From Multifurca ochricompacta (Eukaryota; Basidiomycota; Agaricomycetes; Russulales; Russulaceae), in assembly GCA_022496185.1 (NCBI GenBank), contig WTXG01000018.1, forward strand, positions 124,001-188,000: a stretch of DNA of 64,000 nt, given 5' to 3'. The notes beneath the pieces were generated by a model, which made no database searches, was not told where the DNA came from, and worked only from the letters and a program-made list of their open reading frames with translations. The translations under genes were made by a program, and so were the position numbers. Of this stretch, positions 1 through 64,000 are shown piece after piece (within the stretch, counting starts at the first letter, position 1; the number at the start of each line of letters is the position of its first letter).

Positions 1-2566
1 CGCTCTCACAGCAAGGGCGCAATAGAGGTGCCCAAGCAAGGATTAGAAGCTGCCAACACAACCGCACATTTCCATGGGCTGACGCCGATAACAAATTCGT
101 TCCTCGCCCACTCAGCATCTCCTAGGGTGTATAAGGATGACGGTTGAGGTAAATTCCTATCGTCCCTACAGTGCCCTCACACTTGCTAAAAGAATAAGAA
201 TGGAGGATGGTATGACATTTACAGGGAAAACTGCGTGGCAAAATAAATGCGTACAAAGGTTCTCACCATCATCTCGGCAGGTGCGATTTCGACGGCACAG
301 ACCACATCTATGGCTTGTATTCGCCGTCGACAGCCCACTCTCGAGCTTCAGAATGTAGCATGTAACATGTAACACGGCTAAGTCGGCCTAGGCTTCAAAT
401 TTTTTTTTCTGCCGTCCGAAGTCCTATCCCACCTCTGTGATCTTCATAATCCAGCCAACCTATTCGATGCCGCGGTCACTTCCGCTCATCTTAAGTCTCT
501 ACGATAGTAGATTGTAAGATGCGCGTTGGTCGTGCCGATGAGAGGGATCTGGGCTCTTCGGACCATGAACATGTTAAAATGAATGAACACCCGAAAGTTC
601 GTCTGTTCCATCAAGATTAGATATCACCGTTCGTCCTGCTTTACATTTTACCAGGGTGTGTCAAGACCAGAAGGCGACAGTAATTACTGTACTGCACGGG
701 TCTGCTAAACTACAGAAAGAGCGTACTTCTAGGCGATGGCTTGCGATGTCACCCCATACGCCGCTTGTGAACTTGGACCAGTTTGTCAAGCCTGAGGCTC
801 CTGGCCTTTTTCAAGGCCACGTTATGGCAAAAATGTACTATGAACGATAGCACACATCGGACCTAGTCGTGGTAAGCGGAGTCAAGTCGCCGATTCTAGG
901 TTCGGTGGATGCCGCCAGGTAACCAGCAAGGTCGTGTTCCGTGCCGGATAATTTGGGCTGGATGACCGATCTGAGCCAGCCATGATATCTAGTTCCGACT
1001 TCAAACATTCGAATTCCAATCATTGGATAAGATGCAAATCAAAAGATACGATACACTGTTCCAAGAAGTTGGATGGTTTGAGAAGTAACCTGGACACGGC
1101 AAACGAATCGAGAGAATCTTCGCGCGTTGCGCATTCCCAGTTTAGGGGCATTCCCTCATTACCCATGCCAGCAACTCCAACGAACACGATATATTGTGGA
1201 GGCAACAATGCTATGCTTCGCCGTCCATCAGCCAACTAATTGTTGTCTGCGCGGCTTTGGTTTGTCCACAACAAACCAGTAAAGCCTTCTAACAGCAACA
1301 GGCAGATATCTGTCCTTTAAATTACCAAGGTAGCCACCACTCATGCCAAATCCAAATCCAAGGGCTCAGCCATCATGAGTTACGCACTGATGGACCGACC
1401 GGGAGCGGAAATGCCCACAACCCACTGACATGAGGGGCTTTGTCGTGATTCCATTCCATAGCACTCGATCTTAGAAGGTTGATTTGGATGATCGTTGGTA
1501 TGGTCTGCTGGATGGCGAGGGGGGAAGGCGCAGTGCAGTGACGGGGCCCGTCACGGGAACAAGATCGATGCCTATGATGGCTACACATTATCACATTGTG
1601 TGTGTGCAGATGTGCAGACAACAGGGGACGGACAATCAATAGAGATAAAGATAAAGTGACGTCACTTTTATACTCCGGAGAGGGGTGTTACTACCTTGAG
1701 GTTGTCCGCACTAGTGATATTGGTCCGCCACTGCCGGTAGAGGTCCGGTGCTTCTTAACTGATTCACATCCGCTCAGCCTTTTTTAATGGCCCCGTGAGG
1801 TCCTGGTTACTGGCTACTGGCTAGAGACACAACTCACTCACTTTATTCGATCTTCTGGAACTAAAACATCGTTCCTGTTCGGCGCCGTACGAAAATGGGT
1901 AAGGATACGCCCTGACCGGTGGCAGTCTTCTATTGCTCCCTGACTGACTGATCATCGGGAGAGGAGGGGTACCGGGACCTCAATGAACATTGAGTGTGTG
2001 TGAGATGTAGTTCACCTCGCCTCGCCACGCCAAGACAAAGGGAAAGGGGATATTCTTGGCGAATGTGAACGGATGCGGATGAACTGACGCCACCTTCTCT
2101 TTCTCAACATGAACATGTACCGGTACATCAAATATTATGTCTCCTCAAACATCATCATCCTCATCCTTGTCAGTTGTCAACTTCAGCCTTCACTCTAACT
2201 TGAACCTGAACCTTGACCTGATCCTGATCAAATTCAAATTCAAATTCAAATTAAATTAAATTTAGGACAGTTTCCCGGAAAGTGCCGCGGCGGTAAGTCA
2301 GGGTTCTTGATCGCCGAGCGATCCGTAAAAGCCGACAATCAATTTAGTAGACGGAAAATGCCGCGTTTTGTTTCGGGAAAAACCGAAGCCTTTCCGCTGA
2401 ATGGGTTGCCTCGACCGATTGAAGCCACTCCCAAAAATGCTACTTAACTCTCCGTGTCCACCGCTCGTTCCTCATCTACCTCAGTCATCATTTATTTTTT
2501 CTCCATATAAGCTTTCGCTTGCTAGCTAGTCTGCTGTACTCACCCTAATCACTCATTAACTTAGCC
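1..2566. other. gene-poor left flank, no gene supported
   Basis: Open frames are short (under 90 codons), carry no motif I recognise and do not join into a spliced gene. An AT-rich microsatellite built on caaatt units lies at about 2229-2264. The last 150 bases are pyrimidine-rich and are probably the promoter and 5' leader of the cyclophilin gene. Confidence 0.5.
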
Positions 2567-3349
2567 ATGCCACCCCAGTGAGTCTCCTAACATATGAACA
2601 CTTTTGTGTTTTCTGACTTTGACTTTTTGACCTACGCCAGAAACCGCAATGTTTTCGTGAGTTCCAGTCGGTTTCAGTCACACCATTCCTCATCTAGGTA
2701 CCTGTAGTTTGACATATCGATTAGCGGCGAGCGTGTTGGTCGCATCGTCTTTAAGCTGTATGACGACGAAACACCAAATACGGCGCGCAACTTCCGTGAA
2801 CTCGCAACAGGCCAACACGGTTTTGGCTATGCTGGCTCTTCCATTCATAGAATCATACCCAAGGCCTGTCCCTTTCCCCTCCCCCTATGTGACGTGTTGA
2901 CGTAACATATTTGTAGTTCATGATCCAAGGGGGTGATATCACGACACAGGATGGCACTGGTGGACGGTCTGTTTTTGGAGGTCCTTTTCGTGGTGAGCCC
3001 CTTTTTTTCCTGAAACAAGGGATAATGCCTCAAAGTTTATGTCTGCAGATGAGAGTTTCTCCATTCCTCACGACAAACCTGGCTTACTTTCTATGGCAAA
3101 TCGTGGTCCCGGGACCAACTCTTCCCAGGTATTTCTCCATGCTTCACAGCGGCTTTGTGTTCCCTGACGATATGCCATAAGTACTTCATCACCACTGCAG
3201 CCGCACCTTGGTGTGACGGAAAGAATGTTGTATTTGGCGAAGTTCAGGAAGGCCTTGACGTCGTCGAACGTGTTCAAACCTACGCATCTTCTGATATTCT
3301 TCGCCGGCCTAGCGCAAAGATCGTTGTCGAGCGCTCAGGTTTGGTATAA
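2567..3349 (+). CDS. cyclophilin-type peptidyl-prolyl cis-trans isomerase
   Basis: Single-domain cyclophilin, which catalyses cis-trans isomerisation of Xaa-Pro bonds during folding. I read six exons: 2567-2577, 2641-2656, 2708-2863, 2917-2992, 3049-3128 and 3182-3349, giving 168 residues, the usual size for a cytosolic cyclophilin A. It starts MPPQNRNVFFDISI and has no signal peptide. Core motifs are visible: HRIIPKFMIQGGD holds the catalytic Arg, Phe, Met and Gln; [12 protein letters not shown] follows; [13 protein letters not shown] keeps the cyclosporin-contact Trp but has Asn where cyclophilin A has His126. The start gives the normal N-terminus for the family. The third intron appears to begin with GC (AAG|GCCTGT, 2864) rather than GT, a weak non-canonical donor. 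Family assignment is firm; the third splice is less sure. Confidence 0.92.
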
Positions 3350-5549
3350 CACCACGCTTTCCCACTTCTTCTGTTATTCTCATGAGTTTTGTTATGTTAC
3401 AACTGACCTAACTAATCTATTGACGTTGCGTGCTGTCTCTACATGATACTGAAGCAAATTTCCTTATTTATTAAAACCCCAGCTGTATATATTCAGGGTA
3501 TGAACTCTCGAGAAGTTAAGAAATTGCAATACCGAATTACGTACAGTTGCGCCGAGCTGCCGTCTGTTGCACACATGAACATGAAGAACATGAAAGTTCA
3601 CGAACGCGAGAACAACAAACCCACGATCGGAACATCAGCAAGGATAGTAGACTTGGACTTGATAAATCTGACGATCGATGGTGGGCGCTGTTGCTATCTT
3701 GTATGTTGACGTTGAAGCACATTGGGTGACATACATAGTAGAGCGTAGGTTCCGTGTGGGTGTGGAAGCCTCGCGCCCAAACAATCACGAATGCTAGGCG
3801 CCTAACCCGTCCTTTGTGAGTGTGAAACGTGCTGATCGGTCTAATTGAACAATGAAGAATGTGGATTTATCTCTTCTGAGTCGATATCAGCGCAGTTTGT
3901 CTGTCTTATTGTTTTCTCTTTTTAGTGAGGAGGTGAGAGAAATGAGTGATGAGCGTGGCGTGCCAATGAGGACTGGACACGTGATGGGCATTGCATGTGC
4001 ATGATCGATCGATCTAGATAGATCGCGACATCATCCATCTTACCTCGACCTCGACTAGTACTAGTCTAGAGTTCTGGTTCTGGTTCTGATAATACTAAGG
4101 TACTAGTGTGAGAGGGTGATAATGATGCGTTTAACCAACACAACGTAAATTAAAAGAAAGAGAGAGAGAGATCGGCCGCCTTAGAGGGTCACACACCCTA
4201 ACTTCCATTGAAGTCACATAGTCACACAGTCACACACTCCGCCACTGGTAGTATCGTATCGTATCGTATCGCCGGGTGTTCATACATTCTTCATCTTCAT
4301 TCATAGTCATTTCATTATTCCTGACACTGACACTGACACTGACTGACACATTCTTGACTCCATCTTTCATGGAAATTCAGTGGCCTTTGAAAGGCTAGGA
4401 ACTCACCTCAAGGCTCAATCTGACGTATCTTGATATTCAATTACTATCTATCCCCGTCTGCTTCCTTTCCCTCGAGGATTTACGTTTATTTTGAGAGCCT
4501 GAGAACTAAATTCCATCGGCGAGCGCCGCGCAGCCCGCTAATTATTAAACATAAACACATGGGTAAATTGTATTCGTGGTGAATTTCGTTAATACATGCC
4601 CTTTTGAACCCAGTTCTCCGCCTCTAGCCATTCACAGACATCAAATTCTCTCAAAGCAAGCAATCTTCTTGGCGCGCGCCTCAGCTCGGTCTCTTCTTCA
4701 CATCGCCACTTCTCATCTCGCCACCGTCTTTATCACTTTCCTTTCCTTTCACCTCAAAGACTTGCATATGATGTTGGTGACTATACACTTGTGTGAAACT
4801 GGCCTCTAGACTCTCTTTGTCTCTCGAAAAACACCCATTAAGACCCGGCCCGAGCATTGCGCGCTCAGCCTTACGTGGCATAGTATGTAGCCCCCTGTTT
4901 CTCCCACTAGCTGGGCTGGGTTCCACCCATCCGATTCAAATGACACGCCATTCCGAGACCGGCACATTCGTTTTCCCATCATCATTCTCTTCTTCGAGGA
5001 AGGCATAGCCTTTTTTTCTTTTTTTTCTTTCTTCGTTTTTAATTCAGTTCATGCGGCAATGGGCGAGAGGCAGGGGATCCAGCTGCAGCGACCGACGGGG
5101 AGTAATACTCTACTGCAGTGTTCCACCAGGACCCTGGCTCACCGGATCAGTAGGGGCTCTCCTGAGGTGTATGGGTCGCGTTATCTTGTTCCTTAGGACA
5201 TGCGGACTACCGTTTACGTAGAGTTCGGTGCCCGTGCGGCATGTGTTCACTAGGTGTTGGATTATTTCCTCTGGCGTGACCTTCACCACCGTCGCTAAGT
5301 TGGGCTTCCAGTTGATCTTCCGATAACAACCACCACCCTCTCAACACAACAACTAATCGCAAGCCTGGTTTTCAAAGTGAGGCAACTGTCTCAATCTTCT
5401 GGTCCAAATGTAGGCCATCGTTTTATCCACTGCTCAGTTCCCGATTATTCCAGTGCATGAGTTAATGATAAGAAGAGTACACTACGATAGTAAGCACGGG
5501 AGCCGGACGTGATCGATCGTCCGTTGGCGTCCACATCACCACCGCAATC
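3350..5549. other. intergenic region with microsatellites, no gene supported
   Basis: No frame longer than 90 codons and none with recognisable protein similarity. Tandem repeats include four copies of GTATC at 4251-4270 and a CTGACA-type repeat at about 4321-4344. The stretch lies between the 3' ends of the cyclophilin gene and PEX19, which converge, so long untranslated ends may lie here. Confidence 0.5.
4251..4270. repeat. GTATC pentanucleotide microsatellite
   Basis: Four perfect tandem copies of GTATC, seen directly. A second short repeat (CTGACA units) lies 50 bases downstream. Neither is in a recognised gene. Confidence 0.9.
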
Positions 5550-6732
5550 TCACGCGACTACGCATCCCTCCGGAAGTTTCGGGGCACCGTCAGGGCCCAA
5601 CTCAAGTCCGGGAGGTAGCTCACCCATGATCTCTGCGGGCGGTGCTCCGTGCTCCTGCATCTATGAGCGAAAAGTTAGCCTCAGGGTTTACAAAAAGAGG
5701 GACCAAGGAAACAGACCTCGCTCATGAGTGTGACGATCTCCGTTGCCATCTTGGGATCCTCATCTTTGTACCTAGGGTCCTCAAACACGGCAACAATTTT
5801 TGAAGCGCATGCATGTTGCGCCCTGTATCGCGCCAGGTCCGACGCTGAAAGCTTGTCCGCATTTGAAGCGAGATAAGATGGGAACTAGAGATACTGCCAT
5901 CAGCAGATAAAGCGCACATACGGGGCTGCTGACCTTGTCGTTAAGTTCCTTCAACGGCTCATACAAGACCTCTTTGCCCATCAACTGTCCCATCATTTCC
6001 TCAAGCAAGGTTTGCAGTGGTTCATCGCCTCCGAGTGACGCTAGCAGGTTTGCCATCTCGTCCCCTTGAGGTGCTGATGCGTTTTCCTACGAGATAGGAA
6101 TATTGGGCGTTAGGTCTCACCATACATTTAGCTAGTCCCCACCTGCAGGCTCGTATCACTCCTGCGTAGACGCTCCATAGCTTTCTCGACGTTCCTCTGG
6201 AATACGTCCTCTGATTCAGCAGCCTCCTCATTTCCATCAGCCAGATCGGAAAGCCCCCCATCCATGCTCTGGACAAGCATATTCTCCCAAGCTGAGCGAA
6301 ATGCTTTGTCCCGCTCCGCTCCTCCCCCCGCCGTGGCATCACTCGCGCCTGCACTTCCTGCAGAGCTTGAAGGGACCTGAGGTGTCGTCAAATCGCGTAA
6401 CATAGCCTCCATCTGGCGTGCAAACTCTTCCGTAAACTCCAAATCGGAAGCTTCCGGAGGTCCTGGGGAGGTGGCAGGTACGGATGCGGGTGGGGCGGTA
6501 GCTGTTGTCGCTAATTTAGAGGTTGGCGCTACGTGGGAGTGGTTCTTTGTTATAGGGGGTTGCTTGGAAAAGTCATCGAGTACATCTGTCGACGGGCGCG
6601 TGCCGGTTCGGTGGATCATCTGGAGTTTAGTAGTGTAATGTTGGAGTCCGCACCATCGAGATCATCAACGTCCGAGTCATTATCCACGGTGACGCGACGC
6701 TTTTCTTGAGTTTTGCTCCCAGGTGATGCCAT
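5550..6732 (-). CDS. PEX19: peroxisomal biogenesis factor 19 (Pex19)
   Basis: Cytosolic receptor and chaperone that binds peroxisomal membrane proteins and docks on Pex3. Five exons read 6654-6732, 6143-6585, 5934-6086, 5717-5884 and 5550-5660, giving 317 residues. Splicing the first intron restores the N-terminal Pex3-binding signature DDLDDVLDDFSK (about residues 23-34), which is strong support for the ATG at 6732. A Ser/Ala/Pro-rich linker follows, then the helical cargo-binding domain with EFTEEFARQMEAMLRDL-like helices and EEMMGQLMGKEVLYEPLKEL. The protein ends GCVVA, so the last four residues (CVVA) form a CaaX box, the farnesylation site expected of Pex19. It is divergent from the Mediator-like gene, with 198 bp between start codons. 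No lesion seen. Confidence 0.95.
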
Positions 6733-6930
6733 TACCGATGTATGCGTATTGTATGCTAGGCTAGGCTAGGGAAAAGAGGTGTGCGTGTCGAATGCGAACG
6801 AAGAGATATAAGAGTGCCGTACACGTGAATTCATTCCGGTTTCCGGAACCGGTTATTTGGTCACGCGCGGACCGTGTTGTATATTTGTATATGTTTATAT
6901 GTTAGTCCCCACTCCTCCCTCTGGTCTGGT
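6733..6930. promoter_or_regulatory. shared divergent promoter of PEX19 and MED8-like gene
   Basis: Only 198 bp separate the two start codons, so the region must hold both promoters. It contains a palindrome-like ttccggtttccggaaccggt stretch around 6834-6853 and an AT-rich stretch (tatatttgtatatg) just upstream of the Mediator-like start. No factor is assigned to these. Confidence 0.5.
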
Positions 6931-7638
6931 ATGGCCACCACTCAACTACCGGCAATTTTGGGTGGACCTCCTCCTGATATTGCATCCCTCGAGTCTATCA
7001 AGTTCAGAGTAACCCAACTCATCGATTCAATACAAACACTCGCATGGCAGCTCGAGGCCTTTCATCCACCACCCCCATGGCCTGATCTACTCGCAAAGTA
7101 CGCCGTCGTAATGGCGCAGACACACAACCTCTCTCGTGCTCTCGCATCCAGCACGCTTGCCAGTACCGCACTTCATCCCCGTGCACCACTACCTGATGCG
7201 TCTCTCGATGGCTCGCTCATCCCCCTACTGCGTAATCAGCAAACGACGGACGTGCTTCGCGCAGAGTCTGCATCCGTTAGGCGGCTCACTACCGCGCTCA
7301 AATTACCAGAAGACCCGCCGCCACACGCGGTTCTGGATGTAGTCTCTGAAGTTGTCGCGGCCCACGATGCCCGAGCAGAACGGGCTCAACGAGCTGTGGC
7401 CATGCTACGAGAAAAGTATGACTGGCGTGTCCGCGTCGCTGTAGATCCTGAGGAAGTCTGGAGTGACGATGACGGGGACAACCCCGATGCAGAAGAAGCC
7501 CCCCGAGATCCCGAGGGTCCTGGTAGCCCTGCAAGCGCGAATACAAGTGAGGAAGAGGAAGAGCTCGAAAATGTCCTAGGGACAGGTATACCTAACTCGG
7601 ACCACGAACCCGAGGACGTGCAGATGACGGAAGGATAA
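6931..7638 (+). CDS. MED8: probable Mediator complex subunit 8
   Basis: Intronless frame of 235 residues. The N-terminal half looks like the helical Med8 core: residues around LESIKFRVTQLIDSIQTL form an amphipathic helix, followed by PWPDLLAKYAVVMAQTHNLS and DGSLIPLLRNQQTTDVLRAE. Med8 belongs to the head module of Mediator, which links transcription factors to RNA polymerase II. The C-terminal 60 residues are very acidic and disordered (DDDGDNPD, SEEEEELE). I use the ATG at 6931 rather than an in-frame ATG at 6874, because the extra 19 residues are hydrophobic and out of character and the shorter protein begins at the conserved region. The assignment rests on my memory of fungal Med8 sequences; a profile search would settle it. 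Confidence 0.72.
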   Translation: MATTQLPAILGGPPPDIASLESIKFRVTQLIDSIQTLAWQLEAFHPPPPWPDLLAKYAVVMAQTHNLSRALASSTLASTALHPRAPLPDASLDGSLIPLLRNQQTTDVLRAESASVRRLTTALKLPEDPPPHAVLDVVSEVVAAHDARAERAQRAVAMLREKYDWRVRVAVDPEEVWSDDDGDNPDAEEAPRDPEGPGSPASANTSEEEEELENVLGTGIPNSDHEPEDVQMTEG

Positions 7639-8062
7639 CCTCCACGTCTCCGTATCTCATGTCTACATTGGAGAGCGTTTCGTCAAGGCGTGAACGACCT
7701 GCTATCTTCTATACGATCCCTCATGATATCGTAATTGGATGGGTCTGTACACAGATGAGTTGGGCTCAGTAACCGTGCGCCGGCAAGCACCAGAACTAAG
7801 GTGGCCACGTCCTTTCTATCTATTTCTTAAAGTTTGCCTATGAAGCCAACGTTTACTAATGTCCATGCACTAAATAGAATATGTGTCAACTAAAAAGAGT
7901 ATAAATACTAAACATGCTAAAAGATTTAGTCAGTATGACTCTGTACTATGTGTTGATGTGAGGTCTCAATCGATGCGTTTAACGTGCTGGACTCTAATTC
8001 GGCCTGGCCTCGACACACAGCTCGAGCGTTCGTATTCTGTATAATGTAATTTCACAAAGCTA
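7639..8062. other. short convergent intergenic region
   Basis: Lies between the 3' ends of the Mediator-like and kinase-like genes. It holds AT-rich sequence around 7860-7930 that could include polyadenylation signals. I see no gene. Confidence 0.5.
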
Positions 8063-9114
8063 TCAGTAACAAGGGGCATCTTTAAGAGACACTCGGCTGC
8101 TTTCTACTAGTTGTACTGCCCAATCTACGTCTTGATCATTACCAACTCTCTTCGCGCCTAATAGTACCACGAGTGCCAGGTACAAGTCATACCACATACG
8201 CTTCGTGCGTTGGCGGGGAAAGACGATTGGCGGTGGTGCCCCGTAGCCTTCGAGGAGGGCCCTCGACGGTGTCTCTGAGGGAGAGAATGCACGCTCGATG
8301 AGTGGGTCTCCATACAGCATATGGGCGAATGAAGGGAGGAGTAATGCTAGCCGGGGTTCTTCCTCGTCGTTCGTAATGAATACGGATTCAGCGCCGGTTG
8401 TGAGAGCGACGAGAGAGGGGACTTCAACATCGTCAAAGAGATATGCCCCAATTGCTCGCGCAAGATAGCTCCGCAGCGCAGTTATATCGATCGCTGACAC
8501 GAGGCCAGCCAAGTCTGCCGCACTGAGTGTTTCCTCGATGAGGAGAGTAAATGTTTCTTGCCAGCTGTACAGCCCGTCTCTCTCGAGCGTCGGGGGTCCG
8601 CACCATTCGCTCTGTAGGTTATGCAGCGTGCGTAGTGCCAGGCCTAAGCGTAGATCAAGGGAGGCTACTCTTTCCGGGGGGAGAGAATTGCGGACTGTTG
8701 CAAGCTGCTTCAATGATGCGGACGATGTCAGTGGCACTGAGAGACGCGCAAGGATGTAAGGCCGGGGGACATCAACATTGAGAGCGATGGGTACAGGGAA
8801 TGGCAGTGGAATAGTAGGCAATTCAGAGGATATGTGTACGTGAAGTGCACTCAAGAGTTTGTACTGAGCTTGGAGATTGTTTGGTACTGACAGTGGCGAC
8901 TCGACCGCCGAAGGCTCCAAAAGTTGGAAAGTCACAAGGTATGTAGCTGGGCGTGGGGTGTAGTGAAGGAGGTACGAACGGAAGCTTGCCTGGCCGCGGG
9001 ATCCGCATCAGTCAACTCGATCGAGCTAACCTGAGGTGGTTCTATTGGTGACTGAGGAAGGTGTGCGGCGAGAATTGCCCTAGCCTCTTGGGGGGTTAAA
9101 CGCGAGTACGGCAT
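8063..9114 (-). CDS. uncharacterised protein, possible kinase/phosphotransferase-like fold
   Basis: Two exons, 9031-9114 and 8063-8989, joined across a 41-base intron, give about 336 residues. The splice turns two unrelated frames into one smooth sequence (PPQASFRSYLLHYTPRPATYLVTFQLLEP), supporting the model. The segment LGLALRTLHNLQSEWCGPP, followed by SWQETFTLLIEETL, resembles the linker and lobe region of aminoglycoside phosphotransferase/fructosamine-kinase-like fungal proteins, where a W-x-G motif follows a helix with HxxQ. I do not see clear catalytic Asp or DFG-type motifs, so activity is unproven. Not named further. Confidence 0.7.
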
Positions 9115-10178
9115 AGTACGGGGGTTCAGGTAGGTTGATCGATGACTTGGACTCGGATATTGCCAGTACCGGTGTATGTGTAGCGTGTAGCGATGCCGAA
9201 TCTTGAAATGATGGATAATCTTGATAAGCTTTGCGGAATCCGGAGTGAAACATACTTTATATCACCACGTAAACCCGTCCACATATCCTAAGGCCCCAAG
9301 ATGATCGAGTTGTAAGGAAGAGAGACTCAGGCTCAGCCTTGGGGTCATGCTCAGGCGTAAGTCTGCACGCGCCAGAACAACTTGATCACATGACCTAGGG
9401 AAAGGCAGACTCGACGGGGGAGAGTTTTGCTATGTTCACTTCACAATTACAGACACACCACTGTACTTGTGTACACACTAGAATCCCAGGTTCCTGGAAG
9501 ATATAAGCTATATAATTAATGTAATCATGTATCGGAAACCAGACTCGGAATCTCCCTACCCTACTCTCTGCCTGTCGCGTGCGAATTCAGCTAAATCAAG
9601 GACCGAAGTAAGAATGCTGGTTTTATCCAACGCCTTACCTAGGCTTCCATGCTGTACGTATTTTTCTCCAACTGAGGGCGTATTTGCTTCAGGAGAAAGT
9701 AAACTACGCCAAGTTAAGACAAAACATACCTCGGCTCGAGTTCACGTCGAACACGCTGTTCTTCATCTGCACGTATGAGCACATGAAACTCGTCAAGGTC
9801 CTCGATTATAAACGATTGTCCCGGCCTCTCGTCCAATGTGAGTAATATCTGCTTTACAGCGGAGTCACTGGGAGACAAACTTCAGACAGTGATCTGTAAT
9901 ATTATGCCCTATAATTCACACATACCATGTAATGAGGACACCTAGCGAAACGTCATCATCATGTTCATGTAATTATATCGGTCGGAAATGTCAACCCACC
10001 TCTAATCGCGCGCATTCTTATTTTGCGTCCTGAGTCCTTATATCAACGGGTTTTTGGTCACCAGTAGCTGAACGAATGGTTGACTCGGCCCGACACGTGA
10101 ATCCGTTCCGCGCCGTTCGGATCTTCTCTCTTCACTTCACTTTCTTCGCCCCTCCTCATCCTGCTATTCGCGGTTTGT
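9115..10178. other. intergenic region, no gene supported
   Basis: Divergent promoter space between the kinase-like gene (-) and ribose-5-phosphate isomerase (+). Open frames do not exceed 83 codons and show no family resemblance. Confidence 0.5.
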
Positions 10179-11449
10179 ATGGTCATGTCTACGTATGTGA
10201 TTACCTGGAATTCGCTGGGCCTGACATCTTCTTATACCTAGTATGCAACAGTCTTCCCTCCACACCTTCGTTGACAACGGCATCGGGTATGTGGATTCTT
10301 GCACTTCATGGTCGCGAGCTGTCTCGAACGCATCAGCCTCTTCGATCGACGCCGTTGATGCGGCCAAGCGACTCGCTGCGTACACTGCGGTTGACAGGCA
10401 TGTTCAGCCAGGGGATAAGGTGTGTCATTACGTTACAGAATGTGCGGAGGTACATGTTAAACTCCGAGCGAATCGCCGCAGATCATAGGCATTGGCTCTG
10501 GTAATGGTACTATATTCCACGCTGTTGAGTCCTCTCACTTGCATGCACAGGCTCTACAGTACCGTATGTCGTAGAGCGTATCCTGCAACAGGGAGATGAG
10601 CGTAACAGAGATCGCGTGTTTCTCCCGACCGGTTTCCAGTCACAACAACTCATCACCCTTGCCGGCCTGCGTCTCGGTGATATCACACAATATCCCGAAA
10701 TCGATGTTACTATTGATGGTGCGGATGAGTAAGTGCAGAATCACATCTTTGTGCCCTAGGTGAAAGGAAGGTGTGCAGAGCCGACACAGACTTGAACTGT
10801 ATCAAAGGTGGTGGTGCCTGCCAGCTGCGCGAAAAGGTGCTCGCTGAAGCGGCCAGAACGTACGTTTGTTTCGGCGGCTGGCGACCTTGATGTGAATTCT
10901 TTGCAGGTTCATTGTTGTCGCCGATTACCGAAAGAACTCGACCGTTCTAGGGACCAATGTAGGTTGTGTTGCGTCGTATCCCCTTAGAGTCGCTCATGTA
11001 CACCGCCAGTATACTTCTGGCGTCCCCATCGAAGTGTCCCCATTTGCTTCTACCTCTGTTCTGCGGAGTCTGCGCACGAAACTTGATTCACCAAATGCTA
11101 CCCTGCGCATGGCGCGCGCCAAGGCAGGTCCAGTTGTTACCGACAACAGCAATTTCATTATCGACGCCCCGTTTACCGAAGTCGCTTTGAGAAAACCGCG
11201 AGAGGTTCCCTTAATGCTTCATATTGGAGTCCCTTACTGATCCACATTCAGCTTCTCGCGAGTATAAAACTACTTACCGGGGTCGTTGAAGTTGGCCTTT
11301 TTTGCGGCGTTGTCAAGGCCGCTTATTTTGGAAACCAGGTGCGCATTTCATCAAGTGGGCTATCAGGAAGGATTGACCCGAGACAGGATGGGAGTGTAAC
11401 AGCCAAATTTGAGAATGGCGAAGTCGTGCATATAGAGGAGGGAAAATGA
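10179..11449 (+). CDS. RKI1: ribose-5-phosphate isomerase (RpiA type)
   Basis: Interconverts ribulose-5-phosphate and ribose-5-phosphate in the non-oxidative pentose-phosphate pathway, in the cytosol. The gene has about eight introns. Diagnostic blocks in order are [30 protein letters not shown] (phosphate loop), [23 protein letters not shown] (catalytic Asp residues), [12 protein letters not shown] (catalytic Lys/Glu loop) and [14 protein letters not shown]. It ends [11 protein letters not shown] start at the ATG at 10179, which gives a five-residue exon followed by a perfect GTATGT donor; the ATG at 10243 is an equally possible start and lies in the same frame. All exon joins keep frame, so the gene looks intact. 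Confidence 0.93.
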
Positions 11450-12376
11450 GCTTAAGGTGTACATGTAATGACTTGCTGGGTGCTATTTAACCCAAACGAA
11501 GCCTTTCTGTTAAAAAAAAAGGGGAGGTTTCTGACATATTGGAGGGCCCTTCGCCGCAACAATTGTAGAGAAGAATAAGTAGGTCTAATGCTCGTCGGAT
11601 AAACCAAACGTTGTTGGGTTTATTCTAATAGCGTGGATATCTTTGTGGCAACATCTCTGGAAGACAGGCCATCCAACAGGACATTTTTTTCAACGCCGCG
11701 CTCTGCGATTTGTGAGGGAAGGTTCGTCAGGAGAGTGTGGGCAACGAACCGAACCGGGCAAAGGCACGCGCTGGTGTCCCTTGGGCTTCCCGTATGAGTA
11801 TTGGGAGGTCCGGGTTGTGTTGTTTGAGAGTGGGATACGTGGATGCGACGAATTGTCTGCGAGTGATAGTCGGAAATCTTGACTTCAAATATGACAATGG
11901 TGGGAAGCCTACCTGACGCCTTGAGATGCGTCTCCGGTTTGTGAGAAGAGAATTCGGACCTCGCGGAGAGCTGGTGAGAATGCTCTAGTGAACGACATGA
12001 TAGTAGAAGACCTGGGGGCGTTAACTCTTGTTGTCGCGTTTGTTTATTTACTACGTTCGATCAGCACTAACGTGCACTAACGTGGAGTGTGCATTTCTGC
12101 ATAAATCCACATCTGATTATCACAAAATGCTTTATTATTTTTATTTTTATTTTGTATTAATGAACCGAAGTGAAGACCGAAGACCCTCTCCTCAGTCTCA
12201 GTCTCAGTCTTCTGGGGGTTGTAGTTGGGGTTGTTGAAAGATTATGTATTATGTCAGCCTATTCCACGGCCCCAATCCCCCCTACTTGATTCTCATGCAA
12301 CCATGCAACCGCTTCTGGCCCCCCCCTTTCAAGTTGACGACGACCGTTGCCTTACTCAAGGGCAATATTGGGCACC
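11450..12376. other. intergenic region, no gene supported
   Basis: Contains an A homopolymer at about 11512-11520 just downstream of the isomerase stop and an AT-rich patch around 12130-12160. A CTCAGT-type repeat lies at about 12190-12210. No protein similarity found in the short frames. Confidence 0.5.
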
Positions 12377-13766
12377 ATGGAAGGCGAACAGCAACAATTA
12401 GACGAATGGGCTCGCAGTCGTCATACGCGTTTGCCCTCCTTTTCAGAGGTACTCTCTCGTAGAACACGTCCACCTGTTGATCTTTTCATGTTTTAGTGCG
12501 TCCTTGTCCTTCTTCTTTCGTCTTGACTCCAACTACTCACGATACATGCCACATACCGCTCTTCTGTCTAATCCACATACTCTGTCTTCACATCATTGTA
12601 GTCTGTTCCTCCAACGCGAGGGTGCAGAAGATATCCTCGACTTTTGGCTTGATGTACAGCAGCACGAAAATCTCTGCAGGGCATACTTCAAGGATGTACG
12701 CAAGTCAGGACGCACAATTCGTGAGGATTGGCCCGAATACTGGGAGTACGCACGCCGGCGTGGGTCCACTTATGGCACAGTTGTTGGCGGCCAACCGGCG
12801 CAAAACGTAGCACGGCAAGCACGGCGGAGATGGCCGCAGAGATGCAAGAAAAGCGCGGCCTGACTGAACGCTCGACAAGCCCAGATCCGCGACTGCTTGC
12901 GTCCACTTCACCTGCAACTGCGGTCGGTACAGACCTCGAACATGCGCTGGGCTCTCCAACACCTGCACAGCCTCGTCCACCCACTCCTTTCTCGCTGGGC
13001 AGACATACCCCGATTTTTTTTTCTCGCCGCGCATCACGCGCTCCAACCATTCTCCCTCGCAGTTCGCCTATTACTCGTACAGATTTGGTTGCAAGCGCCG
13101 AACGCATATTTTTGCGCTATCTCTCACCGGCGGGCACATCTCCTGGAGGCGGTGAGAGCCACGAGATTTACCTTCCGCCTGCGCTACGTGTCCACTCGTT
13201 TCCCTTAAGCAATGCTACCGGCAGCGCCGCGGATCAGGCTGGGATTGCCCAAGTCCCGGATATGTTCCATGCTCAGAAGGAATACTGCTTCCGCGCGATG
13301 GAGCAAGACGCGTTCCCGCGGTTCTTACGCTCCAAGGCATTCGGGAATCTTACCCCAATGAGCGCACTCGTCCGCCTTGTTGCTGGGCTCGTTTCCCTGT
13401 GGATCGGCCTTGCGACTGCATTCTCGTTGGTGTTCCTTGACGTCAAACCTAAGTCCGTGCGGTTTTATGTGCGTATCTCACCAGCGAACTCTGCTCGTTG
13501 TTTACCTGTTTGCTAATTTCCGCCTGAAGCTGTTCATCCCCTTCACCTTCGCTTTGCTCTTCCTGATCTCGCACCAGTACGAACTCGACCCGATTCTTGT
13601 CTTCTTTGAGCAGAGTGAAACCACACCATTTCGTACTCTGCGTATTCGCGAACCATATGTTCGGAAGCTACTCATTGGTCGCGCCATCTGGGTGTCGATG
13701 CTCGTAGCTGTTGGCGTCACAGCACTGACACTCCTTTTCTGGGCCGTTCCAGGGCACAGGCTATAG
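12377..13766 (+). CDS. RGS-domain membrane protein, Rax1-like
   Basis: Starts MEGEQQQLDEWARSRHTRLP and runs into an RGS-type segment: DLFMFYLFLQREGAEDILDF, then DVQQHENLCRAYFKDVRKSG. A Ser/Pro-rich linker follows. The C-terminal part has several hydrophobic segments: VRLVAGLVSLWIGLATAF, then after an intron LFIPFTFALLFLISHQYELD and IWVSMLVAVGVTALTLLF, ending VPGHRL. This layout matches fungal Rax1, a bud-site/polarity protein with an RGS-like domain. Conserved ETTPFRTLRIREP precedes the last membrane helix. Oddity: between about 12746 and 12830 the frame must change. Either a very short intron (35 bases, GTACGC...CACAG) or a 72-base intron ending CAAG is used, or there is an indel; the unspliced reading YWEYARRRGSTYG looks like conserved sequence, which favours an indel. 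Confidence 0.78.
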
Positions 13767-15428
13767 GCGTTGTTGGTAGCGTGTATCGGGTGATTTTTCC
13801 GGTACTGGTGAGAAGAATAAAGATTTTTTTTAGAGATAATGACTTTTTTTATTTCATGTTCCCCGTTTCAGTCTTAATTATTCACTTCTCGCATACTCCG
13901 TACTGGATACCCTTTGCCGATTGATCCCGTCTTGTCCTTCGTACGACTATCCTCGTCATGTCATGTCATGTTTTTTTGATTAATTTTATTCTCATTCTCC
14001 ACTTAGTAGTCTATATATTTGAACTGAACTGAACACTTGCCCTAAAGAGACTAATTATAGTCATTTCTTCCCACGCCCTTTCCCTCCATAAAATTTCCTC
14101 ACTAATTCGTTCTTTTTTTCCTTCGTGCGGCGGCGTGGCTTAGTATTATCCCCAGTGTTGCTCATGGCTGCCTATCTGTACGCGGTCTTTCGAGTGTCAT
14201 GCCATGCCCAGAGCGACGAGGACGTCTCAGTACCCTACGTCTACTTCTCAGTTGGCTCTGCCAGCGCAATGGGGAGCAAGCGGGTCGGTGGTTCCGTATA
14301 TTCGATTTCCTTCTCGGTCCAGTTTACTGCAGTACAACACAAACAATGAATTCACTATGCGTTGGCATGATCCTTATTATTGTTTCTGCAAAATCGGTCC
14401 TTGGATGATTGTGATCACCGGATTAGCCTTCAGCGCCAGCGCTGAATCACTTCTTCACTCTCTGGGCAGCACGTCGATATGTACTGTGTGTGCTCACGGA
14501 TCCCGGTCGCGTATTCGTAAAAATCCACACGTGAGAATCATCTATTTGTTCGTTATATTTTGGGCCGTGGGCCGATTATCAGCGCACCCGACTTTCGCTA
14601 GCTTCGATTGATACGGCGTCGATAGGGGACAACGTGAGTATAAATGACGACGCACTTCTTCTGTTCTGACCACTAGGCAGTGCTTTAAGCTTTGTTGTTT
14701 ATACTCATCTCCACGCGCCAGAATCTGTACTACAGCGCCACCCTATACTGAATGTCAGGACACTTCCCAAGAAATAGTATATTGGTTAAGGTGGAATGGG
14801 GGGTTTTTTTTTTGAGGCGTACGCAGCACTAACCAATTATGATTTCCAGGGTGCGCCACACCGTCTTTCCGCGGTGCTATCAATCGATTGAGCAGTGCAA
14901 CGGCAGTCCAAATGTGTATCGTTATCGTGTTTCAAGGCCCAAGCTGATTGTCGAACAAAGATGAAAGTTTGGATATCGAAGCTTCGCGGATGATGATGCG
15001 TATCCAAGGAGTTGCGCAGTATTTGCGTGTGCCCCCTCGTCTCCGTGGCACATCCAAACACGAAGATGAGTCTAAATGTACCAACCAACTCTAGACGGGT
15101 ACCATAAACATAGTCATAATTTTTCTCGTAAGTTAATACATACAGGAGAACACCTATCCGGGTCAAATAAAGAAGCAGGGAGATATTGGTGAGAATATTA
15201 TTATGAGAATATTATGAGAATATTAAAATAAAAGTCAGCTAAAAATAACGAGCCAGGAAGAGGCGTCAGTGTCATAGTTCATTTATGATGCTACAAAAAA
15301 AATGGGGTGTTGGTACAATACACAGAAAAATGAGAAAAATGAGTAAGTTGAGCCAGCGGCACAAGGCCGAGATCGGTTTTCACAGAAAATAACGATAACC
15401 GTACGCCGCCACACATATGCAGATCGCC
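13767..15428. other. intergenic region, no gene supported
   Basis: Open frames up to 135 codons (14204-14611, plus strand) have a composition that could be coding, but I recognise no motif and cannot build a spliced model. The rest is AT-rich, with T and A runs near 13825-13850 and repeated gagaatatta units near 15190-15225. Confidence 0.4.
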
Positions 15429-16334
15429 TTAGTGACCTCGGAGAGCGCGGAGCTCGCGTTGTACCTGAGCGATATTGCGCCGATTCCACGCACCAACCCA
15501 GTGCTGATCCTCGGGCGCTTGTGGACTAGAAGAAAAGACTGGCGCCGGCAGCTCCAAGAGTCGTTGCCATTGGGAATTCGAACCGACGGATGAGCTACGA
15601 CGGCGGTGACTCTTTCCCGTTGATCGCGTGCGTGAGATCAATCGCGCGTCAAGGAGCCTCGCGGTGGGCATGGGGGGATTTTCGGGCCAATCCATATCCG
15701 AGGGCTGGAAAACGAGCTCCTGTGGAACATTTTCACCCAATGTGCGTACGACACGTGCCATCTTGCGCCTACGGGCCTCCGCGCGGCTCAACTCTACAGG
15801 CGTGTCAGGACTCGAGGGAACGTCCATGTTGGGGGATAGGGGGGTTAGAGGAAAGCCTTGCACGCGGGGATCGGACGGCGATAGGGGTACAGAGTTTAAG
15901 CAGAGAACGAGGGGCCGAGGAGCGTTGCCGGAACTGGGTTGAGACATCGCCGCAAGCATCAAGGGCGCGGGTAGCTCTTCCGTTGAGGATTCAGACATAG
16001 TGAGGAGAGACTCGTTGGATGACGCAGAATCCCGGGAGAGCAACACTAATGGTGAAATGTCAGAGCTGGCTGACACCTCTTCAAGCACGGAACATTTGCG
16101 ATGGTGACGTTTTATGTGCGAGGAAACGGGGAACATGCGAGCATCGTCGTGTTTTGAGGAAGTGGGACAGAGAACGGCGGGTACTGAGCTTCCGCATGAT
16201 TCCAATAGAAAAGGTGTCGTCCCCAGGACGGCACCGAGCTTTCGCGATGAGCGCATAACACGTGCACGCTGCCCTGCACCGAGGTTATTGATGGTTGGCG
16301 GAGGCGAACGGGCGGCGGTGCTTGCAGACGACAT
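15429..16334 (-). CDS. conserved hypothetical protein, mostly disordered
   Basis: Single-exon frame of 301 residues starting MSSASTAARSPPPTINN. It is rich in Ser, Pro and Arg. Blocks that look constrained are GAGQRARVMRSSRKLGAVLG near the N-terminus, EARRRKMARVVRTLGENVP in the middle and APEDQHWVGAWNRRNIAQVQ near the end. These look like short conserved motifs set in disordered linkers. I have no function to offer. The plus-strand frames across the same bases are shadows. The gene lies tail-to-head before the first MFS gene on the same strand. Confidence 0.75.
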   Translation of the reverse strand: MSSASTAARSPPPTINNLGAGQRARVMRSSRKLGAVLGTTPFLLESCGSSVPAVLCPTSSKHDDARMFPVSSHIKRHHRKCSVLEEVSASSDISPLVLLSRDSASSNESLLTMSESSTEELPAPLMLAAMSQPSSGNAPRPLVLCLNSVPLSPSDPRVQGFPLTPLSPNMDVPSSPDTPVELSRAEARRRKMARVVRTLGENVPQELVFQPSDMDWPENPPMPTARLLDARLISRTRSTGKSHRRRSSSVGSNSQWQRLLELPAPVFSSSPQAPEDQHWVGAWNRRNIAQVQRELRALRGH

Positions 16335-16869
16335 GTTCGATGGCGGATGACGGCACTAAGGAGAAAAAATGTTCAAAATTATGAAAATAAAACTGAGACT
16401 GAGAAGCGCAGGAAAGGGAGTGGAAGAGGGAGGGAGGGAAGAGGAGGGGTGGACCAAGGCCAGTAATTATAAGGAAGAAGCAGGGCGGGGGGTGGACCTC
16501 ACAACCCCAAGGATTATAAGTATAAGAGGAACGAAGAACGAAGAACAGATTGCGGTTGCCATGCTTCCCATGCTTCAAAGTTTTCATTGTTCTCTCTCTA
16601 ACACAAAAACAAAAAGAGGTGAAGGTGAGAAAGAAAAAAACAATAACTGGTGCGCCTTTGTTTCCTCTTCAGCTTCGGTTCGGTTACGGTTAATTGTTGG
16701 TCGATCGGATCGGTCACAAAATAATCGCGAATTCAATTCAATTCGGGTATACGTTACGGCTATCGGGTATTATACAGGCAGGCTGTGTACAGGTGTACTG
16801 ACTGATATAATCTACAGATGACATAGGAGGGGGCTAGAATTGGGGATCAGTCACAAGTGAACAGGCATT
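16335..16869. other. intergenic region, no gene supported
   Basis: Lies between the hypothetical protein and the MFS gene, both on the minus strand. It is purine-rich on the plus strand at 16380-16480 (ggagggaggg-like), hence pyrimidine-rich on the minus strand just upstream of the hypothetical gene's start, as often seen in fungal promoters. Confidence 0.4.
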
Positions 16870-19063
16870 CTAGCGATCGCTTTTACGAGCAAAACGGCTC
16901 GTATTTCGTATCTGTTCGCCATAGAACCACAATAACCATGGGCTATACAGAATGTTCAGACACGTGCAAGTAGTCGGAATGTACTTCATACGCACGTGGG
17001 CAACCTAGGCCAATGGCAACAGCGGCAAGTATGGAATCGCCTTTGCCATAACCCAATGCCTTATACATCGTCGGAGCGAACAACGGAAAACCAAAGCCAG
17101 CCAAAGAGCGCAAGAACGCAACAGCCGCAAGAGCTATGTTGATCAGAAACAAGACACATTAACATCGATGGAATCCAACCAAGGCGGAGCAAAGATCGCA
17201 CCGGAAGCAGCATGCAGGGTAAAAGCATCAATTACGTATGCCTGAATGCTTTGGTATATGACGACAGTCCCGGCCCCGACAAGTGCAATGCCCTGCACAT
17301 CTCCCTCAGCATTATCAATGAGCTTACATTTCAAGTCACTCACCACGTCAGGTACCAACCAGAAAGCACGGTTTTGTGCTGTCCAGCCGGTAATTAACAA
17401 GCCAGCGGGTAATAAAATCGATCCAGGGATAACGGTCACTGCAAGAATCATATATGAGTGTTGGGGAAAAGGAAGGAGAGATAATTGGTGTGTACGCAGC
17501 CGATATTCGGGTTTCTCAACTCCACCATTGCGAGCTTTCAACTTGGCGTATAAACGGTCCATCGCCCATGCATTAATTTGTGACGCGCAACTAAGGCCGA
17601 CACCAAGAGAAAGATAGTGAAGGCCAGCAATGCCAATACGCTCGTGATAAACATCTTGGAATGTTGAAGGTATTGTCGTAATAAACACTGAAATTCATGA
17701 GATGACACGAAGTTAAGGATATGGTGCGCACGTACAATAAAGCTGGCCATAGACAAATGCCAAGTAAAAGCCAAGAAGCTGAACGATGGGTTCGTACACG
17801 AATAGCCTGAATGGGCGAACAAGAGCTTTGCTGAATATGGCCGTCCATCTGTGTGAGGGCGTCAGCTTGAAGTTAAATGACAGTCAGGCGCTAAACGCAC
17901 TGCCTATCTGCGGTATGTATGGAAGCACGAATTACGACCCCAGAAGCATTCTCTTCGTCCATACGTTTACGAATTTCCGCCGCTCTGCGCTCAAGAAGAA
18001 TGGGAGCATATGCTTGTAGGTTTGTTATGTGAGCCGAATGCAACCAACGAGCTGTAAAATCTACTCACTTTCTTTCAGGAAGAACACGCCGAGTACTTGA
18101 ATAGCAGCATCCACTATGGATGTTGACCAGAACTGTTTTCATGATAGTCAGGATCGCTTAACTGGCAACGCTGGCGGGTAAGAACGTACAACCCAGTGCC
18201 ATGTTGATTTCTCTGCGATCCAAGCACCTGCAAGAGGACCGACGACGGGCCCGAGAAGGGGAGCAAGAGAGTATATTGCAATTGCCTGTCCCCGGTGTTC
18301 AGCATCGAATAAGTCGCCGATGACACCTCCGCCTATAGCGAGTGGGGCTGAACCACCAAGTCCCGCTAGGAAACGGAACGTGATGAGCTCGTTTTTGCTT
18401 CGCGCAAAGCCACAGGCCAAATTCCAGACTGTAAGAGGGAAATTGCCATTATCTGCAATAATGACGAGGAGGAAAGCGCATACTGAGGTACCAGAGGTTC
18501 GAGATTTGTAGCACGTGCGAGCGTCCATACAACTCGCTGAGTGGACCAAGGAATAAGGGTCCGAAGGCTAAGAGAATGAATAGGGAAGGCAACGAGATGA
18601 GGGTAGGTCATATGCAAGACAAGAGAATTCCAGGAGCCCACCATAGCCAAGAATAAATATAGAGGTAGTTGTGGCCAGAAGAACGGTGCTGTGGATGTCG
18701 AAGCGTTTGGCCAATTGCTCTGATGCTGGTGCAATCATTGCCGAGGAGACAGGGGTGATGAACGTGAACGCAGAGACGATGATGGTCGCTCCCCACTTCT
18801 TTTTGAAACTCCAGCTACATACAATAAATATGGACAGGTGAGACGAACATGCAAGTGCAGACGAAGGTTCCGTGGCACATGACACACTTTCTCGGATTTT
18901 CTGGGTCGTGCGGACCATCCCAGTGAACGGTAAGGTCATGATTCTCATGGGTATCATGCGGCGAACGTGATGAACCGTCGGCTATTGTAGGAGAAGGGGC
19001 CTCGCTAAGCTCAATACGAGTAAGACTGTGAGGCTGAGATAGAGCTTTCTCCGTCGTGGACAT
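16870..19063 (-). CDS. MFS transporter, multidrug/polyamine (DHA1) type
   Basis: Proton-coupled antiporter of the major facilitator superfamily. The cytosolic N-terminus (MSTTEKALSQPHS) contains HDPENPRNW, the usual DP.NP.NW motif before helix 1. Helices follow in order over about ten exons: WGATIIVSAFTFITPVSSA, FGPLFLGPLSELYGRSHVLQ (motif A-like, G.L.E..GRR), FRFLAGLGGSAPLAIGGGVI, YSLAPLLGPVVGPLAGAWI (motif C-like), the loop after WHWVFWSTSIVD, then RPFRLFVYEPIVQLLGFYLA, GIAGLHYLSLGVGLSCASQ, IPGSILLPAGLLITGWTAQ and FLRSLAGFGFPLFAPTMY. All joins keep frame except the last. After GLGCP the final exon (from 16942) reads PWLLWFYGEQIRNTSRFAR in a frame one base off the spliced one. The stop is at 16870 in the conserved frame or 16883 in the spliced frame. 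Confidence 0.88.
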
Positions 19064-19798
19064 ATTTTAAAAAAATGAGAGAATCCAGCTTGTAGCGGGC
19101 AGTCATGGGAGGGGAGGGGTGCATGTTATGTTATGTTATATATACTTCCCGTTCATCGTCTGGAAGTCATTCACATAACCCACACACACACCCACATCCA
19201 CACCCACACCCAACCCACACCCACATGGTATGCAATGGCGCTGAGGCGTCTTGTCGTCGGGGTGAGTGTGGATTTAGTCCGACGGTCCGACGACAAATAC
19301 ACGATTATGTAATTTCTCTCCGGCCGGCATTAGAGTTGCGAATAATTTAAATTTTAATTTTCCGCAACGAGGCAGTAATTTACTGGTAATTTACGGGTAA
19401 AAAATTCCACGTGATACCTTCACGTGATGTTTTCAATTATAATTTCCATCGAGAAGTCGTTGTCTAGGGGCTCTCCAAGAGCTTCTGGAGGGTTAGGAGC
19501 AGCAACAGAAGTGTCACTTGATGGTTCATCAGAGCTGCTGCAAGACACCGAGATGACAGATCAATGGTTGGTGAGACTTCGAGAGAATGGAACGTTTGTT
19601 CAATATTACAGTCACGTGTGCACGTGACCTGGTAAATAATCGGTAAATAAAATATTGGGTTGTTTAAGCACCTATTTTTTTTACGCAACCCTAGCCAGCA
19701 TATATAACATCACGTGACTCATTGAAGTAGTTGTGACCCGTGACCCGTGTGGCCGTCCTCGTTGTCCTCGTCGTCCTCGTCATTGGTTCCGTTCAACC
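19064..19798. promoter_or_regulatory. divergent promoter with five CACGTG boxes
   Basis: Space between the starts of the MFS gene (-) and the Ndc1-like gene (+). CACGTG hexamers, the core bHLH (Cbf1/Pho4-type) site, occur at 19408-19413, 19421-19426, 19613-19618, 19621-19626 and 19711-19716, several within TCACGTGA. The first and second, and third and fourth, are spaced 13 and 8 bases apart. A CA-rich cacaccca repeat lies at about 19179-19227. The factor and the controlled gene are not shown by the sequence. Confidence 0.7.
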
Positions 19799-22166
19799 AT
19801 GTCAAGTAGGAGTACGTCAACGGCAACAACACAACATATACGTGCCATAAAATCTACCTTATCAACTCGTTCAGCGCCCCCTGTACCCCCTTCCACTCAA
19901 ACTTATGAACCCCTTGCGCGCTCTGTCCTTCGTCGTCGTCTACTCTATGACATCCTCACGTTCTCAGCTCTCCCTGTATGGGCCTCCACCGTTTTCTGGA
20001 ATACGTGGTATGCTGGTGGTATATCCACGCTCAGTTTTTCAAACGCGATAGCCATGCCCTTTATTCCAACCACACTCCTCATGACCATTCTTGTTTGGGC
20101 ATTCGGCGTGTTACCTATAATTGTCCTTCGCAAGTTACATCTTACCGGTGGGGCGTCAACCGCATCTCTTCGAACCCAACCTTACCTAGTGCAGCTGTTC
20201 CAATGCCCTCCTCCTCCCCCTCGCAACGTGTCCAAGTTGCGTTTTCCAAACCAAGTACACTTCGTGCACTCCTTGTGTACACCCTCTCAAGCACCCTCGT
20301 CTCGACACTCCACATCTTATTGGGTTACCTCTCTGAAAGCGTCTCCCATCGCGGTGACTATCTTGGGGTGTTTGTCAAGTCGAGGTAGTCATCCTCCATC
20401 CTGGGTTACCCTGCAGCTCACACATCCTCCCCTTTAGAAGACACCCTTATTATTTAAATGGACGCTTCGTGTTCTTTTTCATGGCGCAAATATCATTGGC
20501 CATAGGGTTTCACTTCAGGAGTATTCTGCTTGACCGCTCGGTGGTTCGTTGGACGCAAGGCCAGGTCTGCTCCCTTTTGTAATTCTTACCAGAGCTGCAC
20601 TCACCTCCCACAGGTCTTGAAGTCAGTTACGATGCTCAGCCTTTTTCGACACGCCCTGGGCTTTGGTATCACCACGTTGGCTTTCACAACTGCCACCTTC
20701 GCAGTGTACATCCTCGCTTTTGGGCTCATGCGCGCCATAGCACTCCCCTTACTATTTCATGTCCCATTAGTTTCTCATCTCTTCCGCCCTTTCCTTAGCC
20801 ACTTTTTACGTGGGCGATGGGCCTTGGTGCACCTCTTCCGGAATCGCGGACTTGTTTGGCATACCTTCCTGCTTGGGTTGACAACGATTGGAGAATGGGA
20901 ATTCGCGGAGAGTTTGTTCGACAATAAAGTACAGGAGGTGCGTGCGATCTTCTGTAAGGCACTATAACATGACCGCGTCAATCCATATCATAGCCCTTGG
21001 CTGTGGCACCTCACACCGCGGACCCCCTGCTCACTGTTATATCCGGTATCACGAGCAGCGACCCATACTACCTACATTTCAGTTATATCGAGCTTTGTAG
21101 ACTCGCAGAGGATGATAGTGCCACCGCAGGTGCTCGTCGGACTATCATGTTCGGCGACCAGAAACATAGCCCGACTCTTTGGGCAACGCTTGTGCGGAAT
21201 GCCCTACTCACTCTTGGGAAGGACTATCAGGTACTGCTTCGCCGCGGAGCACCTCCATCTGCTCCAGGTTCGCTTGTCAAATGTCCCCTAGAGATCTCAG
21301 TTGGCTGGACTGATTGGCGTTTTCTAGCCGTCCCGGCACCGAAGCCGAAACCCGAAGGTTTGGCGGCACCCGCGACACCCCTCATTCGAAAGCCCATCTT
21401 CAAACCCACACAAAGTTCGCCCCTAGGCTCGGTCGTCGAGTCATTGGCCGCCGACGGCGCAGTGACACAGGCATTGACACACACTCTTGATTCTACTGTA
21501 GCTCAGTTACCAGACCTCTTCAAGTCAACTGAGCCCCCCGCTCCTATGGTGGCTGTGCAAAAGACAGTTGCCTCCGTGAAGGCAGCAAAACCCCCACTAC
21601 TTTGGAAGGTCCAAGCACTGAGCAGTTTAATTCCACAACGTATACATGTAACATTAGGGAGGTAGCACAATGGTGGTTACGTCCTCGTGCAAGTCGTCTC
21701 GCTGATTGTGCTGTGCCCAATCGTGAGACCGACTCCCTAATCGCTGAAGGTTAGCCCTCTCATCTTGGAAATCTAGTCACGCGATGGAGATTGACATACG
21801 TATTTCAGTGCTGTCAAGACTAGTCTGCGCATCATTGACTGAAGATCGCTATGGTACCGTGCAACGCGATATTCCGCGTATACTCGAGGCGCTACTCACC
21901 TTCCTCGATGCCCTTGAGGACGCACAAAGAGAAGTTGCGGTATCTGATGACGCAGAAGAGGCATCTCGAGCCATTGATATATATTGTCGCCCCGCAGATG
22001 GTACGTTGCCTCTTCCACAGCTGTGAGGTTTGCCACTAATTCATTGTGACCAGCAATGAAAGAGGCGATTGTGCGAATCGTACAAACTTTCGGATCTCGA
22101 TTGACCGCCTTCCGTTTCCCACCTCGTGTCGCCCAAAAGCTGCAGGGATTTGCCGACTACTACTAA
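19799..22166 (+). CDS. Ndc1-like transmembrane nucleoporin
   Basis: Membrane nucleoporin that anchors the nuclear pore complex and, in yeasts, the spindle pole body. The N-terminal half has about six hydrophobic helices: LLYDILTFSALPVWASTVFW, IPTTLLMTILVWAFGVLPII, LLVYTLSSTLVSTLHILLGY, FMAQISLAIGFHF, FGITTLAFTTATFAVYILAF and the IALPLLFHVPL segment. These precede WHTFLLGLTTIGEWEFAESL and the cytosolic domain with TADPLLTVISGITSSDPYYL. The C-terminal helical part contains SRLVCASLTEDRYGTVQRDI and ends KLQGFADYY. Start at 19799 (MSSRSTSTATT). Seven or so introns join cleanly. One join near 21608-21665 is unsure: a stop at 21663 must be removed by a short intron before AQWWLRPRASR. The name rests on overall layout and remembered basidiomycete Ndc1 proteins. 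Confidence 0.8.
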
Positions 22167-22899
22167 AAGGCGAGGCGAGAGATTGACTCTGCCCTTAGCG
22201 GAACGGGCCTTCCCCATTATCTCCGACTGTGGTGGCTATACACATTAAACGTCCGTTCTTATGTCCACTCGAATCATTGCTTTCAGAGAATGGCTTTGGG
22301 CTATAAACTTGTGGAGACGTCCCTGGTTTGCACTCATAAGTGCTCTGCTCTTAGTTTGATTTGCAAGGATAGGCAGGGGGGGGGGGGGGTTCGTGTTTAA
22401 CTAAGGCACAGTGCCAAACCCAATTACAGCAGGCAGGTATGAGAATGAATAATAGGTTTATACTATAACCGTGGGACCTCGCGATCGGAAGTTGGAACAG
22501 CAAAATATTAATTCAACGGAGGGCTGGGGTCTGGCCAGCCAGACAATTGATCAGGTGCGTGAGTTGTGGAGTAGCACCTCGGCAGCTTTCGCCGAGGCCG
22601 AGCTAACAATAACACGCGATGAGGCTTCAGCTTTGTTGTTCAATTCAATGGCACCATTTAGTTCTACTCTGTCCTCCTTCTCAGAACCCCTAACCTCGGG
22701 CATGTCTGCCTCGGCCAGAAAAACGTAAAACGCCACACGCCACACGATAAGGGCAGTCGACCCCGTCTCGGGTGTAGTACTCCGGGGTCAACGCGCATCG
22801 CTGGACACCTTCCCACAGCATAGGCATAGCCAGGAAGTTGAGATTTAAGAATCATGACGGGATGATCCCTTGCTTCTCGTCTTCTTTCTCACAGGCGTC
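22167..22899. other. intergenic region with a long G run
   Basis: Between the Ndc1-like gene and the second MFS gene, same strand. A run of 14 G lies at 22376-22389. An open frame at 22471-22728 shows no recognisable similarity. Confidence 0.5.
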
Positions 22900-24988
22900 A
22901 TGACTTCTACGTCTCACCATTCCGGGTTTTCTTCTCCAACGCCCACGGTTATAGCCTCACCGCCGCAACCAAATAACCAACGTCAGCAAGAGGGTGCCGG
23001 GGATGATGGCCACCGCGAGTTAAATGACACTCTAATCAAGCCGACCCAAGTATCGTTGTCAGCACCTGGAAAGGAGACCAACCCTAACGTTGTCACCTGG
23101 GACGACTCGAACGATCCTGCAAACCCACGTAACTGGTCCTTGAAGTATAGGTGGTTCGTCACTTTTCTGATCAGCGTCAACAATCTCAATGTGTAAGTCC
23201 ATAATTTCTGTATTCCTACCCTGCACTCACAGAAACTTCCTCTTAGGACGTACTCGTCGTCGTCGCCATCAACTACCGCACCTTTCATTGCACACGACTT
23301 TCACTCATCAAGGGAGGTTTCCTACTTTGTCACGTCCCTTTTCCTCCTCGGCTACGTATTCGGGCCAATATTCTGGGGCCCGGGCTCTGAAATGTTTGGT
23401 AGGAGAGCCGTGCTCATTCCGACGCTCGCTGCGTACACATTATTCCATCTGGGTCAGGCGCTCGCACACAACATGGCGACATTGCTCGTGACGCGCTTCC
23501 TGTCTGGGTTCTTTGCGAGCGGCCCGCTGAACAACTCTGGTGGTGTTATGGCCGACCTGTGGGACGCCGCGGGGCGCGGTCCTGCAGCTAGTCTGCTTTT
23601 CACCAGCATATTCCTTGGCCCTGCGTTGGGACCAGTCGTTTCTGGCTTGTGAGTTCCGTGCTGCATGATGGATACATGACAGCGACCTAACTATCCCGTC
23701 TTCAGCATTGTTTCTAGCGATGCTGGTTGGCGATGGGTCTTCTGGGTGGAGATGATTTTTGCGGGTGTTTGCACGATTGTTTCATTCTTTCTAATGCCGG
23801 AGACCTACGGGTCATACATCTTACAGCAGAAGGCAAGAACCTACCTCCCCGTAGTCTGGTCCGTATGCTGACATCTGGCAAAGGCCAAGCGCCTTCGGAA
23901 AGAGGACCCCGTCAAGAATAAGGACCTACGAGCAGAGGGTGAAGTGAAATGGACACTGGATATCCTCCTGGAACGCACGCTTTATCGGCCTTTCAAGATG
24001 CTTGTCCAGGAACCCATCTTGGTTCTGGTCACGCTCTACACATCTATGGTTTACGCCGTACTTTACGCACGTAGGTCCCATTATGCTTACCCTCCCCTCA
24101 TTTGATTGACAAACGTCTCAGTATTCGAGGCGTTCCCCGTCATCTTCATCGGCCATCACAAACTTTCCATCAGCCACGATGGACTGATCTTCCTTGGCGT
24201 GGGCATTGGGACAACATTGGGAGCAGTGTCCAATCTTTGGATAGAAGGAGAGAGATACAAGTACCTCATTAAGCACTGGCGTGGCTTTCCTCCGCCTGAG
24301 CAGCGCCTGTACGGAGCCGTCATTGGAGGCCCTTTACTTGTTATTGGGTGCTTCTGGCTTGGGTGGACGGGTGCATACAACCAAGTTCCGTGGTATGTCC
24401 CCGCACTCAGTACGATCGTGATTGGTGCGGCCATTGGTCTCGTATATCTTTCTTTCCTGGTGTGTTCATAGTCTGCTCATGACGCGCGTGTGCTGACCCG
24501 CTTTGTAATTCAGAGCTACCTTGTGGACACATATCTGTGAGTTGTTTTTTTTTTTGAGCGCACTTCTTCTTTGCAAAAGCTGATCCTTGGTCCGTGTAGA
24601 ATGTTTGCCGCGTCTGCCTTTGCTGCCAATACCATGGTCCGGTCGGCCACTGCAGCGGCTTTCCCACTATTCACAACTCAAATGTTCAATAACGTGCGCA
24701 GAATAATACATGCTTAATAGCGACTCGTTGTACTGACGCAATGCGCATGTAGATGGGCATACAATGGGCCGCAACCCTCATTGGCCTCATTGCAACCGTG
24801 CTTGCACCCATTCCCCTCCTTTTCTTAAAGTTTGGAGCACGCATTCGCACACGCAGTCGGTTCGCGCCTTGCATTGTGAGCATTTCGCCTCTATGAAACA
24901 GCTTTTATCCATATTGACGATTTGATAGGATCTTAAGATAGCCAAAGAACTTGAGGCTGAGCAAGCCGCGCGCGAGAAGGACGTTTAG
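22900..24988 (+). CDS. MFS transporter, polyamine/multidrug (DHA1) type
   Basis: A second major-facilitator antiporter. The N-terminal tail has VTWDDSNDPANPRNWSLKYR, the classical D-NP-NW motif. Then come FVTSLFLLGYVFGPIFWGPG with SEMFGRRAVLIPT (motif A), RFLSGFFASGPLNNSGGVMA, TSIFLGPALGPVVSG (motif C), WRWVFWVEMIFAGVCTI, and in the second half RPFKMLVQEPILVLVTLYTS, DGLIFLGVGIGTTLGAVSNL, IGGPLLVIGCFWLGWT and the conserved VDTYLMFAASAFAANTMVRS. It ends KIAKELEAEQAAREKDV. About nine exons with canonical GT-AG joins, no lesion found. The organisation resembles the MFS gene at 16870-19063, but the two share only family-level similarity, so a recent duplication is not implied. Confidence 0.9.
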
Positions 24989-25349
24989 ATTAACACCACC
25001 AGCCACCAGCACCATAACACTTTAATTAAATCACGTAATTATTGTCGACGATGACACAATAGAGCGCGCAAAATGTACTCTTAATTGTTTATTTTGTTTT
25101 GGGTTGGAGGGGGATAGAGTGATTATTACTATTCATTCTTCTCTCTCTTGTAAGTTACGGCCATGGAACTTGAGTCATCGCCGCCTGTCCCATATGTCCG
25201 TGTGAGCGGGGTCCCGTTCTTAGGTCTGCTCTGCACACTCACAGCAGCGTAGCACACAACCGATCGCTCAGAACTCACTCAGAGCTTGCACACTGCCCCG
25301 TCTGAGTTCGGACAATCAGACACTGAGCCAGCACATGTAGAAGTATTAG
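24989..25349. other. intergenic region, no gene supported
   Basis: AT-rich directly after the MFS stop (about 25010-25130), then GC-balanced sequence. No feature recognised. Confidence 0.4.
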
Positions 25350-26947
25350 TACCTTCGGCAAATGAACGCACAGAGTGAGCAAGAGCCTACGCTCCCTTCG
25401 GGCCAGCCATTATTTCCTGCTCCTGCTACTGAACTCCACTCGTGTCTGGAGCCCTCCCCCGTCGTGCGTCCAGGGTCGCGCCACAAACTCATACTTTGGC
25501 CAAAGCGTCGAGTGCAGATGCGGCCAACAAGTCTGTACCCGATCGTTATCGCGTCTGCGCCACTTATCACAGTCTCAGAGGCCTTATTACCCCTTACTCA
25601 ACTCCCTATAAAGCTCAATGGAGAGACCACCGACTACCCAATCTGCGGCTTCACAGGCGAAAGGGAGACTCCCAGGGGTTATCCAGCATGTCTACAGACG
25701 CGTACATCACGGCGATCGCGTCTCATTCGCTAGTGGCAGCCGGGTCAGCACGCGCACGCGGACATTCAGCCTCAACGGGACCAGTGCCCCAAAGGCGCGC
25801 TTCTCAACAACCTACTAAATTCCGCAGTGGTACCCGAGTCTCCTTCGCTCCAGTCTCCTCGCGATTCTGGGTTTCCGTCCGTCTAACCTCTACGTTTATA
25901 ACTTTTCTTTATGATGTCTCCAATCCCCTCAACATGTCACTCCCACCTCCTAGCATGTCAAGAGAGCAACACCCAACCCAATCAGTTCCGGGTCGCCGCA
26001 GGTGGAGGACGCAATGTCGCAGACTTCGGATCCTGAGAACGCGTCTCGATGGGCGTCGGTACTGGCACTAAACTAATGGTGATACAAAGCCGAGTCGGAC
26101 CCCTACAGGGCCCATGGTCATCCTCACGCCTTCCACAAGCTCAGAGGTAGCCAATCGAATGCCAAAAGCAAGTCAAGTACCTCCACCGTGTTCTTCTGAC
26201 TGGCCCCCGCCCTCTTCCAGCCGCAATCGAAACCACCCCGCGCGTATTGTCACAACCCAACGCCACAGATACAAAGTCAGATTCTGGTCGAGGGAGGAGC
26301 GGCAAAACCGAGGGACTGATACACACAAAAACAACAGGAGGAGGCGCTGGGCCGGGTGGGACGGTTCCTGGAGTTGGTGGCACACACTCACAATACACGA
26401 GTATACTACTCGCGCTTGATGCGGTCCCAACAACCTCCTTGCAAGCTTCTTCACTTGGATCCTTCTTGTCGGTTTTGTTGTCCTCCCCGGTACATTCAAT
26501 ACCCCCGAGTCCATCGAAACGACGTCAGGGGGCAAGCAAGACCGTGTTGGACGCCATGAGAAATATCCCCTTGTATATGTCCCCTTTTCCTCTTCTCTGT
26601 TCGTTCCTCCTCAAAGTGAAAAGAAAAAAGGGATCGCCTTCTTATGGGTTGACAATTTAACTTGTGAGGACTAATTTTATAGATTAGTAATCGGTTTCAT
26701 CTGCTGTGCCATTGGCGCAGCGGAATGAGCTGGCTATGGTGGCGCTGGTCGCGCAACTACATCTAGCTCATCGGACGCGTCGCGCTCGGCGCATCCAGCA
26801 TCACCACTCTCGCCGTCACCGGCTCGTGCACCGTTTCCTGTGAGCTTGTTTACCGTGTTCTATACCCCCTGGAAGCTCGATCCCGTCAAGCGCCAGCACG
26901 AGCGTGAGGTTGGGCGTGAGGGGGCTGGTAAGCACACGGCGGGCTAA
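25350..26947 (+). pseudogene. decayed membrane-protein gene
   Basis: The 3' part still reads as a fungal membrane protein but with breaks. At 26422 onward one frame gives GPNNLLASFFTWILLVGFVV and LPGTFNTPES, a membrane helix. From about 26690 LVIGFICCAIGA is followed by a one-base shift into MSWLWWRWSRNY, then an in-frame TAG at the position of an expected Trp, then LIGRVALGASSITTLAVTGS and LVYRVLYTPWKLDPVKRQHE up to a stop at 26945-26947. Related fungal proteins, as I remember them, have an additional membrane segment between these blocks, which is missing here. The 5' part (25350-26400) is Pro/Ser/Arg-rich in several overlapping frames and cannot be modelled. Family and function unknown; the left boundary is approximate. 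Confidence 0.5.
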
Positions 26948-27629
26948 CCTAAGTTACCGGGCGGACTGCTCCAAACCTTTTTTTTATTTTTTGGTAAGGG
27001 GAATTTAAGGATCTATACACTCATGGACACTACTACTGACTATGAGCTGAACTATTTGTGTCAATTTCACGTTAATTTCCCTCTCCCTGCCCTGGATTGT
27101 ACCCCATTTCGTGTGATAATCAAAGTAAAGTGAAATAACAGAAAGCCAAGAAAAAAAGAAAAGAAAAGAAGTTCACAAGAATAGTCCCACTATGTCCTAT
27201 GAAAGGTATTAAGAAACAACCAAGGGATAGCCAGGTAAGAAGTATCCACTGCTGCACAAGTTTGATAACTTAAGTATATATGTGTTTGATGAATTGTTCC
27301 AGCCGCAAGCTCTAGAAAAAAGGGTAGTGGGTAGCATATGCGACGAGCGTAAGTAGGGAGGGGAACGCAAGCACACGTTTGGGGGATAACGGTGCGTCCG
27401 TGCGGAACAGGAGGTATACACGACGAGGTATACTATAATGCATGCATGCAATGCGTGTGATGCTGTGCGCGGCACTCGTAAGTACGTAATAGAAAAATGA
27501 TCCCCTCAATAAAAAGGGATATAAATTGATTCGTCTGCTCCTTAAGAGAGTCCGTAGACGAGTCCGATCGTTTGCGAGGTAAAACTCTAGTGGGTTCAAG
27601 GTGGGACGACAATTGTAGCCAGAGCAGGG
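26948..27629. other. convergent intergenic region, AT-rich
   Basis: Lies between the decayed gene and the 3' end of the KRE6-like gene. It has poly-T and poly-A patches (26978-26994, 27150-27172) and no recognised coding sequence. Confidence 0.5.
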
Positions 27630-30395
27630 TTAACCTGCTTCGCTAACAGCCACCATTATACTGTCCGTCCCATCGCTCTGTCAGGAAAATAAAGATGAAT
27701 GAAATGCATGTGCGTGACACACCAGCTTGTTTTTGGGGAAGGTATTATTCGCGCCATCAGGTGACGACGTCCAGTACTTCAACTGGGGATCTATGTGAAT
27801 AAAGAATACGTCAGCATGAATATTCTTGCCTCCTACGCGGAGAAGACCAACTAGTATACGCTTCGGGATGTCGTGCAATATAGTCCATGGTAGGATAATC
27901 AGGCGGATTACAACCGATGTTTATCGAGTCCTTGCGCTGATACACACGCACATAATCGACGAGCATCTCAGTAGGGAACGTCATCGTTGTCAGGTCGACT
28001 GTTTGCCAGTTCGCTACGAAGGTCGGCTTTAAGCGGTTACATCATGAAGGAGATGCAATAAACGACGTACGCGAAATACCCAAGTTAAAAACGATAGACT
28101 GGATCACAACCAAAGATAAGTAGGGACGGGATTGCGAACGAAAGATTGGTGCGACTGTACCATAGGCTCCTCGGGATTAAACGTTGGCCGACACCAGAGC
28201 CATCCGTACCCTGATCAGGACCGACTGCGCCTGCACCCATCCTGATCGTCGATATATTGTCCATTTGCCATATAATGTACCCATCTCCACGCGATTTGGG
28301 ATTTGCAAAGTATTCAAAGCCTACGCAACCTCAATCAGAATAGGTGTAGAAGGAAAGGAACCGGGGAGAACCAAAGGTATGAAAAACTTGTCCGGAACCC
28401 TCGAATACGTCGGAAGGGAGCTGTGTAAGGCCGGAAATTGCTTGTTGGCTGTTATCCAACAATATATAATGGTGAGACGTAAAAACAATGGGAAGGGGAT
28501 ATGACTGACACGGCAGATCCCCTGCAGGTCGGCAAGATGAGTTGTCAGCAACACCGTCACGTTAATAAGTATTAGACGTACTTATAATTATTCGCACGGA
28601 AATGCTAGAATTATACACCCACCACTCTTGCTCGGTGTCATTAAGGTATACATAATCGTGTGAGAATGGTGCAAACTGAGCCGACTGTGATATAACGCCG
28701 CCAGTACCCTGTTTGTTGTGCTCGGCTTCAAGTACATCAATTTCTGGAGCGCCACGGCCCTTGCTGACGTCAGGGCCTGGGTGGTCCTCACCAGGACAGG
28801 TGCACGCGCTGGGCAAAAAAAGAGAAAATGTTTGAATTGAAACAGAAAGTTGAGAGAATAGCGCACGAAAGTTTCTGGCCCGTTAGATATGACAGCTTAA
28901 AATCGTACTTGGCTTGCGACACATCTGAATGGAGGGCAGCAAGGGGACCGAGGCCATCCGGATTGGTCTGGTTCGGAAAAGTACCAACGTCACAGGAGTC
29001 ATATCTGCGAAACTGTGTTACTGATAGAAATTTTGCGACGACAAGGACGCAATACTTGCGTGTAAGGCCAAGTGCCATCTGTTGTTGCACCATATCCTGG
29101 TCTCCCAAGATTGCCCATCGTCCAAACACCAGGCCACTTGGTGAAGGGTGAGAAGAAGGAAAAAAAAAAAAAGCGACAAGCAACAAGTAAAGGAGGGGAG
29201 GGGGAGAAAGATGAGACTCACGTATCCGCGAGTTTCCTCATTGGGACCAGGAAGAGTGAGGGAGACCTCGATATAACCACTAGTGAAGCAAAATTTGTTC
29301 CAACTCTGAAGCATGCCAGAGCGATACTGCATTCCATTTGTAGGCACATTTTCAAGACGAACATGAAGAGAACCATTGGCAGTATAGACCTGACCTGGAT
29401 CGTACCACTCGAGATCACCGGTAGCCCAGTACCAGAGATCGACTGCTTCCCAATAAGGATCATCGCCAGGGAAAAATGAACGTCCGTCAGTGTTGAACTC
29501 GTCGGAAAAGACGAGAACATAGTCTTGGTTGTCAAAACCGGTTCTTGATTTGGCCGAGCCGGGGGTTTCGGGATCGATGAGCTGAGGTATAGCGAAAGAA
29601 CCAACTGGGACGGTGACGGTGTTGCCTCCAGTCTCTTGGAGGAAAAGAGTGTGGGCATTGTCATGTACGTAGGTGACGACGGGGTAGGCGATGAAGAGGG
29701 CGAGGAGAGAGCCAACGAGTAGAACGAGGACACCGACATTCAAAATGCCGCGAACGGCGAGGAAGGAGGAAGGCTTGTCGGCCGACTCAGGTTCGTGAAG
29801 AAAATCTTCTTCGTCCATAGGTTCCTGGTCGTCTGAGGGGTCATAGACATAAGGGACGAGGCCACCTCTCGTCGTTGGTGGACCAGATGGATATTTAGAA
29901 TCCGATGAAGGGACCATATTGATTCGCCTGAGGTGGATATGAGGGAGGCGCGTTGGTCGGGAGACAAGGAAGGAGGAGGAAGGAGGACGCCGTGATCATC
30001 CACTGCAGCGAGACGGTATAAAATCATGGAACCACGTTGTGAGGAGGTGAATTGAGAGCCAAGAGCTTGAGATTCCTCTGAGGCGATTCGGTTGAGGTGC
30101 ACACTCCCTCTAGATACAGGTCTGGAACGTATAAAACCATATGGAGAGGAAGCGGGAGAATTGGGATTTAATGGAGAGGATACAAAAGCGGAAGAAGAAA
30201 AGGAGCGGGAGGGAGCCCTTGAATGCGATGAAGTCTGATCACCAAGGGATAAAAGTGGGGAGTCAACCGATGGAAAATTAGGGGTAGGAGGAGAGAGTAC
30301 GGAAGATGATCCGTCGGAGAAGGGATCGGGGTCGTCGCTCTCGATGATTCTGGAGGGATAGATTCGAAGGGATTCGTGTTCACCGAGGAGGGCAT
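27630..30395 (-). CDS. beta-glucan synthesis-associated protein, KRE6/SKN1 family (GH16-like)
   Basis: Type II membrane protein needed for beta-1,6-glucan assembly in the secretory pathway. A Ser/Pro-rich cytosolic tail (start [20 protein letters not shown]) leads to one membrane helix, [20 protein letters not shown]. The lumenal GH16-like domain follows: [76 protein letters not shown], then [11 protein letters not shown] with the E-x-D-x-x-E catalytic pattern, and late [15 protein letters not shown] and [19 protein letters not shown]. It ends at 27630. One intron (29005-29059) uses a GC donor (GCAAGT). Frame problems: one-base shifts seem needed near 30320-30350, 29917-29940 and 28171-28176 (QRLIP into EEPM). 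A tiny 10-base exon is needed near 28510-28525. Either consensus errors or a degenerating gene. Confidence 0.85.
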
Positions 30396-30796
30396 TGTGT
30401 TAGAGGAGGAGGAAAAAGAGGGAAAGTGAATGAAAGGGATAGGGGAGGAAGTGAGGAGGGGGTTTGAGGGGAGGTATGTAGTAAGGGGGGGGGGGGAAGA
30501 GGAGGAGGAGAGGAGGAGGAAGAGGAGGAAGGGAAGAGTGAGTGGGGAAAACAGTGGGAGCGGGTAACTAAGTCTTTGGTTTGGTCTTGGTCTTGGCGGG
30601 ACTAAACGGCATTGCGCATTGAGCGCTATAAAATAAAATAAAATACATACGACACTTTACATTTAAAATCAAATGGTGCTCACCTGATTGGAATAGGAAT
30701 AGTGATGGTGGGAATAATATAATATAAGAAATGGGGGAAAGGTGAGGCGGGAATTTTAAAGTAAAAAGTAGTCAAACTAACATACAGCGCTCGTGG
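30396..30796. other. purine-rich intergenic region
   Basis: Upstream of the KRE6-like gene. The plus strand is a strong purine tract (ggaggagg-type, about 30395-30545) with an 11-G run at about 30486-30496; on the gene's own strand this is a C/T-rich leader of the sort common before fungal genes. No gene seen. Confidence 0.6.
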
Positions 30797-31547
30797 TCAC
30801 CTCACATGGATTATATACACATACACTTCCACTCCCCTCAATCCTTCTGCTGCACTCCGTACTTGTTCTTTCAAACTCCATTCCAGTCCAATTTCAATGA
30901 TTCCTTCCTCACCCATCTCCGTAGGGTCTTCTAGTGTGTCTAATTGCGACACGAGCATGTCCGCCTTCATGAAGTGTGATTTACGTGCCATCAGTCGCTC
31001 TAAAAGAATCCCACGTGGCCCGACCGGATGCACAAAGAATGTTCGCGTCATCGTTCCCGGTTCTTTCTCCTTCTCATTCCCATTCCCATTCTCATTCCCA
31101 TCTCCCTCTCCCTCTCCCTCCCCTTCCCCTTTCCGGTCCCCATATTCCCATTCGGCCTGATCCCCCCCACGAAGAACCTCACGATAACTAGCTTTCAGCG
31201 CCGAACACGCCACTACTACCCCCGCCACCCCCCTCCGACTCCGGCCGCTCTCCGCCCCCTCACCGCTGCTTGGCGCACTCTTACTAGCCACGGCGCGCGA
31301 TCTGCGTCCGTAAGTGGCTCTCCTCTGGACATCTTGTTCCTGTTCTCCTCTGGGTGTAGATCGTCCGCATCGATGAATGGTAATGAGAGTGCTTTAGCCA
31401 GTGCCGCACCCAATGTCGTTTTCCCACTTCCCGATACCCCCTTTTGTATCGGCCCGCCCATAGCAGTCAGCATTAAGCTTGTTAGTCGTCAGGAGATCAG
31501 CGAGAGCCTACCATCACTACAATCAATGTAATACCATGATCGTTCAT
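30797..31547 (-). CDS. gluconokinase
   Basis: ATP-dependent phosphorylation of gluconate to 6-phosphogluconate, feeding the pentose-phosphate pathway. Exon 1 starts MNDHGITLIVVM at 31547; after a GTAGGC intron it continues GVSGSGKTTLGAALAKAL (P-loop), PFIDADDLHPEENRNKMSRG and EPLTDADRAPWL, all diagnostic. The third block is VVVACSALKASYREVLRGG, then FVHPVGPRGILLERLMARKS, HFMKADMLVSQLDTLEDP and a short tail. Two oddities. First, the segment between APWL and VVVACSALK changes frame within a G-rich stretch (about 31195-31290), with no intron of suitable phase, so an indel in a homopolymer is likely. Second, an inserted Glu/Gly/Asn repeat (about EGEGEGEGDGNENGNG) is encoded by a simple hexamer-like repeat at 31075-31135 and is absent from standard gluconokinases. 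Confidence 0.88.
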
Positions 31548-31651
31548 GGTCCCAGTGGGGCTGTAGGAATTGATGTAGGTAGGAATTGAGGTCTCGTCCT
31601 TTAACTTCATCAATCAATCAACGACATCTGGCCAAGGCCCCCCCGCACGCT

Positions 31652-31763
31652 CAGGTTCAGGTTCAGGTTCAGGTTCAGGTTCAACTCGGATCCCGGACCG
31701 ATCCTGGACCCGTATTCCTGTTCCCGTTTCTTTGTGCTGTGCTGTGCCGTGCCGTGCCGTGCC
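31652..31763. repeat. two adjacent microsatellites (CAGGTT)n and (GTGCC)n
   Basis: Five tandem CAGGTT units at about 31652-31683 and a run of GTGCT/GTGCC units at about 31734-31763. They lie in the 389-bp gap between the gluconokinase start (31547) and the PARP gene stop (31937), where I see no gene. Confidence 0.85.
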
Positions 31764-31936
31764 AATTCCTACCTCTACACTACCACACTCTACGTACGGA
31801 CCGAAAGAATTCGGCACGACAAAAATTCTTCATATAGTTAAATGTTTACCGTCGTTTCACACTCATACACGGATAATTCAGCGTAGTAATCCCGCCGCTG
31901 CGCCCTAGCGATTTGCCTCAATACCCTTCTTTCATC

Positions 31937-33828
31937 TCATTTGTATATGATGAGGAAAGATGCGCGGATTGCATCATTCTCAAAAAGTTATTGTTAGTTA
32001 GTCCTATTACGGTTAGTTAGTATGTCGACACCACTCACATCGTAAACTACGATCAGCAATCAACATCAGCTCCAGATCTGTAACTGCTAGCCGCTTGGTA
32101 CGCACCAATGCATTCATCATAGTTCAGATCGCCTCCAGGTTCGCCGATAACCGCGTCATACCCCGGAGGTGGCTGTGATAATCAGATTGCAGCCGAGGAA
32201 CCCTTCACCGAATATAGGCGTCACACCTTTGTCAGGCTTGTGTTCGTCGTCTTAAGCTTGATCGTCTTTCCCATTACAACGTCATTTAGGAGCATTGCTC
32301 GATTTGGAGACGCGCTCCCAGCATAGTAGTCGTTGGCCTATGCACGTTACAGCCCCGCAGTAATGATTTTTCAGACTCACAACCAACCGACCTTTGATGA
32401 CGTCGCAGACGTATAGATACCCGCTCCAAATCGTCCAAAGTTGGTGCGTTCACCCGCGCGGGCAGCTGGAAGGAACTCTATAGGAAGAAGAGATACTATA
32501 GGTGCCGAAAGGCGTTCGATGCACAGGGAAAGCCCCTACCTGGATGATGTTGCACATGTTACAGGCACTCAGTTTGCAAAGTGCTCTATCGGAAGAGGTG
32601 TCCCCTAAACAACATGCCCGAATGGTGCCATGAAAGCGGCGACGCGTATTCGCACCAGAGGTGCCTGTGCGGCGCTCCACCTCCAGTCTAACACATTCAA
32701 AAATCAGTCATGTGTGTGGTCGTGCTAACACGCTCAAACTTGCTGATAACGAGAGAATCTGTCAAGCACAGACCGATCCCCATATATCCTCCAAAGCTGT
32801 GTCCAGGTCCCATCAGATTCGATAAACTACATATTATGGAACAGAATGGCCTGACTTTGATCACAGTTGGTACTGGCGTAGGGTGCTTCCACTGCTCAGT
32901 GAATTGTCCCACCACTGCGTTGAATGTTTTCCTTCAGCGCAAGTGGTAATCCTTTAGCAAGGCTCACCATTGTCATATAGCACATTCGTACTGGGAATCT
33001 CTAGGATCACCGGGGCTGATGAAAGTAGAGATGAGCCCAAGAAACTCCATCTCCCCAGTAGTGGGTAAACCAACTTTTGCTGAGTGCCGTGGTACTACAA
33101 CGCTTAGAACAAAAATCGCTTTTCTTCCCACCTACCTCAACTACCGGCATTTCCTTACAACTTCATGTGACTCGTTGGGGAAGCGGTACTTCAGATAGGC
33201 AACGCAAGACCACGTACAGAAGACAGGCATCGGCCACATGAGCTTGGACTGCCGCACTAGCGGTTGCACATCTTAGCTGAGTTTTTGTGTTTCCATTCAA
33301 GAAGCGCACCGTCTGTGACGATTAGAGCAAAATTTTGTTTTGCTTCCGTCTAGGTCAACATAGACGCGACTTTTGCATCCAGGGATGATGCAAAAATCAT
33401 CGTCGCTCGGAGTCGGGCTCAATCTTGGGTGTGTGGCACGTTGGCCGTTGTTTTTGAACACCTCGGCACACCGCCGTCCGCAAAAATCGTGCACTAAATC
33501 ATTGTTAGCACTCGTTCGTGGTGACGGTCCGTTTATATACGGTAAGGCTAGACGAATCACTCACACCGCCCGTTCTCAATGTATACAGGCTTTGCATTGC
33601 AGTTCTTTGTTGCCCTCCATTAGTAAGGTGCAATAATCTCCGAGTGTGTCTGACATGCTAACCAACCTTGCACATCCGTGATTGTGATCTGGGATTGTTA
33701 GCCATCGCCAAGCGGTGGGTATTCCCGCAGAAGGAGGAGTATGACCCATCGGGATCTTGCCAAACGGCCCTTGTACAACCAGGATATTGGCACTCGGTCG
33801 TCGGACCTCGCTGAGTGTCGGAACACAT
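31937..33828 (-). CDS. PARP-type ADP-ribosyltransferase with four N-terminal Cys/His motifs
   Basis: Predicted enzyme that transfers ADP-ribose from NAD+ to a target. About 14 exons give roughly 365 residues and every join keeps frame. The N-terminal half has four related zinc-binding-looking motifs: ECQYPGC...SSFCGNTHR, MCKNCNAKPVYIE...DFCGRRC, FCIIPGCKSRVYVD...FCSNRHR and CLLCKEMP...SDFCSKRC. The link region VVGQFTEQWKHPTPVP and LWRIYGDRSVLDRFSRYQ leads to the PARP catalytic fold: RRRFHGTIRACCLGD (His of the H-Y-E triad), TNFGRFGAGIYTSATSSK (Tyr), AMLLNDVVMGK, PPPGYDAVIGEPGG and LNYDECIVYD, where the Glu fits the NEYIVY position of PARP1. It ends ASFLIIYK. One intron (32688-32743) has a GC donor (GCAAGT). 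Start at 33828 is the first ATG before the first Cys motif. The NADAR gene ends 115 bp upstream on the same strand. The target is unknown. Confidence 0.86.
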
Positions 33829-33943
33829 GGTTACAGGGGGGAAGGGGGGTAAATTCGATCGATCAACTTGGGACCTCACAGCATCACGTGGGAAAATCAC
33901 ACACACAAATATATAAATTCAAAATTCGATACAATGCAATGCC

Positions 33944-34735
33944 TCAATACCTCTGACGAGCATGCAATCGCTCTCGCAAACGCATCAGCGCCTTACCGAG
34001 TTCATTACGACCTCGACCATCGCTGCCGATACCCCAGAACCAGTCGACCTACGATCAGGCACGTTCATCAACACGATGATATTCGATAGGCCGGCACCAG
34101 GAACATACAGGGCTGTCCTCTATGAGTTCGCGAGAACCAGTACTTCTTAGCGAGTGACGCAGGGAGCGATGCTGCGCAAACTTGGCTGCTATCACCTTAT
34201 CCATGATGGCGACGTTGACTTCGAGCCAGTCAGCACGCTGTCGATGGAGCTGCCTTTTTGCCTCTTGTTGAGCCATACGAGCAGTAGGCAGCCTACGGAT
34301 GCGTTCCGCAAGTGCTGGATCGGTGTCCATAAACTTGAATGCCTGAAAGACTGTGAAGAACTGTATAATGACACTTTTATTTGTCCTTCATAAATGAAAG
34401 CCTACGATGCTCCGCAGTAGGATAGAATAGACCATGATATTCTACTGGGTGGTCGGAAAAGCTGGTGAACCTAGTGATACGGAGGTTACGGAAGTAAAAT
34501 AAGCAATAAGCAACATGTTCACTGATGATGGGACCATCTCACTGACTCATAGAACGGTTTATCGGAATCATAGAAATAGATAGGTTCCTTGGAACTGTCA
34601 GTATTTGATCGACTTGCCCCAGCTGGGGTACTTGTCTGCCCAGTCGTTTCAACATTGTGCCCTACAGTTGGTGCATTACTGGAAGAAGAAAATATGACGG
34701 CGATAGTCTGAAAGAAGGTGGCCATCGAATAATCT
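33944..34735 (-). CDS. NADAR-domain protein (ADP-ribose-related glycosidase family)
   Basis: NADAR (formerly DUF1768, YbiA-like) proteins cleave N-glycosidic bonds to ribose derivatives; some remove ADP-ribose from DNA bases, others act on riboflavin intermediates. Four exons. After a Ser/Thr-rich 50-residue leader come EPIYFYDSDKPFYEFTSFSD, HGLFYPTAEHLFQAFKFM (the T-A-E-H active-site region), DPALAERIRRLPTARMAQQE, RADWLEVNVAIMDKVIAAKF and RSTGSRELIEDSPVDWFWG, then GIGSDGRGRNELGKALMRLR and a short tail ending RQRY. All joins keep frame, so it looks complete. Start taken at 34735 (MATFFQT); an in-frame ATG at 34797 is possible. It is transcribed towards the PARP gene and away from the second NADAR gene. 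Confidence 0.87.
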
Positions 34736-34998
34736 TTGCAAGCAAAGGCAAGACATGAGATGAGATGAGACGTACTACCATGGAGGGTAGAAATCACGTG
34801 GATCTAGATAAGTTGCGAATTGTTGATACCTGCTGCACGCTACACTCACTCAAATGTCATCTTTTCTTCCTGGACTCAACTGGTTCTCCCTCTCATATGA
34901 TAAAGAACGTTATGGACAGGATCTGGGAAAGGGAGACGAAGGACTGTCAGTGAGCCAACACCAATGGACATCGATTCGGAGGAGGCAAGTCAAACTAG
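34736..34998. promoter_or_regulatory. shared divergent promoter of the two NADAR genes
   Basis: 263 bp between the chosen start codons of the head-to-head NADAR genes. It includes a short atgagatgag direct repeat near 34754-34768 and no obvious TATA box. Shared control of the pair is an inference from arrangement. Confidence 0.45.
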
Positions 34999-35719
34999 AT
35001 GTTCATTCTGCAACGGTGCTCGCTTCTTCCTCATTCTCGAGATTCGAGAGAGGAATTGATCGCCTCCTATAATAAAGATTTAATTGCGAAGTCTCATCCA
35101 GATACCTCTCCGATATACTTTTACCACCGTGGAAAACCCCTTTTCGAGTGCGCCAGTATTCCCACTCTCATACTTGCAACCTTGTTTTCATTCGTACCTA
35201 GATTTACGAACTTCTCGCTGCACTCGGTGGAGTATGGTGGAAAGATCTACGCCACTGCTGAGCATCGTGAGTTATGAAGCAGGCTACACAGGTCATGTTT
35301 AGATAGTAATCGCCTTTCTGGCAGTCTTCAAGCACTCAAGTTCATGACCACGAATCCAGCGTTGGCCGAAGTCATACGGACACAGCCTAGTGCTCGTGCC
35401 GCGCGCAAAGAAGCAGGATTCCAACGCGCACACCAGCGACAGGATTGGTTCGATGTAAACGTCGAGGCAATGGATACCGTGCTCTACGAGAAGTTTACAC
35501 AACACAGAGATTTACAAGAGAAGCTTCTCAGCACGGGCAATCGAGAGCTCGTTGAGGATAGCCCTGTGTGCATTAGGTAGCTGTCCTGATATAATTTCGT
35601 GTGAGCTGATCATTGGCCAGGACGACATATTTTGGGGTATCGGAAGGGATGGTCAAGGCCGTAACGAGTTGGGGAAAGCGCTAATGCGTCTGCGGGGACG
35701 TCTGCGAGCTGTTCATTAG
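34999..35719 (+). CDS. second NADAR-domain gene, apparently frameshifted
   Basis: Paralogue of the NADAR gene on the other strand with the same intron positions. The exons read TSPIYFYHRGKPLFEFTNFS, GGKIYATAEH, then after an intron LF...LKFMTTNPALAEVIR, RQDWFDVNVEAMDTVLYEKF, HRDLQEKLLSTGNRELVEDS and DDIFWGIGRDGQGRNELG, ending RLRAVH. The exon starting at 35325 needs one extra base, near 35329, to read LFQALKFM. As given, the spliced frame hits TGA a few codons later, so the copy is either inactivated or carries a consensus error. Its other conserved residues are unspoiled, which favours a recent lesion or an error. Start at 34999 is tentative; an ATG at 34966 is also possible. Confidence 0.78.
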
Positions 35720-36068
35720 AGAACTGGGTTCCTCACTGGCACTCAGTCTCCACGATGTAGTTCAGACCTCCGAATCTTCCTTGCACATTTACAATTCCAG
35801 TATGTGTTGTTGAGCTTATGGGGTGTTTATGAACTAGTGACTTTATATCCAGGTCAAAAAACCCTAACACTTCAAATCTTATCTATGATGTATGATATTA
35901 GCTAGAATGCGCATGTCACGCCGTGATGCCGGTTCTGGGGCCGGGAGTCAGTGTGACTGATGATAAATCCAATGATTCCGGTCATTCACGGACGACACGG
36001 AACACCAATCTTCCTTCATCTTCATCCCATTCATCCATCATCATTATCGTCCATCCTCTTCATAAAAC
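35720..36068. other. intergenic region, promoter of transaldolase
   Basis: 349 bp between the second NADAR gene and transaldolase, both on the plus strand. The last 70 bases are pyrimidine-rich (cttccttcatcttcatccc-like), typical of a highly expressed fungal gene leader. Confidence 0.5.
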
Positions 36069-37334
36069 ATGACAACCTCCCTTGATCAACTCAAGCAGAC
36101 GGGAACAGTCGTCGTCTCAGACTCTGGTGACTTTGAGAGTAAGCCTCGGTTCTCTTATAACGTTCTGTACACCTAACCTCCATTTGCTTGAATAGCCATT
36201 GATATCTATAAGCCTCAGGCAAGCTTTTAACGACATATAATCACATCGTATTTTGTGGCTTATTTTACCATAGGACGCTACGACAAATCCGTCTTTGCTA
36301 CTCGCTGCAGCGAACAAGTCTGCATATTCCCGTTTGATTGACGTCGCCCTTGCGTACGGTAAGGAAAAAGGCCGCACTATCGATGAACAGGTCGATGCCG
36401 CTACCGATCGCTTAGTGCGTTCTCAGTCTCCTCTATCCGGCATTTCCGACTCTAAGAGGGTTTGCAGCTCGTCGAATTTGGCAAGGAGATTCTCTCAATC
36501 ATTCCCGGCCGTGTCTCTACCGAAGTAGACGCACGGCTCTCCTTTGATAAGGAGGCTACCAAAGCCAAGGCCAGGCACCTCATTTCACTTTATGAATCCG
36601 TTGGAATAAAGAAGGAGCGCGTGCTCATCAAGATCGCGTCGACCTGGGAAGGGATCCAGGCTGCGCGCGACCTCGAGCGTGACGAGGGCATTCATTGCAA
36701 TCTCACCCTTCTCTTTGGTTTCGGCCAGGCTGTTGCCTGTGCGGAGGCTGGCGTCACTTTGATCTCTCCATTCGTGGGCCGAGTCCGTCATCTCTTCTCC
36801 TCACTCTCCATTATCTGACGTAAGCTAACTGGTCTGTGAACCCAGATTCTTGATTGGCACAAGAAGACGACCGGGAAGAACTATGAAGGAGACGAGGATC
36901 CAGGAGTCCAGTCGGTCAAGCGCATCTTCAATTACTACAAGCAGTATGGTTATAAGACTATTGTTATGGGCGCATCATTCCGTAACGTCGGTTGTATTCA
37001 TAATAGCCTTCAACGCACCCGCTGATGCCCTATGTATTTCTTGTAGGTTGGGGAGATCAAGGCACTCGCGGGTGTTGACTTCCTCACTATTGCCCCTTCG
37101 CTCCTTGAAGAGCTCAGGAACAGTACTGAGAATGTTCCCAAGAGACTCAACGCACAGGTCGCCGCACAGGCTGACCCGATCCCAAAAGTTTCCTTCATTG
37201 ACAACGAACCGGAATTCCGTTGGGCGCTCCTTCAGGACCAGATGGCATTCGATAAGCTCCACGAGGGCATCAAGAAGTTTGCAGAGGATGGCGAGACCTT
37301 GAAGCAAGTGCTCCGCAAGAAACTCGAGGCTTAA
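36069..37334 (+). CDS. TAL1: transaldolase
   Basis: Transfers a dihydroxyacetone unit between sugar phosphates in the non-oxidative pentose-phosphate pathway, in the cytosol. Starts [20 protein letters not shown], then [20 protein letters not shown] (signature 1), [40 protein letters not shown] with the Schiff-base Lys (signature 2), [40 protein letters not shown] and the C-terminal half to [10 protein letters not shown]. About 320 residues over six exons, the normal length. All joins keep frame. The second intron (36219-36273) begins GCAAGC, a GC-AG intron. The start fits the family's usual N-terminus. Confidence 0.96.
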
Positions 37335-37706
37335 ATTACTCAGATGTGCTGATCGTTGTAAAGCTTTCGTGTACGAAGAGAGAGTATAAGACTCATTGTA
37401 ATGCTTGGGCAGGTTAGTAGTTTCGTAAAATAAAATAAAAAGAACGGGTTTGTGTTCGAATCGTAAGGATGAACTCTACTCATAACGTATTTGACACACG
37501 ATAACTAAACCCGTTACTTCGCATCGCGACTAGATAAATCCCTTGGCGACTAGGCGGATCATTCGACATAATTCGGTTTGTCGTTATGATGCAGGCGTTA
37601 GATAAAAACCAAGTAATCAACATGTATAAATTAGAAGGTACCAAGTAGATCAAGAACAACGGTCTTCACATGAAGGGGTATATTCCATACAGTACATGAA
37701 GCCAAA
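37335..37706. other. convergent intergenic region
   Basis: Between the 3' ends of transaldolase and the first ArAE-type transporter. AT-rich around 37425-37440 (aaaataaaataaaa), otherwise featureless. Confidence 0.5.
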
Positions 37707-40700
37707 TCAAGGTTTGGGCGTTGAGACATGCGCACGTTGATGAACATCTTTCCACTGCCCAAAATCTTTAAACGGCACTTCACCGCACAAGTTGCGGGTA
37801 ATGTTGTGTAGCTCGTCCAGAAGCTGTGGATATCCACCTGTAATCAGCAGACAGATCTAGATCGAGCGAAGCAACCCGTACCTCTATGAGCTGGAGTACG
37901 CCTATCACCGCCGTCGCGTAGAACAAGTAATCTAATGAACGCAGCTCCTGAATGTGGTTCATATTGACATCCAAGGTCGGCGCAATGGCATAAGCTGCTG
38001 CATCGTGGTAGAGTAGCCGATCAAGCAAATTCTGCGGAAGCACGGTGTGCATCGGCTCCCCGGTACGAAGCGACTGTGCCACAATAGAGAACACAGAGAG
38101 GACATCAGATATCTGCGGACAATCCATGTTTGGGGGGCATATCAAATCAAGAGTTCATGGGCGTACGAAATTGGGGTTGAGGACTTTTGTGTGATGTAGG
38201 AAATCTGATCGCCATTTGTCGTCGAGCTCTGAGAGCGCACTCGCGAGCTATCGGAGTTATTAAAAGGCACCAAGTCAGAGGGAAGATTCGATGTACCTGC
38301 GCAAACACGGCCACCATTTCTTCTTGTATACCTGCCAGTCTCATATAATCATCGTAAGGCCAATGGCCGCGGACACTTCCCTCCCATCTTGCTAATCCTG
38401 CCGTGTCTTTCAAGTCACGAAGTTGTAGTGCTACCGCGGAGAGGCTTTGGCGCAATGAATCAGCCAATGTCGACTTCCCGGATTTGAGCTCCTTCGACGA
38501 GGGGTTGCCCGAAATCCACGCGGACATGACCGATGCATATACGTGGGACAGGGAGGTCATGGTCATGGCACAACCGAGTCGTACTGCCTTACGAGCAGAT
38601 TTAGCCGGGAAAAGCATCACAATAAAGGACGCAGCAGAGCCTAGACACGGGTCAGTGAGAATGATAAGGGTAAACCACTAGTAATATACCGATCATGACC
38701 AATGTCCACCGCTTCCAGGCGACGGGCCAGCCAATTCCGACATTGGAGATGACCGTGAGGTGACCGTCAATCCAGGAGTACCCCACAATAAGGACAACGG
38801 TGGACTGAAGCAAAATAAAAATTTAACGGCCTTGGGTGAGACAAAGGCACATACAGCCATGAGAATGGTGCCTTGAAGATATTGCTGAGGAGCGAATAGC
38901 CGGCAGAACATGAGAGGCACAAGGAAGACAGCGACGCTTGCCGCAATCCCGTAGACACTTCCCCGTGAGTTTGCATTCCCTGAATGTATCAAGTTCGAAC
39001 TAATGGAGGGATGAATGCCCGCTATACTCACCAACATACCAAATAAGCAATCCAACGATAAGACCAATGAACGTCCCAGTTAACCGAATAAAGTAGCTGT
39101 TCCGCTATCCAGTCAAAGAAGTAAGAGACGAGAAAGGAGATCCACAAACTTATACAACTGATCGCCGGCATATATTGTCAACGTTGTCTGAGCCATGACA
39201 AGTGCCCTGTAACGTCGTTCTTAGGGTGGCAACGAATAGAACCTGAATCCAACATACCAGAGGCCCTTTTGTACATAATAAAAGTCTACCAAAGGCAGGT
39301 CATCATCGGAAAGTTGCTAGCCAGTTGAAGTTAACTTACGCGCAGTACTCTTGACTACGGATGGTACCCAAAGTGCGATAGAAATGAATACATATCTGAA
39401 GACGAACTGTGCGGCAGTGATCAGACATCTTCTGGCACACAATTGAAAGCAGATATACCAGAGCCTCTGGCGTTTTGGTCCATCGATAGACAACGTGTAG
39501 GCCACTCATAATCTTTTGCAAGACATTTGTTGGCTCTCGGCTGTCGGGGTCACGCCCTGGCCAACTCAAAGTCGGTGAAAGCGCGGGAATGGCTTGCAGT
39601 GGCACATACTGTATTTCCCTTCGCCATCCCCTTCTGGCACAACCTCCTTCACCTCTTGATTTTCCCCGTAAGCACGCAAATCCCCCTCGGTACTCTTTTC
39701 AAATAAAAAGGCATGCGCGAGCTGGCGCAAGCCCTTTGGTGCCCACAAACGGTTCTTTTTACGCTTGGTTGTTGTTTCCTGTACGGTCTCCATGACCGCA
39801 ATAATGGCGTCGGCGACGACGACGATCGATGCACTGTAAACATAGCACATGTACAGGGCTCGCAGTGGGGGGGCGGGAGTGCCGAGGTGAGGCTCAAACG
39901 GCTCAAGAAGACGGAGTCGCCCAGACGCCTTGAAATCGGCAAGCGCGCTTCTTAAACGCTCGGCCGCGGAGTCCAACCTGCGCCCCTGTTCAGCGAGATC
40001 ATCTGCAGTACTGCGCAGACTCCAGCGGGTAGTGTTCACAAAGTTGATAGTACTGCTGACAGCAGTGAGCCCGTTGGATGCCGCGGAGCGGAGCTCATGT
40101 GTCGCCTCTCGAAGTTGCGGCAAGAGGTCTACGAGGCGAAGAGAGTGTTGGCGTTCACTCGCCTCATTGTGTTGGTACAACTGTTGCACAAGAAATGTGT
40201 CCGTCATTCCTAAGCTCTGTGATGTCTTCGTTTCGACAGACTCGGAGTCTCGCGCCGTCGAGTTGCGACCGACATACTTCATGAAGCTTAGAAGACCATC
40301 TGGAAGAATAAGGAGCCGTCTAATAAGAAGTCAAAAATTACTTACTCGTGCGAGAGATAACGCTAAGCAACGGTCCCTCAAGTCGTCTTGCGTCGTCACC
40401 GTTCCAGCGACCCCAACTAAATTCCGCATTTATGAATTTGCCTTGAAATGTCACTTTGGGTCAACCATGATTAGAATCGTTTAGTGAACGGCAAGTTGAT
40501 CAGAACGTACGTCCTTGATAGATTGCGAACATCGAAGCTCTGATGGCACGTAATCGCGAGATCTTCGGATCCTCAGGAGTGATTGAGCCCGGTGCTATAG
40601 CGAGCAAGTCCTCTTGCGCGTCAAGCAAGACCTTCAACTGTCCCAGAAGAAGAGTAACGGTTCCCAAGAAAGCATGATTGGCCGTCTGAGGGAAAACAAA

Positions 40701-41714
40701 AATGGTGACCACAAGCGCGATCGCCGTATAAATCGAAACAGGGATAAGCACATTGTTAAGAAGATAGAACTGGTGAAAGGGGAAAAGAGGGCCAATAGCC
40801 TGGAGACGAATCAACACAGCAGTGTGAACAGACGTAAGGATTACATACGCAATAGATGTCAATCGCAATAGTTCCAAAAATGCTCATAAAAATGAGGGAC
40901 TTGTAGTAGGCGCGAATAATTGCGAATACAAAAGTGCCGATAGCGAGGAAGACGCCGAAGACGACTGATGACCTAGGACGCATGAGTCCGGCTGCCAGAA
41001 CTGTCTGATCAAAGATCAAAGATAGCTGACCGGATATCTAGGAAATCTCCTTGAAATATCTCTATTCTAAATACTTGATCTGGGTTTGCAAAGCCTGAAG
41101 CGCTGCCCATGGGAAGATGAAAAAATTGTGCAAGGTAACAGAACCTTGATGAACGCACGTTTCTTTGGCTACCTGGAGGGAGGACTGGAGAAGCACCTTA
41201 TTACGAGCTGCTAGAGCAGCTTTCATGCCTGCGGCGCCAATCGCCCATCCAAGCAATGTTCCAACCAGTACCGTTGAGATCATCTAGTGGACATGCCATT
41301 ATGATTGACTTGGAAGAGGCATGATGTCACTCACGAAAAAAAAGAACTGGACTGGAAACGAAGGGGGAAGTAAAAGCGACGTAAGAAACCCGAAGAAGGC
41401 ACTACATAAGTTAATGATATCGGTATTTGCTTCGTCTCCGTAATCTAAGAGATAGAAGATGACACTCACGCGTTCCCCATTGTCTTTAAGGTCCTATCGG
41501 GGAGTATGACTAGAAAGGCAGCCCAGGAGCCCAACCAGCAACGAAAGAGCATCTTACGGCTCTGTTTTGAACGAATGTTTGTAGCCACCCATGGAGGAAG
41601 GCGATCGAGAAAGGACTGTTTAGGCTGGGATGGCGCTGCTGGGAAAGATTCAACCTCAGATGGATTCGGGGAACTCGAGACTTCAGAAGTGGGAGATTTG
41701 GGTTTTGAAGACAT
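37707..41714 (-). CDS. ArAE/DUF2421-type membrane transporter, copy 1
   Basis: Large fungal membrane protein of the aromatic-acid-exporter-like group (putative ER transporter six-helix N-terminal domain plus DUF2421/FUSC-like C-terminal domain, Bre4-related). Starts MSSKPKSPTSEVSSSPNPSE; then LPPWVATNIRSKQSRKMLFR, SWAAFLVILPDRTLKTMG, TVLVGTLLGWAIGAAGMKAA and VVFGVFLAIGTFVFAIIRAY in the N-terminal bundle. A long soluble helical region contains LVDLLPQLREATHELRSAAS and DDLAEQGRRLDSAAERLRSA. The second bundle has FVFRYVFISIALWVPSVVKS and later helices, ending with LLDELHNITRNLCGEVPFKD and a short tail (VSTPKP). About 15-20 small exons. The substrate is unknown. It is head-to-head with a paralogue at 43166-47257 with matching blocks and exon order. 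Confidence 0.82.
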
Positions 41715-43165
41715 GGGAGAGTGAAAAAAAGAAGGAAGGGTAAGGGATGGGGGACCTCTTCTGTTGATGGGGACTGTCGTCGTTTATATTATGATATGGC
41801 CTGGCCACTAATTGATTGGAGAGAACCCGTACCATTCTAATAATTCCATCTCCATCAAAGCGAACCGAACCGTTTCAAAATAACATAAGTTTCTTGATTT
41901 TATTTCTTTTCTTTCCGTCTCTTTTCTTCTGACACCTCTTAGTTGTGATTGCCAATACACTCATCGAGCATGAGCATGAGCATGAGCATGAGCATGATGA
42001 GCAGCGCATACACATACATACACATATACTTACCCCCCCCAATGGTCATTCACCCGGAGCCCGACGAGCCCGTCGATTGTCACCTTGATATCACCAAATC
42101 GGTCAACGAGGCAGCGACTGACTCACCATTTCGGCAATCACGCACAGTAGGTCAAGGCTAGGCCAGGCCAGAGCCGGCATGTAGCAGGCATTACCATGGT
42201 GATGTGTGTGCACGCATAAGAGATCGACACTAAGCAGTCCTTGGTGAAGCCCCCATGGTTGGAAATTATATATTAATATTATTGCAGATCGTCTACAGGC
42301 AGTGATGCCAACGAATCAATCACGAATGAAGACGCGGAACACGCTAAGCCAGGACGTCATGAATTGAAAAAACACCCCGACCCCGGTCCATGCCAAAAAC
42401 ACTCGAAACGGCAACATAATTAAAACACTCAGAACATCCAGAACCATACGCCTAATTTTGGCACTTCTCTGGCGAACCCGAAGTTAAGTTCAACTCAAAA
42501 GCTATTACTGGAAGTGCCAGATCAAGACTCATACATAGAATGACAAAGTAACGACGAGATATCCTCGCCCACCTATGGACTGGACAAGTATTTGCTTGAG
42601 TCTGATGGTAAAGTAATAATAGTCTCGCATTTCAACACAATCGGTGTTTAACTCCTCGGAGATGATATAGATGTAGTGTAGGTACCGTCAGCACCAAGCG
42701 CATTTGTGAAAGAAAAAGAGAAAAGAGGGATTGGGTGACGTCCTTAAACTGCAGAGCAGACCACAAAACCCCAGAGCCTCCAAAGTCAACATCCAGTGTG
42801 CCATCGTTCCGGAGCGCTTCGGGTGGCTGAGCGCTGAGCGAAAGAAACAGGGGTTGTGATAATGCTGTAAAACAAAAACATCGTCTTCTCTGGCTAGACA
42901 ATTTATGAGTTCGACAAGACCAGAACAGAGGGGCGGGGTGGAAAGTAATGTAATGTAAAGAGAGGAAATAAAGGAATGGAAAGCACAATGCGACGACAGC
43001 TCTATTCAGGGCGATCAGGGCGTCACGAGTCAGCGGAACGGGTGGATGCGGAGGAAAACGTAACGCCACCAACGTGCAGAAATCCCCAGCCCCAGTCAGC
43101 ATATACACGAGGAGTGTGTTCTCTTTCCACGCACGCCACGAACGGTCCACAGGTGTTAAGTCAGG
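41715..43165. promoter_or_regulatory. divergent promoter region of the ArAE-type paralogues
   Basis: 1.45 kb between the two start codons. A GAGCAT hexamer repeat (about five units) lies at about 41966-41997. Frames across 42632-43195 on the minus strand show no similarity and I treat them as chance. Confidence 0.6.
41966..41997. repeat. GAGCAT hexanucleotide microsatellite
   Basis: About five near-perfect tandem units, in the shared promoter region of the two ArAE-type genes. Confidence 0.9.
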
Positions 43166-46100
43166 ATGTCTAAACCTGAGCTCTCCTCGTCTCAACCGGG
43201 CGCGTCCAACAACACAACGGCTGGGAAGCCGTCGACTTCCGTGGTCTCTCGTGCATCAAATTTGGTGCACAACGTTTGGGACTTCATACGCCCTCAGCCA
43301 TGGGTGATCAATAATATTCGCCAAAAGAAGTCACAAAAGCTTCTCTTTCGTTCATGGCTTCCAGGATGGGGAGCACTCATCTTAATGTTACCCGGTAATT
43401 CGCTCAGAACTATTGGGACTCTGTACGTGAAGTCGGGTTCCTTCGTGTTCGCCCCCTGGCATTGACAGTCAATGCGTCTTTAGTGGGTATTTTGGGATGC
43501 TCTTCTCCGTTTTCATCCCCCCGATGTTTCCGGTGCAAATATACTTAGTCGTAAGCGTCACCTTTCGAAATTATGCAATCAGATCCACTTAGTCTTGCTT
43601 GAACGCAGATTGTCGTCCAATCCTTACTCGGACTGCTGGTTGGTTGGGGAATTGGCTCAGCTGCAATGAAGGCAGCTTTGGCTGTGCGCTCTCAAGTCCT
43701 TATCGAAGCAACTCTTCAAAAGGCCCCCAATAAGTCAGTCGCTCCAAAAGCCCCATGACCCTGTTTTGACTGACTTTCGCAGTTTCCAAGGCTCTGTAAA
43801 CCCAGATCAAGTTTATAAGGCTGAAGTTTTCAAGGTGACTTTCTGGATGCTAGGTCAGTCATGTTTTCAACGGGCGTGTCTTACTGTCTGAATATTCTTT
43901 AAGGTCCTCGGTTATGTTTGGAGTTTTCATGGGCTTCGGTGCTATGATATTTGCCCTCATCCGCGCAAAAAGCGCACCGTTTCTGTTCTTTTCCATCTTT
44001 GGCACCATTGTACTCGACATTTTCTGCGTGCGTGTTTTTCTCCAGCTTCATGATAGACAACCTCATCGCCTTTCTTCAGTCTATCGGCCCTCTTTATCCT
44101 TTTCCAAATTACAAAATTGTGAACAGTATTCTCATCTCCTCGTCTAGTTACTGTGCCATGGCACTTGTTTGTTGTTTTGTTTTTTTCCCCGAGACGGTCA
44201 ACCATGCATATCTTGGCTTGATATCCACGGTTCTCGGAAAGGTCGAGGCAATGCTTTCGTCGCAAGAAGGTTTGCTATCGCCTAAACCTGGTGATTTTGC
44301 CCCAGGATGTCCAAAATTGAAGGCTCTTACTGGGGCTCGCGTTATTCTTATGACGATGTATCAGAACCGTGAGTATAGTTATCTTCCTTATACTGGCATT
44401 CACGGCCTTGCCTTTTCAGTGGCGGGGTTAACCGTTCACCTCCAAAGCGAGTTCAGCATTGGTCGCTGGAGTGGTGATGACGTATTTGGTCTCGCAGATC
44501 CAGTTCTCGCAGTTGTTGCGCGTATTAGTACGCACCGATACATAACCCGAGACTGTCCGCCCTAACCTTGACGCAGATGGCTTATTAAGTTTCGCCAAGC
44601 ACCTTCGTGATCTGCCCTCGCCGCCTGAGGCGTTCGCGGATATGCCAGCACCTGGGACTGTTTCTTCTGACACACACCTTTTACACCACGTTTTTAATCC
44701 AGACATAACACGCGAATCCATCTTGAAAGTCACGCTTATCGAGGCCCTTCCGCACGTGCGTAACGCGACGGCTGAGCTCCGTGCCGCAACTATTGAGGGT
44801 GTGGCAGCCACCCGAGCGATGATCGACGCAATCAACAATGACCGACTCTTTTCGCGCTCTGGTCCTATTGCACCGCTGGAAGAACGTCTTGACGCAGCTA
44901 GTGATAAGCTCCGTGCTACTCTGAAAAGTTTCAAGGAGCAGGGGACCGATGCTATCTTGGGAGCTTATGCTCACAAACCTCGGGCAGACATTCCATTGAG
45001 AAGCCTTTATATTGGATATGTGTTCAGTTCGACGGCGGTAATAATCGGGGAGGTCGTGCTCTCGTTCGTTCAAACGGTTGCTGAGACAACCGCTCGAAGG
45101 CGAAGAGTTCGTCTGTGGGCACCCTCAAGTTTGAGGCATGTCGTACATGCGCTGCTGAAGGGACGCCGCAAGAATGAAGAGCAGGCGTTTGGTGAGGAGG
45201 AGAGTAATGAGACGTATGTTGATGAGGATGATGTTCAAGAAATGGAATATCGTGAGTGTTTCTGTCGATCGCCAATCGGTATTGTCGCTCATTGTTATAC
45301 ACCCCAATAGATTTGGATCCAGATAGCCATCCGCCGACCAATATCTTCCAGAAGTTCATGAATCTGTTACATCATTTCTTACAATGGGTAAAGACAGCAG
45401 AAGCTATCGTGCGTCTTGTCTCGTCATCTTATCGCAGGGGTGCTAACCACAACGACCGCCAGTTCGTGTTCCGCTATGTACTTATCACAATCCTGCTCTG
45501 GCTCCCCTCTGTGGTCAAGAATAGTGCCCGTATGCACTATTTGGTGTTCCTTTTTTTTCGTTTAGAGGCTGACGAGAGGGGGGGGGCGGGCAGATTTCTT
45601 TTACGTCAATAAGGGCATTTGGTGAGCTACCTTTCTTACGTTCATTGATTATCTGTTCGCTGAAACTATTTCAGGGCCCTGATTATGGCCCAGACCATAT
45701 TGACGGTCTACGCAGGCGACCAATTGTACAAGTGAGTTGTTCCTTTAACATTGAGTTCACCCTCTCATGCGCATCCATATAGTTACTTGATTCGAATTGT
45801 GGGTACGTTCCTAGGACTTATCACAGCCCTGGTCATCTGGTATATCGGTGGGTGTATCTGCGCTTCAAATTTGCAGTGTCGTTTATTTAAGAATTTAGGT
45901 AATGGCAGCGGAAACGGTAGCCCATACGGTCTTGCCGCCAGCTATGCCGTTCTCTCTCTGCCTGTTATGTTCATTAGATTGTTTGCACCACCGAAGTATT
46001 TGCAAGGAGTGATTTTAGGCTGTGTGCGTGTTTGACATCGCATAGCCTGCGCCTTGCTCACTCTGGATTAGATCACAGTGACCCTCATTATAGGGTTCTC

Positions 46101-47257
46101 ATGGATTGATGGACACTTGCCAGTAATTTCTGATCCTGGCATTGGCTGGAATGCTGCCTGGCGTCGATGGACTCTTGTTATGATCGGTACGTGGCCCTTC
46201 TGTTCTTTTCCCCTCCTTAACATATTACAGGCTGTGGTGCATCTTTCATTATCATGATGCTTCCGCCAAAATCTGGACGTAAGGCTGTCCGTCTGCGTGC
46301 GGCCGCGTCGATTGATGCCCTTAGCCACGTCTATACCTCGCTGATTTCCGCATGGATCACGGAGAGCGACGAGGGAAAGGGCGCTTCGTTCGCATCGTCT
46401 AGCTGGGTCAAGGCGTTCAGAGATCGACTTATAGCTGTCACGCTCCAGATTCAGACGGGCAAGCAACAGATGATGCTTGCATCTTGGGAAGGAGGCATCC
46501 GAGGGCGTTGGCCGCAGGAGGAGTATGTCAAGTTAACGGAGGTTCAAGAGGACATGATCGGGGTGTTGGCACAGGTGCGCGGCATTGGGGAGGTATGGGA
46601 CGACATACTAATCGTAGGAAACTATCACTCACAGCTCGGAGGAGCGCTATGGAAGCTCGATACCAAGTGGCGATTGTCGCTCCTACATCACACTAAAGTG
46701 GTTGACCCAAACTTCGTACGTTGTTCTCACGCCATGCCATACTCGGCGAACTAAGGTCTTACCCTATTCAAGATTTCCGACATCGTGTCCGTGTTCTCGT
46801 CAGTGTCACAGTCTCTCAGAACGGGTGAACCCATGCACACCGTGCTCCCCCAAACATTGTTGGATCGCCTGCTCCTCCATCATCAGACTGGGGTGATAGC
46901 CACTGGAGAACTTGACGGGCATAGAGAGATTGGCCCGGATGAGATCCAATCTCTTGATCACATGTTCTATACCTCAGCAGTCATCGCCGTTTACCAGTTG
47001 ATGCAGGTGCGTATTTATTAGTTGCATTTACCGTTACGCATGTTTAAATTCTGGGTTTGATGCAGTGCTTGGACGAGCTTCAAGCTATAACACGCAGACT
47101 CTGCGGAGAGGTGCCGCTCCGCGGGTTTGAGAAATGGAAGTTCCTGCACAAGTCGCGGCGTGGAACGCGGCAAAATACACTATCTCGAACGGGTACTATT
47201 GTTGAGCGAGAACCGCTCATCACAAATGAAAAGAGTGGTGAGGAAGGAGAGGCTTAA
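43166..47257 (+). CDS. ArAE/DUF2421-type membrane transporter, copy 2
   Basis: Paralogue of the divergently transcribed gene on its left. Starts MSKPELSSSQPGASNNTTAG; the N-terminal bundle has PWVINNIRQKKSQKLLFRSW, GWGALILMLPGNSLRTIGT, VVQSLLGLLVGWGIGSAAMK and GVFMGFGAMIFALIRAKSAP. The central soluble part has LIEALPHVRNATAELRAATI and PLEERLDAASDKLRATLKSF. The second bundle includes RFVFRYVLITILLWLPSVVK, LIMAQTILTVYAGDQLY and GTFLGLITALVIWYIG. The end has CLDELQAITRRLCGEVPLRG, then a charged tail (NEKSGEEGEA) longer than in copy 1. About 15-20 exons; the joins I tested, including two small exons near 45595-45725, keep frame. Substrate unknown. Probably an inverted tandem duplication old enough for clear divergence. 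Confidence 0.83.
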
Positions 47258-48322
47258 AGGTCTTTCGTTGTTGTGTTGCATTGTGCACTCTGGCCCTGTT
47301 GTTAAAATTTAAAAATGAATGATGATTAATTTACTTATTATGAAATCAAATTAATATTGCTGATGATAACTGGTTATCTTTATTCTCCGCTCCCCTAACC
47401 CTTAACCCTTAACCCTTAACCCTTCTCTGGTGACTCCTCGTGCCTGCATACCTGCATACCTGCGAATACCTGCGAATACAGAGACAGAGAGACATGGCCT
47501 GCTGCTGTTCTGAATTCGTACGGATCGATTGTGGATCGATTGGGCTATGTTTCACTCGGATGTAGGTTCCTTTCAAATTACAATGCGCGCAGTGGGCGGA
47601 AACTACATCTCTAGTCCAACCGAGAGGAAATCAGACATCAGAGGAGCGTGGATGCCTGTCGTATCAAGCCTCATGACCATGCCTGGTGTCATCACCTGAT
47701 GTGGTTGAGGAGGAGATGCCTAGTACCTTGGACCTGGTCTGGGCTGGCACAGATCTAACGTGTACTAACACCCTCTCTTCTCCTGAAGTGGACTGGGCTG
47801 CTTCCCAGGCATACGCATGGTCTGGCACCACTCCCTCCTCCACCTCAACCCCGAAGCAGAGTCTTCTTGCTACTGCCTAGATGTTTCTAAGGAAATCCTA
47901 GATGCTTGGCTACTCCACTTGGACACTCTCCTCCCCCCCTCATGAGGAAGATGCGCAAAATTGGCAGACCTGACGTGCACATGGATGTCCCCATGAGTTC
48001 AGTAATCTCACCCCTCTTTTGTTTTTCAGAATTCGATATCCGTGCCATTTTCGAAGAGATGTTGCTTCTCAATCTAGGGCTGACTCTACTATCTATTCGT
48101 AGGTAAGAAGTACGCAGGGTCCTGGTTCATAGTTCTCGCCGTTGGGTGCCTACCAAAATCGTGCGTCGTACCTGACCCCGCCTGCGGCCTTGGTATCACA
48201 TAAAAAGAGGAGCAACTTCGAGACATCGCTGTAATTCTTGTCAGGGTATTGCCGCCCTTTCTACGACGTTGTACTAGACAGCTTTTCCGTGCTACATTCA
48301 CCTTCTTGTGCGCTTTCCCATA
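47258..48322. other. intergenic region with telomere-like repeat
   Basis: Between ArAE copy 2 and the amine oxidase. It holds a CCCTAA/CCCTTAA array (separate entry) followed by short ACCTGCATA and ACCTGCGAAT duplications at about 47446-47480. No gene recognised. Confidence 0.5.
47392..47424. repeat. short interstitial telomere-like repeat
   Basis: One CCCTAA-type unit followed by three to four CCCTTAA units. The fungal telomere repeat is normally CCCTAA (TTAGGG); the seven-base unit here is a variant. Far too short to be a telomere, and flanked by unique sequence. Confidence 0.75.
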
Positions 48323-50185
48323 ATGACAAGTATGTCTGGTAGTTGTCGTCTTTGCAAGTTAGCTTCCAAACTGACTTCCCCTTCAGCTAGAATACCGCTG
48401 CCTCGTATCTCTCTCAACGTTGGTATTGTCGGCGGAGGCATGGCGGGCCTCTATGCTGCTCTTTTACTCCAGACTCATGGCCACCGTGTCCGCATTTTTG
48501 AGGGAACAGATCGTGTTGGTGGCCGAGTTCACACTCATTACTTTACGCAAGAAAAAGATCAATTCTTCGAAGCAGGCGCGATGCGCCTTCCCCACTCTGA
48601 TTTTCAACAATATACATTCGACCTCATCAGTTGGCTTCACTCCTTCGACCTCCAATCGGACAGAAAAGTTGAGCTTATACCATACGTACTCACTTCTCCC
48701 GGTAATCGTCTATATGTAAACGGCGTCCGTAGCAATGGATACCAGGTTTCATCTATCACCCCACAGAGCATCAACTGGGATGTTCCAGATGAGTACAAGG
48801 GTCAAACGGCTGGTGACCTTTTGATGAAAGCTATCGGTGGCTTCATCAAGAAGTTGGAGGATAACTTCGAGATAGGCTTCGAAGATTTAGTGAAGAATTG
48901 GGACAACTTCTCCTTCCGCTTTTATCTCGTTGACGTCCTTCGTTGGCCTACCTCTGTCATCGACTTCGTCGAGACCGTCACGTCCCAGACCAATCAATTT
49001 GCTCTTAGCGTCCCAGAAATGGTTATGCAGAACATGGACTTCGACACGAAGACTTGGTCGACTATCAAACATGGGATGAGTAGGCTACCTTCCGCGATGT
49101 CCTACCTCGTCGGATACAAGAACATTACTTACGGTGCACGGGTGACGGGAATCAAGAATACCGATGTAGGGAAGGTTACCATCACCGCCATTGGGTACAA
49201 CGGGAGGATCGACGCAACGTTCGACAAAGTTATCTTAGCCATCCCCCCAGCAGCGCTGAAGATGATCGCCGATCGGCCGCGCTGGAGTATACCCAAGGAG
49301 GTGGCTATCCGTTCAATGCATTTCGAAGCGCTGTACAAAATGGGTTTACGTTTCAAGACGCGTTTCTGGGAGAGAGTTGCCCCCAAGTCGACTCGAGGCG
49401 GACAGTCCACCACGGACCTCCCCATCCGCTGGATCGTTTACCCGTCTAACGGTATGGGGGAGGACGGCCCAGGGGTCTTGCTTGTCTACGCATGGATGAC
49501 AGATGCGACAACGTGGTTGCCGCTGATGCCAACCGAACGCAGGAGTCTCGCGCTGTTTTGCCTGGCGCAGATGTATAACGGCGAAGTGGACACGCGGACC
49601 AAGACCAAAATTGATGTCTACGACCTCCTCATTGGCACGTCCGATGCGGTTTGGTCTACGAAAACGGCGACGGGCGATGCCATGTTCCTTCCCGGTCAGT
49701 TCGCCTCGCGCTTCGAGGCCGCTCGTCAACCGGAGGACAACATATACTTCGCTGGCGAACATCTCTCATATCATCACACATGGATTGCAGGTGCTTTGGA
49801 ATCGGGTCACAAGGCAGTTTGCGACATGATTGGAAAGGTATCTCCGTTAAAGGGGCTCCTTCGGACGGGGCACCCGGAGCAATATCCACACCATATTCCT
49901 AAACTTGATCCAACTCTACCTCCCGAGGAAGCCGAACTGGACTATGGCGCCCCGCTTCTTCTGGGCAGCAGGGGAGACGAAGCCACTCCTGATGTGGAGT
50001 ATCAATTCAGCCCTCATGAACCTCTATTCAAGTTTAACGATGGCTGGGCTAAGAGCGATCATGATTCGGCCGCAAAGTTCCCTCTAGACCTTGGTGGTGA
50101 CCCGCGTCATGCGATCGGAGTCGAGATTACCCACCTCGCCGGACCGGGAGCTGGGAGCGGGCGCTGGCAGGCTATTCGTGAATAA
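48323..50185 (+). CDS. flavin-containing amine oxidase, L-amino-acid-oxidase-like
   Basis: FAD-dependent oxidase that would oxidise an amine or L-amino acid to an imine with release of hydrogen peroxide. Intronless, 620 residues. After a 35-residue leader (MTSMSGSCRLCKLASK) comes the dinucleotide fold NVGIVGGGMAGLYAALLL with GGGMAG, then DRVGGRVHTHYF (the GGR motif) and FFEAGAMRLPHSDF. The middle has the substrate-domain blocks, and the C-terminal FAD block is EDNIYFAGEHLSYHHTWIAG followed by ALESGH. A 120-residue tail after that (KGLLRTGHPEQYPHHIP onwards) is longer than in bacterial enzymes. No signal peptide is obvious. I use the first ATG (48323); GTG at 48308 is in frame but unlikely. 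A single long exon is unlike the intron-rich neighbours. Confidence 0.9.
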   Translation: MTSMSGSCRLCKLASKLTSPSARIPLPRISLNVGIVGGGMAGLYAALLLQTHGHRVRIFEGTDRVGGRVHTHYFTQEKDQFFEAGAMRLPHSDFQQYTFDLISWLHSFDLQSDRKVELIPYVLTSPGNRLYVNGVRSNGYQVSSITPQSINWDVPDEYKGQTAGDLLMKAIGGFIKKLEDNFEIGFEDLVKNWDNFSFRFYLVDVLRWPTSVIDFVETVTSQTNQFALSVPEMVMQNMDFDTKTWSTIKHGMSRLPSAMSYLVGYKNITYGARVTGIKNTDVGKVTITAIGYNGRIDATFDKVILAIPPAALKMIADRPRWSIPKEVAIRSMHFEALYKMGLRFKTRFWERVAPKSTRGGQSTTDLPIRWIVYPSNGMGEDGPGVLLVYAWMTDATTWLPLMPTERRSLALFCLAQMYNGEVDTRTKTKIDVYDLLIGTSDAVWSTKTATGDAMFLPGQFASRFEAARQPEDNIYFAGEHLSYHHTWIAGALESGHKAVCDMIGKVSPLKGLLRTGHPEQYPHHIPKLDPTLPPEEAELDYGAPLLLGSRGDEATPDVEYQFSPHEPLFKFNDGWAKSDHDSAAKFPLDLGGDPRHAIGVEITHLAGPGAGSGRWQAIRE

Positions 50186-50720
50186 GAGCAGTTTCAAGGA
50201 CTCACCGCAGGACTCACCGCCTTTTTTTGTTTTTATTTTTTTTTTCTCATGAACTCGTCTGGGAATCAACTGCGGTTGTAGGCGGGTTTTTTGTTGTAGG
50301 TGTAGTGTGGTAGTGGTACCCAAATTGCTGTATATGTGTATTTCTTGATGATAAATGAACACCCATGAATCGTAGAGTCGCCTGCACTGAGTTGTGTAGT
50401 TGCAGAACCCGTCGAAACCAGGCCCAGACAGTCTGAGCAGCCTAAGCCTAGGATAGCGGGTTGTGGCAGACAGCAGCGAGTATAAATTGCCAAACTGCAC
50501 GGCGCTTTCAGGGATGAGCGCCACAACTGACAATTCGCAAAACAAATCTAATTTTTTTTATAGCTGAACCATTGAGTCCGCTCAGGAAAAGTCAAACGAT
50601 AGTGACGTTAAGGCGAAACCCGTTTAGGTTCGTGACATGTGGATAAAGCGATATAGGGCCATAGGTGAACGATGGATAGCGACGACGAGATCATACACAC
50701 AACACTCTTCTTGGTGAGAT
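50186..50720. other. convergent intergenic region
   Basis: Between the 3' ends of the oxidase and the carboxypeptidase-like gene. It has a T-rich run directly after the oxidase stop (50221-50246). No gene recognised. Confidence 0.5.
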
Positions 50721-52696
50721 TCAGCGGCACTCCTTGTTGGCGATAAAATCACCCAAGTATTCTACCATCCTCGTGGTTTCTTCACCAACGGGTCGAATCC
50801 ACTGCTCCGGGAGCGCAAAGCCATACTGAAGTAGATCAAGTCAAGCCCTCTAATGAAGCCTTTAAAATGTATTAAAAAAAACCTACAGTTCCGGTGTCGC
50901 GCAGGTGTGCAGCAAAGGAATATTTGACGCCCATTTTTTTGTACACCCAATCGACTATGTTCCCAGGTGCCCTAGAAGAGCCGTCAGTGTACGAGACGCT
51001 GTGAGGGCATAGAAAGACAGATTTAACTGACCTGTAAAGCGTCGAACACAAGGAACCCGTCTGGAGTATTATTGAAGATGAACATCGGCAACTTAGGAAA
51101 AACGGAGGTTGAGCGTACTGTGAATACCGTGCCATGCGATTTTTTCATTGCATGGGCGGCCCCTGATATAGCTTCCAACTGATCCTCGGCATCTTTTGGG
51201 CTTTGTTTGCATGAGTAGGAAAATGGTGTGGACACTGAGGATGTCGTATCATCATGAAATTATAGCACGGTAGGAAAGAGGCACGTACGCATTTGTCCGT
51301 AGCTACGCAGATCGAGGAATCCTTTCAAGCGTGGCAGGCGCGAGAAATAGTTTTCCATGTTGTTAACTTCAGGGGCCTGGAAGGGTCGGTTTCCGGGGTA
51401 CCAGTGTGAACAGGGATCCGTCGGAACTGATTTGTCGATACGCAAACCATTTGATTTGGCCTTCCACTTGTATCCCTAATTCTTTGCATTAGAGGGAGAA
51501 ATGACCCTTGTGAAAAAGATATCCCACACCCAATTCCTTAGGGTCGATTATTTGTAAGAAAGAACGCTCTGGTATAGGCGACGCTCTGCACACCTATTCA
51601 TGTCAATGCCAACGCAACCAGCTTGAGGGCCAAACTGTAAACGATTTTTGTACCTGAAATGGGATTGCGTTGAAAAAAAAAAAGAATGAAATGAAATACA
51701 GCAAAATTGAGGCACCAAAATCTGTCTTGATCCCATGTATACGCGTATCCATCCGGGTTCGGGACTGGGATGATGTAAAAGTTCTAGAATCTCAGATGAG
51801 TATGGCGCAATATCACGGAGATCACATACTGTACTTGTACTTACATGACGTTCAAGCAGACGGGCAAGAGAAAACTCCTCTGATGAGTCAGCTAGGAGGG
51901 CGTGCGCAATGTACAACGCGGAGGCCGTGGCAACCCACTATAATAAGTAGCATCCGTAATCTTGTACGAAAAAACAAAAAAAAAGTGGTGAACTAACCTC
52001 GCGAGCATGCTGGGCGCCTGTGATAAGGAAACCGCAACGGGGATTCGCACCATTCTGATTACCTTTTTTGCCGAGCATAACCTGTGAATTTTGGTCGTGT
52101 GACACAAGACCCCCAGAAGCGCCGGAAGTAATTTCAAGCGCAAACATCTCCCTTCCCTCGCCGCTGTGTCCGAGAGGGATGACGGAGACTTGGTGGGGAT
52201 ACGCGTCTGCGAGATCGCGGACAAAACTGTGTATCTCGCCGAGGGGGTGATAACGAGAATGGAATGTCGCATTTGAAAGGGACGCAAGATCCCAGCGTCT
52301 TTCGGTGATGATTGTCGAAGACGCGTGTTTGATGCATCCTGCGTGTGCACATGAGGGTGTCTGACTCTCAATCTGATGTCTGGCGGTTGGGAGGAGGTAA
52401 GGGGGGAAGAGGTCCAACCCGGCCTCAGCGACGGGAGGGTGTGGGAAGTAAATATCGACGTGAGAAGGGCTTATTTGCCATAAATCCCATTCGCGCAACT
52501 ATAGAAAGGTGAAGGGGTAGAAATGTTAAATCCGACACGATAAGAGCTAACGTACCTCTGCCCACGCAAGCAACTCGTCCGTCTCATTGCTCGAAGTCGG
52601 GGAGAAGCGGTAGAGAATTCCATTTTCAGGCTTTAAAGGGATGGCTCGTGAGTAAATAAGAAAGGTAAAAAGCAATGGGAGTAATGGCAAGAACAT
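50721..52696 (-). CDS. M14 carboxypeptidase-like protein, probable pseudoenzyme (Ecm14 type)
   Basis: Secreted protein of the zinc-carboxypeptidase fold. Signal peptide MFLPLLPLLFTFLIYSRA, a propeptide-like region (WDLWQISPSHVDIYFPHPPV), then RYHPLGEIHSFVRDLADAYP and ITGAQHARE with the H-x-x-E zinc pair. Further on: NFYIIPVPNPDGYAYTWDQD, FGPQAGCVGIDMNR, FQAPEVNNMENYFSRL, GFLDLRSYGQM, SPKDAEDQLEAISGAAHAMK and FAAHLRDTGT, ending IANKECR. Two catalytic positions differ: the third zinc ligand, normally DLHSYGQ, is Arg (DLRSYGQ), and the general base Glu of ELRDTG is His (HLRDTG). Fungal Ecm14 proteins are known carboxypeptidase-like pseudoenzymes lacking catalytic residues, so this fits that group. 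About eight exons; no frame break seen in the joins tested. Confidence 0.85.
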
Positions 52697-53269
52697 TTTT
52701 TGACCTAAAAGATTGAAGGGGTGGAAGGGAAAAGGGGTTGGTGGGTGGTGTATTGTAGGGTAGGTATATCAAGGAGATACGAGCGCGGGAGGGGAATATA
52801 ACGTTAACCACGTACACACCACCTCCCCTTCCCCCCGGGGATTCATCCTCACCCTCTCCACTTGGCTAGACCCTTAGTTAAACTTAGACCACGACTACGA
52901 CCGCGACCGCGACCACGACCACGACGACCACACGACGACGACCTTCTTTTTCTCTTCCCCGCCTCCCATACGCGCCATATTATCGGTCCTTCCCCTCTTC
53001 GGTAATTGCCGGATGGATTCTGTCTGTCCTCGGAATCCGGAGACCGGAGACCGGTGTGTGTATGTGTATGTGTACAGGCGGGGGCCAGTAACAAATGAGT
53101 ATGAGGTATGAGCTACAACCATAATTACAGAACAAGGTGAAAACAAAACAAAAACAAAAAACAAAAAAAAGATGTCGGAATTGTAAAATGAATGAGACGT
53201 GGGGTGGGGGGATGCCTGGAGAATGAGAGTGTAAATAATCCTGCATGTCCTTTCCAGCGCTTCATCGCT
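52697..53269. other. intergenic region with a CGACCA/CGACCG repeat
   Basis: Between the carboxypeptidase-like gene start and the ATG13 stop, both on the minus strand. A degenerate repeat of CGACCA, CGACCG and CGACGA units lies at about 52888-52942. An A-rich tract (acaaaacaaaaac-like) lies at 53140-53170. Frames through the repeat are Arg/Ser-only and not credible proteins. Confidence 0.55.
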
Positions 53270-55720
53270 TCATCGCCCCATGCTCTGCCTTCTCTCGTCC
53301 AGCTCCAATTTACCGATGACTTCCTCCGACGTAATGCTATCTGTGCGTGAACCTGGTCTCGGTTGCGACACTAGACTTTCCATATGTGCACGTGCAGCGT
53401 CCTCCCGATTCGCGCTGGTGCTTCCACCCACACTCGCGCTCCCACTTGTCTCTTCCGTAATCTCGCTGATCCGTTCCACGCGAGGCCCAGGAGATCCTAG
53501 TTGTCGATATTCGCCATCGCGAGGGCCAGGTGCCGGGCTTGAATGCGCCCGCTCGCGACGGCGGGGACTACCTAACATCTCGAGTGAAGCCACAAAGGTC
53601 GCGTTCATGCGACGCAGCTGATCATCAACTGCATCTTCACTCGTAAGAAGTGGACCCGTTGTAGCGAGTCCTAGCCCTAGTGCATTGCTCGAGTCCGGGC
53701 TTTCGCGCGGGTAGGACCCCGTAGCGGGACTGGACGACCGCGATGGACGAGTAAATCGATCAGGTGGTACTTGGGGTGCTAGTAGCGACTCCCGAAGGGG
53801 GTCTGTATTCTGCGCGCGATAGTGACGATTGAGCGGTTTTGGCTGGCTTGCATCGCTGACAAATGCAGATAAATCCTCTTCATCCGCATTCGCGCCGAAG
53901 AGCAATGGACTCTGAGTGGTCCCCATCCCGTTCAGTGACAGTAAAGCAGTGCTCGAAGTTGGACGCACTCACCCCACCCTTGTCGCTCTCCCTCTCCTTC
54001 CTATCTGTACTGCCAGCGCTTACCTCACTAGCCCCCCCAAGCGAATCCTTGTATCGGTGGCCAAAGCTACTCGAGTAACGTTTACGACCATCACCACTTC
54101 CACCTCCGCCTCCTACGCTCCCGCTTCCGCCCCCATCAGTGGAATTCACGGACCGCCGATCACCTAGGCTTCCGGGCTGGAAGGGGGGAGAAGGTCGCAA
54201 CGGTGCGATGGGCGAGGATGAAAGCCGGCTGTAACTGCTGGGAGATGGCGGAATTCGGGGAGAGCTGGGAACGGCCGGTACTCCGGGCCCGCGGGAGGGT
54301 AACGGTGAAGCTTGCCTTAGAGAGGGAGACGGTGAATGCAGTGACGGTGAACCCGAAGAAAGAGTGGATGCCTTGAACGGATTAAGCGGGTTCAACTGCG
54401 GGCGGCGTATCGGCAGCGGCCCGGGATGGGATGGAAGGTCCTACAATGATGAGCGCTCAGTTCAGGAAGGCGGCAATCAATTACACGTGAAACGAGGACG
54501 AGGACATACAGAACCCATGCTTTCCTTACGCAGTCTCGTAGTTGGTACAGGGAAAGCGGTTATATCCTGACGCGATGAAACGGAGGAGTGACCGGATATG
54601 ACGCCGCCTGTGTCAGTAGTTGTCCCGGCCCGGCTGCCCTGTAGTGGTGGATGGCGTGCACTGGCACTTAAAATAGGGAAAGAAGTGGTGCGGGAATGCG
54701 TTTGGGTAGGCTGAACGGCTTGTCGGGCCATGCGATCCGCTATGGAAGCAGAGGACGGCGGAGATGCAGGCAAAGAAGTCCTTAACGGCAGGCTTCCAGG
54801 GGAACTTGAGAGGGAATCCCGTTGCTGGTTCTTGACTAGGTCGGAGTGAAATCAGCGCCTTCGTCAAGAGAGAAGAACCGGGATGAAAGGAGGGATTCCA
54901 ACTCATCCAATTGAAAATTTGGATTAGCGAGATAGCGGACAGATAGAGTGATGTTTCCATAAGGGTGAGGAACTGACGGAAAGGTGTGCGACTCGGTGGG
55001 AAGTGGTGGGGCATTTGCCGCTGGAGACATGTCTGAGCCACGGGCCGATATGACTATGAGACTGTGTCAAATAAACAGGGCGAAAGTGCTTACCAAACCC
55101 AAGGACACCATCCTGATTTCCAGCGGCGCGTACTCGTAGCTCGATCTTCAAGCTGGCGTTCCGGTTTGTAGGCACGACACGACGGCGCAATCGTTTGTGC
55201 AGTTTCCATGTCGGTAGAACGCGTAAAAGTGTGTAGATACTTCTGAAAATCCCAATACCGTGTTTGTAGACTGTGGAGAGGCCAAAGTCGGTATCGCCAC
55301 TGCCGCCGTGCCGACGGGACGAAAATTGAAGGGACCAAGACTCGAGCAAAATGTATTGGGGGGTGGGCTCTATGCGTAGGCGGGAAGAGTCTGCGCCTCG
55401 ACAAACGAGGACTTGATTCGCGGAGAGATCAGGGATAGAGAGGAGAACACGAAGCTCAAATGGTGAAGGGCTCGGCGCGTTGGAAAGAGAACGGTAAGGC
55501 CTCATATTCTCTTTGAAAATTTCCGCGTCGGGGGTTTCAATGTTGAACTAAGGACGCGATAGTGAGTGTTTGACAGTCGATAAGGATAATCACGCACCCA
55601 TTTGTCAACCTTTGCCTGAGGGTTGGGTTCGGCAGTAGCTCTAGCAGCATGAACGACGGATACGAGTTTGGTGTAGTACCTATAAGCAATCTGGTCCGCC
55701 TTAATAGCTTCATTAGACAT
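53270..55720 (-). CDS. ATG13: autophagy-related protein 13
   Basis: Regulatory subunit of the Atg1 kinase complex that starts autophagosome formation under TOR control. The N-terminal HORMA domain is spread over the first exons: MSNEAIKADQIAYRYYTKLV, HAARATAEPNPQAKVDKW, joined to FNIETPDAEIFKENMRPYRS, then LRVLLSIPDLSANQVLVCRG, ILLESWSLQFSSRRHG, KHGIGIFRSIYTLLRVLPTW and NITLSVRYLANPNFQLDELE. The remaining 550 or so residues are disordered, Ser/Pro-rich linker with a glycine-rich patch (SVGGGGGSGDG), then the C-terminal region LFGANADEEDLSAFVSDAS and AVDDQLRRMNATFVASLEML. It ends ELDERRQSMGR. Phosphorylation-rich tails of this kind are typical of Atg13. Start at 55720 is the first ATG and matches the family. 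Confidence 0.92.
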
Positions 55721-56167
55721 GGCAATATGATGAGAGGGCCTGCGGGCGGGGAGGGACTAGGTATATTATGCTGGAGAGAACATTAGGGAAACGATCTATA
55801 GGGGAGTAATCGGGTAAGCAAGTAGTTATATAAAAGGCTGGTGGCTTGTTTCGGTAACGTGATAAGTGGTGTGGTTAGGTTGAGGTTCAAGTTGAATAAA
55901 AGCGGGTCAAGAGTGTCAGGTCGGGTTGTATTTCAAGGTTTCAGAGAGTTGAATTCAGAGTTCAGAGAGAGAGGAGGTAGGAGGTAAGCGAGGTAGAGCT
56001 CACTGAGGTACTTGAGCCTTACCTTTTAGGACATGATTCACTCACGATCTCACGATCACTCAGATCATCATCATCATCATAATCATCTTCATCATCTTCA
56101 ATTCCATTCATCTAATATAAGGCTATCATATAGATATCAACTTGAAACAATAACAACATTTTCGTCC
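55721..56167. other. intergenic region with an ATC-rich microsatellite
   Basis: Between the ATG13 start and the peptide-transporter stop, both on the minus strand. A catcat/tcatca-rich repeat lies at about 56062-56100. No gene recognised. Confidence 0.5.
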
Positions 56168-58554
56168 CTACTCAAGACTCAAAGTGACTCTCCCAATGTT
56201 ATCCAGAGCAGTATCCTCAGCATCTAAGCGACGGAAGGAGAACCAGAAAAGAACGCCACCAACACCCGACAAGACAGCCATCGTACCGTAGTTCCAAACT
56301 AGCAATGGGTCCGCAGAGAGGGCTATGACATCGCAGACAAGTTAATGAAATAGGGCCTATCAAATAAATGGGTCACTCACGGTTAAAGGCTTCGCCGATG
56401 GCAGAGGAGATAGCAGAAGTAAATAGAATGTTGCCATAACGAGTGACTTCATGTTTTTCGGCGCTTTCGTGAACGCATACTCAAGCCCAGTGATGGATGC
56501 GAGAATTTCAGAAAATGCGATGAGAATATAGGATCCACTCTGGATCCACACATTCAAGGAAGACGTAATTGGATTTTTATCAGAATCTTGACAGGTGGAC
56601 ACAAAGTTCCCACAAGGTTAGTCTGAAGCACACCACCAAAGGTCACCTCAAATCGCGGCATCAAACGTCGTTAAGCATACCTTGTAGACATAGTGCTGAA
56701 CGACAGCGGCCCAAATCATGGCAAGAGAACCAGTGAGGAAACCGGCAGTAATCCTCTTGATTGGACTGAATTTATGCCTATCTTGCGAAGGCCCGGGTAG
56801 ATGAAAAGGTCGCAGATAGGAATGAAGATAATCAACGCGAGGGGGTCAAGATTGTTGATGACGTCGTTCGGTACGCCATTCGTTACCATAGTAGCGGCTT
56901 GGGACGTCAGGTTGTTAACCATTTGGTTATACGCAAGCCCTGTGCCAAGCGTTAGTACCAAGTCCTGCGGCTCTGATGCGAGACTCACAGTACAGGGGAT
57001 ACCAGGTGAACACGGAGCATGCCTTAAGGCCACGACGAACTTCTTCAACCCACTTGTCATCGAATGTCATCCACTCGGGCCTCTCACTGTCCGGGATGTT
57101 GCTCGGCTTGGCAGACTCCCAGAAGTCGTCGGCCTTGAGATTCTTATAGAGGGTAATAGGGTTAGCAGACCATCTACCGCGCGCAGCATATGCCCAAAGC
57201 TTTATCGCCTTGCCGAGGACTGAACCCTGAGGAGGGGAGCGGCGGTACCTGTTGCGGCCAGCGTAAAGGACAAGGGGGCAAAGGAGGAAAACAGCGGTGG
57301 GAGGGTGAAGGCAAGGTAGAACCCATGATACTATGCAGGAATTAGACCGTTCTATCCCGCGTCAGGTGGGACGGCAAACCTTCTCGGCAAAGGTCATGGC
57401 GATCTGACCAACCATTGCGCCGACATTGATGAAGAAATAGAAATACTGTCAAGGCGATCGGCTGCACTGCCCACAAATGTGAAAGACAAAACGCACCATG
57501 TAGATACGAGAAGTAGTCAAGGTTGGATTGACAATCACACGTTCACCAGACTTGGTCTGGGAGATGAAAGCGCGAAGATGACGCTGTTGTTCAGCAACAA
57601 GTGGTGAGATGTTTGCCTTGAACCCTCCAGTACCGAGACCCATAATGATAATGGCCAGGGAAAGTGCAGCCAGCGCACCGTTGGGATGCACTATGACTGG
57701 AGGAATAGCTGATATGATGAGAATGATGTGGCCAACGAGGGCAATAGCCACAGAGACAGCAATGGTGTTGAATCGCCCCCACTTTTCGTCAGCAAGGTAG
57801 GCACCTAGCAAAGGAGTGACGTAACACCTGCGATAGGATAGGCTTTCAGTTGACCGGGACACAATGAGGGACGCCACAGTTTACCAAAATTGCATTAGAG
57901 TCGTAAGACCTGTAGAAGTCTGTTGTTTCTGACCCAATGCACCAGAGACACCATGTTTTCCGCCAGCGCCAGTTTTAGAGCCCTTAGGGAGGGGCTGTTG
58001 AATGAAGTTGACCTGAAAAACAAATTATGGGCGCGCGGGATCACGAACGAACAATACGGAGACGCACAAAAACCACGGTACTGCCTGGAAAAGGGAAAAT
58101 TGGGATTGGTAATGAGTGCACCGCGCGTTGAGAAAGAAAAAAGTAACCATTGGGGGGGGGGGGGGGTAAACATACCGTAGAACTGTATGATGATACAATT
58201 AGATATCGAAGTGGTGGGTCACGGATAGTAGAGAAACATACCGAGAAGCGCTCCGCCAACTCAATGAACGCAATCACTGTGCAGCCAAATCAGTGATCGA
58301 GGCCATTTCAAAAAATTTTAAAAAAAGGATGCGGAATGGGGGAAGAAAATCTTACTGTACGCGCTCCAGTTGATTTTGTCAGGAACGTGACGAAGCGTGT
58401 CCATCTCCTCCTCCGTTGGGGCGACGAGACCGGCGAGTTCGAGTTCATTGGGCTGATTGGAAGAAGAACTGATGGAACCGGCCTTCTCTAGCTTTGACTC
58501 CTTAGCAGCCTCGCCGACCGCAGCATAGTAAGAATCGTCTGCCTGCTTCTCCAT
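56168..58554 (-). CDS. PTR2-type di/tripeptide transporter
   Basis: Proton-coupled oligopeptide transporter of the plasma membrane. Starts [20 protein letters not shown]; the acidic tail contains [19 protein letters not shown] and leads to helix 1, [13 protein letters not shown] (the E-R-F-S-Y-YG motif). Then [20 protein letters not shown] (conserved), [59 protein letters not shown] (the F-Y-x-x-I-N-x-G signature), the loop [80 protein letters not shown] and [20 protein letters not shown]. It ends IGRVTLSLE. About ten exons, with no frame break in the joins tested. All twelve helices can be accounted for. Confidence 0.92.
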
Positions 58555-59520
58555 TTATTTTTGTTCAATGAGGAGACTGACTGGTGATCGTTGAAAACGA
58601 GTCAACCTAAGGACAGGACAGGACAGAGATGGCCAGTGACACTGGCGGTCGGAGGGGAAGAGGGGTGAACAGAAGCCGAAATTTGCGTGAGAGCGAAGAC
58701 CATTTATATGCGGGTGGGGAAATCAAGCTGCTTCGCTTCTTGGAGTTCTAGTTCACAGTGCCTGGATTTGAGATATGACGAGTACGAGTATGTGCGTACG
58801 CTATCCTTAAAAGGAAACCATGGTCTTGGCCTGTACCCCCTGGCACTCTTGTTTAAATTCCGAATCGGGTTCCGATATCCCGCGGTGGTGATCACTCCCA
58901 CTCCCTCCCATGTGGAAGTGGAAGTTAGGTTAGATCCGGTTGACAGCCCATGTCATGTCAACGTCCATGTCGGTTTTACCTTGGACCTTGAACCTTGAAC
59001 CTCAGGAATTCCTTCGCTCACCCTCACTCAATCTCACTCTCACTTAGAGCGACGGTACGGGGTACGAAAACAATGAGAGACGTTGTACAAATACAAATAC
59101 AAATACAAATACAAATACAAATATTTATTATGTCCCTGGTTTCGTACCGCGTGATGTAGACCACTCCCATATGGGAGACGTCTAGGTCTAGGTCTAGTGG
59201 CGTTGCACATGCGCTAGATTTCCCAGGGTAAAGTCACACGGAACACAAGGAATTGATTATCATTATCTAAATTCCGCATTGAATGGTAGGTTGAGATAAA
59301 GTCGTTGTCACCCTGTGACCCAAGGTTGTTTATCGACAATTTTTGATATATAAAAAAAGGCCTACTGCAGCAAAAAGGAAGTAATCGTCGGGCGCTACAG
59401 GATCATTTATAGAGGCCAGGGCGAGCGATTCCCACTTTGCGTCCAACAACGTCTGATCCGAGAGGTTGCCTAAACCAGCCCTTTAGCTTTCCTTATCTTA
59501 TCCTTATCCCATACTACTAC
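58555..59520. other. intergenic region, no gene supported
   Basis: Upstream of the peptide transporter. It includes ctcactcaatctcactctc-like pyrimidine stretches near 59018-59045 and an ACAAAT repeat (separate entry). Confidence 0.5.
59087..59123. repeat. ACAAAT hexanucleotide microsatellite
   Basis: About six tandem ACAAAT units, seen directly. Not in a gene. Confidence 0.9.
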
Positions 59521-61050
59521 TAAAAACGCGTACTATTGTGGAGCCCAAACCGTGCCAGCTGCGTACTGTCGATTTAGTTCACAAAGCCAACATTTTCTGC
59601 TGGCACGATGCCGCTGTCGAGTACACCGCGCGTTGCAATTGGTTTTCTCGGACTGTCGAATGATGTGCCGTGAATGTCCGTTGCCCTTGCAATCGAAATC
59701 AGGTCTGCCTGTCTGTGACAGTATAAGTGAATCTCTCCCCCTGAAGCAGGAAAAGGGGGTACTAATTTGCATGCTGATAACGTCGCGCTCCCACCATGTC
59801 CATTGCCATCACGGGAAAGTACAAGGAATATCCCATTGCTAACGTAGTGCAGCCCGCTTGCCCCAAGCGCCTTACCACTGCTATCAGGGGGCAGCGGCAC
59901 AACCCACTTCCCAACGAGCGATGGCCGTTGGATTATAGAGTTCGAGATATCATAAGCGACCAGCCGTGGGTAACGGGCAGTGCTTTTCTTGCTACCTCCG
60001 TCCTGGATCGTCGCAGACTGCAGGAGTGCATACAGCGTGCTGTCGTCCGGGCTGATAGTCAGACCTTCAAATCCTAGGAGACGACTATCACCATCAAGTG
60101 AACGAGTGGAACAAAGGTACCTACCTTGATTGCCGGAGCGCCCCGTGGCCGGGTCGGTGCCGGATGTGAAGGCAAGTTGCCCAGTAGTACTGAGAGGGAC
60201 GATCGCTTGTGGGGGCTCAATGCTCTGAATCAATCAATCAGTTTACATTGGAAAGTTAAAATGATTGCTAATTGTTCAGGTTATGCCTTAGGTGTTTGAC
60301 TCTACCTCTATTTTATTTTATTTTTGTTTCTCAAAATCAAAAATAGAAGAGTAAATATGATAAGTGAGGATGGTTGTATGGATTGACGACTTTATTCAAC
60401 TAATGCTAAAGAAATTGGAACTCTTTACTCGGTATTTGCAATATTTGCAGGTATGATAGCTACAGGATTTTCAGTTTTAATTAGATTAGAATTATCTTCC
60501 CCCGGTGTTCAATTTTTACAAGGAGATCATCAATTGTTTAATGTAATAATTACAGCTCATGGGTTATTAATGTTATTTTCGTGGATATAAGGCGTATTCA
60601 TCGCTAACCCAGAACCTGTGCAGACCGTGTTAATGAATAATGAAAGAAGATGAAGGAGAAAAGAGCGCACGTTCCGTCGGGGGAGAGGCCCAAGAGATCA
60701 AGAGACAGGTGGTCAAAACTTGGGTTGGGGATGGGAAAGGGGGTCAGCGAGTTGTGAGGTTGGGAACCCAGCCTGTGCAAGGCGCACACCGAGGGCATCA
60801 AGGCCAATGACGGCAACCCCACCGCGCTCTGTATACAACAGCGTCTCCTTGTAAGTCAGCTGCAAGGTTTGTTGAGTAGCGGAGAACGATAGTGGTGTTT
60901 GTCCATTATAAGGCGTTAACGTAAAATCAAGTACCAGCTGCCGACTCTGGTAATTAACTGTACCATTCATTACTACGAGAGGAGAAAGAGCGCACATAGC
61001 ACATACACACTGGACCCTCTATCGGGCTGCACGACGAGTTCACCACACCA
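59521..61050 (-). pseudogene. esterase-like-phytase family gene, disrupted
   Basis: Reads as a fungal 'esterase-like activity of phytase' protein but is broken several times. A 5' fragment gives ELVVQPDRGS near 61010-61040. Next come MNGTVNYQSRQLVLDFTLTP, TLQLTYKETLLYTERGGVAV, GLDALGVRLAQAGFP and FDHLSLDLLGLSPDGT, spliced to FWVSDEY (exon from 60615). There the coding sequence stops against a mitochondrial fragment, and the expected following dozen residues are missing. Homology resumes at about 60225 with SIEPPQAIVPLSTTGQLAFT, then GFEGLTISPDDSTLYALLQ, GASGLHYVSNGIFLVLSRDG and SGIVPAENVGFVN. A TAA at 59574-59576 interrupts, yet IDSTQLARFGLHN continues in the same frame beyond it. The rest of the C-terminus and the N-terminus are absent. 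Clearly non-functional if the sequence is right. Confidence 0.82.
60345..60590 (+). other. cox1: nuclear insertion of mitochondrial cox1 (NUMT)
   Basis: AT-rich plus-strand segment that translates as the start of cytochrome c oxidase subunit 1: [20 protein letters not shown], then [20 protein letters not shown], then [21 protein letters not shown] at 60384-60386 lies in this frame where mitochondrial code reads Trp, as expected for a mitochondrial origin. The 3' end has lost a base (LLMLFSW* where cox1 has LLMIFFMVMP). It is inserted on the strand opposite to the esterase-like pseudogene and abuts its FWVSDEY exon. The left edge is approximate; AT-rich bases back to 60290 may belong to it. 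Confidence 0.88.
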
Positions 61051-61516
61051 CAGGCAGAGAATTATTTCAGACAGCAGATATAGGGCCAAAATATCTTCGG
61101 AATTAAATATTTCTCAGCAGAAGTTGTAAATAAAAATTGGAGAAATGATATATTTTGGCAACATTTCTGATCTGAATTCTTACTGGCTTAATTGCCCAAC
61201 TTAAAGTCTGTATTTCTGAGTAATGGAGAAATATTGTGTTCCTGTCCCTTTCTGGCCCATTGTAAAGGCATTTGAAAAGAGAAATTCAGTTTGGGTGATA
61301 GTCCAGAAGGTTTCCTTTTCTTAGCTACTTCAGTTAGAAAGTACCATTGATGAAAGTGGACAAAATAAAGTAGTAGTTCATCCCCAAGTAAGGGGTAGAC
61401 AAAGTGGCAAATAATGAATGATATATTTCTCAACTATGCTTCTGAAGCAAAGAGTTTTCAAGCAGGAAAACCATTCATTTCATAGAACAGGCAGAAGGAT
61501 ATTTCAGACAGCAGAT
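61050..61516. repeat. AT-rich insert flanked by 30-bp near-identical direct repeats
   Basis: The sequence acaggcagagaattatttca with cagacagcagat after it, at 61050-61079, recurs nearly unchanged at 61487-61516. About 410 bp of AT-rich, non-coding sequence lies between. The left copy coincides with the point where the esterase-like pseudogene loses its 5' end. It could be a degenerate mobile element or a simple duplication; no transposase or terminal inverted repeat is visible. The bases on to 61947 hold no recognised gene. Confidence 0.55.
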
Positions 61517-61947
61517 GGAAGCAGTAGATGAAAGTTAAAAACATAGTATGTTTCAGTCATATTTCAGATGAATCAGATATTTTGTTGTAACATTCAGTAG
61601 AGCAAAAATGCCTTCTGTCCATAAAAAGGGATCGTCGGGGCGGGGGTTCGATTGTTCAGTTGGTGTTGAGACAGTTGCTTAGCATATAGCTCAAGCAAAG
61701 AAAGAGAAAGAGATAGTTCCTGGTCAGAGAGCTACGTAGAATACAGAAGCTCAAGACTGAGAAATACTACGACGTAGTCCTACGGGTTAAATAAGAGAGT
61801 TGGAAGGTGACGTGAGGACGTCACTGGCGTTAGAGTAAAGTGGAGAAGAGAGAAAAAGATACAGGAGAGGATGTTGCTTCCGCCCCCCCATAAAATCACA
61901 AACGCAAGCGCAGCATCCATATCCATGATACTCCTATCGACCTGACT

Positions 61948-62938
61948 ATGATGCAGCTGGCCAGACAGCAACTATCGGCATTGCAGGAAGAGTTGAGGGA
62001 CATTGAAGAAACTGAGGCTGAAATGGCGAAGGCGAAGATCATGAAGCACGTCGACGCCCTACAGAGTATTCTTGGCAGTGCAAAGAAGCTCGTGAGTTGA
62101 ATCATTAAATGATTTTGTGTACATTATGCATGATGCTTGACTATGTAATGACTGTTTGCAGTTTGAAGCAGGTGCTCGAATGACCCTCAATGCCATTCTC
62201 TTGACCTTTGCCGACATCTCTCTTGACATGAAAGAAAAATACCCTGTAGCAATCTTCCCAAACATGCAAATTGCATCCAGCGATGGTGTGTTGGTGAAGA
62301 ATCCTGTTAACCAGTTCGAAGTGTGGCTCACTGGCAATGTCGATTATGGGGTCTGCACCTATAAAGATGAGGCAAATCGCGGTATGACCTGTTTAATTAA
62401 TTTCTTACACAATGTCACCTCGACAATCTTTCCCAGCTAGAGTTCTCGAAGCACCGCTGGGCGATCTTATGACGTACATTGAAAATTGTATCATCCTGGT
62501 CGAAGCGAAGCGTGATAAGGAAATGTTCATTGATAGTATGCCGGAAGCTACTAGTCAGGCTATCGCTTTGAGTGAGGTAACCGGGTGCGTGTTCAATTTC
62601 TTCGCCTTTGGCGTCACTGATTACCATGTACTTAGTATTAACACTGTTCGGTATTGTTTGTCCGATGGTACCAAATGGATGTTTCACGTGTACACCAGTG
62701 ATGGCCAAGGAAACCGCGTCTCGTATGAAGGCCCCATAGTCACAATTGCACAGCCACACCTTGAGGTTGGCGAAGACTTCAAGAAAGATGTACGACGCGT
62801 TGTGGAGTTATTGTATCATTGGGTATGTCTGGATCCAAATGCTGAATTGTAACAATAATTGACTTTTTTTCCATATATTCACAGCTAAGAACTGATGTTG
62901 ATATAAAGGATGATCCCCTTTGCACACTGCGAGTTTGA
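61948..62938 (+). CDS. unknown protein with nuclease-like VEAKR motif
   Basis: Five exons, about 260 residues. The N-terminus is a charged coiled coil (MMQLARQQLSALQEELRDIE to DALQSILGSAKKL). The core reads FEAGARMTLNAILLTFADIS, NQFEVWLTGNVDYGVCTYKD, then after an intron LGDLMTYIENCIILVEAKRD, MPEATSQAIALSEVTGINTV, RYCLSDGTKWMFHVYTSDGQ and DFKKDVRRVVELLYHW, ending PLCTLRV. The order Asp (GNVDYG), ILVEAKR (E-x-K) and a later Gln in a helix (SQAIALSE) resembles the PD-(D/E)XK nuclease fold. I infer this from pattern only. Similar proteins, as I recall, are common in agaricomycete genomes without known function. All joins keep frame. Start at 61948 is the first of two adjacent ATGs. Confidence 0.8.
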
Positions 62939-63671
62939 GTTCCCATCTTTCTTAGGTATGCTCATAGTACTTATCAATGTCCTCATTTTTACAATAAACA
63001 ATCTCACCTCTAGAGTACTTGTCAAGGGACGAGGCCCTTTGTCGAGTCGGTATCGGGACGAATGTGAACTCACTCAATTAATTTCCATCAAGTATCACAG
63101 AGACGGCTTGCGACACGTCGGGTCCTATTGTTGCACTTGCGTTTCTGCCCAGTGGCCTTCCGACTACCACAGCAGGTGCACCAAAAGCGAGCAGTGATAA
63201 GTGAAAGGGTTTTTAACAACATGCCGTGTTCGTTCTTCAAACTTGACAATCAATCTGAACTGTTTATGTTCTCCTCACTCGAAATGATATGATTTTATCA
63301 ATTTGGAAGGACGTGTGGATGGTGTATGGTTCCTCAAGGGCAACTTTGTTGCTCGGGGATGACCCACATGTGGACTTCAGATTGAATTGAAGATGAGGAT
63401 GTCTTGTGTAGGGATGCCAGATATGCAGATGTGATCCAGGGCTACCCAACAATCCGCAAACGCAAACTCTTCACTTTCATGTGAGACAGAGACAAGCTTT
63501 GCAACTCCAACTTTGCCTTTCCAAGCTCTTATTATTTTTAATTTTTGCTTTCCTGGATGTCGTCGTCGCAAACAACCTTCTTCTCCACATAGCCATGGTT
63601 TCTGTCGCTTCGGACACACGTAAACTGTTTCTTCCTTCTCTTAAATAACATCATCACACGTAGTGCCATCG
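62939..63671. other. intergenic region, no gene supported
   Basis: Open frames of up to 95 codons on both strands with no recognisable motif. Convergent with the partial gene at the right edge. Confidence 0.45.
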
Positions 63672-64000
63672 CTAAGCACTTTCCTGAGCTATACCCCTTG
63701 TCACCAGAATTTCGGTAATCTCCACCGCACGATTGAATGCCTTCTTGTCATCCTCTGTCACAACAGCACCACCTTCAAACCCCCCACAACCCTGTGGTGC
63801 AGAATTCGCCCACGTGAATCCATCAGCGCCCTGCCAAAAGATGCCGATGTTCCTATTGTAGATATCTGCTGAGGGCACCGTCTCTGTGGGCAACTTGCGC
63901 AGGATGCCTTCCAGCTCTTGGATGAGCTTCGTGGTGTCATCGGAGATTGGAATGTTCTTGGAGTTCAACTTATTTTGCTGGACCTCCTTATCCAATGGAA
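63672..64000 (-). CDS. partial unknown gene running off the right edge
   Basis: Open frame from the window edge to a stop at 63672, about 108 residues seen. Blocks that look constrained are TKLIQELEGILRKLPTETVP, SADIYNRNIGIFWQGADGFT, WANSAPQGCGGFEGGAVVTE and DDKKAFNRAVEITEILVTRG, ending IAQESA. The 5' end and start codon lie outside the window. I do not recognise the family. The Gly/Cys-rich PQGCGGFEGG stretch and regular helical C-terminus suggest a real protein, not a chance frame. Confidence 0.65.
   Translation of the reverse strand, partial: PLDKEVQQNKLNSKNIPISDDTTKLIQELEGILRKLPTETVPSADIYNRNIGIFWQGADGFTWANSAPQGCGGFEGGAVVTEDDKKAFNRAVEITEILVTRGIAQESA

Follow-up and report, generated by a model that had tools for sequence, protein, structure and literature searches.

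Among the described systems closest to the locus presented here is DarT1-NADAR (DarTG1), a toxin-antitoxin system in which the NADAR protein removes ADP-ribose from guanine. Guanine bases are targets of DarT1 or pierisin-type enzymes and, to our knowledge, not of PARPs, and removal of ADP-ribose from guanine has also been reported for non-DarT and eukaryotic NADARs. A second described type is the riboflavin-intermediate N-glycosidase YbiA/RibX, which we take TIGR02464 and 2b3w to represent. NADAR proteins occur across many eukaryotes, and we know of few partners for the eukaryotic members. On the transferase side, the expanded PARP-domain proteins of agaricomycetes carry cysteine-rich N-termini.

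The window analysed here is a stretch of 64,000 nucleotides from Multifurca ochricompacta (contig WTXG01000018.1, positions 124,001 to 188,000), part of a 53.8 Mb assembly in 605 contigs. Within it, a gene of the PARP family sits 115 bp downstream of an intact minus-strand NADAR gene, with a second, divergent NADAR gene beyond. The leading reading, which we regard as quite possible and put forward tentatively, is that these genes form a small ADP-ribosylation module, either a writer/eraser or a writer/clean-up pair.

Gene models at the locus

The PARP-family ADP-ribosyltransferase gene (31937..33828, minus strand) encodes 380 amino acids in 14 exons with the frame intact. From high to low, exons 1-7 lie at 33828-33667, 33604-33565, 33493-33310, 33271-33218, 33160-33075, 33015-32968 and 32914-32856, and exons 8-14 at 32796-32740, 32680-32540, 32475-32392, 32337-32227, 32172-32106, 32046-32039 and 31978-31937. 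The splice sites were picked by hand from the sequence alone; all 13 introns are GT-AG and 38-71 nt long, and the model is without internal stop. The protein scores 46.1 bits against Pfam PF00644 (cut-off 26.7), its sole Pfam domain at E 0.01, and its H-Y-E triad, placed by motif, is formed by HGT at residue 247, GIYTS at 296 and DECIVY at 361. A complete PARP-fold gene with this triad had been described in the sequence-only reading and is borne out by the 14-exon model; DECIVY emerges only on splicing, so that it had been called correctly. Its best solved relatives are PARP4 (E 3.7e-10), followed by PARP3 and the tankyrases, in a search whose query contained an X, and in a PHROGs scan the PARP end matched a family described as polymerase. 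We predict that the protein is catalytically active.

Exon 9 (32540..32680) encodes RRRFHGT together with a CNMCNII cysteine cluster, and exon 10 (32392..32475) encodes FGRFGAGIYTS, with the acceptor ATAGAG keeping the frame open. When the acceptor ATAG two bases earlier is used, exon 10 reads SSFQL and the frame then breaks. A one-base frame break in this exon was considered and dropped, since the acceptor two bases downstream opens the frame.

The intact NADAR gene (33944..34725, minus strand; exons 34725-34547, 34470-34406, 34350-34109 and 34048-33944) encodes 196 amino acids and scores 125.7 bits against PF08719 (cut-off 35.1). The gap between the PARP start and the NADAR stop (33829..33943), with both genes on the minus strand, is exactly the 115 bp first read from the sequence. 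The second, divergent NADAR gene (34999..35719, plus strand) is modelled with exons 34999-35147, 35202-35266 (35270 with an alternative donor), 35325-35565 and 35621-35719, and its start codon is a guess. At its second intron the GTGAGT donor at 35267 breaks the frame, which only the unusual donor GTTATG at 35271 keeps open; as such a donor is needed, the integrity of this copy is uncertain. With the alternative donor, the product scores 116.4 bits against PF08719 (cut-off 35.1). Two NADAR genes had been reported from the sequence, and by homology both stand, while for the plus-strand gene that splice donor leaves intactness in doubt. Between the divergent start codons as modelled lie 273 bp (34726..34998), a possible shared promoter.

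The two NADARs are identical at 96 of 153 residues, and a tree of 31 rows places them as sisters (99/95). The plus-strand gene has three introns, at the same positions within the domain as in the minus-strand copy, and the last exons of the two show a 73% inverted match. Both retain the conserved Glu (PTAEH/ATAEH) as well as the W and D columns of the alignment, which we take to be functional, and we class both as putative enzymes. A PHROGs scan matched an unnamed NADAR-like family. Under the alternative-donor model, 42, 39 and 93 differences fall at the first, second and third positions of 153 codons, and dN is ∼0.31, with dS not estimable. The third-position excess is consistent with purifying selection, acting on one copy at least and probably on both during much of the time since they diverged.

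Introns around the locus are numerous and short. The flanking exons match an SKN1/KRE6 beta-glucan synthesis protein, a kinase (shikimate-kinase profile), a transaldolase and BRE4-domain proteins; the exons scanned on either flank are ordinary.

Cysteine modules and a bacterial NADAR protein

The N-terminal half of the PARP consists of a two-part cysteine unit occurring twice, CX4C...FCX3H followed by CX2C...FCX3C, in the order A-B-A-B. Modules 1-3 are encoded within 33310..33828 (minus strand), as CX4C-FCX3H at residues 13-38, CX2C-FCX3C at 53-76 and CX4C-FCX3H at 102-127, and module 4, at residues 145-168, is encoded by 33271-33075 on the same strand. The two pairs are alike beyond their cysteines, as none of 5000 cysteine-preserving shuffles reached their score. 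The modules probably bind zinc. No solved relative of these modules was found at E below 0.8, and Pfam gave sub-threshold hints only, including EsV-1-7, zf-FCS, YacG and Jiv90.

A counterpart of this unit was found in a bacterial NADAR protein. When the window PARP was compared by tblastn with 28 loci, one match (E 2.7e-5) fell on L027, a metagenome-assembled contig from a Verrucomicrobia-labelled MAG that had been fetched as a NADAR relative. The open frame concerned (3443-4798) encodes 451 amino acids with a NADAR domain at 189-338 (PF08719, 61.0 bits), and its C-terminus reads CILPSC...FCSISH...CDNC...YCGRSC, in the module order of the PARP N-terminus. Aligned with the first PARP unit, the L027 unit scores 101, a value that none of 5000 shuffles with the cysteines fixed attained, and with the second unit it scores 64, which was reached in 2 of 5000 shuffles. 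The neighbouring frames on L027, judged by eye, look bacterial and include a helicase, phosphoribosyltransferases and an ABC ATPase.

This protein is the one module-NADAR fusion observed. The fungal version of the module has no plasmid match and the bacterial version no phage match, and no relative was confirmed in viral contigs, whether the query was the PARP end, either version of the module or the L027 protein. Against plasmid NADARs, the NADAR part of the L027 protein alone aligns, among the ten matches listed of 20. As judged from sequence similarity, the PARP of the window and the bacterial NADAR protein thus carry one and the same cysteine module. A module common to PARP and NADAR, taken together with the adjacency of the genes, favours a common pathway, and this sharing is the strongest argument that the adjacency is functional, a hint drawn from one protein. 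The link in function first suggested from the gene layout thereby has partial support beyond adjacency, with action on a single substrate as a hypothesis.

NADAR type, copy number and pairs elsewhere

The most credible alternative, which we nevertheless consider unlikely, is that the genes are neighbours without shared chemistry, the NADARs being N-glycosidases of the YbiA type, which remove damaged metabolites such as phosphorylated riboflavin intermediates, with the PARP adjoining by accident or hitch-hiking. In its favour, both NADARs exceed the TIGR02464 cut-off of 73.7 (106.5 and 100.4), YbiA is the best solved match of the minus-strand copy (E 9.5e-26, residues 48-191, 37% identity in the alignment), and one of the plasmid matches that reach the highest identity, 41%, is a RibA-fused NADAR. 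In the 31-row tree, a 100/100 branch sets 8bau, together with seven plasmid NADARs, apart from the other 23 rows, which include YbiA and the local copies; the rows hold no NADAR known to be DarT1-linked, and because 18 of the 28 inner branches are open, finer placement is impossible. Against it, 8bau, which besides YbiA is the one solved NADAR found, also passes TIGR02464 (116.7 bits, partial chain), so the profile does not discriminate and its label carries little weight. The sequence-only reading had held that clear membership in the YbiA subgroup, if joined to a lack of effect on ADP-ribosylated substrates, would speak against a writer/eraser module. This was half borne out, as the local copies pass the profile and group with YbiA in the tree but share the profile with 8bau. 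At the level of profiles, the local NADARs may be riboflavin-intermediate N-glycosidases.

The lack of such pairs at the prokaryotic or viral NADAR loci scanned also speaks for mere neighbourhood, as do the ordinary flanking exons. With the window PARP as query, the 28 loci gave three matches at E 0.01 or better, namely two phage PARPs and L027, and at this threshold 26 prokaryotic or viral NADAR loci, among them L027, showed no PARP catalytic match; most of the flanks scanned spanned 2.5 to 5 kb, and less where a contig ended. The same query thus detects the two phage PARPs, and in their regions no NADAR gene was found by name. NADAR matches are found in 276 phage records and in 59 and 77 plasmid records, and scans of viral and genome contigs gave one and five loci, respectively. 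Of these records, 20 NADAR neighbourhoods (4 phage, 16 plasmid) were examined, and an ADP-ribosyltransferase is annotated in none of them, although many of their genes are hypothetical. Among ten proteins scanned with Pfam (the window PARP, two NADARs and seven neighbours), the ADP-ribosyltransferase domain was found in the window PARP only.

The low chance of such adjacency in the assembly, together with the shared cysteine modules, weighs on the other side. Profile and protein searches found three NADAR genes, two at this locus and one on contig C46, in which YPTALH replaces PTAEH/ATAEH, so that the Glu becomes Leu; in the 9.9 kb around it, no PARP match was better than E 0.17. With two window PARP queries, 6 of 6 and 10 of 10 assembly matches fall at the locus, in searches that score few candidates and could miss distant PARPs. 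Under random placement, one of two NADAR loci would lie so close with a probability of ∼1.1e-4 to 4.7e-4, depending on the distance allowed; this figure counts the NADAR pair as one locus, and since the combination of PARP and NADAR was picked post hoc, once seen, its true weight is smaller.

Profile searches for PF00644 and PF02877, and likewise for PARG, gave no match in the assembly or in any of 14 control genomes, so that their blank outcome carries no weight. WGR and ADP-ribosylglycohydrolase, whose intron-split domains can escape such searches, were not found in the assembly and were matched in 2 and 5 of the 14 controls, respectively. Two macro-domain matches were found in the assembly, both on contig C584.

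Proposed mechanism and comparison with known systems

For the ADP-ribosylation module that we favour, the proposed mechanism is as follows. The PARP-family enzyme would attach ADP-ribose from NAD+ to a target that its four cysteine modules, which probably bind zinc, would select. One or both of the adjoining NADARs would hydrolyse ADP-ribose attached by an N-glycosidic bond, or remove an N-glycoside that the PARP reaction yields as a by-product. The inverted NADAR pair would be the product of duplication. PARP and NADARs would then act on a common substrate, perhaps a base of a nucleic acid, for instance guanine. The case is weakened by the YbiA affinity of the NADARs, the lack of a PARP catalytic match at the 26 NADAR loci, and its dependence on one fusion and one fungal genome.

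A broader proposal, which we consider doubtful, is a eukaryotic ADP-ribosylation cycle built on the shared cysteine module. In the fungus the module would bring the PARP to nucleic acid or another target, and in bacteria, fused to NADAR, it would bring the eraser to a like target. On this view the locus would be equivalent to DarT-NADAR, but in a eukaryote and with the writing done by a PARP, and it might have a role in defence or genetic conflict.

It is improbable, in our view, that the locus is a poison-and-antidote or intracellular immune module, in which the PARP would be a harmful effector and the NADARs would neutralise its product, as in DarT1-NADAR. That pairing itself, the same-strand genes 115 bp apart and the second NADAR copy are consistent with such a role, as are weak matches to the NADAR family anti-phage protein NF053876 (64.5 bits, cut-off 240) and to PADLOC PDC-M42C (28.5 bits). 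PADLOC, however, gave no match for the PARP (the query contained an X), and Pfam, applied to the PARP and to nine exons or proteins from its flanks, which cover part of the window's frames, found neither a DarT-family match nor a mobile-element domain. Least probable is a decaying lineage-specific cluster with at least one gene no longer working: the frame loss of the plus-strand NADAR with the GTGAGT donor, the dependence of the PARP frame on the single ATAGAG acceptor at exon 10, and the higher PARP-profile score of a query with SSFQL and an X (55.8 bits, 205 amino acids) than of the open model (46.1 bits, 380 amino acids; the lengths differ) point to decay, perhaps with a past frame change at exon 10, but the PARP and the minus-strand NADAR each have a full open model, all 14 PARP exons can be read through to the final IRASFLIIYK, and the local NADARs show a third-position excess.

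The ADP-ribosylation module thus remains the leading reading, and the locus offers a concrete candidate for a writer/eraser pair, in which a PARP adjoins two NADARs; no other NADAR detected in the genome retains the conserved Glu. If this is true, reversible ADP-ribosylation of the DarT-NADAR sort would extend to eukaryotic PARPs.

Compared with DarT1-NADAR, the locus likewise has an ADP-ribosyltransferase gene adjoining a NADAR gene. However, the transferase here is a PARP-family protein (PF00644) with cysteine modules that matches no further Pfam family at E 0.01, Pfam detected no DarT-family toxin gene next to the NADARs, either in the PARP or in nine exons or proteins from the flanks, there are two NADAR copies, the genes have introns, and the NADARs lie on the YbiA side of a tree whose rows hold no NADAR known to be DarT1-linked. 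With YbiA/RibX, the local NADARs share the TIGR02464 profile, and the minus-strand copy aligns over residues 48-191, but they adjoin a PARP and are not fused to RibA or RibD. PARP4, the tankyrases and PARP1-3 resemble the window PARP in the H-Y-E residues and the C-terminal catalytic half, whereas the latter bears A-B-A-B cysteine modules at its N-terminus and has a cysteine cluster within its catalytic region. In motif order it presumably resembles the agaricomycete cysteine-rich PARP-domain proteins, and while those are expanded, one copy was detected in this assembly.

The third NADAR gene and other features of the window

A third NADAR gene of the assembly lies on another contig (G000:C46:91077-91620) and encodes a long, proline-rich product. 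The conserved Glu is missing from its NADAR domain, which reads YPTALH and is possibly non-catalytic. Within the window, a perfect TCAGGT hexamer array of 5.5 copies (31651-31683) lies past the 3′ end of the PARP gene, and BRE4-domain genes are duplicated in inverted orientation (38006-46879), with 72% matching between the arms (38006-38249 and 46633-46879).

NADAR proteins of bacteria and plasmids

In an Enterococcus plasmid, a single protein (L049:2438-5302) combines ArdC-like and metallopeptidase domains with NADAR. Toward its C-terminus, a NADAR protein of a Nocardia plasmid (L057:2384-3688) matches YpsA/SLOG weakly, at a score short of the profile's cut-off, and a second NADAR gene lies nearby. 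On a Bacillus amyloliquefaciens plasmid (L053:2480-3762), a macro-domain gene sits two genes downstream of a NADAR gene, a possible further link to ADP-ribose. A NADAR protein from a bacterial, Verrucomicrobia-labelled MAG (L027:3443-4798) carries a C-terminal pair of cysteine modules resembling that of the window PARP.
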